NCBI RefSeq assembly: GCF_006152065.1
Contig: NZ_VDFW01000010.1
Location: forward strand, 1 to 64,000
DNA: 64,000 nt
From: Amycolatopsis alkalitolerans
Lineage (GTDB): Bacteria; Actinomycetota; Actinomycetes; Mycobacteriales; Pseudonocardiaceae
Direction: 5' to 3'
Shown here: piece after piece, positions 1 through 64,000 of the stretch
How positions within the stretch are numbered: the first letter of the stretch is position 1
How the letters are laid out: each line of letters opens with the position of its first letter
Made by a program: the position numbers and the translations under genes
The notes under the pieces: model-generated
Seen by the model: only the letters and a program-made list of their open reading frames with translations
What the model was told of the DNA's origin: nothing
Database searches by the model: none

Positions 1-24
1 GACAACAAGATCACGAAACACTAG
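1..24 (-). repeat. End of a dispersed repeat element (truncated by the window)
   Basis: The first 24 bases are identical to positions 17529-17552, which form the right end of a 230-bp element bounded by imperfect inverted repeats starting CTAGTGT. Here the element end overlaps the last codons and TGA stop (11-13) of the PucR-type regulator; there it supplies the TAG stop of a RiPP precursor. The rest of this copy lies outside the window. The identity is seen directly; that it is a mobile element is inference. Confidence 0.7.
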
Positions 25-2182
25 CCTCCATGCCGCCGTCCTCCTCGTCGGGCCGGGTGACCTGGAGCAGGCGTAGCGCGAAGTCCGCGCGCATGCGGTC
101 TTCGTGGCGGGCCAGGTCGAGCCCGGTGAGCTGCTTGATCTGCTCGAGGCGGTAACGCAGCGTCTTGTAGTGAACGAACAGCCGCTCGGCGGCGACCCGC
201 TGCGAGCAGTCGGCGGCGAAGAACGCGCGCAGGGTCCGCACCAGGGCGCCGCCGTTGTCCCGGTCATAGGTGACCAGCGGGCCGGTCACCTCGTCGACGA
301 AGGTCTGGAGATCCGGGTCGTCCCCGGAGCCGAGCAGCAACCGGACGATGCCGAGTTCCTCGTACAGGAACACGTTCTCACCGCCGAGCCGGCGCGCGGC
401 CGACAACGCCGTCTTGGCCTCGTTGAGCGCGCTGGGCAGATCCACCACGTCGGCGTGTGCCCGGCTGACTCCCCAGGTGACCTGCAGCCGCGGCCACTGC
501 CTGCGCATCGCCGCGGACAGCTCACTGACCAGGTCTTTGATCGCCGCGCGGTCTCCGCTGACGACGACGGCGGTGATGAGGTCGCCCCGCAGCGCGGACA
601 GCGAAACGCCGCGGTACGCGTCCAGACCGCGCAGCTCGCGGAGGACTTCGCGCCGTAAGCGGTCGGTTTGCGAGGTGTCCCAGCCGTTTTCGGCCGCGAT
701 CTCCTCCAGATTGTCCAGGCGCCCGTAGACCACCCGGAGATCGCCCCGCAGCGTCACGTTGAGCTGTTTCGCGCGGGCACGGGCGGCGATCCGGTGCTCG
801 ACCGGCCCTTGGAGCAGGTCCCACAGGACTTGTTCCAGTTCCTCGGTGCGGGCCCGGCTCGCGGCGTGTTCCCGCAGCAACGTGAGCGAGCACGCCATCG
901 CGACCTCGCCGGCGACGACGTCCATCATCTCCGCGGAGTGGTCCTCCGGGAGCAAAGCGACGGATCCGACCTGGTCGCCATCGGCGTAGATCGGTTGAAG
1001 CCACGCGGTGGCAGAGCCGCCGTCGGTCAGGGACACCGGGTGCCGGCCGGGCCGGGTCCTGGTGGACATGGCGGGCGGGAGCTTGCCGGCCATGGTCCGC
1101 CCGCCACATGACGCGATGAGGCTCCCCTCCGGGCCGTAGATGCCGATGCGGCAGCCGAGCTCGGTGGCGACGGTGCGCGCGATCGCGGGCAGACCGACGC
1201 CGGCCAGGACGGTCTCCAGCAGCTTCTGCTGCAGGTTCGACGAGCGCGCGAGCAGCGCGACCTGCTGCTCCAGGGCGTCCCGCGTCTCCTTCATCTGCGC
1301 GACCGCCGTCGCCTGCTGATCATGCAGGCGGGCGTTGTCGATCGCGATGGTCGCGAAATCGGCGAGCGTGACCATGCGACGTACGTGCTGCTCGGTGAAC
1401 ACCGACGGGCGGCGACGCCACACTTCGAGCACGCCGATCAACTCGCCGTGCAGCCGCAGGGGCACCGCGAGCGCCGAGAGGGTCTCCTCCTTCTCGGCGA
1501 GGAACATGAAGTCGTCGCTGATGGTCTCGTCTTCGAGGTAGTTGTCCACTTTGGCCGGTTCTCCGGTCAGGAAGACCAGCCCGGCGACGCCCTGGCCGCG
1601 GCACATCCGCAGGCGCGCGGTTTCGACGGCGCGATTGCCCACACACGAACGCATGGCGACCTGGTCGCCTTCGACCAGCAGGACACCACAGATGTCGGAG
1701 TCGAGCAGATGGAGCGTGCGGTCGGCGATGGACAGCAATACCTGGTCCAGATCACGCACGGTCAGCAGCTGACCGACCACGTCACGCAGCACCGCGGTTT
1801 CCTCCGCGGCCTGCTCGGCCCGCTCGCGGGCGCTGTCACGATCGAGCGCCATGGACACCCAACAGCAAGCGTGCTGGAGATGTCGCCGCACCGCGACCGG
1901 CGCCTCGATCTGATCCGACCACTGCACCTCGACGTGACCGGCGCGGACGCTGCTCGTGGCGGTGCTCGCGTCGCGCGAGGGGCCCACCAGCACGGTCACG
2001 CAAGGGGTGCGGTGGGTGAGCACTGTGGCGTCGGCTCCCAACGCGCGGGTGGCCGCGGCGGCCAGCTCTCTCGCCGCCCATATCCCGGTGTCCGGACTGC
2101 GCGACGGCAGCGCCTCGAGCTCGCCGGTGACGGTGGGCTCGGTGCGCGTCCGGTCCGCTGCGTGTGCTTGTGACGGCGTCAT
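11..2182 (-). CDS. GAF-domain PucR-type transcriptional regulator of the BMC operon
   Basis: A 723-residue cytoplasmic regulator. A GAF sensor domain lies at about residues 130-285 (LSIADRTLHLLDSDICGVLL through VTLADFATIAIDNARLHDQQ), a short coiled-coil linker follows, then a central PucR/CdaR GGDEF-like region, and a C-terminal PucR-type helix-turn-helix (AAERLFVHYKTLRYRLEQIK). The ATG at 2182 has a GGAGGAG ribosome site 5 nt upstream. It is the last gene of the BMC operon, 16 bp after the alcohol dehydrogenase, so it probably senses a pathway metabolite and controls this operon. The last four residues (ASVS) and the stop are encoded by a dispersed repeat end, so the original C terminus may have been different. 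Confidence 0.88.
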   Translation of the reverse strand: MTPSQAHAADRTRTEPTVTGELEALPSRSPDTGIWAARELAAAATRALGADATVLTHRTPCVTVLVGPSRDASTATSSVRAGHVEVQWSDQIEAPVAVRRHLQHACCWVSMALDRDSARERAEQAAEETAVLRDVVGQLLTVRDLDQVLLSIADRTLHLLDSDICGVLLVEGDQVAMRSCVGNRAVETARLRMCRGQGVAGLVFLTGEPAKVDNYLEDETISDDFMFLAEKEETLSALAVPLRLHGELIGVLEVWRRRPSVFTEQHVRRMVTLADFATIAIDNARLHDQQATAVAQMKETRDALEQQVALLARSSNLQQKLLETVLAGVGLPAIARTVATELGCRIGIYGPEGSLIASCGGRTMAGKLPPAMSTRTRPGRHPVSLTDGGSATAWLQPIYADGDQVGSVALLPEDHSAEMMDVVAGEVAMACSLTLLREHAASRARTEELEQVLWDLLQGPVEHRIAARARAKQLNVTLRGDLRVVYGRLDNLEEIAAENGWDTSQTDRLRREVLRELRGLDAYRGVSLSALRGDLITAVVVSGDRAAIKDLVSELSAAMRRQWPRLQVTWGVSRAHADVVDLPSALNEAKTALSAARRLGGENVFLYEELGIVRLLLGSGDDPDLQTFVDEVTGPLVTYDRDNGGALVRTLRAFFAADCSQRVAAERLFVHYKTLRYRLEQIKQLTGLDLARHEDRMRADFALRLLQVTRPDEEDGGMEASVS

Positions 2183-2198
2183 TGCCGCTCCTCCGGCG

Positions 2199-3230
2199 CT
2201 ACAGCCTGATCAACGACTTCAGCGTACGGCGTTCGGCCATTCGCCGGTACGCTTCCGGCGCGTCGTCGAGCGCGACGGTCTCCGAGGCCACGACGGTCGG
2301 GTCCACCGCTCCTGAGCGAACCAGCCCGACGAGTTCGTCGCCGTGCCGCATGAGGTCCCCTATGACGAAACGCAGGCACAGTTCGTCCGCGAAAGCCCGG
2401 TCGGCGGGCACGGACCAGGCGCCGGTGTGCACCCCGGCCGACACGACCGTGCCACGCCGCCTGACCAGGCCGAACGCGGTGTCGAGGCCGATCCCGCCAC
2501 CGATCGCGTCGACCACGACATCGGCACCGCGCCCGTCGGTGACCTGGTCGACCAGCCCGCGTGCGCGTTCCGGCACCGCCGTGAGCGCCCCTTCGCCGGC
2601 GGCGAGGTGCCGCCGCGATTCAACGGGCTCGACCAGAATCACCACACCGGCGCCGCAGGCCTGGGCAGCCAGGCTCGTCAGCTGGCCCACCGGTCCGCCG
2701 CCGATGACCGACACGGTGTCTCCGGGCCGCAGCTCCGCGCGCCGGATCGCCACGTGGGCGGTGGCGAGCGTGTCGCCGAGGAAGACGGCCGCGTCGAGGC
2801 TCACGTCCGCGGGTACCGGCCGCAGGACGGTGTCGGCGAAGGGCACCCGGACCAGTTCGGCCTGCGCACCGGGCAGGGGCGGGCCGAACGCCGACCCGGT
2901 GCCGAAGAACCGGCGTTCCGCGCATTCCCAGTGGTCTCCGCGACGGCACCACCAGCACGTTCCGCAGGCGGTGAAGTCGGCACCCACCACCCGATCGCCA
3001 ACGCGGTGACCCTGCACGGCGTCCCCGAGGCCGACGATCTGTCCGGCGAACTCATGCCCCAGGACGAATCCCTCCGGGAGGTTCACCGGGTGGGCGACGG
3101 AGTGCAGGTCGGTCCCGCAGATCGCGGCACGCTCGACGCGGACGATCCCGTCCGTGGGCGCCTGCAGCACCGGTTCGGGCACGTCCGCGAGCCGGACCTG
3201 GCCCTGCCCCGCGAACACGACGGCCTTCAT
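2199..3230 (-). CDS. Zinc-dependent alcohol dehydrogenase (MDR family)
   Basis: Medium-chain dehydrogenase of 343 residues (alternative GTG start one codon upstream at 3233). It keeps the catalytic zinc ligand motif CGTDLH, GHEFAG, the four-cysteine structural zinc loop (CGTCWWCRRGDHWEC) and the nucleotide-binding glycines (VIGGGPVGQ). It starts inside the stop of the malate dehydrogenase-like gene (TGATG), so the two are translationally coupled. In a metabolosome an alcohol dehydrogenase usually regenerates NAD+ by reducing part of the aldehyde; that role here is inferred from context. Confidence 0.88.
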   Translation of the reverse strand: MKAVVFAGQGQVRLADVPEPVLQAPTDGIVRVERAAICGTDLHSVAHPVNLPEGFVLGHEFAGQIVGLGDAVQGHRVGDRVVGADFTACGTCWWCRRGDHWECAERRFFGTGSAFGPPLPGAQAELVRVPFADTVLRPVPADVSLDAAVFLGDTLATAHVAIRRAELRPGDTVSVIGGGPVGQLTSLAAQACGAGVVILVEPVESRRHLAAGEGALTAVPERARGLVDQVTDGRGADVVVDAIGGGIGLDTAFGLVRRRGTVVSAGVHTGAWSVPADRAFADELCLRFVIGDLMRHGDELVGLVRSGAVDPTVVASETVALDDAPEAYRRMAERRTLKSLIRL

Positions 3231-4444
3231 CACGAGGCCGCGGCGAGCTGCGACAGGCGTTCCTTGATCCGGTCGGCGGCCTGTCGCAGCACCTGTAGTT
3301 CATCCGGCCGCAGATCCAGCTCGACGATTTCCCGCACACCGCCACGGCCGAGCCGGGCGGGCAGCCCGAGGTAGACGTCGCGGATGCCGTAGCTGCCATC
3401 GGCGAGCACCGCGGCGGGCATGATCTGCCCACGGTCACGGGCCATCGCGAGCACCATGCCGGCCGCGGACGTGCCCGGCGCCATGAACGCGCTTCCGCTC
3501 CTGAGCAGCCCGACCACCTCCGCGCCCGACCCTCGGGCCCGATCGACGATCGCGTCGAGCGTGGTCTTCCCGATCAGCTCGGTCAGCGGCCGCCCGCCAC
3601 TGCTCGCCTGGGACAGCGGAATGACCATCTCCTCGCCGTGGCTGCCCAGGGCGACCGCGCCGATGCGATCCGCGCGACCAGCACCGGCCAGCGAGGCGAG
3701 CGCCTGGAAGCGGGCGGTGTCCAGCACACCGGCCATCCCGACGACGCGCTCCGGCGGGAAGCCCGAGGCCTGCCAGGCGTGCTGGGTCATCTCGTCGAGC
3801 GGGTTGGTCACGACCACGATCACCGCATGCGGCGAGGTGCGCGCGACGCGGTGCGCGAGATCACCGACGATCGCCGCGTTGGTGCTGACCAGATCGGAGC
3901 GGCTCATCCCGGGCTGCCGGGCGCGACCCGCGGTGATCACGACGTAGTCGGCCGGACCGGCGTCCTCGACCGAACCGGTACCGCGGACCCGGGTGGCGAA
4001 CCCGCCGAGGGCCGCGGTGTGGGTGAGGTCGAGCGCGACGCCGGCGGCGCGGCCCTCGTCGATATCGACCAGCACGAGCTCGTCGAAGAGGTCGGCGTCG
4101 GCCAGCCGGAGCGCGGTGATCATGCCGACGTGGCCGGCCCCGATCACGACCACCCGCCCGGCGGAGGTGTTCGCGCTGGGCAGCGGGGCACCGCGCCGGT
4201 AGAGCGCCCCCGAGGGCGGTCGCATACTCCGCACCGGCCCGCCGGGTGTTTCCGGACCGGCCTGCGGGCGCGGGGTCGCAGGTGCCGCCGCCGGAGCGGC
4301 AGGGGTCGATCCGGCGGCGACGATTTCGATACCCAGTTCGCGGGCGCGCTCCCTGGCCAGCGGGGTGACCAGGTCTTTCGGCTCGACCAGCAGGGTCTTC
4401 GCGTCGCCGGCGGCGTCGATGTCGCCTGCTCCCCAGACCTTCAT
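3230..4444 (-). CDS. Malate/lactate-type dehydrogenase with BMC-style N-terminal extension
   Basis: A 404-residue protein. Residues ~95-404 form an LDH/MDH fold: GAGHVGMITALRLAD (NAD site), RQPGMSRSDL (mobile loop, malate type), VLDTARF, and GSHGEEM with the catalytic histidine. Residues 1-45 carry a block (LVTPLARERARELGIEIV) like that seen at the N termini of several BMC-associated proteins, followed by a ~45-residue Ala/Pro-rich linker. This looks like a targeting or docking domain hung on an oxidoreductase. The ATG overlaps the BMC-T stop (ATGA); the longer in-frame ORF upstream is antisense noise over BMC-T. Likely role: NAD(H) recycling inside the shell (inference). Confidence 0.85.
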   Translation of the reverse strand: MKVWGAGDIDAAGDAKTLLVEPKDLVTPLARERARELGIEIVAAGSTPAAPAAAPATPRPQAGPETPGGPVRSMRPPSGALYRRGAPLPSANTSAGRVVVIGAGHVGMITALRLADADLFDELVLVDIDEGRAAGVALDLTHTAALGGFATRVRGTGSVEDAGPADYVVITAGRARQPGMSRSDLVSTNAAIVGDLAHRVARTSPHAVIVVVTNPLDEMTQHAWQASGFPPERVVGMAGVLDTARFQALASLAGAGRADRIGAVALGSHGEEMVIPLSQASSGGRPLTELIGKTTLDAIVDRARGSGAEVVGLLRSGSAFMAPGTSAAGMVLAMARDRGQIMPAAVLADGSYGIRDVYLGLPARLGRGGVREIVELDLRPDELQVLRQAADRIKERLSQLAAAS

Positions 4445-5070
4445 CGCTTGTCCTCCCGTCCGTGCATGCCTGCCAGCGCGGCGACCGCCGCGTCCCGGGC
4501 GGTCTGCACCTCGCTTTCGGTGCCGGCGAGGAACATGCGCCCGAACCGGCCGACCGCGCGGAGTTCGATGACCGTGATGGTGGCTGCCTTCTCGGCTTCG
4601 TTGGCGGCGATGGAGATGTAGGCGGCCGGGGCGACCTCCATGACGAACAGGCTCTGCCCGGGCAGCAGCATGCTGCCCTTGCGCCACTTGTTGAGCAGCT
4701 GCGCCTGATAGGGGTGCACATTGGTGATGAACTGGGTGGAGGCGATGGTGGGCTTGATCCGGTCGGATTCGGTCATGCCCAGCTCGTCGAGGATCGCCTG
4801 TCCGGAGGCCAGTACCTCGGCCTGCTGCTCGGAGTGGATTTCCAGCAGCCCGAACTCGCGCTCGATGATCTGCAGGGCGGGGCGCACGCCGGCGGCCTTG
4901 AGCGCGATGTCGGCGGCGCGGAACACCTCGTTGCCCGGTGCCATCTCGAGGTAGAGCTCGGCCATGCCGGCGAGCGGGACGTCGCCAGGACTGGTCGCCG
5001 CGATGTGGGCCGCGCACTGCGGCTGCATCCGGTCGACGAAGGCGTAGGTGCGCAGGGTGGGTCCGCTCAT
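4441..5070 (-). CDS. BMC-T trimeric shell protein (tandem BMC domains)
   Basis: A 209-residue protein with two BMC folds, about residues 5-100 and 110-200; the second is canonical (SLFVMEVAPAAYISIAANEA then VIELRAVGRFGRMFLAG). BMC-T proteins form pseudohexameric trimers that tile the facets and often carry larger or gated pores. It overlaps both neighbours by ATGA junctions (EutJ-like gene upstream, malate dehydrogenase-like gene downstream), so all are made from one transcript. It is the only trimer-type shell gene in the window. Confidence 0.9.
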   Translation of the reverse strand: MSGPTLRTYAFVDRMQPQCAAHIAATSPGDVPLAGMAELYLEMAPGNEVFRAADIALKAAGVRPALQIIEREFGLLEIHSEQQAEVLASGQAILDELGMTESDRIKPTIASTQFITNVHPYQAQLLNKWRKGSMLLPGQSLFVMEVAPAAYISIAANEAEKAATITVIELRAVGRFGRMFLAGTESEVQTARDAAVAALAGMHGREDKR

Positions 5071-5885
5071 GCCGCCGACCTCGCAATCCCCAGCGGGGTG
5101 ATCAGCAGGGCATGCGGATACGTCATCACGGGCCTTTCCAGGTACTTGGCCAGCACGTCACCCGCACCGGCGATCATCAGGGCGCCGCCGGCGAGGTGCA
5201 GCGGGAGGTCCTCGGCGCCCACGGTCATGCGCCGCACCGACTCGGCGATGCGCTGCAGGCCGGGCACCAGGATCGGCAGCGCCTCCTCCTGCCGCTCCCG
5301 CTTGTGCACCTCGGCCTGCTCCGCACTGATCCCGAGCGCGCCCGCCAGCATCAGGTCGAGGTGATGGCCGCCGCCGGCCCGGTCGTCCAGGGCTTCCAGC
5401 CGACCGCCCCGGAACACGCCGACGCCCGTCGAGCCGCCACCGACGTCGACCACCACGCCGTCGACGACCTCCAGAGTCCGCTGCGCGGCGCTGACCTCGT
5501 CCACCAGTACGGCGTGGTCGAACCCGGCCGCCTCACACACGTAGGTGCAGGCGCGCGCGTCCTTGACCGGAATGCACGGCGGGTACGCCGTCGCCGTGGT
5601 ACTCAGCGGGATGCCGAGGGTTTCCTCGGCGCGTTGTTTGAGCAGGCGCACCGTGTTGGTGGCGCGGGCGAAGTCGACCACCACCCCGTCCCGCAATGCG
5701 CCGGAAGGGTAGCTGTCGATCCAGACCGGCTGGTCCTGGCCATCGAGCACGACCAGCACACAGCTCGCTGTGCCCAGATCCACCCCGACGCGCAGCGCCG
5801 CGGAGTCGATCTCGCCGGGTGGATCCCCGATGCGCCGCGCCGCGAGCTCCAGCAGCTCGGCCGAGTTTCCGGTCAGCACAGGCAT
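5067..5885 (-). CDS. EutJ-like Hsp70/actin-fold chaperone
   Basis: A 272-residue ASKHA-fold ATPase. It has the phosphate-1 motif (VGVDLGTASCVLVVLD), a phosphate-2 region (VVVDVGGGSTGVGVF) and the adenosine region (LAGGALMIAGAGDVL). EutJ proteins occur in metabolosome operons and are thought to act as chaperones for encapsulated enzymes. The ATG at 5885 shares a base with the TGA of the aldehyde dehydrogenase, and its own stop overlaps the BMC-T start. Longer in-frame extensions run antisense to the aldehyde dehydrogenase gene and were discarded. Confidence 0.88.
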   Translation of the reverse strand: MPVLTGNSAELLELAARRIGDPPGEIDSAALRVGVDLGTASCVLVVLDGQDQPVWIDSYPSGALRDGVVVDFARATNTVRLLKQRAEETLGIPLSTTATAYPPCIPVKDARACTYVCEAAGFDHAVLVDEVSAAQRTLEVVDGVVVDVGGGSTGVGVFRGGRLEALDDRAGGGHHLDLMLAGALGISAEQAEVHKRERQEEALPILVPGLQRIAESVRRMTVGAEDLPLHLAGGALMIAGAGDVLAKYLERPVMTYPHALLITPLGIARSAA

Positions 5886-7273
5886 CACAGCTCCACCGGG
5901 TCGTACACCGTGCGCCAGGGCCGGACCTCGTGCGCGATGCGCTTGATGTTGATCAGATGCAGGGGGGTCACGTTGTCCGAGCAGATGGAACCGCTCCACG
6001 TGCCCGTGCCCAGCTGGAAGGACGGGTCCACCTCCGTGGAGTAGCCCATCCCGCCGAACAGCGCCGGTGTGTTGATCACGATCCGGCCCGCCCGGAGCGT
6101 GCCGAACAACGCGATCTCCCCGGGATCCCGCGCATGCACCGCGCAGGTGTGGCCTTCCCCGCCCAGCGCGAGGATTTCCCGGCATCGCTCCCGTCCCGCG
6201 GCGGCGTCACGGGCCCGGTAGACCGACAGCACCGGGCCGAGGATCTCCCGCGACAGCAGCACATCCGGCCCGACTGCGGCGAGCTCGGCGGCCAGCACCC
6301 TGGTCCCGGATGGGACGGTGAGGCCCGACAGCTCAGCCAGCCGGGGCGCGGATTGTCCGACCGCCGCGGGTCGCAGCCCGCCGCGCTCGTCGAACAGGAC
6401 CCGGGCGAGCGCTTCCTGCTGTTGCGCGCTCAGCCAGTACGCGCCGCGGGCCTCGAACTCCCGCAGGAACGCCGGCGCCACGGACTCGGCGACGACCACC
6501 GACTGCTCGGCGACGCACGCCGTGCCGTTGTCGAACGACTTCGACGTGATGATCATTTCCGCGGCCTCGCCCGGGTCGGGCACACTTGCCCCGACATACG
6601 CAGGGACGTTGCCCGCGCCGACCGCGATCGTGGGCTTGCCGCTGGAGTACGCGGCGCGCACCACGCCCGGCCCGCCGGTCGCGAGCACGACCGCGATCTC
6701 GTCACGGCTCATCAGCTCCTGGGTGGCCGGCAGCGTGGGCGCGTCCAAACAGGACACCAGGCCCTCCGGGGCACCGGCGGACACGGCGGCCTCGGCCATG
6801 ATCTCGGCGGCCCGCCGCGTGCAGCGCGCCGCGCGCGGATGGGGCGCGTGCACGATGGCGTTGCCGGACTTCACCGCGGCCAGGCTTTTGAACAGGGTCG
6901 TCGAGGTGGGGTTGGTGACCGGGATGATGCCCGCGATCACTCCCATCGGCGCGCCGACCGCGGTCACCCGCGACTGCTCGTCCACCCACAGCACGCCCAC
7001 CGCGCGCCGTTCGAGCATCCAGCGCGCGACGAACCCGGTGTTGTACCGGTTCTTGTGGATCTTGTGCTCGTACACCCCGTAGCCGGTCTCGTCGACGGCC
7101 AGCCGGGCGAGTTCCTCGGCGGCCTTCGTCCCGGCCAGCGCCATCGCACGGACATACCGGTCCAGGGTCTCCTGGTCGGTCCCTTCCAGCCGATCGAACG
7201 CCTGGCGGGCGGCACGGGCCTTCGCCCGCACGTCGGCCAGCCCCGCCAGATCGGCATCCAGCGTCGCGGTCAT
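5885..7273 (-). CDS. CoA-acylating aldehyde dehydrogenase (AdhE-N/EutE-like)
   Basis: A 462-residue enzyme that oxidises an aldehyde to an acyl-CoA with NAD+. The catalytic cysteine lies in SFDNGTACVAEQSVVV, and the C-terminal part (LGTGTWSGSICSDNV then PLHLINIKRIA) is typical of the AdhE N-terminal/acylating group rather than of non-acylating enzymes. The first ~30 residues form a likely amphipathic helix that could act as an encapsulation peptide. It follows BMC-H by 8 bp with a GAGGT ribosome site. In metabolosomes this enzyme is the core aldehyde-consuming step. The native aldehyde is not apparent, and no phosphotransacylase (PduL/EutD) is seen nearby. Confidence 0.9.
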   Translation of the reverse strand: MTATLDADLAGLADVRAKARAARQAFDRLEGTDQETLDRYVRAMALAGTKAAEELARLAVDETGYGVYEHKIHKNRYNTGFVARWMLERRAVGVLWVDEQSRVTAVGAPMGVIAGIIPVTNPTSTTLFKSLAAVKSGNAIVHAPHPRAARCTRRAAEIMAEAAVSAGAPEGLVSCLDAPTLPATQELMSRDEIAVVLATGGPGVVRAAYSSGKPTIAVGAGNVPAYVGASVPDPGEAAEMIITSKSFDNGTACVAEQSVVVAESVAPAFLREFEARGAYWLSAQQQEALARVLFDERGGLRPAAVGQSAPRLAELSGLTVPSGTRVLAAELAAVGPDVLLSREILGPVLSVYRARDAAAGRERCREILALGGEGHTCAVHARDPGEIALFGTLRAGRIVINTPALFGGMGYSTEVDPSFQLGTGTWSGSICSDNVTPLHLINIKRIAHEVRPWRTVYDPVEL

Positions 7274-7281
7274 GACCTACC

Positions 7282-7608
7282 TCAAGCCTTGGGGCGCGTC
7301 AGGATCGCCAGGATCCCCTCGGTCTCCTCGTGCGGCCTCGGGATCACGTGCACCGACACGACTTCGCCCGCCTTGTCCGCCGCGACCGCGCCCGCGTCGG
7401 TCGCGGCCTTCACCGCACCGACGTCACCGCGCACCATGACCGTGACGAGCCCGCCACCGATCTCCCGGTGGCCCAGAATCTGCACGTTGGCCGCCTTCAC
7501 CATCGCGTCGGCCGCCTCGATCGCACCGACCAGCCCCTTCGTCTCGATCAGGCCGAGCGCGCCGCGCAGCGCGGGTGCCCCGCTGGCGCCACCGGACGTC
7601 GTAGCCAT
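7282..7608 (-). CDS. BMC-H hexameric shell protein
   Basis: A 108-residue single BMC-domain protein: an [20 protein letters not shown] start helix, a pore-loop region REIGGGLV, then [16 protein letters not shown] and a C-terminal HVIPRPHEE segment. Six copies form the flat hexamers that make most of the shell. The start at 7608 is chosen because AGGAGG lies 6 nt upstream. It sits between BMC-P (32 bp upstream) and the aldehyde dehydrogenase. Confidence 0.95.
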
Positions 7609-7640
7609 GCTGTTCCTCCTGGTTTCCGTATTCACTGCCG

Positions 7641-7934
7641 TCACGCCTTCTGATACGTGACGTTTCCTTTGTGGATGATCGAATCGACGATGCCGACAAC
7701 CGCGCGGTCGGCCGGCACCTCGGCGCCCGCCGCGACGCGCGCCGCGCCCCCTCGCGCGACGAGCACGACCTCGCCGGTACCGGCCCCGATGAGGTCCATC
7801 GCGACGTAGACCGCTCCCCCCGGCTGCTCGCAATCGGCATCCACGGCGTCCCGCACCAGCAGCAGCGTGTGGCGTTCGAGCCCGGCCGCTTTCACGGTCG
7901 AGACGACCTGACCGAGCACCGTGGCGAGCTGCAT
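7641..7934 (-). CDS. BMC-P pentameric vertex protein (EutN/CcmL family)
   Basis: A 97-residue EutN/CcmL-fold protein, of usual length, with [16 protein letters not shown] at the N terminus, [18 protein letters not shown] in the middle and [12 protein letters not shown] near the end. Pentamers of this family cap the vertices of the polyhedral shell. First gene of the BMC operon; the ATG has GGAGGTGA upstream. Confidence 0.95.
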
Positions 7935-8155
7935 GCCCGGTCACCTCCGTTGGTCGGGTGATGGCGCGATCCGAGCACGCCATCGATGAGGTGGACGGTA
8001 GGAGACGCCCGGGGCCGCGGCGCTATCCTCACGGGACAACGTGATCCAGGCTCGCTGTCCTTCCGTTCCCTGGCCGCCCGCCCTGAGATCGGCGAGGCTG
8101 CTCGTGATACTGGACAACACTGTCCCCGAGCAGACGAGGCCTGGAGGGTTCACCG
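7935..8155. promoter_or_regulatory. Divergent promoter region with GGACA/TGTCC half-sites
   Basis: This 221-bp intergenic region must hold the promoters of the BMC operon (leftward) and the DUF7065-like/HAD operon (rightward). It contains GGACA at 8034 and 8112 and TGTCC at 8056 and 8121; the last pair forms a dyad with a 4-nt spacer. The same half-sites recur before the dikinase operon (15296-15332). They are candidate binding sites for the GAF/PucR regulator, which is inference only. Confidence 0.4.
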
Positions 8156-9142
8156 GTGATCCGTCCCGAAGACGCGCAATTCCACCCCCCGACCAGCGAC
8201 GACCCGCTGTGGGCCGAGACGAACTACTTCGGTCTCTACGCGGGTCAGGACACCGGGACCCCGGTCAACATCGGTGTCTACGGGCTGTTCCGGGAACCGC
8301 TCGGCATCGCCGGTTCCACCGTGTCCGTCAACGGCAAGCGCGTGACCACGCCCTGGGCTGCCGACTACTGGGACGCGTGGGAGCATCTCCCGCTGCCCCG
8401 GCCCGGCGACCTCCTGCACTACGACCTGGCGAACGGCTTACGCGTGGCATGCAAGGAGCCGAACCGCATCTGGGACGTCGATTTCGTCGACGAAGAGGCC
8501 GGGATGGAGCTGCGCTTCCGGTTCACCGCGCTGATGGAGCCTTACGACATCAACGATCCCGGCCAGGACCCGCTGGCCGCCGGCCGTGACCTCGACCTCA
8601 CCTGGGGGCACGCCTACGCCGGGCACTTCGACCTCACCGGCAGGATCGAAGGTGAACTGTCCCTTCGTGGCAGGCACCTGCCGATCGACTGTGTGTCCAC
8701 TATGGACCACAGCTGGGGTGTCCGCGCCGAGCGGCAGACCTCGCGACTGTGCTGGCTGCACGCGCACTTCTCCCCCGAGTTCGCCATCCACGGCCTGTTC
8801 GACTTCACCACGGAGAACGGGCCGGACGCACCCAGCCCGCTCAGCCTCACCCACGGATACGTGCTCGAGCAAGGCAAGGTCCGCGGGCTCAAGGCCGGCG
8901 GCGGCACCTCATGGCGGTCCGGGTTCTACCCCGAACGCGTCGAACTGCGGGTCACCGACACCGACGACGTGACGTGGGACCTGCACGGGGCGGCGCTGAC
9001 CACCTTCCCCTGGCAGGCCTGGCCCGGCACCGTCGGCCACAACTGCCTGCACAGGTGGTCCTGCGACGGGCAGACCGGGTACGGCGAGATCATGGACTTC
9101 ATCGGCCTCGGCGAACTCGGCGCCGCCTACAACCGGGCTTGA
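8156..9142 (+). CDS. DUF7065/CrtC-like protein next to the BMC operon
   Basis: A 328-residue soluble protein without signal peptide or membrane segment. Its pattern (TNYFGLYAGQDTG, MELRFRFTAL, STMDHSWGVR, FYPERVELRVTD) resembles the lipocalin-like hydroxyneurosporene-synthase/DUF7065 group, in which paired beta-barrel domains handle hydrophobic or terpenoid substrates. The GTG start has a GGAGGG ribosome site. Its divergent arrangement with the shell operon, and the HAD phosphatase 4 bp downstream, suggest it belongs to the BMC pathway. The reaction is unknown. Confidence 0.6.
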   Translation: MIRPEDAQFHPPTSDDPLWAETNYFGLYAGQDTGTPVNIGVYGLFREPLGIAGSTVSVNGKRVTTPWAADYWDAWEHLPLPRPGDLLHYDLANGLRVACKEPNRIWDVDFVDEEAGMELRFRFTALMEPYDINDPGQDPLAAGRDLDLTWGHAYAGHFDLTGRIEGELSLRGRHLPIDCVSTMDHSWGVRAERQTSRLCWLHAHFSPEFAIHGLFDFTTENGPDAPSPLSLTHGYVLEQGKVRGLKAGGGTSWRSGFYPERVELRVTDTDDVTWDLHGAALTTFPWQAWPGTVGHNCLHRWSCDGQTGYGEIMDFIGLGELGAAYNRA

Positions 9143-9146
9143 GCGC

Positions 9147-10064
9147 ATGAGCGACCAGAAACCCCCGGCGCGCGCGGTCATCTTCGACCTGGACGGCACC
9201 CTCGTCCAGACCCGCGTCGCGTCCTGGGAGATCTTCTCCCGGATCAACGACCGGTTCGGCCTCGGCGTCGACAGCCGGGACAAGTACTTCGACCTCTTTC
9301 AGGGCAACGTCTTCGCCTCGATCCGGAAGCTGTGCCGCGACGAACAGCAGGCGGCCGCGGTGTCCGAGGCGTTTCTGTCGCTGCTGCGCGAGGACTACAC
9401 GCCGGCGCTGGTGCCCGGCGTGGCCGAGGTCGTGCGGACCCTCGCCGGGCACTGCACGCTGGCGGTGATGTCGTCCAACGCGATGCAGGTGTTGCGCCGC
9501 GTCCTGGCAGGCAACGGCCTGGCCTACTGTTTCGCCCACGTCTTCGGCGGCGACGTGACGCCGGACAAACGCACCGCGATCGCGACGTTCCTCGCGGACA
9601 GCGGCAACGGTTTCGGACGCCGCTGCGCGGCGGACTACGACGAGAGCGGACACGTCCGCACCCCGGACCGCGACAGCACGGTCCTGGTCACCGACACCGC
9701 CGGCGACGTGCGTGACGCGCTCGATGCCGGGATCAGGGTGGTGGGCGTGGCCTGGGGCATGCACGGCGTCGGCGAACTCACGGCCGCCGGCGCCGAGTTC
9801 GTGGCGCTGTGGCCTCAGGAACTGCCGGCCTATCTCCTCGGCGACGCGGCCGCGGCCGGCCCTGTCGGGGCCTGCGCCGTTACTCCCGCCGCGCCGGACA
9901 CCTGCGACTGCGGGTGCGGCGGCAACTGCTCCGAAGCGGCCGTCGCGCCACGGCGCGCCCGGCGCCGAGCGGCGGTCGGCACGCTGGTGGCGGCCATGCC
10001 CACCGAACAGGATCCCGGCCCGGCGCCGGAACTGCTCGATGCCATCACCCGCATCTGCGGGTAA
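9147..10064 (+). CDS. HAD-family phosphatase with cysteine-rich C-terminal tail
   Basis: A 305-residue HAD hydrolase of the phosphoglycolate-phosphatase type. Motif I is FDLDGTLV, motif II VMSSNAM, the lysine of motif III lies in TPDKRTAI, and motif IV is VTDTAGDVRDALDAG. After the core (ends ~residue 235) comes an unusual tail with CDCGCGGNC at about 251-259 and a basic stretch (RRARRRA). The tail could bind metal or dock to a partner. The gene is coupled to the DUF7065-like gene and convergent with the dikinase operon. It may dephosphorylate a pathway intermediate or the product of the dikinase (inference). Confidence 0.8.
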   Translation: MSDQKPPARAVIFDLDGTLVQTRVASWEIFSRINDRFGLGVDSRDKYFDLFQGNVFASIRKLCRDEQQAAAVSEAFLSLLREDYTPALVPGVAEVVRTLAGHCTLAVMSSNAMQVLRRVLAGNGLAYCFAHVFGGDVTPDKRTAIATFLADSGNGFGRRCAADYDESGHVRTPDRDSTVLVTDTAGDVRDALDAGIRVVGVAWGMHGVGELTAAGAEFVALWPQELPAYLLGDAAAAGPVGACAVTPAAPDTCDCGCGGNCSEAAVAPRRARRRAAVGTLVAAMPTEQDPGPAPELLDAITRICG

Positions 10065-10084
10065 TGGGGCTCGACGCCGAAAAC

Positions 10085-10118
10085 GGCGGCCCACCGGAAG
10101 CGGAACCGGTGGGCCGCC
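10085..10118. terminator. Bidirectional hairpin between convergent operons
   Basis: A perfect 13-bp stem (GGCGGCCCACCGG and its complement) with an 8-nt loop lies between the HAD gene and the 3' end of the dikinase gene. It has no T-tract on the plus strand, as is common in high-GC actinobacteria. Its placement between convergent stops supports a terminator role. Confidence 0.75.
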
Positions 10119-10125
10119 GAGGTCT

Positions 10126-12633
10126 TCACTGCCGCGGTAAACCCGCCTTGGCGAGTGCGAGCACGAGCGGCCGGGTTTCGTCCGCGTCGACGGCGAAGCG
10201 CCGGAATCCCTTGCCGTGCAGGCCCGTGACCAGTTCCTCGGACACCGCGCCGGACAGCCGGATGCCGACCGGGCAGTGGCCGGCCTGTTCCACGCTGCGG
10301 CTGAGCGCGTGCTCAAGCGACGGGTCCACAGTGGACCGTGGATCCGTCGTGAGCAGGCCCCGCTTGACATAGCTGTCGAGCGGTTCCGCGGTCAGCAGCT
10401 GGCGGGCCGGAATGCCGAACATGGCGGCCTGAAGGACGCGCATTTCCAGCCAGATCCGGTTGCTGGCGTCCGCGATGCCGCGGAAGTTCGCCAGCGCGCG
10501 CGGGCTGGTCAGATAAGCGCCGACGGTCAGTCCCGAACCCGCGGGCGGGCGCAGTCCGTGCAGGGCCGCAGCCTCGGCCGGATCCGAGATATGGCGCACC
10601 GCCAGGTGCACGCTCGTCGCGCCACCGGCGTCCTTGATCGCCCGGCGCAGCCCGGCGATCTGGGCTTCGATGAGTTCGGGAATCCCGAGCGGCACGCCCA
10701 GCGACGGGTACCGCGTGGTCAGCGCGGTCTGCTGCATGAGCTCGCGGGACTCGTCCGAGACGAAGTCGATCGCCCGGACACCGAACTCGATGTCCCCGGC
10801 TTCGCGCAGCAGGGGCGTGACCTCCGTCGCGACCGCGTCGGCGACCGGCTCCAGGTGCGGCGCGCCGGCGTCGCGGCTGTCCATCAGCACCTGCACCAGG
10901 CGATCGAGGTGCCCGGAAGCGGCTAGCACGTCGTCCAGTGCCGTGACCAGGCCGGTTGCCCCGGCCGACAGCGCGCGGGGAACATCGGCGGGCAGCGTGA
11001 CCTTGCTGAAGACCGTGCAGTCCGCCGCCAGATCGCCCGCGACCGACATCAGCGACGCCAGCGCTTCTCCGGTCTCGGCCGGGGCGGCGGTCGCGAACGA
11101 GCCGGTGAACACCTCGCCGGAGGACCCGTCGACCGAGACGTGGTCGCCTTCCCGGAGCGTCTGACCGTCGGCGACGACGGTGCGCGCGGCGAGATCGACT
11201 TTCAGCGCCGAAGCACCAACCACGCATACCGTGCCCAATGCCCGTGCCACGACCGCGGCATGGCTGGTCGAACCGCCGGTGGCGGTCACGATTCCTCGTG
11301 CCGCGATCATCCCGTGCAGGTCCGCCGGGCTGGTCACCGGACGTGCGAGCACCACGTCGTGTCCGGCCTCGGCCAGTTCCTTCGCGCGGTCGGAGTCCAG
11401 CACCAGCTCGCCGCTCACCTGCCCGGGGCACGCTCCGATGCCGGTCGTCAGCACACGCCCGCCGGCGCGCGCACGCTCGACCTCGGACGTGTCGAAGCCC
11501 GGACGCTGGACCTGCCGCACGTGGTCGACAGCGACATGGTGAAGAACCTTCCGCGGCGGCACGACGCCCTCGGTGAGGAAGTCCGACGCGATCCGCACCG
11601 CGGCGTCCGGCGTGCGTTTCGCGCTGCGGACCTGGAGCAGATAGAGCGTCGAGCGCTCGACCGTGAACTCGATGTCGAGCACGTCCCCGATTTCCCGTTC
11701 CAGCGCGCCGGCGGTCTGTTCGAGCTCGGTCAGCACGGGCGATGGCAATGCCTCGCGGACCGGGTCCGGGGTCCTCGTGCCGGCGACCACGTCCTCGCCT
11801 TGGCTGTGTGCGAGGTACTCGCCGAAGAGGCCGGGCTCACCCGTGGCGGGATCCCGGGTGAACACCACTCCGGAACCGGAGTCGTCGCTGACGTTGCCGA
11901 ACACCATCGACTGCACGACCACGGCGGTACCGAGGTCGTGCGGGATCTTGTGGAACTCCCGGTAGGTTCGCGCGCGGCTGGTGTTCCACGACCCGAAGAC
12001 CGCCCGCACCGCGCCCGCCAGCTGCGCACGCGGGTCCTCGGGCACCTGCTCGCCTGTGTCGTCCAGCAGCCGGCGCGCGCACTCGGACCAGACGCGATCG
12101 AAGGTCTGTCCAGGGTCGTCGCCCGGACGGGCCGACGCGACCTCGTCCAGCGGTTCATCGTCGCCGAGCGCGCCGAGCACGATCTCGCCGTACATCGAAT
12201 GAAACCGGGCCACCAGGTCGGCCATGAACCGGGTGTCGCCGGTGGCGGTGGCGAGGGCGACCGCCGACTCCCGGCTCAACCCGAGGTTCAGCACCGTGTC
12301 CATCATGCCGGGCATGGAAACCGGCGCGCCGGAGCGCACCGACAGCAGCAGCGGGTACGGCCCGCGGCCGAAGGACTTGCCCGTCCGGATCTCGAGCCCG
12401 GCCAGCCTGCCCGAGATCTCGTCGAGCAGACCGGCAGGCACGGTCTCCGACTTCAGGTACTGCCGGCAGGCTTCCGTGGACACGATGAACCCGGGTGGAA
12501 CGCGCAGCCCGCGCTGCGTCATCCGCGCCAGTCCAGCGCCCTTCCCGCCGAGCTGGCCGACCGCCTGCGGGTCGGCCTCGTCGAAGGTCAGGGTGAACAG
12601 GCTGCCCGCCATGCCGTCGTTCCCGTCGCTCAT
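10126..12633 (-). CDS. PPDK-like dikinase with degenerate acceptor domain
   Basis: An 835-residue relative of pyruvate phosphate dikinase. The N-terminal ATP-grasp half is well conserved (GGKGAGLARMTQRGLRVPPG, MPGMMDTVLNLG, then LQVRSAKRT), and the swivel domain keeps the phosphohistidine motif (TGGSTSHAAVVARALGT). The C-terminal TIM barrel is recognisable (RYPSLGVPLGIPELIEAQI) but its final loop reads VGIRLSG where PPDK has VGICGEHGG, so the catalytic cysteine is missing. It probably phosphorylates something other than pyruvate. The start overlaps the 206-residue gene by ATGA; the longer ORF upstream is antisense noise over other genes. Confidence 0.85.
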   Translation of the reverse strand: MSDGNDGMAGSLFTLTFDEADPQAVGQLGGKGAGLARMTQRGLRVPPGFIVSTEACRQYLKSETVPAGLLDEISGRLAGLEIRTGKSFGRGPYPLLLSVRSGAPVSMPGMMDTVLNLGLSRESAVALATATGDTRFMADLVARFHSMYGEIVLGALGDDEPLDEVASARPGDDPGQTFDRVWSECARRLLDDTGEQVPEDPRAQLAGAVRAVFGSWNTSRARTYREFHKIPHDLGTAVVVQSMVFGNVSDDSGSGVVFTRDPATGEPGLFGEYLAHSQGEDVVAGTRTPDPVREALPSPVLTELEQTAGALEREIGDVLDIEFTVERSTLYLLQVRSAKRTPDAAVRIASDFLTEGVVPPRKVLHHVAVDHVRQVQRPGFDTSEVERARAGGRVLTTGIGACPGQVSGELVLDSDRAKELAEAGHDVVLARPVTSPADLHGMIAARGIVTATGGSTSHAAVVARALGTVCVVGASALKVDLAARTVVADGQTLREGDHVSVDGSSGEVFTGSFATAAPAETGEALASLMSVAGDLAADCTVFSKVTLPADVPRALSAGATGLVTALDDVLAASGHLDRLVQVLMDSRDAGAPHLEPVADAVATEVTPLLREAGDIEFGVRAIDFVSDESRELMQQTALTTRYPSLGVPLGIPELIEAQIAGLRRAIKDAGGATSVHLAVRHISDPAEAAALHGLRPPAGSGLTVGAYLTSPRALANFRGIADASNRIWLEMRVLQAAMFGIPARQLLTAEPLDSYVKRGLLTTDPRSTVDPSLEHALSRSVEQAGHCPVGIRLSGAVSEELVTGLHGKGFRRFAVDADETRPLVLALAKAGLPRQ

Positions 12634-13250
12634 TCGGTGCGTTCCCGGCCCAGGGTGCGGAGCAGGTCCTCGTGGAACTCGAACCAGATGTTGTGGATCG
12701 AGTCCGCGGTCGGTGAGGACACGAGGTCGTGCTGCCCGCCGTCGACCGCCCGCGAGCTGGCCAGGAACCGGTGCTGGTAGGTGAGGAACCGGCGATCGTG
12801 CTCGGCGAGCGCGGTCAGCAGCGGCTGCAGCTGCTGGATGAGCCTGCCCAGCCGGAAGATCACCTTGTCGTCGTAGGCGGAATCGCGGTGGTTGTTGGTG
12901 ATCTTGCGCCCGCCGACCTCGATCAGCTGCCAGGCGGACATCGCCTTGAGGAACTGGGCATTGACCTTGTCGAACCGATCGACCAGCGAGGCGATGAGCG
13001 GATCCTGCCGCACGCCCGCGTAGAACCGGCTCGCCGCTTCGGCGAGAGCCGGTTCCGCTTCGTCCGAGGGCAGGGCCGCCCCGTCGGCCAGGTATACGAG
13101 ACCGGTTTCGGCGAGCCGGGCGAGCGCCGCGTCGGCGTCCGCGGTGTCGCGACCGCACACGCGGGCGATCACCGGCACGGACGCCATCTTCTTCAGCGCG
13201 ACGACATTGAGGACGTCGTAGTCGGGTTTGGCGAGAGTGGCCACAGTCAT
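12630..13250 (-). CDS. Unrecognised 206-residue protein of the dikinase operon
   Basis: A soluble, mainly helical protein I cannot assign. The first ~70 residues (VVALKKMASVPVIARVCG then AALARLAETGLVYLADG) read like a winged-helix or small helical domain; the rest is helical (VIFRLGRLIQQLQPLLTALA). There is no signal peptide. It lies between the 476-residue protein and the PPDK-like gene and overlaps the latter by ATGA, which implies matched synthesis and possibly a subunit role. Strong ribosome site (GGAGAAGGA). Confidence 0.7.
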   Translation of the reverse strand: MTVATLAKPDYDVLNVVALKKMASVPVIARVCGRDTADADAALARLAETGLVYLADGAALPSDEAEPALAEAASRFYAGVRQDPLIASLVDRFDKVNAQFLKAMSAWQLIEVGGRKITNNHRDSAYDDKVIFRLGRLIQQLQPLLTALAEHDRRFLTYQHRFLASSRAVDGGQHDLVSSPTADSIHNIWFEFHEDLLRTLGRERTE

Positions 13251-13267
13251 AACTGTCCTTCTCCAGG

Positions 13268-13298
13268 GTCCGGGCGGCCGCGCACCGGCCGCCCGGAC
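13268..13298 (-). other. Strong intra-operon hairpin
   Basis: A perfect 13-bp GC-rich stem (GTCCGGGCGGCCG and its complement) with a 5-nt loop sits in the 72-bp gap between the 476-residue gene and the 206-residue gene. It could reduce read-through or set transcript ratios within the operon. No T-tract follows. Confidence 0.55.
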
Positions 13299-13322
13299 CG
13301 GTGTTCGCAGGGGCGGGCGCGG

Positions 13323-14753
13323 CTACAGCCAGCGATACTTCGAACGGCGCCGGTCCGCACCGTCGGGGAAGGGCAGGTAGCCGGCACCGGAGAAGATCTT
13401 GCTGGGCACCGTTTCCTGCGCGAAACCGCGTTTGGTGATGTCGTAGTAGTAGTTGGCCACCCGCTGGTCGATCTCCCACAGGTCGTAGTCGCGGCAGGCC
13501 TTCTCGTACGTGCCGGCGAGCCGCAGGTGGGGCAGGATCATGTCGATGTAGTAGACGTACTGGCCGTTCCAGATCAGATCCCGGCGGCACATCTTGGACG
13601 TCTTCGCGTAGAGCTTGAGCGTCGCGTTCTGCACCCGCGTCATGTGCTCGCCCAGATCGGCGATCTTGATCGGGTAGACCTCGCCCATCGGCGTGTTCCA
13701 CTTCTCACGGGCGAACACCGCGCCACCCACGATCGCTTCGATGTAGTTCTTCGGGCGGGTGAAGGTGGTGGAGATGTCGTTGACGCGGATCTCCTGCAGG
13801 CCCATCTTCTCCGGGTCGATCGTCAGGGCGAGCGTGTAGCAGTGGGGCAGTTTCTCGTCGTCGCAGACGTCGCTCCAGTGGAAGACCTCCTCGTTGACGA
13901 ACAGGTCCCGCAGGATGAGCAGCCGCCCGTCGGGGAGCTCGTAGGGCCCGGTGTCGCCGAGGCCCAGCCGGCAGTCGTAGTGGTCGAGGAACGACAGCAG
14001 CTCGGCCGCCGCGTTGAACTGCGTGAAGGCCCCGTGCGCGGGGCCGCCCGCCTCCAGCGGCTCGATCTGCGCGGTGATCTGCTCGAGGAAATCGGCCTCG
14101 TGGATGCGGCAGCGATACCTGTCCTGCGAGTTGAGGATGTAGCCGTCCTGCCGCTTGCCCCACAGCACGCGCTGCATGAACTTCAGGATCTCGTTGGACT
14201 CCTCGATGTACTCGTCCGGTTTGATGGCCTCCAAGGCCAGCAGACCGCAACGACCCATCCCGAAGCCCACCGCGCCGATACACCAGTCGTGCACCGCGTT
14301 GACCTTCGTCCCGATCTCACGCCGCGCGGTCGCCCCGATGTCCATGATCCCCTGCGCGCCGACCTCGTCGGTGGTCATCCGCAGGAGCTCCGGCCACCGG
14401 TAGAACTCGTGCATGAACGCCAGAATCTCGTATTCCTGACGCGGAATCATGCCCGAGACGCCTTCGGTGGCGCGCATGACGAGCACATCCCAGATGTTCC
14501 ACGCCAGGTAGTTGTTGAGGTCGTTGAGCTCGTCGATCGTGAACTGCTCCCGCAGCACATCCTCTTTGGACACTCGCTCGAGGACCTTGCTCTTCGCCCT
14601 GGCGCGCATCATCTTGTCGCCGAGGATCCCGTCGGTCACGGGTTCCAGATCCACGAAGTTGCCGGTGTAGGTCAGTTCCTGGAAGCGCAGCCCGTCGTCG
14701 GCCTGCTCGTAGCGCTGCTTGTAGGTGGTCTTGCTGTCACCGGTGATCGTCAT
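13323..14753 (-). CDS. Unrecognised 476-residue protein of the dikinase operon
   Basis: A 476-residue acidic soluble protein with a good ribosome site (AGGAG) at the start. I do not recognise the family. It is rich in aromatic and charged residues, with notable blocks NLDVNN-like helices (IDELNDLNNYLAWNIWDVLV), GAVGFGMGRCGLLALEAI, and LFVNEEVFHWSDVCDDEKLP; cysteines and histidines are scattered (HDWC, HCYTLAL, MCRRDL). No ATP-grasp or Rossmann motif is visible. Because it lies between the swivel protein and the dikinase-like gene, it may be the acceptor-specific component of a multi-subunit phosphotransfer enzyme. That is inference from order alone. Confidence 0.75.
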   Translation of the reverse strand: MTITGDSKTTYKQRYEQADDGLRFQELTYTGNFVDLEPVTDGILGDKMMRARAKSKVLERVSKEDVLREQFTIDELNDLNNYLAWNIWDVLVMRATEGVSGMIPRQEYEILAFMHEFYRWPELLRMTTDEVGAQGIMDIGATARREIGTKVNAVHDWCIGAVGFGMGRCGLLALEAIKPDEYIEESNEILKFMQRVLWGKRQDGYILNSQDRYRCRIHEADFLEQITAQIEPLEAGGPAHGAFTQFNAAAELLSFLDHYDCRLGLGDTGPYELPDGRLLILRDLFVNEEVFHWSDVCDDEKLPHCYTLALTIDPEKMGLQEIRVNDISTTFTRPKNYIEAIVGGAVFAREKWNTPMGEVYPIKIADLGEHMTRVQNATLKLYAKTSKMCRRDLIWNGQYVYYIDMILPHLRLAGTYEKACRDYDLWEIDQRVANYYYDITKRGFAQETVPSKIFSGAGYLPFPDGADRRRSKYRWL

Positions 14754-14798
14754 CGATGCTCCTGTCGGTGAAGAGGCGAAACTGGCTCGGTGAAGGGA

Positions 14799-15215
14799 TC
14801 AGTCCGCGACCACGCGGCCGATCTCGTGGTCGGTACAGTCCAGCCGGACCCGCCGCCCGTCCAGCTCCTTCGCGATCTCCTCGAAATGCGCCTCGTCGGT
14901 GTCGCCCACGACGTACCGGGACTCGCTGGCGGTCAGGTGCGCCGTCATCACGCACGGCGTCTGGAACTCACGGGAAAGGATGCCCAGATGGGACTCCGGG
15001 GCTCCGGACATGGTGATCACGCCGATCGCGCCCATGCTCAGCGCCGGAGCGAGAAACGTCGTGGTACCGCCACGAACGAGCAGGATGTGCTCCTTGAGGT
15101 TGCCGGACTGGATCAGCTGGATGACATCCGACGGCGACGACAGGTATTTGACCGTCCCGCTCGGTGACTTCGCGGTGTCGAAGACGTTGTAGCCCTCGGC
15201 CAGGACCTCGCCCAT
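14799..15215 (-). CDS. Stand-alone phosphohistidine swivel (PEP-utilising mobile) domain
   Basis: A 138-residue protein consisting of one PEP-utilising-enzyme mobile domain: LVRGGTTTFLAPALSMGAIG followed by SGAPESHLGILSREFQTPCVM, with the SH pair at the phospho-carrier position. In dikinases this domain shuttles phosphate from the ATP-grasp site to the acceptor; as a free protein it resembles the subunit split of phenylphosphate synthase. First gene of the operon, with an AAGGAGG ribosome site. The dikinase-like gene also has its own swivel, so the operon encodes two. Confidence 0.8.
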   Translation of the reverse strand: MGEVLAEGYNVFDTAKSPSGTVKYLSSPSDVIQLIQSGNLKEHILLVRGGTTTFLAPALSMGAIGVITMSGAPESHLGILSREFQTPCVMTAHLTASESRYVVGDTDEAHFEEIAKELDGRRVRLDCTDHEIGRVVAD

Positions 15216-15454
15216 TCGTTCCTCCTTGAACTGATGGTGGTGGTGTCGCCCCCGTCACAGTGCCGCCCGGCGCAATCGCCGCCGATGGCACACGTGGACA
15301 AAACTCGCCCTGGCGGATGTCCGTACGGGACAAACAGCAGTACACGCGCTCGACGGTAGGCGCGCGACGGCGTTCGCGCCCCCGCCCATTCGGGTGGGCC
15401 GCGCCGCCTCACTCCCCCTGCCCCTGGGCAAGCACGGACTCGCGCGGTAGGGCG
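15216..15454 (-). promoter_or_regulatory. Promoter region of the dikinase operon with GGACA/TGTCC dyad
   Basis: A 239-bp non-coding stretch upstream of the swivel gene. It holds GGACA at 15296 and a dyad TGTCC-N5-GGACA at 15318-15332. These are the same half-sites that occur in the BMC divergent promoter, so the two operons may share a regulator. No other gene was seen here. Confidence 0.4.
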
Positions 15455-16045
15455 TCAGTCCGGCGCACCCTCGCCGTAGGCGACGACCGACAGGAACCGG
15501 ATCGGGAGGCGGATGAGTTCCTGGGGGCCGTGGACGCCTTCCCCGTCGAGTTGGAGTGCGTCGCCGGGGCGCATCGTGTAGCCGGCGTCGCCGTGGGCGT
15601 AGACCATCTCGCCTTCGAGCATGAACAGCAGTTCCGTCCCCGGATGCTGGAAGAGCGGGAACTCCTCGCTGCGCTCGGTCAGCGTGACCAGATGCGCTTC
15701 CATCCGCTTGTGCGGCCCCCGCAACGCGCCCAGGAGCGTGTAGTCGTGCCCGACGCGGGTGCCCCGCTGCACGGTGCGCGCACCGGCGCCGGCCGGGGTG
15801 TAGACCGCTTCGCGTGGCGTGTCCGCGCCGCGGAACAGCGACGTCACGGGCACCTCGAAGGTGTCGGCGAGCCGGTCGAGCGTGGTGAGGCTGCACGAGA
15901 TCGACGCGCCCGCTCCGGCATACGGGTGCGGGCTGCGCAGCAGCGCACCCTCGGCGAACCGCGACCACCGGAAGTCGGTTTCCGGGACATGCGGGTCCGA
16001 ACTGCGCCCGTCCACCACCAGATCCGCGATCCCCGCCGCGGACGC
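15455..16045 (-). pseudogene. Scar: FAD-oxidoreductase C-terminus fused to cupin-regulator C-terminus
   Basis: The downstream part (15455 to ~15895) encodes the C-terminal half of an XRE-cupin regulator: the end of the HTH domain (LTTLDRLADTFEVPVTSLFR) and a full cupin barrel (FQHPGTELLFMLEGEMVYAH, TMRPGDALQLDGEGVHGPQE). The helix-turn-helix itself is missing. In its place is ~50 residues (AGIADLVVDGR, FRWSRFAEG, SPHPYAGAG) that resemble the C terminus of a DadA/sarcosine-oxidase type FAD oxidoreductase. Both parts have coding-like third positions. This looks like a deletion that joined two genes; a functional fusion is unlikely. Confidence 0.6.
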
Positions 16046-16163
16046 GAAGGACCTGCCGGGGACGGCCGAAACCGTGGGCACCAGCTTCTACCTGAACGCA
16101 TCCTGGTGGGCGGACAACTACAAGGCCGTCTCGACCAGGTTCCAGGGCTGGCTCACCTCATGA
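16046..16163 (+). pseudogene. C-terminal remnant of an unidentified plus-strand gene
   Basis: Codons ending in TGA at 16161-16163 have almost only G or C in third position and read naturally (GTSFYLNASWWADNYKAV then RFQGWLTS). No start or upstream domain remains, because the reading frame runs into the oppositely oriented oxidoreductase remnant at about 16046. I cannot name the parent gene. Confidence 0.45.
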
Positions 16164-16196
16164 GCCGCGCCACGCCACGGTGATCGCGTGCGCTGA

Positions 16197-16445
16197 TCAG
16201 CGGAACCCCATCCAGACACAAGGTCCGGCGCCCGCCGCCAGCGGCGCGCAGTTCCACCCCCGCGTCGCGGGATAACGGAACCGGCTCGGATCGCCGGGGT
16301 GGTGTTCACTGTAGCTACCGCCGATTTCCTCGAACAGCACCTCGATGAGTTCCCCGTCGTCGTTCCTGACCTCGATGCGCTGCGTCGACGGCTGATACGG
16401 CTCGCGGCGGTCTATTATTCCTTGTCGCGGCAGGTTGAGACCCAT
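16197..16445 (-). CDS. Divergent RiPP precursor candidate with two core cysteines
   Basis: An 82-residue peptide. The start at 16445 is preferred to two in-frame ATGs upstream because GGAG lies 6 nt before it. The N terminus LNLPRQGIIDR echoes the L-x-L-P-x-Q-A-x-P-V-x-R block of the four neighbours, but the GVEAD motif is absent and the middle is acidic (NDDGELIEVLFEEIGG). The C terminus holds two cysteines ten residues apart (WNCAPLAAGAGPCVWMGFR). It is last in the operon. It could be a precursor of a different subtype or an accessory peptide. Confidence 0.55.
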   Translation of the reverse strand: MGLNLPRQGIIDRREPYQPSTQRIEVRNDDGELIEVLFEEIGGSYSEHHPGDPSRFRYPATRGWNCAPLAAGAGPCVWMGFR

Positions 16446-16541
16446 GGTCATCTCCATCAGGACGCTCTACCAAGAAGATAGCCCGTTACGACGGACCAGG
16501 CACCACGCGCAGCGCGGAACCTGGTCCGTCTTCGCCGGGAT

Positions 16542-16763
16542 TCAGAAAATCCCGCCGAGCAGGCCTCCCAGTCCCTTGACGATCCCACCGGAGCCCGGCA
16601 GAACCGACTCGGCCACGCCGGCGCCGATGTTGAGCAGGTCGCCGAGGCCGAAGTCGGCCTCAACGCCGTTCGTGCCCTTGCCGCCGGCCGTCCCGGCCCG
16701 GTCGACGGGAGCGGCCTGCATCGGGAGGCTCAGGCCCGGTCGCCGCATTCCCTGATCATTCAT
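16542..16763 (-). CDS. RiPP precursor peptide A (GVEAD family)
   Basis: A 73-residue peptide with an AAAGGAG ribosome site. Residues 11-22 form the shared block LSLPMQAAPVDR, residues 33-37 are GVEAD, and the remaining 36 residues are glycine-rich, hydrophobic and nearly uncharged, ending GLGGLLGGIF. The GVEAD motif resembles the GLEAS/GVEAS recognition sequence where cyanobactin leader proteases cut. The core therefore probably starts at residue 38. Such a core resembles membrane-active bacteriocins, but function is unknown. Confidence 0.75.
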   Translation of the reverse strand: MNDQGMRRPGLSLPMQAAPVDRAGTAGGKGTNGVEADFGLGDLLNIGAGVAESVLPGSGGIVKGLGGLLGGIF

Positions 16764-16829
16764 CGTCTTTTCTCCTTTGTCGTAGATCGCGGCTCACGTT
16801 CATTTCGGATCAGTGCTGTGCCGTGCTCG

Positions 16830-17054
16830 TCAGAACAGGTCGCCCAACCAGCTCCCGACCTGTTTGACGATCGGCGGGCCCAGCGTGGTGGCGGCCAAAC
16901 CCAGCAGGGCATCGTCAATCCCGAACAAGTCCGCCTCGACGCCACCGCCGGCCGGCCCGGCGGCGCCGGGTGCTCTGTTCACCGGTGCCGCCTGCAGCGG
17001 AAGGCTCAGCGCTTGGCGCCTGCCCGCGACATGTGTTCCAGGTGCGGAGGTCAT
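16830..17054 (-). CDS. RiPP precursor peptide B (GVEAD family)
   Basis: A 74-residue peptide: block LSLPLQAAPVNR at 16-27, an Ala/Gly/Pro linker, GVEAD at 38-42, then a 32-residue core (LFGIDDALLGLAATTLGPP, ending GSWLGDLF). GGAG lies 10 nt before the ATG. The leader is close to that of peptide A while the core differs, the usual pattern for paralogous precursors matured by one protease. Confidence 0.75.
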   Translation of the reverse strand: MTSAPGTHVAGRRQALSLPLQAAPVNRAPGAAGPAGGGVEADLFGIDDALLGLAATTLGPPIVKQVGSWLGDLF

Positions 17055-17088
17055 CCGTTTTCATCTCCATTCCAGATCCGGCGGGACG

Positions 17089-17292
17089 CTAACTGTTGAG
17101 CCAGTCCTTGGCGTATTGCCAGGCGTAGGCGCCGGGTGCCTCGATCCAGTCGCCTATCGGCAACCCCCACAGGTCGGCCTCCACGCCGGTACCGAACGAC
17201 GCCACCGCCTCGCCGCGGGCGATCGGCGCGGCTTGCGCCGGCACCTGCAGCGCCACGCCCGTCGTGGCGTTCCCTTTCCTGGTCGTGGTCAC
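17089..17292 (-). CDS. RiPP precursor peptide C (GVEAD family)
   Basis: A 67-residue peptide from a GTG start at 17292, chosen because AAAGGAG lies 8 nt upstream; a GTG at 17301 overlaps that site and is less likely. The shared block reads VALQVPAQAAPIAR, GVEAD is at 36-40, and the 27-residue core is aromatic (LWGLPIGDWIEAPGAYAW through DWLNS). The 230-bp repeat element lies immediately upstream and separates this gene from precursor D and the protease. Confidence 0.75.
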   Translation of the reverse strand: MTTTRKGNATTGVALQVPAQAAPIARGEAVASFGTGVEADLWGLPIGDWIEAPGAYAWQYAKDWLNS

Positions 17293-17322
17293 TTCCTGCA
17301 CTCCTTTCGTCGTGTCGATCGG

Positions 17323-17552
17323 CTAGTGTCGTGTGATCCTGTCCGGTTTACGTTGCCGTGTTTGCCCGTAGGGTCGGTGGGTTTGTCCGCTGCGGTGTCG
17401 AGTTGGCAGGTCCGGTCGCTGACTGTGCCCCCGGCGACAGCGGCCGGCCAACTCGATAACGCCCCGAGCCAACTCAGCGACGCCAAGGGCCAACTCAGTA
17501 CCCTGGCAAACAAACACACCCGCGCAAAGACAACAAGATCACGAAACACTAG
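17323..17552. repeat. 230-bp MITE-like element with imperfect terminal inverted repeats
   Basis: Both ends begin CTAGTGT; over 20 bases the left end (CTAGTGTCGTGTGATCCTGT) and the complement of the right end (CTAGTGTTTCGTGATCTTGT) match at 16 positions. The inside has no coding-like frame but contains GCCAACTC three times at an exact 21-bp spacing (17447, 17468, 17489) and its complement at 17400. The right end is duplicated at positions 1-24 of the window. It interrupts the RiPP operon between precursors C and D and provides the stop codon of D. A non-autonomous transposon is the likeliest explanation; no transposase is present. Confidence 0.65.
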
Positions 17553-17752
17553 ACGGAGATCCCGTAGTTGGTCGCGTAACACATTTGCCTCGCGAGCCCT
17601 TTCAGCCCGCTACACGCCGACTGATCCGCTTCCACGCCAGGGCCGATGTCCGACTGCGCGGGAAGCGCCCGGTCGCGGTGGACGGGCAGCGCCTGCGGGG
17701 GCAAGGTCAGGGCCGAACGCGGCAATCGCGCGCGTGTCGATGGAGTATCCAT
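17549..17752 (-). CDS. RiPP precursor peptide D (GVEAD family, two cysteines)
   Basis: A 67-residue peptide 31 bp after the protease gene. The shared block is LTLPPQALPVHR, GVEAD is at 39-43, and the 24-residue core has cysteines at 47 and 58 (QSACSGLKGLARQMCYATNY). The TAG stop at 17549-17551 belongs to the end of the inserted repeat, so the original core may have been longer or have had another C terminus. Longer in-frame starts upstream lack a ribosome site and overlap the protease. Confidence 0.72.
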   Translation of the reverse strand: MDTPSTRARLPRSALTLPPQALPVHRDRALPAQSDIGPGVEADQSACSGLKGLARQMCYATNYGISV

Positions 17753-17783
17753 GGGCTTCCGTTCCTCTCCGCCACGGTGACCG

Positions 17784-19967
17784 CTAAATGCCACCGAGGA
17801 AGCGGTGTGCTGGTGCCAGGCTGACCGGCAGGTCGTCGCTGACATCGATGGTGAACAGGTAAGAAACCTTCGCCCGCCGGTCGTTTTCCGGGTCGAAGAA
17901 GGTCACGACGACGTCCCAGCAATCGGAGTCGATGCGGTCGTAAGGGCTCTTCGTGACGGTGATCGTGTCCAGCGTGTAAAGGTTCTCGCCGTCGGCGGTG
18001 CGCCGGGGGACGTAGTTGCCCGACAGCATCCCGGACCTGATCTCCTGGGTCACCATGAACGCGTTGGTTCCGGCGTAGTTGAGGGCCCGGTCCGCCGGAA
18101 GCTGACCGAGGTTGCGGAACTGGTAATAGATCTTGTCCAGGAACGCGCGGACGTTCTGCTCGAGCATCGCGTCGTCGATCGTGCCTTCCATGCCCCTGGT
18201 TCTGGCGTCCCGCTTGACCTCGCCCGTGGCGGCCCTCACCAGTGCGGGCTCGTTCCACGTGTGGATGCCGCGGCTCTTGACCTCCACCACGGGGACGATC
18301 TGGCCGGAGAACAACCGCACGGTGCGGTTCGTCAGCCGGCCGGGGATCGATACGCGGGAGATGAACCCGTCGTCTTCGATCGGTAACGCCTGGCCGACGA
18401 TCGCGTCGCGGAATGTCCGGTACACGTGCGAGACCGGGAGGTAGGCCGGCGGGGAGCCGAGCAGCCGTTTCAGGTCGTCGCCGCCGGCGTCGACGGCCTT
18501 GTCCACCTGCTCCTGCCATCCGGCGCCGGTGCCGACCTCGCCCCAGTCCATCCCGACCGGCATTTCCGCTTCGAGGGCGTAGAGCGGTGTGCGGTCCATG
18601 TTCAGCGTCCAGGTCACCTTGTCGGACGCCCACGGGTTGCCCGCGAGATACCTGGCCAGCTGGTTGGCGTCGTACGGGTTGGCCGGACCGGTGGTGTAGG
18701 TGCCGTCCTCGGCCGGCAACTCCGGGCGGTCCATCTGCTGCCGGAAACTGTCCCGGCGAGCCTCGGTCCGGTAGTCGAACCCGATCGTGCCGATCGCGTA
18801 GACGAGTTGAGGCTTGCCGGAATCGCCGCAGTCGCAGGACGCGCGGACACCGCCGGTGGCCGCGGGCGCCCGCGACGAGAGCGGAGCCGCTGGACTCGAA
18901 ACCCGCTCCGGCGGTGGGTCGTCCGCCTGCTGGGCGACGGGCACACCGAGCTGGTCCGGGTCGCCGGCGGCGGTGACGCTCGCGCCCTCGGCGTCCGCGG
19001 CCGCTCTCTCCGGCTGCTGTTCCGCGGTTGCTTCGGCCGGTGGGACTGGAGTGGTGTCGGTATTGGTCACGGCCGTGTTCCTTCCCCTTGTGACGTGGTC
19101 GTATGCCCGGGCGACGGCCAAGTCGCCCACAAGATGCCGCTCGCACTCGGGAGATTTCGCCGGGTCGCATGGCGTGGCGGCATCCAGCAGCAGCCTGCCG
19201 ATCTTCGCCGGATCGGGTTTCTGTCCATGGCGAAGCTCCGACGCCAGCAGCAACGCCGCGATGCCCGACACGACCGGGGTCGCGAAGCTGCTGCCGGTGA
19301 GGGCACGGACTCCACCACCCGGAACCGCGCCGAGCATCCCCGCGCCCGGGGCGAGGATGCCGTTCCTCAGGTAGGCCTGCCCCCAGTTGCTGGCCTCGAG
19401 CGGCTCACCGTTCTCGCCGGCCGCGCCGACGGCCAGGACCGAGGGCACGGCGGCCGGCACCTGAACGCACTCGCACCCGTCGTTGCCCGTGGCGGCGACG
19501 ACGAGGACACCGTTGTCTTCGCATTGCCGCAGTGCTCGCGCCAGCAGGCTGTCCGCCTGGCCATCGGGGGTGCGCTCGCCACCACTGATGTTGATGACGT
19601 GCGCGCCTTCCTGCAGCGCACGTTCGATCGCCCTGGCCAGATCCAGCTGGGACGCTCTCGTGTCCTCGACGTCGGCACCGTCCCGGAAGACGGGCAGGAC
19701 GAGACCCCGGCAGCGGGGGGCGAGGCCTTCCTGCGGCGAGCCCGGCTGACCGAACAGCAAGCTCGTGACGTGCGTGCCGTGCACCGACATCGGCCCGCCG
19801 CCGGCCGGCTCCCGCACCAACGTGTCGATTCGCGTGAGGTCGGCGCCGTCGAAGCAGGGATGGCTCAGATCCGCGGGACCGTCGATCACCGCGATGCACA
19901 CGTCGGCGTCGCCGAGCAGGAGGTCCCCGGGAACCGGGAGCCCCGCCAGGACCGACCGGACGTACAT
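17784..19967 (-). CDS. Subtilisin-like protease with cyanobactin PatG-type C-terminal domain
   Basis: A 727-residue protein. Residues 1-290 form an S8 subtilase with Asp29 (IAVIDG), His66 (HGTH), Asn162 (ATGND) and Ser227 (TGSSFATP). A Pro/Ala/Glu-rich linker (~290-390) follows. The C-terminal ~330 residues match the PatG C-terminal domain of cyanobactin proteases: VYAIGTIGFDYRTEARRDSF, RVSIPGRLTNRTVRLFSGQI, DSDCWDVVVTFFDPENDRRA. It should cut precursor peptides after GVEAD, as PatA-type proteases cut after similar motifs (inference). The start at 19967 has GGGGAG 8 nt upstream. There is no signal peptide, so maturation is cytoplasmic. Confidence 0.88.
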   Translation of the reverse strand: MYVRSVLAGLPVPGDLLLGDADVCIAVIDGPADLSHPCFDGADLTRIDTLVREPAGGGPMSVHGTHVTSLLFGQPGSPQEGLAPRCRGLVLPVFRDGADVEDTRASQLDLARAIERALQEGAHVINISGGERTPDGQADSLLARALRQCEDNGVLVVAATGNDGCECVQVPAAVPSVLAVGAAGENGEPLEASNWGQAYLRNGILAPGAGMLGAVPGGGVRALTGSSFATPVVSGIAALLLASELRHGQKPDPAKIGRLLLDAATPCDPAKSPECERHLVGDLAVARAYDHVTRGRNTAVTNTDTTPVPPAEATAEQQPERAAADAEGASVTAAGDPDQLGVPVAQQADDPPPERVSSPAAPLSSRAPAATGGVRASCDCGDSGKPQLVYAIGTIGFDYRTEARRDSFRQQMDRPELPAEDGTYTTGPANPYDANQLARYLAGNPWASDKVTWTLNMDRTPLYALEAEMPVGMDWGEVGTGAGWQEQVDKAVDAGGDDLKRLLGSPPAYLPVSHVYRTFRDAIVGQALPIEDDGFISRVSIPGRLTNRTVRLFSGQIVPVVEVKSRGIHTWNEPALVRAATGEVKRDARTRGMEGTIDDAMLEQNVRAFLDKIYYQFRNLGQLPADRALNYAGTNAFMVTQEIRSGMLSGNYVPRRTADGENLYTLDTITVTKSPYDRIDSDCWDVVVTFFDPENDRRAKVSYLFTIDVSDDLPVSLAPAHRFLGGI

Positions 19968-20318
19968 CACCGCATCTCCCCTTTTCCGCGGCGGCTCGAT
20001 CGCCGTTGGCCGAGCCCGTGATTCGCTCGCCCAGTTTCGGGTTCGCCCGTGGCGGTTCCGTAGGAGCCGGCGTCTTCGGACCGTCGTGCTGACATCGCGG
20101 AATCGTCTCGGCACAGTCACCACCACGCCGCAGCCACGGGACCGGCGCCAGCCCAGCAAGAACCTTGACGCCAAAGGGATATTTCGGTAACGCACCGGTG
20201 ACGGAAAGCGACTCATCAGAAGATGTTCGCGGCATCCGCCGCCGACGGATTGGTGACGTCCGAGGGGCATCATTTCACGTCAGTGGTCCTGACAGGCCGA
20301 CAGCATCCGGGAGCCGAC
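19968..20318. promoter_or_regulatory. Divergent control region of the RiPP cluster
   Basis: A 351-bp intergenic region between the protease operon and the BTAD regulator gene. On the plus strand TTGACG (20165-20170) is followed after 17 nt by TAACGC, a plausible promoter for the regulator. No clear direct heptamer repeats of the SARP type were found. Open frames here lack coding character. Confidence 0.35.
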
Positions 20319-21038
20319 ATGACAGCTTCGGGCAACGGCGTACACCTGGCGCTCCTGGGAGGTTTCCGTCTCACCCACCTCGGCGGTGCGGTCGCGCTTT
20401 CCCTGGGCGCGCAACGTTTGCTGGCGTTGCTGGCCCTGCACGACGACGTCCATCGCGCGGCGGCGGCCGAGCAGTTGTGGCCGGACAGTTCGTCGTCGCG
20501 CGCCGCGGCGAATCTTCGGTCGGCCCTCTGGCGAGGCCGCCGGGTGGGGGCCGTACCGGTGATCGACTGTGCCGGTCCGCGCCTGCGGCTCTCGCCGGCC
20601 GCGTGCGTGGATGTCCGCGAGGTTCGTGAGCACGTCCGCCAGACCATCGACACGGAACGGCCGCCGGACAGTCACGATATCGAGTCACTGCTCGACGGCC
20701 TGGGCCGCGATCTCCTGCCGGGGTGGTCGGAGGACTGGCTGGTGCTGGAGCGCGAGCGCTGGAACCAGATTCGCCTGCATGCGCTCGAAACGCTGGCGCA
20801 ACGCCTGATGGCGGCCGGGCACTACCTGGCCGCGATGCAGACCGCGCTCGCCGCGATCGCCATCGAGCCGCTGCGGGAGACCCCGCACCGCACCGTCATG
20901 GAGATCCACGTCGCCGAAGGCAACCGGGCCAGCGCGATCATGAAGTACCAGAGCTACCGGGTTCTCCTCCAGCGAGAACTCGGGGTCGCGCCGTCGTCGA
21001 AGATGATCGCCTTGGCTCGCGGCCTGCTGCCCGGCTAA
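20319..21038 (+). CDS. BTAD-domain (SARP-like) transcriptional activator
   Basis: A 239-residue regulator: an N-terminal OmpR-type winged helix (LALLGGFRLTHLGG, LSLGAQRLLALLALHD, AAEQLWPDSSSSRAAANLRS) and a C-terminal BTAD helical domain (LETLAQRLMAAGHYLAAMQT, YQSYRVLLQRELGVAPS). This layout is typical of small SARPs that activate antibiotic clusters. The ATG at 20319 has GGGAG 5 nt upstream. It is divergent from the protease and precursor operon and probably activates it. Confidence 0.88.
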   Translation: MTASGNGVHLALLGGFRLTHLGGAVALSLGAQRLLALLALHDDVHRAAAAEQLWPDSSSSRAAANLRSALWRGRRVGAVPVIDCAGPRLRLSPAACVDVREVREHVRQTIDTERPPDSHDIESLLDGLGRDLLPGWSEDWLVLERERWNQIRLHALETLAQRLMAAGHYLAAMQTALAAIAIEPLRETPHRTVMEIHVAEGNRASAIMKYQSYRVLLQRELGVAPSSKMIALARGLLPG

Positions 21039-21112
21039 GATCGGGCACCCTGGGTATGGCCGAGACGTCACCGCAGATGTGGTGATGACGATGAGGTGCC
21101 ACGGTTTGCATC

Positions 21113-21316
21113 ATGGTCCGACCACCGGAGGCGGCAGCGTTCCTCGTCCGCGCGTGGTACGAGGACGGTCAGCTTCGTGCGCGAATCACTTACCTGGTGG
21201 AACCCGGTTCCGGGCCTCATGCCCAGGTCACCACGGCCGACCCGGCCGAAGTGCACCGGCACCTGGCCGAGTGGCTGCACGCGGCCGGGCGAGCCACGGA
21301 CGACCACGACCGGTAG
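21113..21316 (+). CDS. Small hypothetical protein
   Basis: A 67-residue polar protein (FLVRAWYEDGQLRARITYLV, AEVHRHLAEWLHAAG) of a type common in actinobacteria with no known function. It has a beta-rich start and a helical end and no signal peptide. It follows the BTAD regulator by 75 bp and could be co-transcribed with it. Confidence 0.55.
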   Translation: MVRPPEAAAFLVRAWYEDGQLRARITYLVEPGSGPHAQVTTADPAEVHRHLAEWLHAAGRATDDHDR

Positions 21317-21338
21317 CCGGGCGGCCCGAAGGATGTCG

Positions 21339-22151
21339 TCAACCGAGCTTCCGCAGTGTTCCGGTCGCGGTCTGCCTTCCGTGGCGGTCCCGCACGGTCG
21401 TGGCGACCGAGTCGCCGTCGGGCACCGCTCGGGCCACCAGGCCCTGGTGGTCGAACAGCGGCGAGATCAGCCGATACTCGAAGCTGCCGCCGCCATAGCC
21501 CTGCGCGCGGGCCGCCTCGGCCATCGCGACGGCCTGCAACGGCCCGTGCGTGACGAGCCCGGGATAGCCCTCGGCTTCGCGGGCGTAATCGCGGTCGTAG
21601 TGGATGCGATGTCCGTTGTAGGTCAACGCGGAGAAGCGGAACAGCAGCGTCGGCGACACCTCGAGCGGCCACTCGTCGTCCGCGGGCGGGACCACTGGGC
21701 CGTCGTCGCGCTGGGCGCTCGGCCCTGTCGCGGCTTCGCGGTAGACGATGTCCTGCTCCTCGGCGACCACGACCTGCCCGGACTGCTCGATCTCGTGCCC
21801 GACCACGACGAAGGTCAGCGACCCGGACCGGCCGTGTTTCTCCTGCACGGACAGGACTTTCGTACGTTTGGTAGCCGGTTCCCCGCACCGCAACGCGCCG
21901 GGTGCGCGCACCCGGCCGCCCGCCCACATCCGCCGCCGCCCCGGCGCGGGCGGGGCGGGCACCGTATTCGCCATCGGATGGCCGTCGGGGCCCAGATCGC
22001 CCTGCGCGGGCCGGTCCAGCAGGTAGATCCAGTGCCACAGCAGGGGCAACCCGGCACGCCCGAGATCCGGGACCGGCACACCCAGGAGCGCACCGAGCGC
22101 GTGCGCCGGCTCCGGGACCAGGAACTCCGTCCGCGTCACGACCTCCGTCAC
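21339..22151 (-). CDS. MaoC/HTD2-type acyl-CoA hydratase (mesaconyl-C4-CoA hydratase-like)
   Basis: A 270-residue double hot-dog hydratase. The N-terminal half carries LLWHWIYLLDRP and the C-terminal half the catalytic segment (LLFRFSALTYNGHRIHYDRD, followed by GLVTHGPLQAVAM). It begins at a GTG that overlaps the CoA-transferase stop (GTGA). With the CoA-transferase and acyl-CoA dehydrogenase it can take an acid to its CoA ester, desaturate it and hydrate it; the family favours branched or dicarboxylic C5 substrates. The substrate is not proven. Confidence 0.8.
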   Translation of the reverse strand: MTEVVTRTEFLVPEPAHALGALLGVPVPDLGRAGLPLLWHWIYLLDRPAQGDLGPDGHPMANTVPAPPAPGRRRMWAGGRVRAPGALRCGEPATKRTKVLSVQEKHGRSGSLTFVVVGHEIEQSGQVVVAEEQDIVYREAATGPSAQRDDGPVVPPADDEWPLEVSPTLLFRFSALTYNGHRIHYDRDYAREAEGYPGLVTHGPLQAVAMAEAARAQGYGGGSFEYRLISPLFDHQGLVARAVPDGDSVATTVRDRHGRQTATGTLRKLG

Positions 22152-23284
22152 GCCTTCCTCCCGCCGAACTCGGCTCGAATCGCATCGGTGTGCTGGCCGA
22201 GCGCGGGCACCGCGCCCATCACGGGTTCCCGGCCTTCGACCTCGACCGGCGGCAGCAGCGCGTGCATGGCACCGCCGGGAGTGCCGATCGCGCGCCACCG
22301 GTCACGCGCGAGCAACTGCGGGTGGCTGGTGAACTGCTCGGGAGTGCGCAGCCGCGCGTTCGCTATCCCCGCGCGATCGAGCAGTGTGATGACCTGCTCT
22401 GCGTCGAACTCCGCGAACGCCTCCTCCAGGATCGCGGTCAGTCCCTCCCGGTGCGCCACCCGGTCGACGTTCGTGCTGAACCGGGGATCCCGCGCCAGCT
22501 CCGGGTTTCCCAGTACGCCGCACAGGGCAGTCCATTCGCGATCGTTCTGCACCCCGAGGAACACCTCACCGTCTCCGGTCCGATGTGGACCGTACGGCGC
22601 GATGGACGGATGCCGCGCGCCGGTGCGCCGCGGCGGTTCCTGGCCGTAGCGGGAAAAGTAGGCGGGCTGGCTCATCCACTCCCCCAGTGCGTCGATCATC
22701 GCCACGCGCAGGCCGGCACCCTTGCCCGTGCGCTCCCGCTCGTACAGCGCGGTGAGAATCCCGCTGTAGGCATACATTCCGGTGGCGATGTCGGCGATCG
22801 AGATCCCCGCCTTCGCCGGCGCCTCGGGCGTCCCGGTCGACATCACGAGCCCGGTTTCGCACTGCACCAGCAGGTCGTAGGCCTTCTTCGACTCGTACGG
22901 GCCGCCGGGCCCGTAGCCGGAGATCGAACAGTGGATCAGCTGCGGCCGCCGCGCCCGCAGCGTCACGGCGTCGAGCCCGAGCCGTTCGGCCGCCCCCGGC
23001 GCGAGGTTCTGCACGAACACGTCCGCGCGCTCGATCAGCGCGTCCAGCAGCTCCCGATCGTTCTTGATGTCGAGCTCGACACTTTCCTTGCCGCGGTTGA
23101 GCCATACGAAGTAGCTGGACTGCCCGCGCACCGTCCGGTCGTAACCGCGGGCGAAGTCCCCGGCACCGGGCCGTTCGACCTTGATGACCCGGGCCCCGAG
23201 ATCGGCCAGCTGACGGGTCGCGAACGGCGCGGCGACGGCGTGTTCCACCGCGACCACGGTGATCCCCTCGAGTGGCCTACTCAT
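22148..23284 (-). CDS. Class III (CaiB/BaiF) CoA-transferase
   Basis: A 378-residue family III CoA-transferase. The N-terminal signature (LADLGARVIKVERPGAGDFAR), the aspartate region (RADVFVQNLAPGAAERLGLD) and GYGPGGPYESKKAYDLLVQ are all conserved. It moves CoA from a donor such as succinyl-CoA to a carboxylic acid. It overlaps both neighbours by 4 nt, so one transcript encodes the activation-desaturation-hydration set. Confidence 0.9.
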   Translation of the reverse strand: MSRPLEGITVVAVEHAVAAPFATRQLADLGARVIKVERPGAGDFARGYDRTVRGQSSYFVWLNRGKESVELDIKNDRELLDALIERADVFVQNLAPGAAERLGLDAVTLRARRPQLIHCSISGYGPGGPYESKKAYDLLVQCETGLVMSTGTPEAPAKAGISIADIATGMYAYSGILTALYERERTGKGAGLRVAMIDALGEWMSQPAYFSRYGQEPPRRTGARHPSIAPYGPHRTGDGEVFLGVQNDREWTALCGVLGNPELARDPRFSTNVDRVAHREGLTAILEEAFAEFDAEQVITLLDRAGIANARLRTPEQFTSHPQLLARDRWRAIGTPGGAMHALLPPVEVEGREPVMGAVPALGQHTDAIRAEFGGRKA

Positions 23285-24465
23285 GCCCGGTTCCGCTGGA
23301 TGAGCTGGCGCACGATGACGTTGCGCTGGATCTCGTTCGTGCCTTCTCCGACGATCATCAGCGGCGCGTCCCGGAAATACCGCTCCACATCGAACTCGGT
23401 GGAGTAGCCGTAGCCGCCGTGGATCCGCACCGCGTTGAGCGCGACCTCCATCGCCGTCTCCGACGCGAACAGCTTCGCCATCCCGGCCTCCAGGTCCACC
23501 CGCTCGCCCGAGTCGTAGCGGCGCGCGGCGTAGTGCACGAGCTGGCGGGCGGCTTCGAGTTTCGTGGCCATGTCCGCCAGATAGTTGCCGATCGACTGGT
23601 GCTGCCAGATGGGTTTGCCGAAACTCTCGCGCTCCTGCGCGTACCGCAACGCGTCCTCCAGCGCCGCCCGGCCCACCCCGAGCGCGCGGCACGCGACCTG
23701 GATCCGGCCGATCTCCAGCCCGCGCATCATCTGCGCGAACCCCTGCCCCTCCTCGCCGCCGAGCAGCGCCGAGGCCGGGACGTGGCAGTCGCCGAAGGAC
23801 AGCTCGCAGCTCTCGACGCCTTTGTACCCGAGCTTCGGCAGATCGCGCGACACGTGGAAACCCCGGCCCTTCTCCACGAGCAGGATGCTCACCCCCTTGT
23901 GCGCCGGGCTCGCCCCGGGATCGGTCTTGCACAGCAGGGCCACCAGCTGCGAGCGGCGCGCGTTCGTGATCCACGTCTTCGACCCGTTGATCACATACCG
24001 CTGTCCCTCGCGGCGGGCGGTCGTGCGCATCGCCTGCAGGTCCGAACCGCCGCCGGGTTCGGTCAGCGCCATGGCCGCGCGGATCTCGCCCGTCGCCATC
24101 TTCGGCAGATAGGTGTCCTTCTGCTCCTGCGTGCCGTGGCTGACCAGGAGTTTCGACACCACCGTATGCCCGCCCATCGCCCCGGCCAGGCTCATCCAGC
24201 CGCGCGCCAGCTCCTCGGTGACGGCCGCGTAGCACTGCGCGGACACCTGTGTCTCGCCCCAGGGCCCGGGGATCGCGAGGCCGAAGACGCCCATTTCCTT
24301 CATCTGCTCGATGAGCTTCTCCGGATACGTGTCGGCCTGCTCCAGCTCGCGCACGACCGGCCGGACCTCCCGGTCGACGAACTCGCCCACCAGGGACACG
24401 ATCTCGGCCTCGGTTCCGGTGAGCCCGTCTATCCCGCGATTCCTCTCCACGCCACCTATCATCAT
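23281..24465 (-). CDS. Acyl-CoA dehydrogenase
   Basis: A 394-residue FAD enzyme with MALTEPGGGSDLQAMRTTA, the WITNARRSQLVALLCKT segment, QHQSIGNYLADMATKLEAAR and the C-terminal IHGGYGYSTEFDVERYFRDA. The last block contains the glutamate-bearing region expected for FAD-dependent desaturation. First gene of a three-gene operon divergent from a LysR regulator. Confidence 0.9.
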   Translation of the reverse strand: MMIGGVERNRGIDGLTGTEAEIVSLVGEFVDREVRPVVRELEQADTYPEKLIEQMKEMGVFGLAIPGPWGETQVSAQCYAAVTEELARGWMSLAGAMGGHTVVSKLLVSHGTQEQKDTYLPKMATGEIRAAMALTEPGGGSDLQAMRTTARREGQRYVINGSKTWITNARRSQLVALLCKTDPGASPAHKGVSILLVEKGRGFHVSRDLPKLGYKGVESCELSFGDCHVPASALLGGEEGQGFAQMMRGLEIGRIQVACRALGVGRAALEDALRYAQERESFGKPIWQHQSIGNYLADMATKLEAARQLVHYAARRYDSGERVDLEAGMAKLFASETAMEVALNAVRIHGGYGYSTEFDVERYFRDAPLMIVGEGTNEIQRNVIVRQLIQRNRA

Positions 24466-24487
24466 CCTGAATGACAGCCGATGTGAA

Positions 24488-24511
24488 ATACCGAACTGTC
24501 ATGAACGGTAT
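24488..24511. promoter_or_regulatory. LysR-type operator candidate
   Basis: In the 73-bp gap between the acyl-CoA dehydrogenase and lysR genes, ATACCG (24488-24493) and CGGTAT (24506-24511) form a dyad with a 12-nt spacer. A second dyad, ATGACAG (24471) and CTGTCAT (24496), overlaps it. Position and shape fit a LysR regulator binding its divergent promoter. Confidence 0.55.
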
Positions 24512-24538
24512 GCCGTCGCGGGATGACCGGGAGCCGGA

Positions 24539-25468
24539 ATGGACCTCAAACAGCTCAAGGCCCTGGTCACGGTGGCCGAGACCGGCAGCGTCACCAAGGC
24601 GGCCGAGCTCCTGCACGTCGTCCAGCCGGCCGTGACCCGCCAGATCCAGGCCCTCGAACACGAACTCGGCGTGCCGCTGTTCGACCGCACCCGCCAGGGC
24701 ATGCGCCCCACCGAGGCCGGCGCGAACCTCGCCGAACGGGCCCGCCGCGCCCTCGGCGAACTCGACCGCGCCCGCGCCGAGCTCACCGCGCCGCCGGGGG
24801 AGGTCACCGGCATCGTCACCGTCGGGCTGCTGGAAAGCACGGCCGAACTGCTCACCGAGCCCCTTGTCGCCGCCGTGCTCCGCGAGCACCCGCGGATCGA
24901 ACTACGCGTACTCACCGCCTACTCCGGCCATCTCCAGCAGTGGCTCGACAACGGCGACCTGGACCTGAGCCTGCTGTACAACCTCACCAGCACCCCGTCG
25001 CTCAACGTCACCCCGCTGGTCCGCGAACAGCTGTGGGTCGTGGCCGGCCCCGGCGACGGCCTGCGCCCTGACCGGCCGGTGCCGTTCGCGACCGCCGCCG
25101 CCCGGCCACTCGTCATGCCCGCGCCCGGCCACGGACTGCACACCCTGATCACCACCGCCGCGCGCCAGGCGACGACCGAGATCCAGACCGCCGTGCACAC
25201 GAACTCGATGCCGCTGCAGAAACATCTCACCGGGGGTGGCCACGGCTGGACCATCCTGCCCGCGGTCGGCATCGCCGCGGACCTCGCGGCCGGCACGCTG
25301 AGCGCCGCGCCACTGGCGGACCCGGAAATCTGGCGCTCCATCGTGCTCGGCACCCCACGCGCGGCGCGCCCCACACCCGCGGTCACCGCGGTGGCCAGGG
25401 AACTCACCCACCAGGTTCACACGGCCGTCCACAACGGACAGTGGCCGTCCGCGCGCCTGGGGGCATAG
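24539..25468 (+). CDS. LysR-family transcriptional regulator
   Basis: A 309-residue LTTR: the N-terminal HTH (LKALVTVAETGSVTKAAELL, QPAVTRQIQALEHELGVPLF) and a periplasmic-binding-like effector domain from about residue 90. The arrangement, divergent from the CoA-transferase operon with a dyad between, makes it the likely activator of that operon. Confidence 0.92.
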   Translation: MDLKQLKALVTVAETGSVTKAAELLHVVQPAVTRQIQALEHELGVPLFDRTRQGMRPTEAGANLAERARRALGELDRARAELTAPPGEVTGIVTVGLLESTAELLTEPLVAAVLREHPRIELRVLTAYSGHLQQWLDNGDLDLSLLYNLTSTPSLNVTPLVREQLWVVAGPGDGLRPDRPVPFATAAARPLVMPAPGHGLHTLITTAARQATTEIQTAVHTNSMPLQKHLTGGGHGWTILPAVGIAADLAAGTLSAAPLADPEIWRSIVLGTPRAARPTPAVTAVARELTHQVHTAVHNGQWPSARLGA

Positions 25469-25474
25469 CGCCGC

Positions 25475-27571
25475 CTACCTCACATTGCGTAGCCGCAGCG
25501 CGTTGCCGATCACGGACACGGAACTGAACGCCATCGCGACGGCGGCGATCATCGGCGACAGCAGCAGCCCGGTCGCCGGATACAGCACGCCGGCCGCGAT
25601 CGGGATGCCCAGCACGTTGTACGCGAACGCCCAGAACAGGTTCTCGTGCATGTTCCGCATCGCCGCCCGGCTCAGGTGCCGCGCCTGCACGATCCCGCGC
25701 AGGTCGCCCCTGATCAGGGTGACCCCGGCGCTTTCCATGGCGATGTCGGTGCCGGTGCCCATCGCGATCCCGACCTGCGCCTGCGCGAGCGCGGGCGAGT
25801 CGTTGATGCCGTCCCCTGCCATCGCGACGAACCGGCCCTGGGCCTGGAGCCGTCGCACCGTCTGCGCCTTCTGGCCGGGAAGCACGCCCGCCACGACCTC
25901 GTCGATGCCGAGCTCGGCACCGACCGCGTTGGCGGTGGTCTCGTTGTCACCGGTCAGCATGACGATGCGTAAGCCCGCTTCGTGCAAGGCCGCGATCGCC
26001 TGCGGTGTCGTCTGCTTGACCGGATCCGCGACCGCGACCAACCCGGACAGTTTGCCGTCCACCGCGACGAACATCGTCGTCTTCCCTTGGGCGCGCAGCT
26101 CCTCGGCTTGTGCGGACGATGCCGCGATGTCGATGCCGAGCGAGCTCATCAACGCGTCGTTGCCGAGCGTGACGCGCTGCCCGTCGATGCGGCCCGCAAC
26201 GCCCTTGCCGGGGATCGCTTCGAAGTCGGCGACCGCAAGCGGGTGGGCGCCACGTTCGGTCGCGCCCTGTGTGATCGCCGCGGCGAGCGGATGTTCGCTA
26301 CCACGCTCCAGGGAAGCCGCGAGTCGCAGCACATCCGCCTCGTCGTATCCGTTGAGCGCCACCACATCCTGCAGGCGCGGACGGCCTTCGGTGAGTGTGC
26401 CGGTCTTGTCGGTGACCAGCGTGTCGACCTTGCGCATCGTCTCGATCGCCTCGGCGTCGCGGAACAGCACACCGAACGTCGCACCCTTCCCGCTCGCGAC
26501 CATGACCGACATCGGCGTCGCCAGGCCGAGTGCGCACGGGCAGGCGATGATCAGCACACCGATCGCGTTGACGATCGCATACGCCACCGCGGGCGCGGGA
26601 CCCCAGATCGCCCACGCCGCGAACGTCGCGGCCGCGGTGATCACGACCGCCGGGACGAACCACGAGGCCACGACGTCGGCGAGCCGCTGGATCGGCGCCC
26701 GGCTGCGGCTCGCCTCCGCGACCATCTGCACGATCTGCGACAGCAGCGTGTCGCTGCCCACCCGCCGCGCCTCGATGATCAGCGAGCCGGTGCCGTTGAC
26801 CGTCGCCCCGATGACCTTCTCGCCGACCGTCTTCGCCACCGGGATCGACTCGCCGGTGATCATCGACTCGTCGATCGCGGACGCGCCCCCGGTGACGACA
26901 CCGTCGACCGGGACCTTCTCCCCCGGGCGCACGCGCAGCCGGTCACCGACCACCACCTGGTCGAGTGGCACGTCCTCCTCCACGCCGTCCGCGCGCACCC
27001 GGCGGGCCGTCTTCGGTGCCAGGCCGAGGAGTCCGCGGATCGCGGCGTTGGTCGAACTGCGCGCCCGCAGCTCGAGCACCTGACCGAGCAGCACCAGCGA
27101 CATGATGATCGCCGCCACCTCGTAGTAGACCGGCGGTCCGCCACCCTCGCCGTGGAAGGACGCGGGAAGGGTCCCGGGGAAGACCATGGCGTAGATGCTG
27201 AAGAGGTAGGCGAAGCCGATGCCCAGTCCGGTGAGGGTGAACATGTTGAGGCTGCGCGCGACCAGCGACTTCCCGAAGCGGTCGAACACGAGCCACCCCA
27301 CCGCCATGACGGGAGTGGTCAATGCCAGTTGAACCCAGTCCGAGACCGTGGCCGGAACGAAACCCGTCATCCCGAGCACCAGCACGGGCACCGACAGCGC
27401 CGCGCTGATCCAGAACCGCCGGGTCATCGCGGTCAGCTCGGCCTGCTCCTCCCCGCCGAGGCCGGCCTCGCGCCGCTCCAGCGTCATCCCGCACTTCGGG
27501 CAGGCGCCGGGCTCGTCGCTGCGAACCTCCGGATGCATTGGGCAGGTATAGGTGCTGCCGTCGCCAGTCAT
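25475..27571 (-). CDS. Copper-exporting P1B-type ATPase
   Basis: A 698-residue P-type ATPase with all hallmark motifs: [11 protein letters not shown] (metal-binding CPC), [15 protein letters not shown] and [10 protein letters not shown]. Instead of a CxxC ferredoxin-like domain it starts with a short heavy-metal-binding motif (YTCPMHPEV then CPKCGM). Eight membrane segments are predicted by eye. It likely exports Cu(I). The ATG at 27571 precedes that motif directly; longer in-frame starts lack support. Convergent with lysR. Confidence 0.9.
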
Positions 27572-27622
27572 GGGCCACCACCTCTCGCCCGGCAGGACAG
27601 CCGGCACCAAGCTGCGCGCCCA

Positions 27623-27637
27623 TACCGGCATGAGGTA
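27623..27637. promoter_or_regulatory. Possible copper-responsive operator (TACC-N7-GGTA)
   Basis: TACC and GGTA separated by 7 nt lie 52 bp upstream of the copper ATPase start. The shape resembles CsoR-type half-sites but is short, and no csoR gene is present in the window. Confidence 0.25.
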
Positions 27638-27740
27638 GAGAAGTTCGTCGCGTCCCGGAGGGACCGATGACACCGGATCGGTAGTTCCGGTGGGCCTGGC
27701 AAGGGATGGCCTGGCGGCGGTTGGCGAGCATACTGATGCC

Positions 27741-28259
27741 ATGGATCGGCAGGCGGTGCACGAGGAGATGGACCGGGCGCGGGTGCGGTTCCACCGGTTG
27801 CTCGAGTCCTCGTCGGGCGCCGAGCTTCGGCGGCGGTCCACCGGCACCCGGTGGACCAACAAGCAGCTGCTGTTCCACATGCTGCTCGGCTACCTGATCG
27901 TGCGGGCCCTCCGCGGGCTGGTCGTGACCTTCAGCCGGCTGCCCGAGCCGGTGGGCCGGCGCTTCGCCCGGTTGCTCGACTCGGCGACCGCTCCGTTCGA
28001 CGTCGTGAACTATGCGGGCGCTTGGTTCGCGGGCTCGGTGTTACCCCGGCGCGTGCTCGGCGCGCTCTGCGACCGGGTCATCGCGTCACTGCATCGCCGC
28101 CTGGACGCCGAGACCGACGCGGACCTGGCCCGCGCCATGCATTTCCCCGTCCGGTGGGACCCGTTCTTCCGCGACACCATGACGCTCGCCGACGTGTACC
28201 ACTTCGCCACGCAGCATTTCGACTTCCACCGGCATCAGCTCGCGCTCACTTTGGACTGA
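27741..28259 (+). CDS. DinB-like helical protein
   Basis: A 172-residue four-helix protein resembling the DinB/DUF664 superfamily: [18 protein letters not shown] and, near the end, [20 protein letters not shown], with histidines in the usual metal-site positions. The ATG at 27741 has no clear ribosome site; a leaderless transcript is possible. Divergent from the copper ATPase. Thiol-dependent transferase activity is known for some relatives, but nothing more specific can be said. Confidence 0.7.
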
Positions 28260-28367
28260 CTACAAAAGGGGCGATTCGGTCGGGGGCCCATGCGTGCGCG
28301 GCGAATTCCGGAAAGCGCGATATCGTTGGTCACTCGCGTTCGCGGACGATCCCCAGGGCAGGAAACA

Positions 28368-29543
28368 ATGAGCACCTCGACCGGCCTCGAGCCAGCGCGC
28401 CCGCCGCGGCAAGGTCGCCGGTCGTGGGTGCGGTGGCTCCGCCGCTCGCTGCTGGCCGCCGTGTTGCTGTTCCTGATCGTCGTCGGCTGGTCGGTCAGCG
28501 CCGCGCTCCTCGCGCCGGGCACCGACAGCGTCGCCGCCAGGCTCGCCGAATGGGGCCGCGACCACGGGCTCGGCGGCGTGATCACGTGGCTGGAAACGCA
28601 ACAGTACAACCACAACCAGCCCGCCGTCGGCGGCCTTCCCGCCGGCGGGATCCCGATCGCGCCCGGGGCCCTTCCGGCCACCCCCGCGCCGGGGGGCAGC
28701 GGGCGCGGACTGCCCGCACCGGCGCCGATCGTGTCCCTCGCCGGGACGGCGTTGCTCCCCGGCGAGGGCCAATGGCACACCGTCGTCACCGACCACGGCC
28801 AGCCCGCGGTCCGCGTCGCCTCGCTTCGGCCCGACAGTCAGCACACCTCGTTCGTCACCGGCGTCATGTGGATCGACCCGACCTTCGTCCGCGGTCAGCT
28901 CCAGCCCGGCTTCACCGACCCTGGCGGCTCGTGGCGAGCGTCGACTTCGATCACCCCGGCGCTGCAGCGCACGGTCGCCGCCGCCTTCAACGCGGGGTTC
29001 CGGCTCAACGGCGCCAGCCATGGCGGGTACTACAGCGAAGGCCGCACCGCAGTCCCCCTGGTCGACGGCGCGGCGAGCCTTGTCATGCGGCCCGACGGCA
29101 CCGCCACCGTCGGCTCGTGGAACCGCGAAGTCCGGATGAGTCCCCAGGTCGCCAGCGTCCGGCAGAACCTCGTGATGCTCGTGGACAATGGCCAGGTCAA
29201 CCCCACCTGCGCCACCGGAGGCACCGCGGAATGGGGCAGCACCATCGGCCAGGCCGCCTACATCCACCGCTCCGCGTTCGGGGTGACCGCCGACGGCGCC
29301 GAGGTCTACGTCGGCGGCCCCGCCCTGTCGGTGTGCACGCTCGGCAACATCCTCAAGGCCGCCGGTGTGGTACGCGGCATGGAACTCGACATCAACCCGG
29401 CCTGGGTCAGCGGCACCTACTTCCACGACTCCCCGGCCGGCCCGCCGAAGGGCTTCCGGCTGTTCCCGGCCGAGCAGGTGCCGCCCGAGCACTACCTGCA
29501 CGCTTCCAGCCGGGACTGGTACGGCTGGTATCTCCGCCCCTGA
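28368..29543 (+). CDS. Membrane-anchored phosphodiester glycosidase domain protein
   Basis: A 391-residue protein with one N-terminal membrane segment (~26-48, LLAAVLLFLIVVGWSVSAAL), a Pro/Gly-rich linker and a C-terminal NAGPA (phosphodiester glycosidase) domain: AAFNAGFRLNGASHGGYYSE, VVRGMELDINPAW. The domain should face outside. The start has a CAGGAA site 4 nt upstream. Its target may be a cell-wall glycan phosphodiester (inference). Confidence 0.78.
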   Translation: MSTSTGLEPARPPRQGRRSWVRWLRRSLLAAVLLFLIVVGWSVSAALLAPGTDSVAARLAEWGRDHGLGGVITWLETQQYNHNQPAVGGLPAGGIPIAPGALPATPAPGGSGRGLPAPAPIVSLAGTALLPGEGQWHTVVTDHGQPAVRVASLRPDSQHTSFVTGVMWIDPTFVRGQLQPGFTDPGGSWRASTSITPALQRTVAAAFNAGFRLNGASHGGYYSEGRTAVPLVDGAASLVMRPDGTATVGSWNREVRMSPQVASVRQNLVMLVDNGQVNPTCATGGTAEWGSTIGQAAYIHRSAFGVTADGAEVYVGGPALSVCTLGNILKAAGVVRGMELDINPAWVSGTYFHDSPAGPPKGFRLFPAEQVPPEHYLHASSRDWYGWYLRP

Positions 29544-29632
29544 CGGCGTTCCAAGCTTGCTCCAAGATCCGCCCCGGAGACTGGACCTCGGCCGGCCGGA
29601 GTGGCCGGCCGCGCGAGTGAGGTGGAACTGGC

Positions 29633-30364
29633 ATGAGGTGGCGCGAGTGGGCCCGGGACGCTGCGGGCGAGGCGCTGGGGCGGCAGCGCCGGGCCGACCC
29701 GGTCGTGCCCGGAAGCGGTGGGCCCGCCGGCAACGCGCGGCTGACGGCCTGGCTCGGCGCCATCCTGCTGGTGCTGTTCCTGGTGGAACTGGTGACGCTG
29801 CTCGACGTGCGCGGCCTGCTGAGCTGGCACATCGCCGTCGGCGTGCTGCTGGTGCCGCCCGCGCTGATCAAGACCGCGACCACGAGCTGGCGCATCGCCG
29901 GCTACTACCTGCGGCGCCCGGCCTACCACCAGGCCGGGCCGCCGCCGATGGTGCTGCGCGTGCTCGGTCCGCTCGTGGTGCTCACCACGCTCGCGGTGCT
30001 GGGCTCGGGGCTGGCGCTGGTGGCGCTGGGGCCCGACGCCAGCCGCACGGCGTTCGCTACTCTGCTCGGGTTCCGCATCGACGCGCTCACCGTGCACCAG
30101 GCGACCTTCGCGGCGTGGGCCGTGGTCACCGGACTGCACACCCTGGGCCGGCTGGTCCCCGCGTTCCGCATCCTGACCCACCGGCCCGCTCGGCCCGGCG
30201 CCCGGCTACCCGGCGGCGTCAAGCGCGGCAGCGTGCTGGTGGCCACCCTCGCAGCGGCCGGGCTCGCGGCGGGCCTGCTGCTCGGCCCGGCCGCCCCGTG
30301 GCTGTCGGACAGTCAGCTGCACTTCCATCACGCCCGCGGCATCGAGCACACCGACCGGCATTGA
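29633..30364 (+). CDS. Multi-pass membrane protein, cytochrome b561-like
   Basis: A 243-residue protein with about five membrane segments (for example LGAILLVLFLVELVTLLDV, VLGPLVVLTTLAVLGSGLAL) and histidines placed as in b-type cytochromes (LSWHIAVGVLL, ALTVHQATFAAW, VTGLHTLGR). It ends with a His-rich tail (LHFHHARGIEHTDRH). The paired histidines suggest haem binding, but the family is not certain. Confidence 0.6.
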   Translation: MRWREWARDAAGEALGRQRRADPVVPGSGGPAGNARLTAWLGAILLVLFLVELVTLLDVRGLLSWHIAVGVLLVPPALIKTATTSWRIAGYYLRRPAYHQAGPPPMVLRVLGPLVVLTTLAVLGSGLALVALGPDASRTAFATLLGFRIDALTVHQATFAAWAVVTGLHTLGRLVPAFRILTHRPARPGARLPGGVKRGSVLVATLAAAGLAAGLLLGPAAPWLSDSQLHFHHARGIEHTDRH

Positions 30365-30385
30365 CGCGCTCACGACAAGCGCCGT

Positions 30386-31186
30386 CTAGCCCTTTTCCCC
30401 GATTCCCGGCTTCATCACCAGTTCCGGTCCCGGGCGGCTGAACGAGTACGACACGCTTTCCAGTTCGGCCGCGTCGACCGTCAGCCGGAGCTCGAATCGG
30501 TCGGGCAGCAGGTGGTACGTCGCGTGCTCCACGACGCGGTCGTCTTCGTCGAAGGTCGTTCGCGAAAGCACGAGCAGCGGGTGCCCGGTTTCGACGCCAA
30601 GGTGCTGGGCCAGGTCGCCGGCGGCACCCTGGCTCACCAGCGTGATCCGGCCGTAGCTCAAGGTCAGTCCGAGGTCCTGCAGCACCTGGTAGATGGGGTG
30701 CTCCTCGATCTGGCTCCGCGATATCCGCGTGCCGAAGGGCCCGGGAACGGCGATGTCCGCGACCGCTTGCGGCGCACCGTCGATCGTGTAGAGACGGCGG
30801 ACGAGCAGACCTTCGGAAAGACCGAGCGCGGCCAGCTGGGGCGGGTTCTCGGCCCATTCGAACCGCAGAATCCGGCCCTCGGGCTGCTTTCCCACGCTGG
30901 AGAAGATCGACACGAAGGGCCGCAGCCGATCGAGCGGGTGGACAACGCGCTGCGGGGCCACGAAGGTGCCCGCCCCCTGCCGGCGCACCAGCAGACCTTC
31001 GTCCACGAGCGCGCCGAGGGCGCGGCGCACCGTCGTCCGGCTGACCCCGTAGCGGTCGACCAGATCCTTCTCGGTCGGCATCCGGCTGTCCGCGGGCAAC
31101 TGGGCGATCAGCGCCCGCAGCCGCACGGCCAGCTGCTCGTGCATGCTCGAGGAGCTGGCCCGCCGGAGCTCGGAGTTGTCCTCCAT
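30386..31186 (-). CDS. GntR/HutC-family regulator (UTRA domain)
   Basis: A 266-residue regulator with an N-terminal GntR winged helix (MHEQLAVRLRALIAQLPADS, YGVSRTTVRRALGALVDEGL) and a C-terminal UTRA ligand domain (RRLYTIDGAPQAVADIAVPG, LVLSRTTFDEDDRVVEHATY). It is divergent from the aconitase X operon with an 83-bp control region between, and is its likely repressor. Confidence 0.9.
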   Translation of the reverse strand: MEDNSELRRASSSSMHEQLAVRLRALIAQLPADSRMPTEKDLVDRYGVSRTTVRRALGALVDEGLLVRRQGAGTFVAPQRVVHPLDRLRPFVSIFSSVGKQPEGRILRFEWAENPPQLAALGLSEGLLVRRLYTIDGAPQAVADIAVPGPFGTRISRSQIEEHPIYQVLQDLGLTLSYGRITLVSQGAAGDLAQHLGVETGHPLLVLSRTTFDEDDRVVEHATYHLLPDRFELRLTVDAAELESVSYSFSRPGPELVMKPGIGEKG

Positions 31187-31226
31187 TGTATTCCTTGATC
31201 TCGTTGACTTGTATTCTATTGTATGG
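31185..31226. promoter_or_regulatory. GntR operator candidate: three TTGTAT repeats
   Basis: ATTGTATTC (31185), CTTGTATTC (31208) and ATTGTATGG (31218) lie in an unusually AT-rich stretch between the gntR gene and the aconitase X operon. Repeats of this type are common sites for HutC-group regulators. The first overlaps the gntR start. Confidence 0.5.
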
Positions 31227-31269
31227 TTTCGTCCGATGGGTCAACAGTAACCGTCGATGAGGAGGGCCC

Positions 31270-32517
31270 GTGGAGCTGACCTCAGCCGAACGAGACATCC
31301 TGGACGGGCGCCGCGGTGACGCACTCGCGGACGTCCTACGGGAGCAGATCAGCGTCGGGGAGTTCTTCGGCGCCATCAGGTTCGTCGAGATCACCAACGC
31401 GCACTTCATGGGCGACCGGGAGGTCTTCGGTCAGGCGGGGGCGGACTATCTGGCCCGGCTCGCGGACGCCGGCCTCACGGCCTGCGTGCCCACCACGCGC
31501 AACGCCCAGTCGGTCGACTTCGAACAGGCTCATCTGTTCGCACAGGCGCCCCATCTCGTCGAGGGCGAGCGCGAGACGCGTGCGGTGCTCCGCAGGCTCG
31601 GAGTGTCCACTGTGAACACCTGCATCGGGTACCAGAGCGTGTACCAGCCACGCCTCGGTGAGCACGTCGCCTGGGGCGATACGGGCACGGTGGCCTACGC
31701 GAACTCCGTGCTCGGGGCACGGACGAACTACGAATCGGGTGCCGCCGGCCTGGCGGCGGCCTTGACCGGTCGCACGCCGGAGTACGGCTTCCACCTGGAC
31801 GCGAACAGGCGCGCCAATGTGCGCGTGCGAGTCACCGCTTCGCTGCCGGACCTCGCTGACTGGGGTGCTCTGGGCGGGCTCATCGGGGAACGCTCGCGCG
31901 GCTACTGGAACGTGCCCGCCCTCGAGCTCCAGTGCCGGCGGGGTCCGGAGTCCGACGCGCTCAAGCATTTCGGCGCCAGCCTCGCGAGTTTCGGCTCCAT
32001 GGCGATGTACCACATCGTCGGCACCACACCGGAGGCGCGGACGTTCGAGGAAGCCAACGGCGGTCGTGAACTGATCGACGAATACGAGATCACCGAGGAC
32101 GACATCAAGGAGTTCTTCGCCAGGGACCTCCCCCAGGGCGGGCCGGTCGACCTCGTGGTCTTCACGGCTCCACAGCTGTCGTTCTTCGAGCTGAAACGGA
32201 TCGCGGACCGGCTCGAGGGCCGGAAGGTCGCCGACTCGGTGCGGCTGATCATCACTACGAACAGCCTTACCTGTGAGGCGCTGCGGGAACAGGGACACCT
32301 CGCCGCCATCACCGAAGCCGGTGGCCTCGTGTTACGCGGAACCTGCTGGTACGTCATGGATCCGGCCGCCCAGCGCGAACATTTCGGCTGGGGCAGCCTC
32401 GCGACGAATTCGGCGAAACTGGTGAACATCATCCGTGCCCACGGGTACACCCCGGCCCTGCGGCGGACGGACGACTGTATCGAGGCCGCGCTGACCGGGA
32501 AGGTGGCGGGACGGTGA
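31270..32517 (+). CDS. Aconitase X catalytic (large) subunit
   Basis: A 415-residue AcnX large subunit: FVEITNAHFMGDREVFGQ, VPTTRNAQSVDF, CIGYQSVYQPRLGEHVAWGD, GARTNYESGAAGLAAALTGR and the C-terminal TCWYVMDPA and GSLATNSAKLVNI. Known bacterial AcnX enzymes include cis- and trans-3-hydroxyproline dehydratases. GTG start with GAGGAG upstream. It overlaps the small-subunit gene by 4 nt. The substrate here cannot be read from sequence; the carrier downstream suggests an anionic compound. Confidence 0.88.
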   Translation: MELTSAERDILDGRRGDALADVLREQISVGEFFGAIRFVEITNAHFMGDREVFGQAGADYLARLADAGLTACVPTTRNAQSVDFEQAHLFAQAPHLVEGERETRAVLRRLGVSTVNTCIGYQSVYQPRLGEHVAWGDTGTVAYANSVLGARTNYESGAAGLAAALTGRTPEYGFHLDANRRANVRVRVTASLPDLADWGALGGLIGERSRGYWNVPALELQCRRGPESDALKHFGASLASFGSMAMYHIVGTTPEARTFEEANGGRELIDEYEITEDDIKEFFARDLPQGGPVDLVVFTAPQLSFFELKRIADRLEGRKVADSVRLIITTNSLTCEALREQGHLAAITEAGGLVLRGTCWYVMDPAAQREHFGWGSLATNSAKLVNIIRAHGYTPALRRTDDCIEAALTGKVAGR

Positions 32518-32924
32518 GCGACACGGTGTTCGGTGCCGGGCAGGCGACCGGTACCACAGTGGAGGCCGAGGTCCTGGTCAGTCCAGTGCCCTTCAGTGCG
32601 CGCTACGACCTCGACCGGACCAGCGGGGTGATCTCGCGTAACGACCACCCGCTGCGCGGCGCATCGGTGCGCGGCAAGATTCTCGTCGCGCCCGGGGTGC
32701 AGGGTGGCGTCGCCGCCGGCTGGGCGTTCCCGGCCATGGCGGAACTGGGCATCGGACCGTGCGGCCTCGTTTTCGGCGCGGTCAATCCCGTGATGGTGCA
32801 GGGCGCCGTGACAGCGAAAATTCCCATCGTGGCCGGTGTCGATTCGGCCTTCTTCGATGCCGTCCGAAACGGCGACACGGTGCGCCTCGATCCCGCCGCG
32901 CGCCAGGTGACGATCGTGCGCTGA
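32514..32924 (+). CDS. Aconitase X swivel (small) subunit
   Basis: A 136-residue DUF126-type swivel domain: VSPVPFSARYDLDRTSGVIS, LRGASVRGKILVAPGVQGGV, IVAGVDSAFFDAVRNGDTV. It pairs with the large subunit encoded just before it (GTGA overlap) to form the complete dehydratase. Confidence 0.88.
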   Translation: MSDTVFGAGQATGTTVEAEVLVSPVPFSARYDLDRTSGVISRNDHPLRGASVRGKILVAPGVQGGVAAGWAFPAMAELGIGPCGLVFGAVNPVMVQGAVTAKIPIVAGVDSAFFDAVRNGDTVRLDPAARQVTIVR

Positions 32925-32982
32925 GCTCCACCTTTTCGCGGGTTACCACTGAATGATTCCCGAAAACCGCTAGGGGACAACG

Positions 32983-34320
32983 ATGTCGTTCATTCAGATC
33001 TTCTCCTTGATCCTGCTGGTCATCACGTTCGCCGTCGCGATCTGGCGCCACGTGAACGTCGGGCTCGCGACCATTCCCGCGGGCTTCCTGCTCCTGCTGG
33101 TCGCCGGGGTCCCGGCCGGCCAGTATTTCAAGCAGTTTCCCGGCGAACTGGTCATCCTCATCCTCGGTGTCGCCTACCTTTTCGGGCACGCGCAACGCAG
33201 CGGTGCCATCGCCGGCATGACCGCGCTGGCGGTCCGGGCGACCGGGCACCGGGACTGGCTCCTGCCGTGGATCATGTTCCTGCTCGCGGCCGTCGTCAGC
33301 GGGATCGGCGCGCTGCCGGCCGCGTCACTGGCGATCGTCGTGCCGATCGCGATGCGCACCGCTCGAGAGCGCGGTATCAACCTGATGTCGATGGGGCTCG
33401 TGACGATCATGGGGGCGCTCGCGGGCGGGTTCTCGCCGATCAGCGTCTGGGGCCGGCTCGTGGTCACCTTGGCCGCGAAGAGCGGGCGGCCGATCTCGAG
33501 TCTGGGGCTGTTCGCCATCGAGTTCGTGCTCAACCTCGCCCTCGCGGTCGTCGCCTTCCTCATCTTCGGCGGAGTCCGGCTGATACGCCGGCGCCCGCAG
33601 CTCGATCTCGCGACCGGCGCCGGTGGTACCGGCGGCGGGGCCGTCACACCGGATCCCATGGCGAGCGGGCGCGGCGCGGTACAGGTCCAGAGCCCGGTCG
33701 AGACGGCGGTGGCGAGCCGGGTGACCGCATACCAGGTCTGCTCACTCGTGGGCGTCGCGGTCTTCGTCGCGGTGGTGCTGATCTTCTCGGTGGACCCGGG
33801 GCTCGTGGCGTTCGCGGTCGCGCTGGTGCTGCAACTGCTGTTCCGGCCGGATGAGCGGGAACTCGTACGCAGCCTGCCCTGGGCGGTCGTACTCGTCATC
33901 ACCGGCGTGCTGCTGTACGTCGGGCTGCTGGAAAAGATCGGCACCTTCGCCACGATCGCGAAGCACCTCGGCGGCATCGGCAGCATCGAAGTGGCGGTGC
34001 TGGCACTCGCCTTCGTCGGCTCGCTTTTCGCTTCGTTCGAGTCGTCGTCCGTGGCCGTGCTGGGTCTGGTGATCCCGGTGGCGATCGGGGTGACGCCCGG
34101 GATCGCCGGCACCCCGTTGCTGCTCATCCTCTGCGCTGTCTCGTGGGCGATCGTCGTGTTGTCCCCGAGTCCCTACCACCTCAGTGGCGCCTTGGTGCTC
34201 GCGTCCAGCCCGGAGGACCGGCAACAGTCGATGCTGCGGAAGCTGCTGCTGTGGTCGGTCGGAGTCGCCGTCGTCGTCCCGGCCCTCGCCTGGCTGATCC
34301 CGACGCTCGCCGGCCTGTGA
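32983..34320 (+). CDS. MatC/DASS-like anion transporter
   Basis: A 445-residue permease with about 11-12 membrane segments. The N terminus (FSLILLVITFAVAIWRHVNV, GLATIPAGFLLLLVAG) resembles the MatC dicarboxylate-carrier domain, and the repeat-like serine/glycine hairpins (GGFSPISVWG, SFESSSVAVLG, LSPSPYHLSG) fit SLC13-type carriers. Third gene of the aconitase X operon, so it probably imports the substrate of that enzyme. Confidence 0.8.
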   Translation: MSFIQIFSLILLVITFAVAIWRHVNVGLATIPAGFLLLLVAGVPAGQYFKQFPGELVILILGVAYLFGHAQRSGAIAGMTALAVRATGHRDWLLPWIMFLLAAVVSGIGALPAASLAIVVPIAMRTARERGINLMSMGLVTIMGALAGGFSPISVWGRLVVTLAAKSGRPISSLGLFAIEFVLNLALAVVAFLIFGGVRLIRRRPQLDLATGAGGTGGGAVTPDPMASGRGAVQVQSPVETAVASRVTAYQVCSLVGVAVFVAVVLIFSVDPGLVAFAVALVLQLLFRPDERELVRSLPWAVVLVITGVLLYVGLLEKIGTFATIAKHLGGIGSIEVAVLALAFVGSLFASFESSSVAVLGLVIPVAIGVTPGIAGTPLLLILCAVSWAIVVLSPSPYHLSGALVLASSPEDRQQSMLRKLLLWSVGVAVVVPALAWLIPTLAGL

Positions 34321-34337
34321 CCGACGGAACGGCGAGA

Positions 34338-35795
34338 TCAGCGCGCGGACGCTGACGCGGCCGCAGTCGCGCCGGCGGGCAAGGCGTGGATCAGGTCTTC
34401 CACCCGTTGCTTGGCGTCGCCGAAGAGCATGGCGGTGTTTTCGCGGTAGAAGAGCGGGTTCTGCACGCCGGCGTAGCCGGAGGACATGGACCGCTTGAAC
34501 ACGATCACGTTCTTGGCCTCCCACACGGTGAGCACCGGCATGCCCGCGATCGGGGATCCGGGGTCCTCCGCCGCCGCGGGGTTGACGGTGTCATTGGCGC
34601 CGATGACGAGCACGACGTCGGTGTCGGCGAAGTCGTCGTTGATCTCGTCCATCTCCAGGACGATGTCGTAGGGCACCTTCGCCTCGGCGAGCAGCACGTT
34701 CATATGCCCGGGCAGGCGCCCGGCGACCGGGTGGATCCCGAAGCGGACCTGCACGCCGCGCTCGCGCAGCCTGCGCGTCAGCTCCGCGACCCCGTGCTGG
34801 GCCTGCGCCACGGCCATGCCGTAGCCCGGCGTGATGATCACGCTGCTCGCGTCCTCGAGGAGTTCGGCGGCGCCGTCGACGGTGATCTCGCGGTGCTCCC
34901 CGTAGTCGGTGTCCCGCGCCGGGCCGGCCTCGATCCCGAAACCACCGGCGATGACGGAGATGAACGAGCGGTTCATCGCCTTGCACATGATGTAGGACAG
35001 GTACGCACCGGAGGAGCCGACGAGCGCGCCCGTGACGATCAGCAGGTTGTTCTCCAGCAGGAACCCGCTCGCCGCGGCCGCCCAGCCCGAGTAGCTGTTG
35101 AGCATCGACACCACCACCGGCATGTCACCGCCGCCGATGGAGGCGACCAGGTGCAGGCCCAGCGCGAGCGCGACGACGGTGACGACGATCAGCAGCCACA
35201 GGTGCGGGTCGGCCACGAACCACACCGTCAGCCCCACGAACACGAGCAGCGCCCCGAGGTTGAGGAAGTTCTTTCCCGGCAACATCAACGGCGACGACTT
35301 GATCCGGGCCGACAGCTTCAGGAACGCCACGATCGAACCGGTGAAGGTCACCGCGCCGATGAACACGCCGATGAACACCTCGGCCGAGTGGATCCCGGCC
35401 AGCCCTAGCGCGTCCAGCCCCCGCGCCTCGGCGCCCCCGGGATCGGCCTCGACCTCCTGGTAACCGTTCCAGCCGACCAGCACGGCGGCGAGCCCGACGA
35501 ACGAGTGCAGCAGCGCGATCAGTTCCGGCATGCCGGTCATCTGCACGGCGCGGGCGCGCTGCAGGCCGACGGCGGCACCGGCCACCATCGCGACGATCAG
35601 CAGGACCACCCCCAGCGCGGAGATCTCCCGCTGCACGGCCAGCGCGATCGTCGCGACGAGGGCAACGACCATACCGGCGATGCCGAACCCGTTGCCCGTC
35701 TTCGCGGTCTCGTGCCGCGACAGGCCCGCCAACGCCAGGATGAACAACAACGCGGCGACGAGGTAGGCCGCCTGCGCGATCGTTTCGAGGTTCAT
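34338..35795 (-). CDS. pntB: NAD(P) transhydrogenase subunit beta
   Basis: A 485-residue subunit with about nine membrane helices in the first ~280 residues and the NADP(H)-binding domain III at the C terminus ([54 protein letters not shown]). With PntA it couples proton entry to NADPH formation. It lies 23 bp after pntA. Confidence 0.95.
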
Positions 35796-35818
35796 GTCTT
35801 GAGACTCCGTTGTCGGGT

Positions 35819-37348
35819 TCAGCTGCGGGAGAACATGGAGAGCATGCGCCGGGTGACCGCGAACCCGCCGAAGATGTTGATCGAGGCGAGCAGGATCGCC
35901 GCGAACGACAGCCAGGTGACCGCCGCGCTGCCGTGCCCCACCTGCAGCAGCGCGCCGACCACGATGATGCCCGAGATCGCGTTGGTCACCGACATCAACG
36001 GCGTGTGCAGCGCGTGGTGCACGTGGCCGATCACGTAGAACCCGACCACGACCGCCAGCGCGAACACCGTCAGATGTCCCTGCAACGCCGGCGGTGAAGC
36101 CGCGACCAGCAGGAACAGCAGCGCACCCGCCACCGCGGTCAGCCCGATCCGCATGGATGTGGACATCTTCTTCTTCGGCTCGGCCTCAGCCGGTTTCTCG
36201 GCCGGCGCCGCCGCCTTCGCCGGGGTCGCGGAGACCTGCGCCGGGGGCGGCGGCCACAGCAGCTCACCGTCGCGGACCACGGTCATCGACCGGATGACGA
36301 TGTCGTCCATGTCGAGCACCGGGACGCCGTCCTTCGCGGGCGTCACCAGCTTCAGCAGGTTGACCAGGTTCGTGCCGTAGAGCTGCGAGGACTGTGTCGG
36401 CAGCCGGCCCGCGAGGTCGGTGTAGCCGAGGATCGTCACCCCGTTGTCCGTCGTCACGGCCTTACCGGCCACCGTGCCCTCGACGTTGCCGCCGTTGGCC
36501 GCGGCCATGTCCACGATCACGCTGCCCGGGCGCATCGAGGCCACCATCTCGCCGGTGATGATCCGCGGCGCGGGCCTGCCCGGGATCAGGGCCGTCGTGA
36601 CGACGATGTCCACGTCCCGGCACTGATCCGAGTACAGCTGGACCTCGCGCGCCTTGTAGTCGTCGCTCATCTCCTTGGCGTAACCGGTCGAAGAGACCTC
36701 GACGTCAGCCGCCTCGATCGAGAGATACTCGCCGCCCAACGACCTGACCTGGTCGGCCACCTCCGGCCGGGGGTCGGTCGCGCGCACCACCGCGCCGAGC
36801 GAGCCCGCCGCGCCGATCGCCGCCAGCCCGGCCACTCCCGCGCCGACCACCAGCACCTTCGCCGGCGGCACCTTGCCCGCCGCGGTGACCTGCCCGGTGA
36901 AGAAGCGGCCGAAGGAGTGCGCCGCCTCGACCACCGCCCGGTAGCCGGCGATATTCGCCATCGAGGACAGCACGTCCAGCGACTGCGCCCGCGAGATCCG
37001 CGGCACCGCGTCCATCGCCAGCGCCGTCAGTGGCCGCCGCGACAGGTCCTCGACCAGATCCTTGTTCAACGCCGGGCTCAGCAGGCTGACCAGCGTCGCA
37101 CCGGGCGACATCGCGTCGAGCTGCTCCGTGGACGGCGCGTTGACCCCCAGGACGATCTCGGCCCGCACCGCCTCCCCGATCGACGCCCCGGCCTCGGCAA
37201 ACGCCTCGTCGGTGAAACTCGCCGCCACGCCGGCGCCGGGTTCCACGACGACGTCGTACCCCAGCTTCAACAGCTGAGCGACCGTCGCGGGCGTCGCCGC
37301 CACCCGGGTCTCCCCCGCAGCGGCCTCCTTCAGGACACCGACCAGCAT
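35819..37348 (-). CDS. pntA: NAD(P) transhydrogenase subunit alpha
   Basis: A 509-residue subunit: NAD(H)-binding domain I ([60 protein letters not shown]) and a C-terminal part with three to four membrane helices. Alpha and membrane parts are fused, as in E. coli. The start at 37348 has GAGGAG 6 nt upstream; longer ORFs upstream lack a ribosome site. Confidence 0.95.
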
Positions 37349-37433
37349 CGAAGTCTCCTCGTTCCGCTCGACGACGAACACCTGAGCCTTGTTACCGACC
37401 GCGGTGAGCATCCGGTCATTCGCATGCATTCTT

Positions 37434-37451
37434 AACACGGCGGTCCGTGTT
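37434..37451. promoter_or_regulatory. Dyad in the pntAB upstream region
   Basis: AACACGG and CCGTGTT flank a 4-nt spacer 86 bp before pntA. It may be an operator or a 5' hairpin. The rest of this 251-bp gap holds AT-rich TTACTTAA/TTGCTTAA near-repeats but no gene. Confidence 0.4.
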
Positions 37452-37599
37452 TTCGCGGTGAGGGGCGACACGTAGGAGGCAGCGCCCCCGGTTCTCACGG
37501 GGACGAGCGCCGCGGTTACTTAACGTTGCTTAATCCGCCGGCGGGTCCGAGTCTTTGGCGCATCGTGCGACGCGGCACGGCCCGTTGGAGGACCTTGGC

Positions 37600-38176
37600 A
37601 TGAAGGCGCCCCACACAGAGATCGTCCTCGACATCAAGCCCCTGCTCGGCGAAGGCGCGCTCTGGGACACCGGCCAGCAGCGGCTCTACTGGATCGACAG
37701 CCTGGGCCGGCGGGTGTTCCGGATGACCGCGGACGGGCGGGAGCTGCGCTCGTGGCTGGTGCCCGCGCCGATCGGTTCGATGGCGCTGACCCACGACGCC
37801 GCAGGTGCCGTGGTCGCCCTCGCGAACGGCGTGCATCTGCTGGACTTCGCCACCGGAGAGACCACGCTCGTCGTCGATCCCGAGCACGACCGCCCGGACA
37901 ACCGGCTCAACGACGGCAAGGTCGACCGGCGCGGCGCTACGTCTTCGGCTCGATGGACACCTCCGAGCGCGACCGGAACGGAAAGCTGTACCGGTCTTCC
38001 CTGACGAGTCGATGCTGGCCGAACTGACGTCGATCATCGTCCCGAAACGCCGGACGGCCAGGCTCGCGGTCGAGCAGCTCATCCGCCGGATCGACGGCAC
38101 CGGCGGGCCGGTACAGGGCTTCATCCAGCCCTACGGCGTCCGCATCGGCAGGACCTGCGGCTGCCCCGCCCGGTGA
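37600..38176 (+). pseudogene. Scar: gluconolactonase N-terminus joined to LacI C-terminus
   Basis: From 37600 (good GGAG site) the first ~110 residues are a SMP-30/gluconolactonase start (IVLDIKPLLGEGALWDTGQQ, RLYWIDSLGRRVFR, DNRLNDGKVDRRG). The frame then shifts; YVFGSMDTSERDRNGKLYR continues in another frame and stops abruptly. The last ~55 codons, in a further frame, encode the C terminus of a LacI-type regulator (LTSIIVPKRRTARLAVEQLI, ending CGCPAR). Two genes seem to have been cut and joined. Confidence 0.75.
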
Positions 38177-38221
38177 GCGGCTCACCTGGCGGCTACGGGT
38201 GTCGTCGCGTCCCTCGTAGCG

Positions 38222-39025
38222 TCAGCCCGTGCTGCCCACCCGCGCCAGGCCGGCCTGGTCCTCCATGCGCATGAAGTCCCGCGTCACGGACTTCTCCAGT
38301 TCGAACAGGACGTCGTCCTCCGGGTGTCGCGGGTAGGGGGCCTCCACCGGCAGATCGAGGTACACCTGCGAGGGCCGGTTGGTGATCACCAGCATCCGCG
38401 TGGACAGGAACACCGCCTCGCGGATGTTGTGCGTCACGAACAGGATCGTCTTCCCGGTCTCGTCCCAGATCCGGATGAACTCCTGCCGCAGCTTCCGTGC
38501 CGAGATCTCGTCCAGCGCGGAGAACGGCTCGTCCGCCAGCAGGAGGTCCGGCTCGATCGCGAGACCGCGTGCGAGCGAAACCCGTTGCTGCATCCCGCCC
38601 GACAGCTGCAGCGGGTAGTAGCCCGCGAACTCGCCCAGCCCGACGATGTCGAGGTAGCGCCGCACGCGGTCCGCTATCTCGTCGGCCGGCAAACCCATCT
38701 CCTGCAGCGGCAGCGCGACGTTGTCCCGCACGGAACGCCAGTCCAGCAGCCGCGGCTGCTGGAACACGACGCCGATCTTCACCCCGGACCGGGTCTTCGT
38801 GGTGACCTCCGTGCCGGCGAGCCGGACTGCGCCGCTCGTGGCGTCGTCGAGGCCGTTGATGATGTTCAGCAGCGTCGACTTGCCGCAGCCCGACGGGCCC
38901 AGGATGGACAGCAGCGCGCCCTCTTCGACCGCGACGTCCAGCCCGTTCAGCACCTGCAACGGCGGCTGCCCCGCCCGCGGGTACGACTTCTTCAGCCGGT
39001 CCAGCACCAGGTAGGCGTCGGTCAT
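38222..39025 (-). CDS. ABC transporter ATPase (SsuB/TauB-like)
   Basis: A 267-residue nitrate/sulfonate/taurine-type ATPase: Walker A GPSGCGKST, signature LSGGMQQRVSLARGLA, Walker B LLLADEPFSALD, switch histidine FVTHNIREAV. It works with the permease encoded 3 bp upstream and the binding protein at 40464. Confidence 0.92.
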   Translation of the reverse strand: MTDAYLVLDRLKKSYPRAGQPPLQVLNGLDVAVEEGALLSILGPSGCGKSTLLNIINGLDDATSGAVRLAGTEVTTKTRSGVKIGVVFQQPRLLDWRSVRDNVALPLQEMGLPADEIADRVRRYLDIVGLGEFAGYYPLQLSGGMQQRVSLARGLAIEPDLLLADEPFSALDEISARKLRQEFIRIWDETGKTILFVTHNIREAVFLSTRMLVITNRPSQVYLDLPVEAPYPRHPEDDVLFELEKSVTRDFMRMEDQAGLARVGSTG

Positions 39026-39028
39026 CGA

Positions 39029-39871
39029 TCAGGCTCCCCTCTGGAACTGCGCGGCGGGCCGCCATCGCGTCAGGCGCGCCTCGATCGGCTTCAGGATGGC
39101 GAATTCGGCGATCAGCAGCGCGACGGTGAACAACAGCGTCCACGCCAGGACCTGCACCATGTTGAAATTGCCGAACCAGTAGTTCAGCGTGTACCCGACG
39201 CCGCTGGAAAGCCCGAGCAGTTCGACGATCGTGACGATCTTCCACGACAGGCCGAGCGCGTACCGCAAGGCCGCGAGGATGTACGGGATCAGTTGCGGTA
39301 CCACGACCCGCAGCAGGACCGACCGGCGCGAGAACCGGAACGCCTTGCCCATATGGATCAGATCCCGGTCGATGGCCTTCGTGCCCTGCCAGATGTTGAT
39401 CGCGATCGCAGGCGTGGCCCCGATGCCGACGGCGAGAACGGCCGCCAGATCGTTCAGGCCGAACCACAGAATGCACAGAATGCCGTAAACGATCGCGGGA
39501 ATGGTGAACGCGATGAGGACCCACGTGTCGAGCAGATCCTCACCGAGCTTCGACAAGCCCATCATGAGGCCGATGGAGATACCGGCGAACACCGCGATCG
39601 CCATCCCGCCGACGACGCGGATCATCGTCACGCCGAGCTGGTGGTAGGTGTCCCCTTCGCCAAGGTTGTGCCCCATCTGCCCGAACACCGCCCATGGCTG
39701 CGGGACCACGGACTCGTCCATGAACAGCGAAACGATCTGCCAGATGAGCAGGAGCAACACCACCGACACCGCTCGCCGCCACAACCCACGGGTGAACCGC
39801 CGGCGCGCGGCCTGCCGGATCGAGGCGGTGTCGATCACCTCCTCGATTTCGAGCGCTTGCGTAGTGGACAA
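39029..39871 (-). CDS. ABC transporter permease (SsuC-like)
   Basis: A 280-residue permease with about six membrane helices and the EAA-type loop (DLIHMGKAFRFSRRSVLLRV followed by VPQLIPYILAALRYALGLSW). It starts at TTG, supported by AAAGGTGG 6 nt upstream. Same operon as the MarR regulator and ATPase. Confidence 0.9.
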   Translation of the reverse strand: MSTTQALEIEEVIDTASIRQAARRRFTRGLWRRAVSVVLLLLIWQIVSLFMDESVVPQPWAVFGQMGHNLGEGDTYHQLGVTMIRVVGGMAIAVFAGISIGLMMGLSKLGEDLLDTWVLIAFTIPAIVYGILCILWFGLNDLAAVLAVGIGATPAIAINIWQGTKAIDRDLIHMGKAFRFSRRSVLLRVVVPQLIPYILAALRYALGLSWKIVTIVELLGLSSGVGYTLNYWFGNFNMVQVLAWTLLFTVALLIAEFAILKPIEARLTRWRPAAQFQRGA

Positions 39872-39901
39872 CTGCGGCCACCTTTCTCCTGATCGGCTGC
39901 G

Positions 39902-40387
39902 TCAGCCGCCGTCGATCTGCTCGGTGTTGAAGTAGATGGTCGCCCGGTCGTACAGGCTCCTCAGTGCGTTCGTCACCACCGGCAGATCCTCGGCCGGGAT
40001 GTCGGCGACGAGGTACTTCACCAGGTCGCGCAACGCCGCGTCGGCGGTCTCGACGGCCGCACGGCCTTTGTCGGTGATACCCAGGACGATCGCCCTGCGG
40101 TCGTGCTCGCTCTGCGTGGTGACCAGCAGGCCGCGCCGCACGAGCCCGTCGACGTTCTCGGAAACCGTCGGCAACGAGAGGTTCCCGCGGGCCGCGAGCT
40201 GGCTGAGCGACGTGTAGCCGCCGGCCACCCGCGACAGCGTCCGGTACTGCCGGAACGTCAGCTGCGGATCCAGGCTGCCCAGAACCATCTGGTGCAGCCG
40301 GTTGAGCCGGGCGGGTACCGCGACGATCAGATCCTGCGCCTCGAGGTCGACGGTACGATCCGTCACTGGTCGCTGGGGCATGGTCAA
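39902..40387 (-). CDS. MarR-family transcriptional regulator
   Basis: A 161-residue winged-helix regulator (LTFRQYRTLSRVAGGYTSLS, ARGNLSLPTVSENVDGLVRR, ITDKGRAAVETADAALRD). The likely start is TTG at 40387 with AGGAG 5 nt upstream; ATG at 40381 is the alternative. It sits inside the ABC-transport operon between binding protein and permease. Shared GGGTNCCTA motifs upstream of this gene, of the binding protein and of the SDR operon suggest it controls all three. Confidence 0.88.
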   Translation of the reverse strand: MTMPQRPVTDRTVDLEAQDLIVAVPARLNRLHQMVLGSLDPQLTFRQYRTLSRVAGGYTSLSQLAARGNLSLPTVSENVDGLVRRGLLVTTQSEHDRRAIVLGITDKGRAAVETADAALRDLVKYLVADIPAEDLPVVTNALRSLYDRATIYFNTEQIDGG

Positions 40388-40399
40388 TGCATCTCCTGT

Positions 40400-40450
40400 G
40401 GGTCCCTATCGTGCGTCATCGATTCTACGATTCGGGTACCTAAGTAGTAG
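40400..40450. promoter_or_regulatory. GGGTNCCTA motifs upstream of marR
   Basis: GGGTCCCTA (40400) and GGGTACCTAAGTAGTAG (40434) lie in the 76-bp gap before marR. Similar motifs recur at 41542 and 41639. They are candidate MarR binding sites. Confidence 0.45.
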
Positions 40451-40463
40451 CGATGCACCTCGG

Positions 40464-41510
40464 TCATGGGGTGAACGCCGGATAGTCGAGCGAGAACAGC
40501 CCGTCCGGGATCTTCTTCGGGAACGCCGAGTCGAGGTAGGGAATGGAGTCGGTGATGAGGCGCTTCATGTCGTCGACCTGCTGCTGCGACCACTGCGTGA
40601 CGAACGAGCCACTGTAGAGCTTCTGGTACGCGGCCACCGCCTCCGGATGCCCGACGGACGCCGCATACGATTGCCACACCGCACTGTTGGTCTGGATGTA
40701 CTTGATCGAGTCCGCGAGCGTGCTGACGTACGCGCGCACGGCCGAGCAGTTCTGCTTGGCGTATTTCTCGGTCGTGACCGGGCCGAGGTAAAGCGGGTCG
40801 TACCCCATTTCGGTCTTGAAGTCCGTGGAGAGGTCCACGATCTCGCGGTACTTGCCCTGGAACTGCGAGAGCGCCGTGCCGTCGACCGACAGGTAGATCG
40901 CGTCCAGTTCGCCCTTGTCCATCAGGCCGAAGAGCGTCGCCTCCGGCGCCACGTGGATCTTCCCGTCCAGCCCGTTCAGCAGGTCGAGGTTGTACTTCTT
41001 CTGCGCGTACACCTGCAGCAGCGAGGTGACCGCGCCGTTGGGGGCGGTGAACGAGCCGACCCGCTTCCCCTTGAGGTCACCCATGTTCCTGATCGGGGAA
41101 TCCTTCGGCACGAACACACCGCTGCCGGGCTTGGACAGCGCGCCGATCATGAGCACGTCGGAACCGCGCGAGCGCGCCTGCACCATCGTGGTGAGACCGC
41201 CGAAACCGAAGTCGACCGCGTGCTGCGTGATCGCCTGGGCGGTCGCGGGCGGGTTGAGGAACGACTTGACGTCGAGGTCGAGGTTGTACTTCTTGTCGAT
41301 CCCCTGCGCCTTGGCGGTCTTGACGACCAGGTCCTGTGCGCCGGGGTTGGTCGCGACGGTGGCCTTGGTCAACTGGGCCAGCGGGCCGCAGTTGCCGCCC
41401 GAGACTCCTTGGGGCTGGGCGGAATTCGCCCCTCCGGAGCCGCCACAGCCGGCGAGTGCCAGTCCGGCGACGGCGAGCAGTGCCGCCGCCGCTGTCAGCT
41501 TCTTGCGCAT
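40464..41510 (-). CDS. ABC transporter substrate-binding lipoprotein (SsuA/TauA-like)
   Basis: A 348-residue lipoprotein: signal peptide with lipobox AVAGLALAGCGG, mature cysteine ~22. The body resembles NMT1/SsuA binding proteins (ITQHAVDFGFGGLTTMVQAR, LKGKRVGSFTAPNGAVTSLL, LMDKGELDAIYLS). The ligand is unknown; family members bind sulfonates, nitrate, aromatic acids or thiamine precursors. First gene of the operon. Confidence 0.88.
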   Translation of the reverse strand: MRKKLTAAAALLAVAGLALAGCGGSGGANSAQPQGVSGGNCGPLAQLTKATVATNPGAQDLVVKTAKAQGIDKKYNLDLDVKSFLNPPATAQAITQHAVDFGFGGLTTMVQARSRGSDVLMIGALSKPGSGVFVPKDSPIRNMGDLKGKRVGSFTAPNGAVTSLLQVYAQKKYNLDLLNGLDGKIHVAPEATLFGLMDKGELDAIYLSVDGTALSQFQGKYREIVDLSTDFKTEMGYDPLYLGPVTTEKYAKQNCSAVRAYVSTLADSIKYIQTNSAVWQSYAASVGHPEAVAAYQKLYSGSFVTQWSQQQVDDMKRLITDSIPYLDSAFPKKIPDGLFSLDYPAFTP

Positions 41511-41541
41511 GTCATTCCCCTTCGAGCCTCTTTGCTACTCA

Positions 41542-41663
41542 GGGTCCCTAAGTTTCCGGGGAACTTACGATTAGTAGCCCTAACTTGTCAACAGCCCGGC
41601 GCCCGGCCGGGCCATTGCGGCATCCATCCGCCGCCGTTAGGGTACCTGATAAACAGGTATCCA
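41542..41663. promoter_or_regulatory. Divergent promoter with MarR-type motifs
   Basis: The gap between the binding-protein gene and the SDR gene holds GGGTCCCTAAGTTTCC (41542) leading into a near-dyad with GGAACTTA (41560-41567), and GGGTACCTG-N5-CAGGTATCC (41640-41662), a clear dyad close to the SDR start. Both share the GGGTNCCT core with the marR promoter. Confidence 0.5.
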
Positions 41664-41689
41664 AAGCAAGTTCGGACAAGGAGGTCCGC

Positions 41690-42421
41690 ATGGTCGACGG
41701 ATACGACTTCTCGGGACGCGTAGTCGTGATCACGGGTGGCGCCAACGGAATCGGGGCCGCGACAGCCAGGGCGGCGGCCGCCGCCGGTGCCACGGTCGTC
41801 GTGCTCGACCTGAACGAAGAGACCGGGAAGGCACTCGCGGCCGAGCACGCCGGCATCACGTTCCACCGGCTCGACGTGTCCGACCACGACGAGGTCCAGA
41901 CGGCGATCGCCCTGGTGGCGGCCGAACACGGGCGGATCGACGGGCTGGTGTGCTGCGCGATCGTCCAGCCGCTCATCCCCGTCCTCGAGATGACCCCGGA
42001 CAAGCTGTCCCGCGTCCTCGACATCAACCTCGGTGGCGTGGTGTGGGCGTCCAAGGCGGTGGCGCCCGTGATGGCCCGGCAGAACAGCGGGTCGATCGTG
42101 TACTTCGCCTCCGGTACCGCGGATTTCGGCAAGCCGCACTCCTCCCCGTACACCGCCTCGAAGGGCGCGGTGGCCGGCTTCGCGCACACCTTCGCGAAAG
42201 AGGTGGCGCCGTACGGGGTCCGCGTGAACCTGTGCCGCCCCGGCGTCATCGACACCCCGCAGTACCGCGTGTCCAACCCGGACGCGGACTACTCCAAGAT
42301 CGACAAGCCGGAGGACGCGGTGGGGCCGGTGATGTTCCTGCTGTCGGACTTCGCGACGATGACGAACTCGATCGTCACACGCGAAGGGACGCTCCCCCGC
42401 ACGCCACGGACGTTCCCGTGA
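41690..42421 (+). CDS. Short-chain dehydrogenase/reductase
   Basis: A 243-residue SDR with the cofactor motif TGGANGIG, aspartate DLNEE after beta-2 (NAD preference), the LDINLGGVV region, catalytic Ser in YFASGTADFG and YTASK. Start with an AAGGAGG site. It heads an operon with RidA and a GMC oxidoreductase; the last residues replace the usual C-terminal GG motif (VTREGTLPRTPRTFP), so the end may be altered. Confidence 0.9.
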   Translation: MVDGYDFSGRVVVITGGANGIGAATARAAAAAGATVVVLDLNEETGKALAAEHAGITFHRLDVSDHDEVQTAIALVAAEHGRIDGLVCCAIVQPLIPVLEMTPDKLSRVLDINLGGVVWASKAVAPVMARQNSGSIVYFASGTADFGKPHSSPYTASKGAVAGFAHTFAKEVAPYGVRVNLCRPGVIDTPQYRVSNPDADYSKIDKPEDAVGPVMFLLSDFATMTNSIVTREGTLPRTPRTFP

Positions 42422-42825
42422 GCGCCCGGGCCGCGACCCCGGTCAACGTCGGCGCGGTCAGGATGCCCGCGCCGCTGACTCACGCGTTCGTCGTGCCGCC
42501 CGGCAGCCGGCTGGTCTTCGTCAGCGGGCTCACCGCGCGGGACGGCGAGGGACGGACGGTGGCGCCCGGCGATCCCGGTGGGCAGGCCGACCACATCCTG
42601 GGTGCCATCGACGAGATCCTCCGCGCGTCCGGGGGAAGTATCGCCGACACGATCAAACTCACGGTCTATCTCGCCGATCGTTCGTCCGCGCCCGCGGTGG
42701 GCAAGGCCAGAGCCCGATGGTTCACGACGGCACCGCTGCCCGCTTCGACGATGGTGCAGGCGGCCCTGATGTCCGACGACCAGCTTGTCGAGATCGAAGC
42801 GGTGGCCGCGCTGCCCGCGGACTGA
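42418..42825 (+). CDS. RidA/YjgF-family protein
   Basis: A 135-residue RidA-family protein: RLVFVSGLTARDGEG, ILGAIDEILRASGGSIADTI, KLTVYLADRS. The arginine usually found in the C-terminal ...R-V/I-E-I/V-E motif is not kept (DDQLVEIEAVAAL), so deaminase activity is uncertain. GTG start overlapping the SDR stop. Confidence 0.88.
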   Translation: MSARAATPVNVGAVRMPAPLTHAFVVPPGSRLVFVSGLTARDGEGRTVAPGDPGGQADHILGAIDEILRASGGSIADTIKLTVYLADRSSAPAVGKARARWFTTAPLPASTMVQAALMSDDQLVEIEAVAALPAD

Positions 42826-42866
42826 CCGGGGGACCCGGAGGCCCGGGCACAGCGAAGAAGGTGGGC

Positions 42867-44402
42867 ATGAACGCTGGTACCACGCTCGACGCCGCGGTCG
42901 TGGTGGTCGGGGGCGGCACGGCCGGCGCGATCGTCGCGTCGCGGATCGCCGAACGGGGGGACCGCCCGGTCGTGCTGCTGGAGGCGGGACCGGATTTCCC
43001 GGACCCGGAAGCGACGCCGCCGGTGTTGCGCTTCGGCGCCTACTCGGAGGGCCGCGTTACGACGCGCGACTACAGCTGGAAGTGGGAGACCGTCCTGACG
43101 GCCGACGGCGGCACGCCGTACACGCTGCACAGCGGCAAGGTCATCGGCGGCGGCAGTTCGATCAACGGCCAGGTATGGCTGCGGGGGCTGCCGGCGGATT
43201 TCGACGGCAACTGGGCGGGTCGCGGCGCGAAGGACTGGACGTGGGAGCACGTCGCGCCGTGGTACGCGGCCACCGAGAGCGATCTCGACTTCCCCGCCCG
43301 CGGCGACGCCGGGCCGGTCCGGGTACGCCGGGTCCCGCCGGACCAGTGGCATCCGGTGCACGCCGGGTTCGTGGAAGCTTGTCTGGCCAACGGTTTCTCC
43401 CACTGTCCGGACCTGAACGCCGTCGGCGCCACGGGTGTCGGGCCGCAACCGTTCAACAACGTCGACGGCGTGCGGCTCAGCAGCGCCTTCTCGCATCTGC
43501 TGGCGGCACGCGCACAACCGTCGCTCCGCGTGCTCGGCGACCATCACGCCGAGCGCATCGTCTTCGACGGCGACCGCGCGGCCGGTGTCGTCGCGCTGGG
43601 CCCGTCGGGCGGCGAAATCATGGTCCGCGCGGAGCAGGAGATCGTGCTGGCGGCGGGGGCGCTGGGCACGCCGTGGCTGCTGTTGCGCTCGGGCGTGGGC
43701 CCCGCCGGACAGCTTGCGCGCCACGGGATTCCGGTGGTCGCGGACCTTCCGGGTGTCGGCGGTTCGCTGCGTGAGCATCCTCAGGTGGGCGTGCGCTGGC
43801 TGGCGAAGCGGGAGGTGGACCAGACCTCGGCACGCGCACCGGTGGCGTTACGGCTGACGGCGCCAGGCTCGCGCCTCCAGGACGACCTCAAGGTGTCGAT
43901 CGCGGCGTTCGAGGACGGAACCGGGGCGGGGATCCAGGCATCGGTGTTCCTCATGCTCGCGCTCGGCGCGGGCAGCCTCACGCTCGCGCGGGATCCACGT
44001 GAGCGGCCTCTCGTCGATCTCGCGTTCCTGTCCGATCCCGAAGACCGCCGGCGGATGCGCGAAGCGGTCCGGCTGACAGTCGATCTGGTCGAGTCTTCGG
44101 CGGCATTGCGCCCGTTCGTCGGCACGCGATTGTCCCCTGTGGACGCCGAACTGGCCGGCGACGCCGCGCTCGACGCGTGGCTGCGCCGGACCGTGCAGGG
44201 AACGTTCCACCCTTCGTCGACGTGCGCGATCGGCGAGCCCGGCTCCCCCGCGGCGGTCGTCGGCCAGGCAGGCGAGGTGCACGGCGTACGGGGGCTGCGC
44301 GTCGTCGACGCGTCCGTCATGCCGGATTCGGTCCGCGCGAACCTGAACGCGACGGTCGCCATGACCGCGGAACGCCTGGCGGCCGCCCTGCTGCGCTCGT
44401 GA
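42867..44402 (+). CDS. GMC-family FAD oxidoreductase
   Basis: A 511-residue enzyme with the FAD site (VVVGGGTAGAIVASRIAERG), the GMC signature (GKVIGGGSSINGQVWLRG) and the C-terminal active site region (GTFHPSSTCAIG, RVVDASVMPDSVRANLNAT). It oxidises an alcohol. It is the third gene of the SDR operon, so the pathway has two alcohol/carbonyl steps and imports its substrate through the facing ABC system (inference). Confidence 0.92.
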   Translation: MNAGTTLDAAVVVVGGGTAGAIVASRIAERGDRPVVLLEAGPDFPDPEATPPVLRFGAYSEGRVTTRDYSWKWETVLTADGGTPYTLHSGKVIGGGSSINGQVWLRGLPADFDGNWAGRGAKDWTWEHVAPWYAATESDLDFPARGDAGPVRVRRVPPDQWHPVHAGFVEACLANGFSHCPDLNAVGATGVGPQPFNNVDGVRLSSAFSHLLAARAQPSLRVLGDHHAERIVFDGDRAAGVVALGPSGGEIMVRAEQEIVLAAGALGTPWLLLRSGVGPAGQLARHGIPVVADLPGVGGSLREHPQVGVRWLAKREVDQTSARAPVALRLTAPGSRLQDDLKVSIAAFEDGTGAGIQASVFLMLALGAGSLTLARDPRERPLVDLAFLSDPEDRRRMREAVRLTVDLVESSAALRPFVGTRLSPVDAELAGDAALDAWLRRTVQGTFHPSSTCAIGEPGSPAAVVGQAGEVHGVRGLRVVDASVMPDSVRANLNATVAMTAERLAAALLRS

Positions 44403-44458
44403 TCTACGCGACGCCGCGCCGGCCCGGCGCGACCGCTGCTCCAGCTATAAAGGACGGC

Positions 44459-44995
44459 ATGCTCGACATCGCCGAACTGCTGATCGAATACGACCGGGCC
44501 CGCGCCTACACCGACGAACTCTGGCGGGACCTGACCACCGAGGAGCTGCACTGGCGTCCCCAGCCGGACTTCAGCCCCATCGGGTGGCACCTCGGGCATC
44601 AGGCCCACGTCGCCCATTTCATGGTTCGCAACCTCACCGCCGCCGAACCGAGTCCGGCTCCGGAGCTGGACGGCCTGCTGGACTCGGCCAACCCCGAAGC
44701 ACAGCGGCTCCCGCTGCCCGGCCGCGAGCGGTTGGCGGGCTTCCGGGCCACCGTCGCCGAGCGGGTCCACGCCCGCATGAACGACATCGGAGCCGGGACG
44801 GTCGGCGCTCCCGCGCAGCTGACCATCGTCGCCCAGGCCCTGCTCACCGCGCTGATCAACCACGAGTACCAGCACGACCGGTGGATCGGCGAGGTCCGCG
44901 ACCGCGACCTCGGCCACGCGCTGCCCGACGACCCCGCCTCCGACCGGATCACCACTGTGGACGGATATCTGATGGTGTGCGGGTGGAACGTGTGA
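44459..44995 (+). CDS. DinB-superfamily protein
   Basis: A 178-residue DinB_2-type protein: ELLIEYDRARAYTDELWRDL, LHWRPQPDFSPIGWHLGHQA and the C-terminal ALLTALINHEYQHDRWIGEV, with three histidines placed to bind a metal. Relatives act in thiol transfer, and similar folds occur at the N terminus of EgtB, whose IGWHxxH start motif this protein resembles; no formylglycine domain follows. AAAGGA site upstream. Confidence 0.85.
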   Translation: MLDIAELLIEYDRARAYTDELWRDLTTEELHWRPQPDFSPIGWHLGHQAHVAHFMVRNLTAAEPSPAPELDGLLDSANPEAQRLPLPGRERLAGFRATVAERVHARMNDIGAGTVGAPAQLTIVAQALLTALINHEYQHDRWIGEVRDRDLGHALPDDPASDRITTVDGYLMVCGWNV

Positions 44996-45007
44996 CCGGA
45001 GGCCGCC

Positions 45008-45021
45008 TGTAATCCTTTACA
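45008..45021. promoter_or_regulatory. LacI-type operator before the lacI gene
   Basis: TGTAATCCTTTACA, a near-palindrome ending 8 bp before the GTG start of the LacI regulator. It matches the site at 46640-46653 before the creatininase remnant in its outer bases TGTAA/TTACA. Confidence 0.6.
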
Positions 45022-45029
45022 CTGGATCG

Positions 45030-46085
45030 GTGGCAGAACGATCGCGGAGGCGGCAGGGCGGCCGGCGCACGGTGAGCATCCGGGACGTCGCGGAGGCCGC
45101 CGGAGTCTCGGTGGCCACGGTCTCCCGGGCGCTCAGCGCGGACTCGGCCAGCTTCCACATCCGTCCCGAGACCAGGCAGCACGTGCTGGAGACCAGCGCG
45201 GCGCTGGGCTACCGCCCCAACGACCTCGCCCGCGCGCTGCTGCAACAGCGCACCTCGGTGATCGGGGTCGTCGTGCCGGACATCTCCAACCCGTTCTACC
45301 CGGACGTCGTGCGCGGTATCGAGGACGTCGCCTCCGCGGCCGGGTACCGGATGATCCTGTGCAACACCGACCGCGAGCCCGACCGGCTGAACAAGTACCT
45401 CGAGACGCTGGTCTCGAGCCGGGTCGACGGTGTGCTCATCGCGGGCGGTGCCGCCGACACACCGATCGACGTCGACATCTTCGCGCGCTACCACACGAAG
45501 GTCGTCGTCGTGGGCAGGCATGACGTGGAGTGCCCGTCGGTGCAACTCGACAACGTCGCCGCCGGCGCCGCGATCACCGCGCACCTCGCGGGGCTCGGGC
45601 ACCGGCGGATCGCGCTGATCGCCGGCCCCGAGGGTTCCCGCACGATGCGCGATCGCTTCGAGGGCTACCGCACGGCCCTCCGGGAGCACGGCCTGCCGTT
45701 CGACGAGGCGCTGGTCGGGCGCGGCGAGCTCGACGAAGCCGCCGGCTACCGGGTCGCGGGCGAACTGACCACAATGGACAATCCACCGACCGGCATCGTG
45801 ACCGTCAACGACCGGATGGCCGTCGGCGCCCTCGCCGCCTTGCACGATCAGGGAATCGCGGTGCCGCACCAGGTTTCGGTCACCGGGTTCGACGACGTGT
45901 CGTTCGCGTCGTACGTCCGGCCGAAGCTCACCACGGTGGCGGTGCCGACCTACCGGGTCGGCACCACCGCCGCGGAGCTGCTGATCAGCTCGCTCCGCGG
46001 CGAGGTGGAGCGGACCACGAGCGAACCGGTGGTCCTGCCCACCGAAGTGATCATCCGGGACAGCTGCGCGCCGCCGCCCGCGTGA
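45030..46085 (+). CDS. LacI-family transcriptional regulator
   Basis: A 351-residue regulator with a LacI HTH (VSIRDVAEAAGVSVATVSRA), hinge (NDLARALLQQRTSVIG) and periplasmic-binding-like effector domain (VVPDISNPFYPDVVRGIEDV, IVTVNDRMAVGALAALHDQG). GTG start. Matching operators at its own promoter and upstream of the creatininase-like remnant show what it once controlled. Confidence 0.93.
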   Translation: MAERSRRRQGGRRTVSIRDVAEAAGVSVATVSRALSADSASFHIRPETRQHVLETSAALGYRPNDLARALLQQRTSVIGVVVPDISNPFYPDVVRGIEDVASAAGYRMILCNTDREPDRLNKYLETLVSSRVDGVLIAGGAADTPIDVDIFARYHTKVVVVGRHDVECPSVQLDNVAAGAAITAHLAGLGHRRIALIAGPEGSRTMRDRFEGYRTALREHGLPFDEALVGRGELDEAAGYRVAGELTTMDNPPTGIVTVNDRMAVGALAALHDQGIAVPHQVSVTGFDDVSFASYVRPKLTTVAVPTYRVGTTAAELLISSLRGEVERTTSEPVVLPTEVIIRDSCAPPPA

Positions 46086-46096
46086 CGGGACGGCGG

Positions 46097-46614
46097 TCAG
46101 ATCACCAGTGCCGCCAGCGGTCCCTTCGCCATCAGGCAGACGATCGCCACGAACAGCGCGAGATACAGCACGCTCCACCAGAAGGTGCGCCGGAACAGAT
46201 CGGCTTCGTGTTCGAGCCGTGGTGGCTGACGAAGATGATCCGCTTGAAGCCGTGGAAGATGAGGCTGTGCGCGATGTCGCTCATGACGCGGCGGTAGGTC
46301 TCGGCGCGCAGCGTGATCGTGCCCGCGCCTTCGAGGTGCCTGCCCATGTGGTGGGGCGAGTACCCGAACGGGACCAGCGGCGAGTACAGCACGTCGGCCG
46401 CCTTGGCCGCGCGCTTGACGACCTCCATCGTCACGTAGCTGTCCGTGCCGAGCGGGATGTGGGCGCCGTGCTTCTCGGTGCTGCCGAGCGCGACGAGCAC
46501 CGTGTCCTGGTCCCGTTCTCCGAGCCGTTCGGCGACTTCGGCGAAGGACAGCGCCAGGATGTTGTGCTTGCGCTCGGCCTCCGCGTCCTCGTTGACGTAG
46601 TCCACCTCGGTCAC
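46097..46614 (-). pseudogene. Scar: creatininase N-terminus joined to a membrane-protein C-terminus
   Basis: From a GTG at 46614 (GGAGG 5 nt upstream) about 140 residues match the creatininase family start: VLVALGSTEKHGAHIPLGTD, YSPHHMGRHLEGAGTITLRA, IIFVSHHGSNTKPI. At about 46200 the frame changes; a different frame then encodes DLFRRTFWWSVLYLALFVAI and a stop at 46097, clearly the last transmembrane segment of some other protein. The metal site of creatininase is incomplete, so the gene is dead. Confidence 0.72.
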
Positions 46615-46626
46615 TCCGGCCTCCAA

Positions 46627-46653
46627 TGTAAAGCATTTCTGTAAAGCGTTACA
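46627..46653. promoter_or_regulatory. LacI-type operator before the creatininase remnant
   Basis: TGTAAAGCGTTACA (46640-46653) is a near-perfect palindrome; a half copy TGTAAAGCATT starts at 46627. Same type as the site before the lacI gene at 45030. Confidence 0.6.
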
Positions 46654-46814
46654 TCGGCAAGCTACAACTCCTCGGGCAGCACACGCAAGGGGATTCGCGT
46701 TCCAGTAGCGACCGGTCGATCGCCTCGGCTACGTGACGGCGGATCCCGGCCGGACGTTCCCGGCCGGACGGTGAGCACTCCCCGCGACGTCCCCGGACCA
46801 GCCCCGGCAGCAGG

Positions 46815-47253
46815 TCATGCCGTGCGCGACACGCCGCCGTCGTCCAGATCGAGCTGGAACCAGTGCTCGTCCCGGGAATGTCCCGGTGCGACCTGTCGCG
46901 CGGCCGGGCACCGCCCGACCTCGGTCCATCCTCGTTGCCGGTACAACTCCGGCAGGCCGGTTCCTCCACGGGTGGCCAGCAGGAGCTGGCGAAAGCCGAG
47001 ACGACGTCCGTATTCGATGGCGCGCGCCGGCAACCGCCCGCCCGCGCCGTTCCGCTGCCGGCCGGGGTGCACCATCAGCTTTCGTATCTCCGCCCGGCGC
47101 CGGTAAATCGCGTCGGCGGACGGGCGGACCAGCACCATGCCTGCCACAGGGTCGCGACCTCGGCTGTCGTCGCCGGCTCTGCCACACCGTCTCCCCAGTG
47201 CGCCGACCGCGCCATCCGCACCACCACGACCATCACCGCCACCACATCCCCTC
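46815..47253 (-). pseudogene. GNAT acetyltransferase with degraded N-terminus
   Basis: The C-terminal ~115 codons carry GNAT motifs: RRRAEIRKLMVHPGRQRNGA (motif A, acetyl-CoA loop somewhat degenerate), then YGRRLGFRQLLLATRGGTGL and LYRQRGWTEVGRCP. Upstream of about 47150 the frame yields low-complexity Gly/Arg/Asp sequence, whereas a different frame (from about 47225) reads more naturally, which points to a frameshift. If translated it would probably not fold. Confidence 0.5.
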
Positions 47254-47289
47254 TTGACGAGATCCGTCCAGGATGCGAGCGTAGCGGAA

Positions 47290-47303
47290 ATTGGTAAGAC
47301 CTC
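47290..47303. promoter_or_regulatory. FadR-type operator before the symporter operon
   Basis: ATTGGTAAGACCTC, 22 bp before the small symporter subunit gene. It differs by one base from the 14-mer before suyA (50828-50841) and matches the TTGGTnnnACC core of FadR/PdhR/LldR sites. Confidence 0.65.
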
Positions 47304-47325
47304 CGGCCTCAGAGTGGAGATTGGA

Positions 47326-47568
47326 ATGGTCCGGTTCATCGTTGGCGCGTGGCTGATGCTCGTCGCCGTCGTCCTGGTCCTGTACACAGTGGTCCCGAGT
47401 ATCTGGTTCAACGACGGCAGGGGCGTCATCGCCGGGATGCCGGCGATGCTGTTCTGGTTCACCGTCCTCCCCTTCGCGGTGCCGGGCGTCATGGCGCTGT
47501 TCTACCTGTGGGACCGGCACCTCATGGACCGGCTCGGCCCACGCGTACGCCGGAGGGCGGACCGGTGA
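47326..47568 (+). CDS. Small membrane subunit of a sodium:solute symporter (DUF3311-like)
   Basis: An 80-residue protein with two membrane helices (IVGAWLMLVAVVLVLYTVVP, LFWFTVLPFAVPGVMALFYL) and a basic C terminus. Proteins of this type are commonly encoded just before SSS-family permeases, as here (GTGA overlap). GGAG site upstream. Confidence 0.8.
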   Translation: MVRFIVGAWLMLVAVVLVLYTVVPSIWFNDGRGVIAGMPAMLFWFTVLPFAVPGVMALFYLWDRHLMDRLGPRVRRRADR

Positions 47569-49082
47569 GCCCACTGGTGATCCTGAGCTGCGCGATCGGG
47601 CTGACCTTCGCGATCTTGATCGTATGCGCCTGGGCCGGCCGGACAAAGAACCAGAACCTGGAGGGCTGGCTCGTCCACCACCGCGGGATGGGTTCGCTGC
47701 TGCTGTGGTTCCTGCTGGGCAGCGAGATCTACACCGCCTTCACGTTCCAGGGGCTCGCGGGCTACTCCTACTCGAAGGGTGCCGCCGGGTTCTACAACGT
47801 GGCGCAGAACGACGTCGCGTACGCCATCGCCTTCCTGGTCCTGCCGTGCATCTGGATGCTCGGTAAGAAGTTCGGGTACGTGACGCAGGCGGACTTCATC
47901 GCGCACCGCTACGCCAGCAAACCGCTCGGCGTGTTCGTCGCGCTGGCCACGGCGCTGATCATGATCGCCTACATCGACCTCAACATCGAGGGCCTGTCGG
48001 CGATCTTCCGCATCCTCGGCGACGGGGCGATCTCGCCCGCGCTGGGCAACGTGCTGGCCTTCGTCGTGCTGGCCTGCGCGGTCTTCATCGGCGGAATCCG
48101 GGGCAACGCGATCCAGTCGGTGATCAAGGACCTGCTGATGTTCGCCGCGGTCGCCGCGCTGTTCATCGCCGTCCCGCTCACCTTCTTCCACGGCTTCGGC
48201 GATATGTACTCCTCTTTCACGCAGCGGATTCCGGAGTACTTCCAGCTGCCGTCGGCGCCCGCGCCGAAACTGGGCCCGGTGTGGCTGATCTCGACGGTGC
48301 TCGTCACCGGCGTCGGGCAGTGGATGTGGCCGCAGTGGTTCGGCACCGCGTTCACCGCGTCGTCACCGACGGCGCTGAAACGGCAAGCCGTACTGATGCC
48401 CTTCTACCAGATCGTCAAGGTTGCGGTGCTGACCGTGGGCTTCGCCGCCGTCGTCGCACTGGGCACCGGACTGGTCGGCAACGACGTGGTCATGCATATG
48501 ATGCGGGAGGTCTTTCCCGGCTGGGTGCTGGTCCTGATCGCGATCGCGGCCATGCTCTCGGCCATCGTGCCCGCGGGGCCGATCGTCATGACGTCGGCGA
48601 GCCTGCTGTCCCGCAACGTCGTGCACGCGCTCAAACCGGACCTGCCTGCGCGCACGGTGTTCACGCTGACCCGCGTGCTGGTGTTCCCGCTCATCGGCGC
48701 CGCGCTGGTGCTCACCCTCGTGGCGCCCGCGCTGATCGTGAGCGTGCTGCTCGTCGCCTACGCCTTCATCACGCAGCTGTTCCCGGCGGTCATCGTGGGC
48801 GGGATCTTCTGGAAGCGGGCTACCAAGCAGGGTGTGCTGGCGGGGCTCATCGTAGGGTGGGGTGTCACGGCGGGGCTGATGCTCAGTCATCACGACCCGT
48901 TGTTCGGGGTGAACGCCGGGCTTGTCGCGCTGGTGGCGAACCTGGTGGTGTTCGCCGCGGTGAGCGTGTGCACGAAACCCTCGCCCACGGCCGAGGACGT
49001 CGGGTCGATGCTGCGCGGTATAGCGGAGGAATCCCGTGTCACCGATCCGGCCAAAAGTAGGCTGGCCCCGAGCAGCACGTGA
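47565..49082 (+). CDS. Sodium:solute symporter, probable sulfolactate importer
   Basis: A 505-residue SSS-family permease with about 13 membrane helices (EIYTAFTFQGLAGYSYSKGA, YVTQADFIAHRYASKPLGVF, MLSAIVPAGPIVMTSASLLS). GTG start overlapping the small subunit. The family imports carboxylates, sugars and vitamins. The operon has the same FadR-type operator as suyA, so a role in sulfolactate (or a related sulfonate) uptake is a reasonable inference. Known sulfolactate transporters are TRAP or other types, so this would be a different solution. Confidence 0.85.
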   Translation: MSPLVILSCAIGLTFAILIVCAWAGRTKNQNLEGWLVHHRGMGSLLLWFLLGSEIYTAFTFQGLAGYSYSKGAAGFYNVAQNDVAYAIAFLVLPCIWMLGKKFGYVTQADFIAHRYASKPLGVFVALATALIMIAYIDLNIEGLSAIFRILGDGAISPALGNVLAFVVLACAVFIGGIRGNAIQSVIKDLLMFAAVAALFIAVPLTFFHGFGDMYSSFTQRIPEYFQLPSAPAPKLGPVWLISTVLVTGVGQWMWPQWFGTAFTASSPTALKRQAVLMPFYQIVKVAVLTVGFAAVVALGTGLVGNDVVMHMMREVFPGWVLVLIAIAAMLSAIVPAGPIVMTSASLLSRNVVHALKPDLPARTVFTLTRVLVFPLIGAALVLTLVAPALIVSVLLVAYAFITQLFPAVIVGGIFWKRATKQGVLAGLIVGWGVTAGLMLSHHDPLFGVNAGLVALVANLVVFAAVSVCTKPSPTAEDVGSMLRGIAEESRVTDPAKSRLAPSST

Positions 49083-49163
49083 CCGTTGCCACGCAAGCCG
49101 GGCAACCGTGGCTGTGATCGGATCAGTGACGAGCGGCACGGTACGACGAGGAAAGGCGAGACC

Positions 49164-49187
49164 ATGGTGCCCGATACCGCGATATGA
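49164..49187 (+). CDS. Seven-codon leader peptide overlapping the sulfite exporter
   Basis: ATG at 49164 has GAGGAAAGG upstream and encodes MVPDTAI, then TGA overlaps the exporter's ATG (ATGA). The exporter's own ATG at 49184 has no good ribosome site, so translation probably reaches it by coupling through this minigene. Confidence 0.45.
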   Translation: MVPDTAI

Positions 49188-49909
49188 CGACGATCCTGTT
49201 CGCGATGTCGGGCGTCCTGCTGGCCTCCGTGGTCGGCGGGGCGGCCGGCTTCGCCACCTCACTGCTGGCAGCTCCCCTGTTGCTGCTGCTCGGTTTCGGG
49301 GTGCGAGAGGTGGTCGTGGTGAACCTGACGGCCACGCTGGTGACCCGCGCGCTGGCGCTGGTGCTGTACCGGCGGCTCGTCGACTGGCGGGGTGTGGCCG
49401 CCCTCGTCGCCGGCAGCGCGCCCGGCGCCGTGGCGGGCGCGTTCACCGTCCCGTACCTGAACCAGCAGGTGCTCAAGACGGTCACCGGGGTGGTGATCTG
49501 CGCGCTCGGGCTTTTCCTGCTGCTGCACCGTCCCCGCTCCGCGCCACCGCCAGGATGTGGGCTCTATGCGTGCGTCGGAGCGGTCGGCGGATACCTGTCG
49601 ACGTCGATCTCGCTGAACGGGCCGCCGGTGGCGATGCTGCTGGACCGGGCCCGGTTGCCGCCTTCCCGCTTCGTCGCCGACTTCGCCGGCTACTTCGTCG
49701 GCACGAACGCGATTTCCCTCGCGGTGCTGGGGTTGCACGGTCAGATCCCGGGCTCACTGCTGTGGCCGGCGTTGCCGTTGCTGGCCGCGGCGGCGATCGC
49801 GGGCAACCAGATCGGCGCTCGCCTTACCACCGTGATCCCCCGTCACGCCTTCCAGGTGGTCGTGAAATGCCTGGTCATCGCCTCGGGAGTGGCGACCGCG
49901 GTGTCCTAA
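49184..49909 (+). CDS. TauE/SafE-family sulfite exporter
   Basis: A 241-residue DUF81/TauE permease with about seven to eight membrane helices; internal repeats start SVVGGAAGFATSLLAAPLLL and CVGAVGGYLSTSISLNGPPV. Sulfonate degraders use such proteins to export the sulfite released by desulfonation. It lies between the symporter and the FadR regulator in the sulfolactate island and convergent with the regulator. Confidence 0.85.
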   Translation: MTTILFAMSGVLLASVVGGAAGFATSLLAAPLLLLLGFGVREVVVVNLTATLVTRALALVLYRRLVDWRGVAALVAGSAPGAVAGAFTVPYLNQQVLKTVTGVVICALGLFLLLHRPRSAPPPGCGLYACVGAVGGYLSTSISLNGPPVAMLLDRARLPPSRFVADFAGYFVGTNAISLAVLGLHGQIPGSLLWPALPLLAAAAIAGNQIGARLTTVIPRHAFQVVVKCLVIASGVATAVS

Positions 49910-50637
49910 ACGGACGCGTTCTCGTCGTGCAGCCGCGCGAACGCCGCTTTGCGGGCGCCGCGGATGTGCACCGCCGCGGCGCGGCGGGCGATCGAGGGCT
50001 GGCCGTCCAGCACGGCTTCCAGGATCTTCCGGTGGTCCACTCTGGACCGTTCCAGCCTGCCCGGCACCCGCAACGTGGTCTCCATCCCACGGGCGAGGAT
50101 GTCCTGCAGGACCGTGAGCGTCTGGCTGAGGAAACGGTTGCCGGCCGCGCGCACGATGCTGAGGTGGAATGCGGCGTCGAGCTGTTGCAGGCGCGCCCAG
50201 TCCATCTTGTCCCGGGCCGAAGCCTCGTCGAGCGCTTCGAAGGCTTTGCGCACCGCGGCGAGCTTTTCCCGGTCCTGGTTGGCCGCGGCCCAGCTCACCG
50301 CGGGCAGCTCCAGCACCTCGCGCATGTCGAACAGTTCGGCCAGGCTCATCTCCTCGGCGAAGACGGCCTCCCGCAGGCTACGGGTGGTGGCCGGGTCGGC
50401 GACGAACACCCCGGCACCGTGCCGGATCTCCACATGCCCCTTGACCTGCAAGGCACGCAGCGCCTCCCGCAGGGACGGGCGGCTCGTGCCCAGCAGGGTG
50501 GCCAGCTCCCGTTCCGGCGGCAGTTTCGAACCCGGATGCAGCTTCTCGGACGAGATCAGCGCGAGGATGCGATCGGCGATCAGGTCCGGCACCCTGCCCT
50601 GCTGCAGGGGCGTCCACATGCTGCTGTCGGTGGTCAC
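49906..50637 (-). CDS. FadR-type GntR regulator of the sulfolactate island
   Basis: A 243-residue regulator with GntR HTH (PDLIADRILALISSEKLHPG, LLGTSRPSLREALRALQVKG) and an all-helical FCD effector domain with metal-site residues (LDAAFHLSIVRAAGN, RVDHRKILEAVLDG). GTG start. Divergent from suyA. FadR-type operators lie in its own promoter, before suyA and before the symporter. FCD regulators usually respond to small acids such as lactate, which fits sulfolactate or sulfopyruvate. Confidence 0.9.
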   Translation of the reverse strand: MTTDSSMWTPLQQGRVPDLIADRILALISSEKLHPGSKLPPERELATLLGTSRPSLREALRALQVKGHVEIRHGAGVFVADPATTRSLREAVFAEEMSLAELFDMREVLELPAVSWAAANQDREKLAAVRKAFEALDEASARDKMDWARLQQLDAAFHLSIVRAAGNRFLSQTLTVLQDILARGMETTLRVPGRLERSRVDHRKILEAVLDGQPSIARRAAAVHIRGARKAAFARLHDENASV

Positions 50638-50675
50638 GGCGGCTCCGCTCCTCGGGTCTCAAGAGGCCAGACCAC

Positions 50676-50841
50676 TTTACCAATCAGACTGAAAGGAGGC
50701 CAACCCGGACGGGTGGACCCCGCTGCCGGCGGCAGGCCGCGACCGCCGGCCGGATGGACAACCGTCGGCGCGGTCCCCTTCCGGTTCGGGGTCTTGCCTG
50801 CCACCGTCCGGATGAGCTACCCTCGCAATTGGTCAGACCTC
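50676..50841. promoter_or_regulatory. FadR-type operators between regulator and suyA
   Basis: On the minus strand ATTGGTAA (50676-50683) lies 39 bp upstream of the regulator; on the plus strand ATTGGTCAGACCTC (50828-50841) lies 17 bp before suyA. The latter contains the perfect 9-bp palindrome GGTCAGACC and is followed by AACCAA. Confidence 0.65.
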
Positions 50842-50858
50842 TAACCAAAGGAGTAGAG

Positions 50859-51164
50859 ATGGTCGACGCCGGGCCTCCGGGCTACCTCATTCACGACGAC
50901 GCCGATCTGGTGGGCGTCGCGGTCCGCGATCTCGAGCCGGGCACCGTCGAGGGCGGTTACCTGCGCAAGCCGGACTCGGTCACGATCGAGCTGGGCCACC
51001 CGGTCCCGCTCGGGCACAAGCTGGCGCTGGCCGACATCGCCGAAGGAAGCGACGTCATCGAGTACGGCCAGCGGGTCGCCACGGCGACCACGGACATCCG
51101 CAAGGGCGACTACGTCCACGTTCACAACGTGAGGAGCGCACGGTGGCACAACAGCGTGGCCTGA
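50859..51164 (+). CDS. suyA: (2R)-sulfolactate sulfo-lyase subunit alpha
   Basis: A 101-residue SAF-domain protein, the small subunit of the UxaA-like sulfo-lyase that splits sulfolactate into pyruvate and sulfite. YLIHDDADLVGVAVRD, HPVPLGHKLALADIAEG, VIEYGQRVATAT and DYVHVHNVRSARW match SuyA of known sulfolactate degraders better than altronate dehydratase. It overlaps suyB by 22 nt. Assignment is strengthened by suyB, slcC, comC and the sulfite exporter nearby. Confidence 0.88.
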   Translation: MVDAGPPGYLIHDDADLVGVAVRDLEPGTVEGGYLRKPDSVTIELGHPVPLGHKLALADIAEGSDVIEYGQRVATATTDIRKGDYVHVHNVRSARWHNSVA

Positions 51165-52306
51165 CCGGTTACCGCCGGGACAACGGAGCGGTCGGGATCC
51201 GCAACCACACGGTGATCCTGCCCGTCGACGACCTGTCGAACGCCGCCGCGGAAGCCGTGGCCAGGGTTGTGCCGGGCACGCTCGCCCTGCCGCACGCCTA
51301 CGGCAGGCTCCAGTTCGGACCCGACCTCGACCTGACGTTCCGGACCCTGATCGGCACCGGCGCCAACCCCAACGTCGCCTCGGTCATCGTGATCGGCATC
51401 GAGCCCGCCTGGACCGACCGCGTCGTCGAAGGCATCGCCAAGACCGGCAAGAAGGTGCAGGGCTTCTCCATCGAGCGGCACGGGGACCTGCGCACGGTGG
51501 CGGCCGCGGCCCGGGTCGCGGCGAAATTCCTGCAGGAGGACTCCGAAAAACGGCGCGAACCGGTCGAGCGCGGCGAGATCATGCTGTCGATCAAATGCGG
51601 CGAGTCGGACACCACCAGCGGGCTGGGCTCCTGCCCGACCACGGCCGAAGCCGTCGACCGGTGGGTCGAGGCCGGCGGCACCGTCCTTTTCGGAGAGACG
51701 AGCGAGCTGACCGGCGGCGAGCACCTCATCGCGCAGCGGTGCGTCAACGACGAGGTACGCGCCCGGTTCCAAGGGATCTACGACGAGTACCTCGCGATGA
51801 TCGAGAAGACCGGGGCCAACCTGCTCGGTTCGCAACCGACCCAGGGCAACATCCGGGGCGGCCTGTCGACCATCGAGGAGAAGGCGATGGGCAACATCGT
51901 CAAGACCGGCACGAAACCGGTCATCGGAGCACTGGACAAGGCCGAAGCCCCCGGCGCCGGTGCCGGCCTGTACTTCATGGACACCTCCTCGGCCGCCGCG
52001 GAGTGCATCACGTTGATGGCCGCGGCGGGCGCCGCGATCCACCTGTTCCCGACCGGGCAAGGCAACGTGATCGGCAACCCCATCGAACCGGTGATCAAGC
52101 TGACGGCCAACCCCGTCACCGCCGAGACCATGCCCGAGCACATCGACCTGGACTGCTCGGGCCTGCTGCGTCGCGAGTACAGCCTGACCTCCGCCGGCGA
52201 CCAGCTCATGGACGTCATCGACCGCTCGGTCAACGGCCGCCTCACCTGCGCCGAGGTGATGGGCCACCGGGAGTTCGTGTTCACCCGCCTCTACGAAAGC
52301 GCGTGA
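51143..52306 (+). CDS. suyB: (2R)-sulfolactate sulfo-lyase subunit beta
   Basis: A 387-residue UxaA-type catalytic subunit: GYRRDNGAVGIRNHTVILPV, LPHAYGRLQFGPDLDLTFRT, IKCGESDTTSGLGSCPTTAE, FGETSELTGGEHLIAQRC, FPTGQGNVIGNPIEPVIKLT. The conserved cysteines and the CGESD motif fit an iron-dependent lyase. The closest family by motif and context is SuyB; altronate or galactarate dehydratase is the alternative. GTG start. Confidence 0.88.
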   Translation: MAQQRGLTGYRRDNGAVGIRNHTVILPVDDLSNAAAEAVARVVPGTLALPHAYGRLQFGPDLDLTFRTLIGTGANPNVASVIVIGIEPAWTDRVVEGIAKTGKKVQGFSIERHGDLRTVAAAARVAAKFLQEDSEKRREPVERGEIMLSIKCGESDTTSGLGSCPTTAEAVDRWVEAGGTVLFGETSELTGGEHLIAQRCVNDEVRARFQGIYDEYLAMIEKTGANLLGSQPTQGNIRGGLSTIEEKAMGNIVKTGTKPVIGALDKAEAPGAGAGLYFMDTSSAAAECITLMAAAGAAIHLFPTGQGNVIGNPIEPVIKLTANPVTAETMPEHIDLDCSGLLRREYSLTSAGDQLMDVIDRSVNGRLTCAEVMGHREFVFTRLYESA

Positions 52307-52319
52307 CCGGAGTGACGTC

Positions 52320-53282
52320 GTGGATGTCTTGGTGACCGAAGACGTGTGGGGCGAACCGCTGCGGGAACTGACCGGGCGATGGAAGATCCGGCGCGAGCCG
52401 GGGCTCTGGTCCGATCTCGCGGCGTTAGAGGCCGCGGCACGTGAGGTGTGCGCGCTGGTGGTGCGCAACCGGACGCCGGTGACGGCGAAGCTGCTGCGCG
52501 CGTGCCCGCGGCTGAAGATCGTGGCCCGCGCCGGGGTGGGGCTGGACAACATCGATCTCGGCGCGGCGAACGAGGCCGGGGTGGTCGTGGCGGCCCCGCT
52601 CGGCGCGAACGCGCGCAGCGTCGCCGAACACGCGCTGGGCACGGCCCTCGCACTCGCCCGGCAGACCGTGGACCGGGATCGCGACGCTCGTGCGGGTGGC
52701 TGGAACCGGTCCGCCGGAACGGAACTGCACGGCGGGACGTGGGGACTGCTCGGCGCGGGAGCGACCGCCCGGGCGTGCGCGCGGCTCGCGACGGCCATCG
52801 GGATGAAGGTGCTCGCCTACGACCCGTATGTCGATCCGCAGGCGGCCGGGATCGCCGAGTCCGGGATCCGGCTCGTCTCCCTCGACGAGCTGGCCCGGGC
52901 CTCGGACGTGATCTCCTGTCACCTGCCCGCCACGCCGGAAACAGCCGGGCTGGTGGGACGGGAGTTCCTCGCCCGGGTCCGCCCGCACGTGTTGTTCGTC
53001 AATGTCGGCCGGGGTGAGGCGGTGGACGAGGATGCGCTCGCCGACGCACTAGACGGCGGCCGGGTGGCGGGCGCGGCACTGGATGTCCGCACGCAGGAGC
53101 CACCGGTGCCGGGCAGGCTCGAAAAGCTGCCGAACACCGTCCTCACCCCGCACATCGCCGGTATCACCCGCCAGAGCCAGGACCGGATCCTGCGGGTGCT
53201 GGCCACCGACATCGACGCGGTGCTGAGCGGCGCCGAAGCGCGGGCGATGGTCGGCACCGTCAGGAAGGCACGTGCCGCATGA
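52320..53282 (+). CDS. slcC: (S)-sulfolactate dehydrogenase, D-2-hydroxyacid dehydrogenase family
   Basis: A 320-residue NAD-dependent 2-hydroxyacid dehydrogenase. Catalytic Arg lies in VNVGRGEAVDEDAL, Glu in RTQEPPVPG, His in LTPHIAGITR; the dinucleotide site reads GLLGAGATARACARLA. In the sulfolactate pathway SlcC oxidises (S)-sulfolactate to sulfopyruvate, which ComC then reduces to the (R) form used by SuyAB. GTG start 13 bp after suyB. Confidence 0.82.
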   Translation: MDVLVTEDVWGEPLRELTGRWKIRREPGLWSDLAALEAAAREVCALVVRNRTPVTAKLLRACPRLKIVARAGVGLDNIDLGAANEAGVVVAAPLGANARSVAEHALGTALALARQTVDRDRDARAGGWNRSAGTELHGGTWGLLGAGATARACARLATAIGMKVLAYDPYVDPQAAGIAESGIRLVSLDELARASDVISCHLPATPETAGLVGREFLARVRPHVLFVNVGRGEAVDEDALADALDGGRVAGAALDVRTQEPPVPGRLEKLPNTVLTPHIAGITRQSQDRILRVLATDIDAVLSGAEARAMVGTVRKARAA

Positions 53283-54277
53283 TCACCGTTGCCGAAGCGA
53301 CCGCACTTGCTGCCCGGCTGCTCGTCGCCGCCGGGCTGCCGGAAGCCCGCGCCGAAGTCTCCGCACGCTGCATCGTGCAGGCCGACGTGTGGGGAATCGG
53401 TTCACACGGCCTGATGCGCCTGCCGTTCTACCTGGAACGCATCCGGGCCGGCGGTTACCCGGCGTCGGCCGAGCTGCGGACGGTCACCGACTCGGGCCCG
53501 CTGCTCGCGCTCGAGGGGGGTGGCGGGCTCGGGCACTGGCAGTTGTGGGAGGCCGCGGAGGAAGCCGTGAAACGCTGCCAACGCTACGGAATCGCCGCAG
53601 TCAGCGTCGCCGACTCCGGGCATTGCGGTGCGCTCGGGTTGTACACCGTGCCCGGGCTGCGGTCCGGTTTCGTCACGCTGGCCTTCTCCAACGGCCCCGC
53701 GGTCATGCCGCCCTGGGGCGGCAGCGTGCCCGTACTGTCGACGTCACCCATCGCCGCCGGCCTGCCCACGAAACCGAGATCGTCCATCGTGGACCTCGCC
53801 ACCAGTGCGGTCGCCCGCGGGAAGATCGCCGCGCTCGCCAAGTCCGGCACGCCCGTACCGGAGGGCTGGGCACTCGACTCGGCCGGGCGGCCGACCACCG
53901 ACCCGGCGGCGGCCCTGCACGGCATGCTCTCCCCGCTCGGCGGGGCGAAAGGCTTCGCGCTGGCGTTCCTGGTCGAAGCCCTCGCCGGTGCCGTCGTCGG
54001 CCCGAACCTGTCATCGGTGGTGCCGGACATGTTCGCCCCGGACCAGGCCGGCCGGCCTCAGCGGATCGGTCATCTCCTGATCTGCCTGGACCCGGCGCGT
54101 TTCGGCGGCGAAGCCGCCTACGAGCGCCTGACCACGCTCGCCACCACCGTGCACGACGGCGGCGGCCGCGTTCCGGGCGGGAACCGCATGCTCCCCGAGG
54201 AGACGCCGCCCGGCCACCTCCTCACCGTGGCCGGCCACGTTCTGGACGAACTTGCCAAGCCTCCTCGGCGACCATAA
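53279..54277 (+). CDS. comC: (R)-sulfolactate dehydrogenase, malate/L-lactate dehydrogenase (Ldh_2) family
   Basis: A 332-residue Ldh_2 enzyme: IVQADVWGIGSHGLMRLPFY with the conserved histidine, VADSGHCGALGLYTVPG, VLSTSPIAAGLPTK, PLGGAKGFALAFLVEALAGA and GGRVPGGNR. It overlaps slcC by 4 nt. With slcC it forms the racemising pair of sulfolactate metabolism. A generic malate or ureidoglycolate dehydrogenase would be the alternative, but the neighbours argue for ComC. Confidence 0.82.
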   Translation: MITVAEATALAARLLVAAGLPEARAEVSARCIVQADVWGIGSHGLMRLPFYLERIRAGGYPASAELRTVTDSGPLLALEGGGGLGHWQLWEAAEEAVKRCQRYGIAAVSVADSGHCGALGLYTVPGLRSGFVTLAFSNGPAVMPPWGGSVPVLSTSPIAAGLPTKPRSSIVDLATSAVARGKIAALAKSGTPVPEGWALDSAGRPTTDPAAALHGMLSPLGGAKGFALAFLVEALAGAVVGPNLSSVVPDMFAPDQAGRPQRIGHLLICLDPARFGGEAAYERLTTLATTVHDGGGRVPGGNRMLPEETPPGHLLTVAGHVLDELAKPPRRP

Positions 54278-54300
54278 CCTGTTACCGGAAGTAACAGGTA
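54278..54300. promoter_or_regulatory. Perfect dyad ACCTGTTAC-N5-GTAACAGGT
   Basis: Nine-base arms with a 5-nt spacer immediately after comC and 21 bp before the 88-residue gene. It could be an operator for the latter (TetR-like length) or a weak hairpin ending the suy operon. Confidence 0.5.
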
Positions 54301-54320
54301 CGCCGACAGGGGGCTTCACC

Positions 54321-54587
54321 ATGCCGGACTCCGCACCGTTCACCGGACTGCTGCGCGCGGTTCGCACGCAGACCACCACCCTGCTGGGGCTGGCGCGGGA
54401 ACAGGCCGATGACCAGGTCGCCCAGCTGTCCGGCAAGGCCGCGAACTGGGCCGACCAGGCGGGGGCGACGGTGGCCGACAGCCTTGACGGGGCGGCCGCC
54501 GCAGCCAGCCGCTGGGCCGGCGAGCTCAGCGAGCGTCTCGTCCGGGCCGGCGAGACCCTCAGCGACCGGCGCGGCTCTCGGGACTGA
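54321..54587 (+). CDS. Small helical hypothetical protein
   Basis: An 88-residue Ala-rich protein likely to form long amphipathic helices (LLGLAREQADDQVAQLSGKA, DSLDGAAAAASRWAGELSER). It reads like apolipoprotein- or late-embryogenesis-like stress proteins, but no family can be named. It is preceded by a perfect dyad and its 3' end overlaps the convergent oxidoreductase gene by 29 nt. Confidence 0.6.
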   Translation: MPDSAPFTGLLRAVRTQTTTLLGLAREQADDQVAQLSGKAANWADQAGATVADSLDGAAAAASRWAGELSERLVRAGETLSDRRGSRD

Positions 54588-56052
54588 CCGGGAGCAGCGC
54601 GGGTTCCCGCTCGTGCAGGAACGCACCCTGCTCCCGGAGCTCCTGGCGGATCTCGCCGGCATCGAGGGCCCGGGGCGCGAGGCCGGTGCGCGAGGCGAGC
54701 CCGGCCGCGATTCCCGCCGCGTGCCCGGTCATCCAGCACTGCGGGATCTCTCGCATGAACGCCTGGGTTGTCGCGTCGCTCGCCACGTGCCGGCCCCCGA
54801 CGACCACGCCGTCCAGGCGTTCGGGCACCAGGGCCCGGTACGGCACCGAGATCGTCGGGAACTTCTGGGACGGCGACGGTGACACACCGATCTCGTCCGG
54901 GCGAGGCACCCCCGCCCGCCATTCCTCGGCCGTCATCGGATGCAGTCCGGCCAGGCGGCGTGTCATCCGCACGCCGATCTGCGGCGCCGCGAGCATGATC
55001 CACGCGCCTTCGAAACCGGGCGCCTCACGTCGGAAGAAATCCAGATGGGCCACCATCCGCCTGCGGGACTCGAGCTCGACGGTACTGAGGTCCTCGACGT
55101 CGATCCCGCTGTAGCCGGACATCCGAGGGCCCATGAACACGACGACGTCGTCACGCCAGCCGGCGTGCGGTGTGTCGAGATAGCCGAGGAGCTCGCGCCC
55201 CCGGGCCATCAGGTCGCGGTGGGCCGCCGGGTCGTCCCGCTTGAACGCCAGCCACTTCTTCATATCGACGCCGGTCCAGGTGAAGGCGGTATTGACGCAG
55301 TGCTGCACATTGCCGCCCGTACCGTCTTTCAGGGAGTCGGTGACGAACGCGCCACCGGCCTGCGCGATGACATCGAGATCTCCCGTGGTGTCCACGACGA
55401 CCTTGGCGAGGATCGCCCGGCGCCCCTGCTTGCTCTCGAAGATCACGCCCCGGACGGTGTCCTCCTCGGTGATCGCCGCCACGACCCAAGAGTGCAGCAG
55501 CACCCGCACCCTTTCACCGACGAGGAGTTCGTGCGACACGATCTTGAGCCACTCCGGATCGATCATCGGCGATCGGCAGACGGTCTCGCGGAACGCGGAC
55601 AGCCGCTCGCGCCAGTAGGCCACCTGCGCGGGATCGGTCGAACCCCACAGCTCGGGGCCGGGCCCGGCAAGCGCTCCCGCTGGCAGCCTGTCGAGCAGCT
55701 CGGCACCGATGCCGGCGATGACCGGTGTACCCGCCCAGTCGGTCATCCGGTCGATCCAGATCACCAGTCCGCCTGCCGAGAGGCCACCGAGATCCCCGTA
55801 CCGCTCCACGAGCGTCACCCGCTGACCGAGGCGCGCTGCCGCGACCGCGGCCGCCGTACCCGCCGGGCCACCGCCGACGACGAGGACGTCGGTCTCCTCG
55901 TGGACCGGAATCTCACGGGCGGGCTCGGCGATCGTGGCGGCGGGGGGCCTGGCTGGTGCCGGGGAACGCGGCCGGTCCGGCATGCCGCCATCGGTGAACA
56001 GTCCGGTCGCGGTGGCGAAGTAGCTCTCGGGGTCGCGCTGCGGCTCGTCCAT
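54559..56052 (-). CDS. FAD-dependent oxidoreductase (FAD_oxidored family)
   Basis: A 497-residue flavoprotein: DVLVVGGGPAGTAAAVAAAR, ERYGDLGGLSAGGLVIWIDR, AKVVVDTTGDLDVIAQAGG, VGGRHVASDATTQAFMREI and WMTGHAAGIAAGLASR. These are typical of the FAD-dependent oxidoreductases that resemble thiazole synthase/fumarate-reductase flavoproteins. The first ~55 residues are a variable extension. Substrate unknown. Confidence 0.85.
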   Translation of the reverse strand: MDEPQRDPESYFATATGLFTDGGMPDRPRSPAPARPPAATIAEPAREIPVHEETDVLVVGGGPAGTAAAVAAARLGQRVTLVERYGDLGGLSAGGLVIWIDRMTDWAGTPVIAGIGAELLDRLPAGALAGPGPELWGSTDPAQVAYWRERLSAFRETVCRSPMIDPEWLKIVSHELLVGERVRVLLHSWVVAAITEEDTVRGVIFESKQGRRAILAKVVVDTTGDLDVIAQAGGAFVTDSLKDGTGGNVQHCVNTAFTWTGVDMKKWLAFKRDDPAAHRDLMARGRELLGYLDTPHAGWRDDVVVFMGPRMSGYSGIDVEDLSTVELESRRRMVAHLDFFRREAPGFEGAWIMLAAPQIGVRMTRRLAGLHPMTAEEWRAGVPRPDEIGVSPSPSQKFPTISVPYRALVPERLDGVVVGGRHVASDATTQAFMREIPQCWMTGHAAGIAAGLASRTGLAPRALDAGEIRQELREQGAFLHEREPALLPVSPESRAGR

Positions 56053-56122
56053 GCACCCTTGGTAGCCAGCGGCGGTGATCGCCGTCAATCGACTGTTTGC
56101 CCGGCGGAAGCGTGGACGCGGA

Positions 56123-57226
56123 TCACTTCGGCGTCACGCGCCGGCGGTTCCGGTGGCGGCCGAAGATCGCGATCACCGGGATGGTGAACAGCAGCGGTCC
56201 GAGTACCGCGAGCGGTCGTTCGGCCCACCAGATGAGGTCCGGCGGCCGGTCGTCGGAGATCTGCCGTTCGAACACGAAGTAGACGACGGCACGGGCCATC
56301 GCCATTCCGGTGGTGTGGAACAGGAACAGCGGGAGCGCGAACCGGTTCATCAGCGCGCTCGCGCGCTGCCAGCGCGGCCTCGCCAGCCTGCGTTCGACCG
56401 CGGGGCGCAGTACCTCGGCGAACCCGATCTGGAAGGTGAGCAGCGCGACGATGACGAACGTCGGCGGAGCCATGTTCGACAACCGCTCACCGGGCACGCC
56501 GACCATCGATCCCGGGTACAGGCCCGAAAAGACCAGGCCCATCAACGCGAACAACCCGCCCCACACCAGCGCGAGATCCCAGCGGCGCGGGGCGTCGACG
56601 ATCCGCCGGTAGAAGAACCCCGCCTGGTACGCCAGCCCCCACACCGCGGCCATGTTGACCCAGCCCGCCCATTCGTAGCCGTAGCGCAGCCGCAGCACGT
56701 CCACGAGCATGGCGATCCCGCCGAGCCAGACCAGTACCAGCACGTCGAACCGGCGATGCAGCCACGCGCTCACCGGCAACAGCAGGAGGAGCGCCACGTA
56801 CACGCCGAGGAACCACAGCGGGCTGATGATCAGGATCACCGCGCCGCGGATCCACTGCAGGTCGAACACCAAGCCCAGCACGAACCCCAGCACCGCCCAG
56901 GTGAGGATCAGCGCGGCCGCCGGCACCAGCAGTTGCTTCACGTGCCGCCAGAGGTAGGGCACGACATGCTCGCCGCGGGCCTGCGCGTGCTCCCAGGAAA
57001 CCAGGTGCACGTGACCGCCGACGAAGAAGAACACCGGCAGCACCTGCAGCAGCCACGTGAAGATCCACAACCCGCTGAAGAAGCCCAGCGGGCTGGTCGG
57101 CTGCGGCCCGGTCGGTGCCCAGCGCAGGATCGTGAAGGCCCAGTGCCACAGCACGACGACGAGCAGGCTGACCGCGCGGAGGAAGTCCACGTAGGGCTCC
57201 CGCGCGGCCGGTTCTGTCGTGCTCAT
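56123..57226 (-). CDS. Acyltransferase-3 family membrane protein
   Basis: A 367-residue membrane acyltransferase with about ten helices, opening with REPYVDFLRAVSLLVVVLWHW and containing VFFFVGGHVHLVSWEHAQAR. Family members O-acylate sugars or lipids at the membrane. Start supported by GAGAGGA; longer ORF upstream is antisense to the CPBP gene. Confidence 0.87.
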   Translation of the reverse strand: MSTTEPAAREPYVDFLRAVSLLVVVLWHWAFTILRWAPTGPQPTSPLGFFSGLWIFTWLLQVLPVFFFVGGHVHLVSWEHAQARGEHVVPYLWRHVKQLLVPAAALILTWAVLGFVLGLVFDLQWIRGAVILIISPLWFLGVYVALLLLLPVSAWLHRRFDVLVLVWLGGIAMLVDVLRLRYGYEWAGWVNMAAVWGLAYQAGFFYRRIVDAPRRWDLALVWGGLFALMGLVFSGLYPGSMVGVPGERLSNMAPPTFVIVALLTFQIGFAEVLRPAVERRLARPRWQRASALMNRFALPLFLFHTTGMAMARAVVYFVFERQISDDRPPDLIWWAERPLAVLGPLLFTIPVIAIFGRHRNRRRVTPK

Positions 57227-57262
57227 CGTCGTAGTCCTCTCCAGGCGCACAATGGGGACAAG

Positions 57263-58003
57263 ATGACTGTCACAACTGCTCCAGCGCCATGGTCGGAAGT
57301 CACCACTGTCCGCCGTCGCGTCCCCGCTGTGCTCGTCGCCGTGCTGCTCCTCGCCGCGGCGACCGTGCTGGCCAACCGGGTGCTGCCCGGCTGGGCCTAC
57401 CCGCTGTGCGGTGCCGTCACCGCCACGGCGCTGATCCTGCTCGCCCGCCTGTCCGGGCTTCGTCTCTCCGCGATCGGCCTCGGCCGTCGGCACTTCCGCC
57501 GCTCCGCCGTGGTCGGCCTGATCGGTCTCGCGCTGGTGCTGACCGGGTTCGGCGTCGCGATGGCGGTGCCTTCGCTGCGCATCCTGTTCCAGGACGGCCG
57601 CGTCGGCTCCCCGGGCTTCGGCCAGCTCATGTGGCTCGCGCTGCTCCGCATCCCGCTGGGCACCGTCCTGCTGGAAGAAGTCGCCTTCCGCGGTGTCCTG
57701 CCGGCGCTGCTGGGCGCCGGTGAGCGCTGGCGGTGGGGGCCCGTGCTCGGCGCCGCCGGTCTGTTCGGGCTCTGGCATCTGCTGCCGTCACTGGCCCTGG
57801 AGCAGAACGCGGCCGTGCACGCGACCTTCGGCGGGCTCCCGCTGGCCGTCGTGTCACTGCTCGCGATGCTCGCCGCGACCGGTGCCGGGGTGTTCCTCTA
57901 CTGGTGGCGGCATTCCGGCCGCGGCCTGCTCGCGCCGATGATGGTGCACCTGGCGACCAACTCGGGCGGCCTGGTGTTCGCCTGGCTGCTCCTGGCGCAC
58001 TGA
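57263..58003 (+). CDS. CPBP-family intramembrane metalloprotease
   Basis: A 246-residue protein with about seven membrane helices and the CPBP/Abi motifs: LLEEVAFRGVLPALL (EExxxR), GLFGLWHLLPSL (FxxxH) and MVHLATNSGG (HxxxN). Divergent from the acyltransferase with only 36 bp between starts. Confidence 0.92.
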   Translation: MTVTTAPAPWSEVTTVRRRVPAVLVAVLLLAAATVLANRVLPGWAYPLCGAVTATALILLARLSGLRLSAIGLGRRHFRRSAVVGLIGLALVLTGFGVAMAVPSLRILFQDGRVGSPGFGQLMWLALLRIPLGTVLLEEVAFRGVLPALLGAGERWRWGPVLGAAGLFGLWHLLPSLALEQNAAVHATFGGLPLAVVSLLAMLAATGAGVFLYWWRHSGRGLLAPMMVHLATNSGGLVFAWLLLAH

Positions 58004-58059
58004 CCCGGCCCGGAAACCGGATGGCGCTGCCGGCGCGTTCACGGGCATAGTTGATCGTC

Positions 58060-58545
58060 ATGGTGGCAGATTCGATGAGGCTCGCGGAGGCGCTGGCCCT
58101 GCGCGCCGACGCCGCGCGGCGCGTCGAGCAATTGCGGGCGCGGATCGTCGGCAACGCCCGCTTCCAGGAGGGCGAAGAGCCCACCGAGGACGCGGCGGCG
58201 CTGCTCGCCGAAGCAGACGCCACGCTCGACGAGCTCCAGGTACTGATCCGGCGGATCAACCGCACCAACGCCGCCACCGGCATCGGCGCCGACGGCACGA
58301 TCACGGACGCACTGGCTCGCCGGGACGTACTGCGGCTGCGCCACGCCGCCGTCACCGCGGCGGCCGACGCGGCGGCGGGCCGCAACCAGCCCGGTATGGT
58401 CCGCCAACTGCGGTCCGAGCTGAAGATGATCGCGGCCCTGCCCGTCGCCGAACTGCGGGTGCGGGCGGACGCGCTCGCCCGCGAGATCCGGGAACTCGAC
58501 GTGCGCATCCAGCGCGCGAACTGGGAGGTCGACCTCCTGGACTGA
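58060..58545 (+). CDS. DIP1984-family protein
   Basis: A 161-residue cytoplasmic helical protein (MRLAEALALRADAARRVEQL, ALLAEADATLDELQVLIRRI, LRSELKMIAALPVAELRVRA, DVRIQRANWEVDLLD) of the DIP1984/septicolysin-like family. Coiled-coil throughout. Function unknown. ATG at 58060 or 58075 are both possible starts. Confidence 0.8.
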   Translation: MVADSMRLAEALALRADAARRVEQLRARIVGNARFQEGEEPTEDAAALLAEADATLDELQVLIRRINRTNAATGIGADGTITDALARRDVLRLRHAAVTAAADAAAGRNQPGMVRQLRSELKMIAALPVAELRVRADALAREIRELDVRIQRANWEVDLLD

Positions 58546-58798
58546 CGGTGGAGCAGGTAGTCGTCACGGAGGCGCGCACAACCCGCGGGCCGGCGGGCAA
58601 ATCGGTCCTCCTGGCACACGCGGTGGGCAGCGTAGTGGGTTCGACTCCCTTTTCGCACAATGCAGCCCAGCACGGCGCACAGGTGACAGGGAACGGTGAA
58701 CAGCACACCACCACGTGCGGATCCGCGACGACGAGGGCGGGATCGGGGTCCTCCACCGGCCACGATTGGCTAAGTTCGACCGTGGAGGTGAGCCACCA

Positions 58799-59665
58799 GT
58801 GACCGAGGTCATCGGCTACGAGGTACGCGACCGCAAGGCGTATCTGACGTTGAACCGGCCCGACCGGTTGAACGCGATCACCACCGAGGTCGCGCGCCTG
58901 CTGCGGGAGCTGGTCGAGCGCGCCAACGAGGATCCGGCCGTGCACGTGATCGTGCTGGCCGGTGCCGGGCGCGCGTTCAGCGCGGGCTACGACCTCAAGC
59001 AGTACGCTGAGGAAGGGGACCTGACGCAGCCGCCGGTCTGGGATCCGATCCAGGACTACCAGCAGATGAAGCGCAACACCGACGACTTCTTCACCCTGTG
59101 GCGCTCGCTGAAGCCGACCATCGCGAAGGTGCACGGCTACGCGGTGGCCGGAGGCAGTGACGTCGCGCTGTCGTGCGATCTGGTGGTGATGGCCGAGGAC
59201 GCGCGGATCGGCTACATGCCCGCCCGTGTGTGGGGCTGCCCGACCACCGCGATGTGGGTGTACCGGCTCGGCGCCGAACGGGCGAAGCGGATGCTGCTGA
59301 CCGGCGACACGATCGACGGGCGCACCGCCGCCGAATGGGGCCTGGTGGTGCAGGCTGTCCCGGCCGGCGAACTGGACGGCGCGGTGGAGGCGCTGGCCGA
59401 CCGCATCGCGGGGGTGCCGGTCAACCAGCTCGCCATGCAGAAACTGATGATCAACCAGGCGTACGACAACATGGGCCTGCAGGGCACGCAGCTGCTGGCC
59501 ACCCTGTTCGACGGGATCACCCGGCATTCCCCCGAGGGGCGCTGGTTCCAGGAGTTCGCCGCCCGGCACGGGTTCCCGGCCGCGGTGCGGTGGCGCGACT
59601 CCGGGCGCCCGATCCCGGACGGGGGCGGAGAAATACCGACCGTAGCGGACCTCGACGAGGAGTGA
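58799..59665 (+). CDS. Enoyl-CoA hydratase/isomerase
   Basis: A 288-residue crotonase-fold enzyme: YLTLNRPDRLNAITTEVARL, GAGRAFSAGYDLKQYAEEGD (oxyanion hole), HGYAVAGGSDVALSCDLVVM. The second glutamate region reads YMPARVWGCPTTAMWVY, so one of the two classic catalytic glutamates is not kept; another crotonase-type reaction is possible. Coupled to the acyl-CoA ligase 6 bp downstream. Confidence 0.88.
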   Translation: MTEVIGYEVRDRKAYLTLNRPDRLNAITTEVARLLRELVERANEDPAVHVIVLAGAGRAFSAGYDLKQYAEEGDLTQPPVWDPIQDYQQMKRNTDDFFTLWRSLKPTIAKVHGYAVAGGSDVALSCDLVVMAEDARIGYMPARVWGCPTTAMWVYRLGAERAKRMLLTGDTIDGRTAAEWGLVVQAVPAGELDGAVEALADRIAGVPVNQLAMQKLMINQAYDNMGLQGTQLLATLFDGITRHSPEGRWFQEFAARHGFPAAVRWRDSGRPIPDGGGEIPTVADLDEE

Positions 59666-59671
59666 ACGAGG

Positions 59672-61315
59672 ATGGGCGTACTCACCGAGTCGTACTGGCC
59701 GGCCGACACCAGCGAGCCGGTGCTGGAACTGACCACCGGCGACCTCCTGCGCGAGGCCGCGCGCGACGCCCCGGACCAGACCGCACTGATCGAGGTCGCC
59801 CCGCCGGGCACGCCGTCACTCACGGGCGCCGACCGCACCGGCCGCGCCTGGACGTACCGGCAGTTGCTGGCCGAGGCCGAGCAGTGCGCGCACTGGCTGC
59901 TGACCCGCTTCGAGCCGGGTGAGCGGATCACCGTCTGGGCGCCCAACGTCCCGGAATGGGTGATCCTCCAGTACGGCGCCGCCCTGGCCGGAATGGTCGT
60001 GGTGACCGCCAATCCGGCGTTGCGCGCGCCGGAACTGCGTTACGTGCTCGAACAATCCCGGTCCGCCGGGCTCTTCCATGTCGACGCGTTCCGCGGCAGC
60101 GACATGACCGCGATCGCGCGGGAAGCCACGCCTGAGCTCCCCGAGTTGCGCGAGACGTTCAGTTTCGGGGACTGGCAGACGACCGTGCGCGCCCATCAGG
60201 AGCCGGGTCCGCTGCCGCGGGTGCGGCCCGGTGACGCGGCCCAGATCCAGTACACCTCCGGCACCACCGGCTTCCCGAAAGGCGCGCTGCTGCACCACCG
60301 CGGGCTGGTGGCCAACGCGAGGTTCATGATCGACCGGACTCAGCTGCCCGCGCGGGGCACCATGGTGTCGCCGATGCCGATGTTCCACACCGCGGGCTGC
60401 GCGATGGGTGTGCTCGGCTGCGCGCATCAGCGGGCCACCTACGTGCTGTGCCAGCTGTTCGACCCGGCGCTCGTGCTGGCCGCGACCGCGGAGCATCGTG
60501 CGGACATGCTGGCCGGGGTGCCCACGATGCTCATCGCGATGCTGAGCCACCCCGCTTTCGGGCAGACCGACCTGTCTCGCCTGTCCATCGTGCTGTCCGG
60601 CGGCAGTCCCGTCCCGCCCGAACTCGTCCGCCGCGTCGAAGACCGCTTCGGCGTCCGCTTCACCGCCGTCTACGGCCAGACCGAACTGTCCCCCGTCGTG
60701 ACGCAGACCAGCCCCGACGATTCACCCGAGGACAAGGCCGGTACCGCCGGCCGCCCGCTCCCTCAGGTCGAGGTCTCCGTCCGCGACCCGCTCACCGGCG
60801 AGCCCGCGCCCATCGGCCGGCCGGGTGAGATCTGCGCCCGCGGCTACCAGGCCATGCTCGGCTACTTCGAGATGCCCGAGCGCACCGCGGAGACGATCGA
60901 CACCGAGGGCTGGGTGCACACCGGAGACCTCGGCGTCTTCGACGACCGCGGCTATCTCCAGGTCACCGGACGGCTCAAGGACATGATCATCCGCGGCGGG
61001 GAGAACATCTACGCCACCGAGATCGAGCAGGTGCTGTTCACGCATCCGGCCGTCCGGGACGTTGCCGTGCTCGGCGTGCCCGACCCGGCCTGGGGCGAGA
61101 TCGTCGCGGTGGTGCTCGTGCCCGCCGAGCCCGCCTCGCTTCCCGCGATCGAGGAACTCCGCGAGCTGTGCCGCGCGCACCTGGCGCCCCACAAGACACC
61201 GTCCCGCTGGTTCCAGGCCGGCGAGCTACCGCTCACCGGCTCCGGCAAGATCCAGAAGTTCCGCCTCCGCGAGGAGATCGACCACGCCCGGCTGCGGGAG
61301 TTGCCTGCCGGCTAG
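59672..61315 (+). CDS. AMP-forming acyl-CoA synthetase
   Basis: A 547-residue ANL-family ligase with the P-loop IQYTSGTTGFPKGALLHH, AVYGQTELSPVVTQ, the hinge GYLQVTGRLKDMIIRGGENI and the catalytic lysine in TGSGKIQKF. It activates a fatty or aromatic acid to its CoA ester. Same transcript as the hydratase; ends 4 bp into the convergent lactate permease. Confidence 0.92.
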   Translation: MGVLTESYWPADTSEPVLELTTGDLLREAARDAPDQTALIEVAPPGTPSLTGADRTGRAWTYRQLLAEAEQCAHWLLTRFEPGERITVWAPNVPEWVILQYGAALAGMVVVTANPALRAPELRYVLEQSRSAGLFHVDAFRGSDMTAIAREATPELPELRETFSFGDWQTTVRAHQEPGPLPRVRPGDAAQIQYTSGTTGFPKGALLHHRGLVANARFMIDRTQLPARGTMVSPMPMFHTAGCAMGVLGCAHQRATYVLCQLFDPALVLAATAEHRADMLAGVPTMLIAMLSHPAFGQTDLSRLSIVLSGGSPVPPELVRRVEDRFGVRFTAVYGQTELSPVVTQTSPDDSPEDKAGTAGRPLPQVEVSVRDPLTGEPAPIGRPGEICARGYQAMLGYFEMPERTAETIDTEGWVHTGDLGVFDDRGYLQVTGRLKDMIIRGGENIYATEIEQVLFTHPAVRDVAVLGVPDPAWGEIVAVVLVPAEPASLPAIEELRELCRAHLAPHKTPSRWFQAGELPLTGSGKIQKFRLREEIDHARLRELPAG

Positions 61316-62943
61316 AGGCGCATGGCGCCGGGGAGCAGGAAGTAGAACAGCGCCCCGATCCCGATCAGGTACGCCAGGATTACCAGCGTCCAGCCCATGT
61401 TGTAGCGGATGACCGTGCCTTCCTGGCGCACCAGGCCGGTCGTGGCCACGCCGACGCTGGCCGTTTGGGGCGCGACCGGCTTGCCGACCTCGGAGCCCAC
61501 CGAGTTCAGCGCCGGGAACAGCAGCACGGGCACGCCGAGCAGGCGGCCGACCGCGACCTGGAACTGGCCGAACACCGCGTTGGCCGAGGTGTTGCTGCCG
61601 GACAGCGCGACCGCGATCCAGCCAAGGACCGGCGCGAGCACCACGAACGCGGTACCGACCTTGGCGAAGCCGTTCGCCATCGAGTTGGCCATGCCGGAGT
61701 AGTTGAACGCCTGCGCGAGCCCGAAGATCAGCGGACCGACCAGCAGGGCTCCCCACATCTGCTGGAAGGTGCGGCCGAAGACCTCACGCAACTGCACGCG
61801 GGTGGGCCGCAGGTAAAGGCAGATCAGCAGCCAGCTCACCAGAATCGCGGTCCCGGCGACCGCCGGCGCGAAGGACCACGAGACGCTCACCGCCTTGCCG
61901 GTCAGCGACGACAGCGCGGAGATCTTCGGTACGAACGGCTGGTAGCCCGGCAGCGGTGACCACGGGCCGGTCCAGGCGACCACGACCCCCACCAGGATCC
62001 CGAACGGCAGCAGCCCGCGCCCGGCGCCCGCCCACGCCGAGGTCGAGGTCGACGTCGCCGCGCCGGGTGCGCTCCGCGGTTCCTCGACTTCGGCCGCGGT
62101 GAGCGTCCGGCCGCCGAACCCCAACTGCTCGGCCGGCCGCCAGAACCGCAGCAGCACCAGCAACGCGCCGAAGCACACCAGCGAGCCGATGATGTCGGGC
62201 AGGTACGGGCCGAGCCACTGCGACGTCGGGTACTGGCCGGCGATGTAGGCCAGCGACCCCACCAGCGCCAGCGGCCAGCCGGTGCGGAAGCCTCGCCGGC
62301 CGCTGACCAGGTAGATCAGCAGCCACGGCGGAGCCAGCGCGAGCACCGCGACGATCTTGCCGATCGCGGCGGACAGCGCGAGCAGCGGCAGACCGGTGAC
62401 CGCGGCCAGCCCGATGACCGGCGCGCCGAGCGCGCCGTAGGACACCGGGGCGTTGTTGGCCAGCGCGGCCACCCGCACCGCGGCGATGTCCGCGATCCCG
62501 AACCCGATCAGCAGCGGCGCCACCACCGCCCACGGGTAGCCGAACCCGACGAGGCCCTCCATCAGCGCGCCGAACGCCCACGCGATGAGGATCGTCTGCA
62601 CGCGGATGTCCGCGGTCGCCTGCCTGACCAGCCAGCGCTTGAACCCGTCGAACGCGCCGGTCGCGACCAGGGTGTGGTAGATGATCACGCCCCAGAACAC
62701 GATCCAGTCGATCGACCAGAACCCGGTCGCGGCGCCCAGCCCGTAGGCGACGAACGAGTCCCCGGCCGGTGCCCGCCAGATGAAGATGGACTCCAGCAGG
62801 GTCACGACGGTGCCGATGATCACCGCCTGCCACGCCGACAGCCGCAACACCGCGAGCGCCACCAGCAGCACCGCGACCGGCAGCAGCGCCAGCAGGGTAC
62901 TGCCCACCACGCTGTGCACAGGATCGAGAAGCTGGCCGAACAT
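61312..62943 (-). CDS. L-lactate permease (LctP family)
   Basis: A 543-residue permease with about 13 membrane helices: GALMEGLVGFGYPWAVVAPL, LIGFGIADIAAVRVAALANN, SGSNTSANAVFGQFQVAVG and NSVGSEVGKPVAPQTASVG are diagnostic of the LctP/GlcA family. It imports lactate or glycolate with protons. Monocistronic. Confidence 0.92.
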   Translation of the reverse strand: MFGQLLDPVHSVVGSTLLALLPVAVLLVALAVLRLSAWQAVIIGTVVTLLESIFIWRAPAGDSFVAYGLGAATGFWSIDWIVFWGVIIYHTLVATGAFDGFKRWLVRQATADIRVQTILIAWAFGALMEGLVGFGYPWAVVAPLLIGFGIADIAAVRVAALANNAPVSYGALGAPVIGLAAVTGLPLLALSAAIGKIVAVLALAPPWLLIYLVSGRRGFRTGWPLALVGSLAYIAGQYPTSQWLGPYLPDIIGSLVCFGALLVLLRFWRPAEQLGFGGRTLTAAEVEEPRSAPGAATSTSTSAWAGAGRGLLPFGILVGVVVAWTGPWSPLPGYQPFVPKISALSSLTGKAVSVSWSFAPAVAGTAILVSWLLICLYLRPTRVQLREVFGRTFQQMWGALLVGPLIFGLAQAFNYSGMANSMANGFAKVGTAFVVLAPVLGWIAVALSGSNTSANAVFGQFQVAVGRLLGVPVLLFPALNSVGSEVGKPVAPQTASVGVATTGLVRQEGTVIRYNMGWTLVILAYLIGIGALFYFLLPGAMRL

Positions 62944-63209
62944 CTCGCGTCACCTCGCCACCGGAAAAGGCAAATGGGCCATGCGAGAGTGTCGCATGTC
63001 ACAGTTGAAATATCACCCGTCCAGGGCCACGTTTTCGCTCATCAATGTGCCATTTAATCGGACCTTCTACGCAAATCAGAAATATTGGCCCCTTTTCTGT
63101 AGCGGAAGTTCAACCGGCATTCACTCGCTCGCGCGAATTTGCTCAACAAGAGCAACAAGGGTCGCAGAGCAGTGCGGGACAACCGGTCGAGCGTTTCAGG
63201 AGGGTCACG

Positions 63210-64000
63210 ATGAACGACGAGCCGACCTCACCCGGCATCACCCGGAGACGGCTGCTGGGTTCGGCCGCCGCCGCGAGCGGGCTGGCCGCGACCGCCACGG
63301 TGTTGCCGGCCAACGTACGCAAGGCGATCGCTTCGCCGATGCCCCAGCGGGGACAGCTGCAGGACATCGAGCACGTCGTCCTGCTGATGCAGGAGAATCG
63401 CAGCTTCGATCACTACTTCGGGACGCTGTCCGGTGTCCGCGGCTTCGACGATCCGGACGCCCTGCGCCTGCCGGACGGGCGTTCCGTCTTCTACCAGCCG
63501 GACCCGGGCAACCCGGACGGCTACCTGCTGCCCTACCGGCTCAACACGACGAACACCGCCGCGCAGGCCATCCCGTCGACCAGCCACGCCTGGTCGGTGC
63601 AGCACTCGGCGTGGAACGGCGGCAAGATGGACAACTGGCTGCCGGCGCACCTCGCGGCCGACGGTGCGGCCAAAGGCCCTTATACGATGGGCTATTACAC
63701 CCGCGAGGACATCCCGTTCCAGTACGCGCTGGCCGACGCGTTCACGATCTGCGACGCCTACCACTGCTCGGTGCTGGGCCCGACCCATCCGAACCGCTAC
63801 ATGTGGATGACCGGCACCGTCGACCCGAACGGCGAGTTCGGTGGGCCGGCGCTGGACAACGGAGCGGCCGCGGGCACGTATTCGTGGCAGACCTACCCCG
63901 AACGGCTGACCGAGGCCGGGGTCAGCTGGCGCATCTACCACCAGGCGGCCAACGTCACCGGGTGGAAGCCGATCTCCCGGATGAAGCAGTACAGCAACGC
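63210..64000 (+). CDS. Tat-exported phospholipase C / phosphoesterase (partial, runs off window)
   Basis: The first 263 codons of a bacterial non-haemolytic phospholipase C-type enzyme. A twin-arginine signal (ITRRRLLGSAAAASGLAATA) is followed by IEHVVLLMQENRSFDHYFGT, the catalytic nucleophile/metal region of the family, and YHCSVLGPTHPNRYMWMTGT. The enzyme should be exported folded and hydrolyse phosphocholine-type phosphodiesters. AGGAGG site upstream. The 266 bp before it hold no gene that I can see. Confidence 0.92.
   Translation, partial: MNDEPTSPGITRRRLLGSAAAASGLAATATVLPANVRKAIASPMPQRGQLQDIEHVVLLMQENRSFDHYFGTLSGVRGFDDPDALRLPDGRSVFYQPDPGNPDGYLLPYRLNTTNTAAQAIPSTSHAWSVQHSAWNGGKMDNWLPAHLAADGAAKGPYTMGYYTREDIPFQYALADAFTICDAYHCSVLGPTHPNRYMWMTGTVDPNGEFGGPALDNGAAAGTYSWQTYPERLTEAGVSWRIYHQAANVTGWKPISRMKQYSN

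What the first reader, a model, noticed from the sequence alone, without database searches (positions are those of the whole stretch)
16197..21038. Candidate new RiPP family: GVEAD precursors with a PatG-like protease and no YcaO
Seen: four short genes in a row encode peptides with the same N-terminal block (L-x-L/V-P-x-Q-A-x-P-x-x-R) and an exact GVEAD just before unrelated C-terminal parts of 24-36 residues. The upstream gene is a subtilase fused to the PatG C-terminal domain, and a BTAD activator is divergent. Known: cyanobactin precursors carry GLEAS/GVEAS-type sites cut by PatA proteases. Inference: one protease matures several different linear or cyclic peptides without azoline formation. 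I know of no described compound with these cores.
Basis: partly seen in the sequence, partly recalled or inferred. Interest (0 to 1): 0.92.

Follow-up and report, generated by a model that had tools for sequence, protein, structure and literature searches.

The report
Cyanobactin-like protease cluster, linear amphipathic peptides
An actinobacterium carries a compact gene set in which one protease, related to the enzyme that trims cyanobacterial cyclic peptides, probably cuts a family of short unmodified greasy peptides out of longer precursors; the same set recurs in relatives and in Streptomyces, and I found no description of it.

Summary
I found 19 distinct actinobacterial loci with the same parts: protease; a two-Cys peptide with a conserved core (type A); 1-4 peptides with Cys-free, hydrophobic 10-38-residue ends, amphipathic as a set (type B); a small leader-bearing protein (type C). 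A twentieth (L097) served as a check. The protease is cyanobactin-related (TIGR03895, 619 bits; cut-off 421) but lacks the PatG macrocyclase insert, the precursors have no C-terminal follower, and no YcaO was found in the genome. So linear, probably unmodified peptides released after GVEAx are likely; cyclisation is not supported. In 689 genomes searched with the type A profile, all 13 strong hits abut a PatG_C or TIGR03895 protein. Leaders are remotely but detectably related to cyanobactin leaders. It fails the cyanobactin cluster definition (no G protease, no follower). Nothing is shown biochemically: cleavage, export, membrane activity and the roles of types A and C are inferred. New variant of a known kind.

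The parts
17784..19967 (-). PatA-type subtilase, 727 aa, with PatG_D and PatG_C domains; no macrocyclase insert; D, H, N, S catalytic motifs present by eye
   Evidence: start ATG chosen by homologues (M..RSVL) and GGGGAG upstream
17549..17752 (-). type A precursor: leader block, GVEAD, 24-residue end QSACSGLKGLARQMCYATNYGISV with conserved C-x10-C
17089..17292 (-). type B precursor: leader block, GVEAD, 27-residue hydrophobic Cys-free end (GTG 17292 has the better-spaced AAAGGAG; the longest ORF starts at 17301)
16830..17054 (-). type B precursor: leader block, GVEAD, 32-residue end
16542..16763 (-). type B precursor: leader block, GVEAD, 36-residue end (its hydrophobic moment alone is not significant, p 0.19)
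16197..16445 (-). type C small protein, 82 aa: leader-like LNLPRQG-IIDRR at the N-terminus, GDP, C-terminal GWNC...CVWMG; no GVEAx site
20319..21038 (+). SARP/BTAD-type transcriptional activator, divergent; homologue in 18 of 19 loci (the label SARP is recalled; Pfam shows BTAD)
17323..17552 (.). copy of a high-copy repeat between the type A gene and the first type B gene; its end overlaps the type A stop codon (not part of the system's function)

Best explanation
A stand-alone, PatA-only peptide maturation system. Under control of the divergent regulator the operon makes one PatA-type subtilase, several precursors and one leader-bearing small protein. The protease recognises the shared N-terminal block (LxLPxQAxPVxR) and cuts after GVEA[D/N/S/A], releasing the C-terminal part as a linear peptide with no heterocycles and no macrocycle. 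The products are a set of short hydrophobic peptides, mostly amphipathic if helical (type B), and one conserved two-Cys peptide, possibly with a disulphide loop (type A). The type B peptides most likely act on membranes (antimicrobial or surfactant-like). Shown: gene set, conservation, protease type, no YcaO found, no macrocyclase insert, no follower. Inferred: cleavage site, leader recognition by the protease, linear product, helix and membrane activity, the disulphide, and that type C is an accessory rather than a precursor.
For: Protease: TIGR03895 619 bits against cut-off 421; nearest solved structures are cyanobactin N-terminal proteases; stretch before the catalytic His 35 aa in all 17 single proteases aligned against 86 aa in two cyanobacterial PatG; the 17 fall on one side of a branch with the truncated L087, 100/99 support. 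Gene set: types A, B and C in 19 of 19 distinct loci with the downstream region present, and in L097, used for no profile. In an ORF comparison of 17 loci the widest groups are protease (17), BTAD (12 as called there), a hemopexin-type group (up to 8), types C (7 and 3) and A (6); no candidate tailoring enzyme is among the groups of three or more loci. Leaders: type A against type B hhalign E 6.5e-9, 96%; type B against cyanobactin-type precursors E 6.7e-6, 85%; 5 of 36 type B precursors match TIGR04446, best E 5.2e-5, 23.5 bits, below the cut-off 35. Type B: 0 of 48 ends hold Cys; mean hydrophobicity 0.45 against -0.12 for leaders; hydrophobic moment above composition shuffles at p<0.05 in 33 of 48, Stouffer 1e-8 over 13 non-redundant ends (8 of 13 below 0.05); within-locus pairs keep leaders (mean 64% identity) over ends (40%), leader above end in 37 of 43.
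Against: No biochemistry. No exporter among the shared groups, so secretion is unexplained. The isolated PatG DUF did not bind the PatE' precursor by NMR (PMC4259220, passages), which speaks against that domain as leader reader; the PatA DUF was not the one tested. hhalign of type A against cyanobactin-type leaders is weak (47%), and the type B match covers little beyond the leader. Cleavage positions were assigned by me from the motif. Fifteen of 48 type B ends, one of the window's three among them, are not amphipathic at p<0.05. can miss short or divergent genes and saw only the fetched stretches (about 9-23 kb). PatG_C does not imply this system: 22 of the 32 PatG_C genomes have no type A hit.
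Confidence: 0.62

Rival explanations
1. It makes macrocyclic cyanobactin-like peptides: the same protease cuts and joins head to tail.
For: PatA/PatG family protease, RSII-like site, cyanobactin-like leader.
Against: No macrocyclase insert in the 17 single proteases aligned; nothing follows the end, which is usually a hydrophobic stretch up to the stop codon; closer to N-terminal proteases than to PatG.
Confidence: 0.07
2. The released type B peptides stay inside and kill or arrest the producer: a leader-gated cell-death or phage-defence device, the protease being the switch.
For: No exporter among the shared groups; no signal peptide seen by eye; five Streptomyces plasmid records carry the protease, four examined; PADLOC models hit the protease (a subtilase model 72.5 bits, IetS 25 bits over 72 residues) and a neighbouring Trypsin_2 protein in L075 (RT-Protease_XI, 27 bits).
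Against: Those PADLOC hits lie in common peptidase domains, and the BTAD regulator, type B and type C had none; BTAD control and many diversified precursors look more like a product cluster.
Confidence: 0.15
3. The ends are further modified (for example by unlinked enzymes) and the system is a RiPP with a tailoring step not in the cluster.
For: The leader block is longer than a cleavage site needs; the type A end with two Cys is strongly conserved.
Against: No candidate tailoring gene among the shared groups; no YcaO found in the genome; type B ends have no Cys.
Confidence: 0.12
4. Type C is the actinobacterial counterpart of PatB/AcyB/McaB, the small cyanobactin protein of unknown function.
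For: Similar size, leader-like N-terminus, DP motif; a PatB (L033) itself starts MRLPNLSPPVKR.
Against: hhalign 7.6% probability, E 0.0046; no TIGR04220 hit at E up to 10 for three type C proteins or the window's.
Confidence: 0.3

Closest known systems
Cyanobactin pathways, the PatA half (patellamide, anacyclamide/piricyclamide)
   Same: PatA-type protease with PatG_D/PatG_C domains; leader block of the LxPxQxxPVxR kind; RSII-like G(L/V)E(A/P)x site; several precursors with variable ends
   Different: One protease only, no PatG macrocyclase, no follower (RSIII), no YcaO found; ends of 10-38 hydrophobic residues where cyanobactins are short macrocycles (recalled); Actinobacteria; BTAD regulator; conserved type A and C genes
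PatB/AcyB/McaB small proteins (TIGR04220)
   Same: Small protein in the protease cluster, leader-like N-terminus, DP motif
   Different: No profile hit; type C ends in GWx(C/S)...CxWxG in 14 of 19 (L074 has Ser for the first Cys)
Phenol-soluble modulins and temporin-like short amphipathic peptides (recalled, not tested)
   Same: Short, unmodified, hydrophobic, amphipathic helices in multi-gene sets
   Different: Those are made leaderless (modulins) or from secreted animal precursors (recalled); here a cyanobactin-type leader and protease

Membership tests
PatA/PatG cyanobactin maturation protease (TIGR03895) | score above the curated cut-off of 421 bits | tested here: met
   619.4 bits
PatA/PatG cyanobactin maturation protease (TIGR03895) | subtilase plus the C-terminal DUF (PatG_D, PatG_C) | tested here: met
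   match to the PatG DUF structure 4uvq
PatG-type macrocyclase | macrocyclase-specific insert before the catalytic His | tested here: not met
   (35 aa against 86 aa in two cyanobacterial PatG)
Cyanobactin gene cluster (as defined in PMC4663559) | both an A and a G protease | tested here: not met
   one PatG_C match in the genome, A type only
Cyanobactin gene cluster (as defined in PMC4663559) | precursor with cores flanked by RSII and RSIII | tested here: not met
   RSII-like site present, nothing after the core
Cyanobactin gene cluster (as defined in PMC4663559) | B and C small proteins | tested here: inconclusive
   type C resembles PatB in layout, hhalign 7.6%; PatC was not tested
Cyanobactin precursor families (TIGR04446, TIGR03678) | score above curated cut-off | tested here: not met
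   best 23.5 bits against 35; 5 of 36 type B members match TIGR04446 and 1 TIGR03678 at all; 0 of 19 type A
YcaO/TOMM RiPPs | YcaO cyclodehydratase | tested here: not met
   no match at E<=0.001 in the own genome
Ribosomal peptide with leader-directed proteolysis | protease cuts the precursor at the conserved site | not testable with these tools
   needs an enzyme assay

The most novel reading that the evidence does not exclude
A previously undescribed class of ribosomal peptide in Actinobacteria in which a cyanobactin-type leader and PatA-type protease serve only to hide and release unmodified, temporin- or modulin-like amphipathic helices, together with a conserved two-Cys partner peptide and a leader-mimic protein; the conserved leader block then has no user left but the protease, which would assign the N-terminal block, and perhaps the DUF of PatA, to precursor recognition.
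Probability: 0.4. Interest if true: 0.8.

Novelty: new variant of a known kind. Interest (0 to 1): 0.66.

Why it matters
The DUF shared by PatA and PatG was reported in all cyanobactin pathways characterised by 2014 but has no known role (PMC4259220, passages). Here is a natural minimal system in which no modifying enzyme is evident while leader block, cleavage site, protease and DUF remain, so DUF and leader block become testable with one enzyme and one short substrate. The 48 catalogued precursors also give a list of predicted unmodified hydrophobic peptides and point to a protease that accepts very different cores.

Tried and rejected
Macrocyclisation: rejected on the missing insert and follower. 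Azoline formation: no YcaO found. Type C as PatB: not shown. Type A as a known domain: one chance-level Pfam hit in 19 members, E 0.21, none in NCBIfam. Defence system: PADLOC hits only in common peptidase domains. Regulator boxes in the divergent promoter: one pair of 14-nt repeats, 79% alike. Promoter scan: none found; terminator-like sites 6 against 2.0 expected, not interpreted.

Rows dropped. The 19 loci are those with one full-length PatA-type protease and the region after it. The tree leaves out L073 (protease spread over two frames) and L040; L097 came later. A4 holds 36 of the 48 type B precursors; the three of L097 are in none of the counts. Types were recognised by pattern and by eye, L082's type A by reading its frames.

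Full report
OBSERVATION. The four minus-strand ORFs exist as described, with the leader block and an exact GVEAD each and ends of 24, 27, 32 and 36 residues. The gene before them is a subtilase with PatG_D and PatG_C, and a BTAD gene diverges. The genome has one PatG_C match and no YcaO match at E<=0.001.

RELATIVES. TIGR03895 scores over its cut-off in 6 of 297 genomes of the window's family; PatG_C is found in 4 of 396 genomes of the phylum sample and in 32 of 392 of the G319 genus, 31 over the cut-off. That genus is Streptomyces by inference: G424:C2 has the length and content of the plasmid of Streptomyces sp. NBC_00299. Plasmid records gave 10 with a match, five of them Streptomyces. Regions were fetched.

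ARCHITECTURE. In 19 distinct actinobacterial loci with one full-length PatA-type protease and the region after it (window, L084, L083, L072-L078, L095, L082, L036, L037, L038, L040, L092, L093, L094) the protease is followed by a type A gene, one to four type B genes and a type C gene; in L083, L036 and L038 one type B stands after type C (and 19 for L083 and L073). A BTAD homologue is upstream in 18 of 19, not found in L082. An ORF comparison of 17 loci (L039 included; ORFs of 70 aa or more, E<=1e-8) gave protease in 17, BTAD 12, a hemopexin-type group in up to 8, types C (7 and 3) and A (6); other groups were in 3 or 4 loci, most of them the close set L073, L074, L076, L077. Pfam found hemopexin repeats in the members of L074, L077, L078 and none in L083's; of a group in L037, L072 and L075, Trypsin_2 was found in the last two only. 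No candidate tailoring enzyme or exporter common to the set appeared; short or divergent genes can escape this comparison.

TYPE A. Nineteen sequences align with invariant P18, G39, C47, G52, C58 (numbering of the window's); the majority core reads SxCAxLxGPARQMCYA. In 392 genomes of the G319 genus the profile gives 11 genomes at E<=0.001: ten with E<1e-15, each beside a PatG_C hit, and one weak stray (G915, 5e-4). In 297 family genomes it gives 4: three strong, each beside a TIGR03895 protein over the cut-off, and one stray at 1e-3 (G118). Eleven of these 13 strong genomes supplied rows of the profile; G728 and G787 did not. G787 (L097) proved to hold type A, three type B and a type C with a diverged end, behind a protease cut by the contig end (type C). 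G728 (L096) is a decayed copy with a broken protease and no type C hit. The converse does not hold: 22 of the 32 PatG_C genomes have no type A hit; those looked at are tandem-protease or split forms. Of the six family genomes, G017 and G153 are tandem forms and G037 is cut by the contig end.

TYPE B. Of 48 precursors, the five-residue site is GVEAD in 13, GVEAN in 9, GAAAS in 8, the rest variants; its last residue is D 15, S 15, N 15, A 3. No end has Cys; lengths 10-38; net charge -3 to +2. The ends are hydrophobic (mean 0.45 against -0.12 for leaders) and, by hydrophobic moment against composition shuffles, amphipathic as a set: 33 of 48 at p<0.05; over 13 non-redundant ends 8 below 0.05, Stouffer 1e-8. 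Fifteen of 48 are not, W1 of the window (p 0.19) among them. In 37 of 43 within-locus pairs the leader is more alike than the end. Sites were assigned by me; the test does not show a helix.

TYPE C. Window 16197-16445 and relatives have four invariant positions, P6, R13, G43 and P53, and a DP in 18 of 19 (L074 has AP); 14 of 19 end in GWx(C/S)...CxWxG; L078, L093, L036, L038 and L082 do not. The profile finds it in 13 of 15 genomes asked; the two without are the decayed G728 and G915. Twelve of the 13 supplied rows, G787 did not.

PROTEASE TYPE. phmmer: 4h6w ('N-terminal cyanobactin protease') 328 bits; 4h6v, 3zxx, 3zxy ('subtilisin-like protein', PatA by recall) 316, 315, 312; PatG macrocyclase chains 4h6x, 4aks, 4akt 169, 169, 165; PatG DUF 4uvq 171. 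The stretch from HPCF to the catalytic His block is 35 aa in the 17 single proteases aligned, 34-40 in the PatA-type and tandem proteins, and 86 in two cyanobacterial PatG. The 17 single proteases lie with L087 on one side of a branch, 100/99. A review (PMC4663559, passages) says the macrocyclase domain is only in the G protease, that active clusters always have A and G, and that clusters had been identified only in cyanobacteria.

RELATION TO CYANOBACTIN LEADERS. Type B against eight precursors (five cyanobacterial, three of Caulobacter): hhalign 84.7%, E 6.7e-6, little beyond leader columns; type A 47%, 1.9e-4. NCBIfam: 5 of 36 type B match TIGR04446 (best 23.5 bits, cut-off 35), one TIGR03678 at 0.17; 0 of 19 type A. 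The four window precursors matched no family.

MECHANISM. PatA-like enzymes cut after G(L/V)E(A/P)S (PMC10885120, passages). The conserved site here is the same motif with a freer last residue, so cleavage after it is the natural reading. With no heterocyclase, prenyltransferase, oxidase or macrocyclase evident in the cluster, the protease is the likeliest reader of the leader. Against the DUF as reader, the PatG DUF did not bind PatE' by NMR (PMC4259220, passages). A linear, unmodified product follows; membrane activity is inferred from the type B character. Export is open.

LITERATURE. Searches (open-licence PMC only; I saw listings with the start of abstracts). No listed title or abstract start describes an actinobacterial PatA-only system; GVEAD occurs in none of the 30 papers listed. 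Passages only were seen of PMC13174530, PMC12710340, PMC10885120, PMC4259220, PMC4663559, PMC4603692. NCBI names the protease 'S8 family serine peptidase' and the annotated peptides 'hypothetical protein' in four plasmids.

VERDICT.

Noticed in passing
window 17323-17552: About 230-bp repeat with 45 matches (whole and partial, 69-99% identical, many 95-99%) in the same genome, between the type A and first type B genes; by eye its ends read CTAGTG/CACTAG, MITE-like, but the repeat finder reported only an inner 51-nt inverted pair at 73%.
   Followed up: partly
L085 7305-11446: A genome of the window's family has a cyanobactin-like order: a 53-aa peptide (LAPPVTRK..., two ILGIT repeats, end FADEGDE; no NCBIfam hit), two tandem PatA/PatG-type proteases and a small peptide between them; neither protease has the macrocyclase insert.
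   Followed up: partly
L080, L081, L086: Loci of the G319 genus and the window's family with tandem PatA/PatG-type proteases and a PatB-like peptide between them; TIGR04220 84.8 bits (cut-off 55) for L080, 32 bits for L086, L081 not scanned.
   Followed up: partly
L088, about 7668-9851: Locus with PatG_C and a subtilase as separate reading frames and two Cys-rich peptides starting MRIPGF and MTLPGF between: perhaps another PatG_C-linked peptide type.
   Followed up: no
L074, L077, L078, L092, L094, L072, L075, L097: Varied hydrolase-like neighbours: hemopexin-repeat proteins (L074, L077, L078), M35 with hemopexin (L092), a protein with an HExxH motif by eye (L094, no Pfam hit not tested further), Trypsin_2 proteins (L072, L075), a possible glycoside-hydrolase-like protein by eye (L097).
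   Followed up: partly
L073 and L096: Two copies with a broken protease gene: spread over two frames in L073, decayed in L096.
   Followed up: partly
L078 (G891): The locus occurs twice in one genome, about 12.6 kb from one contig end and 6.7 kb from the other, in opposite orientation and with equal scores, as in a terminal inverted repeat.
   Followed up: no
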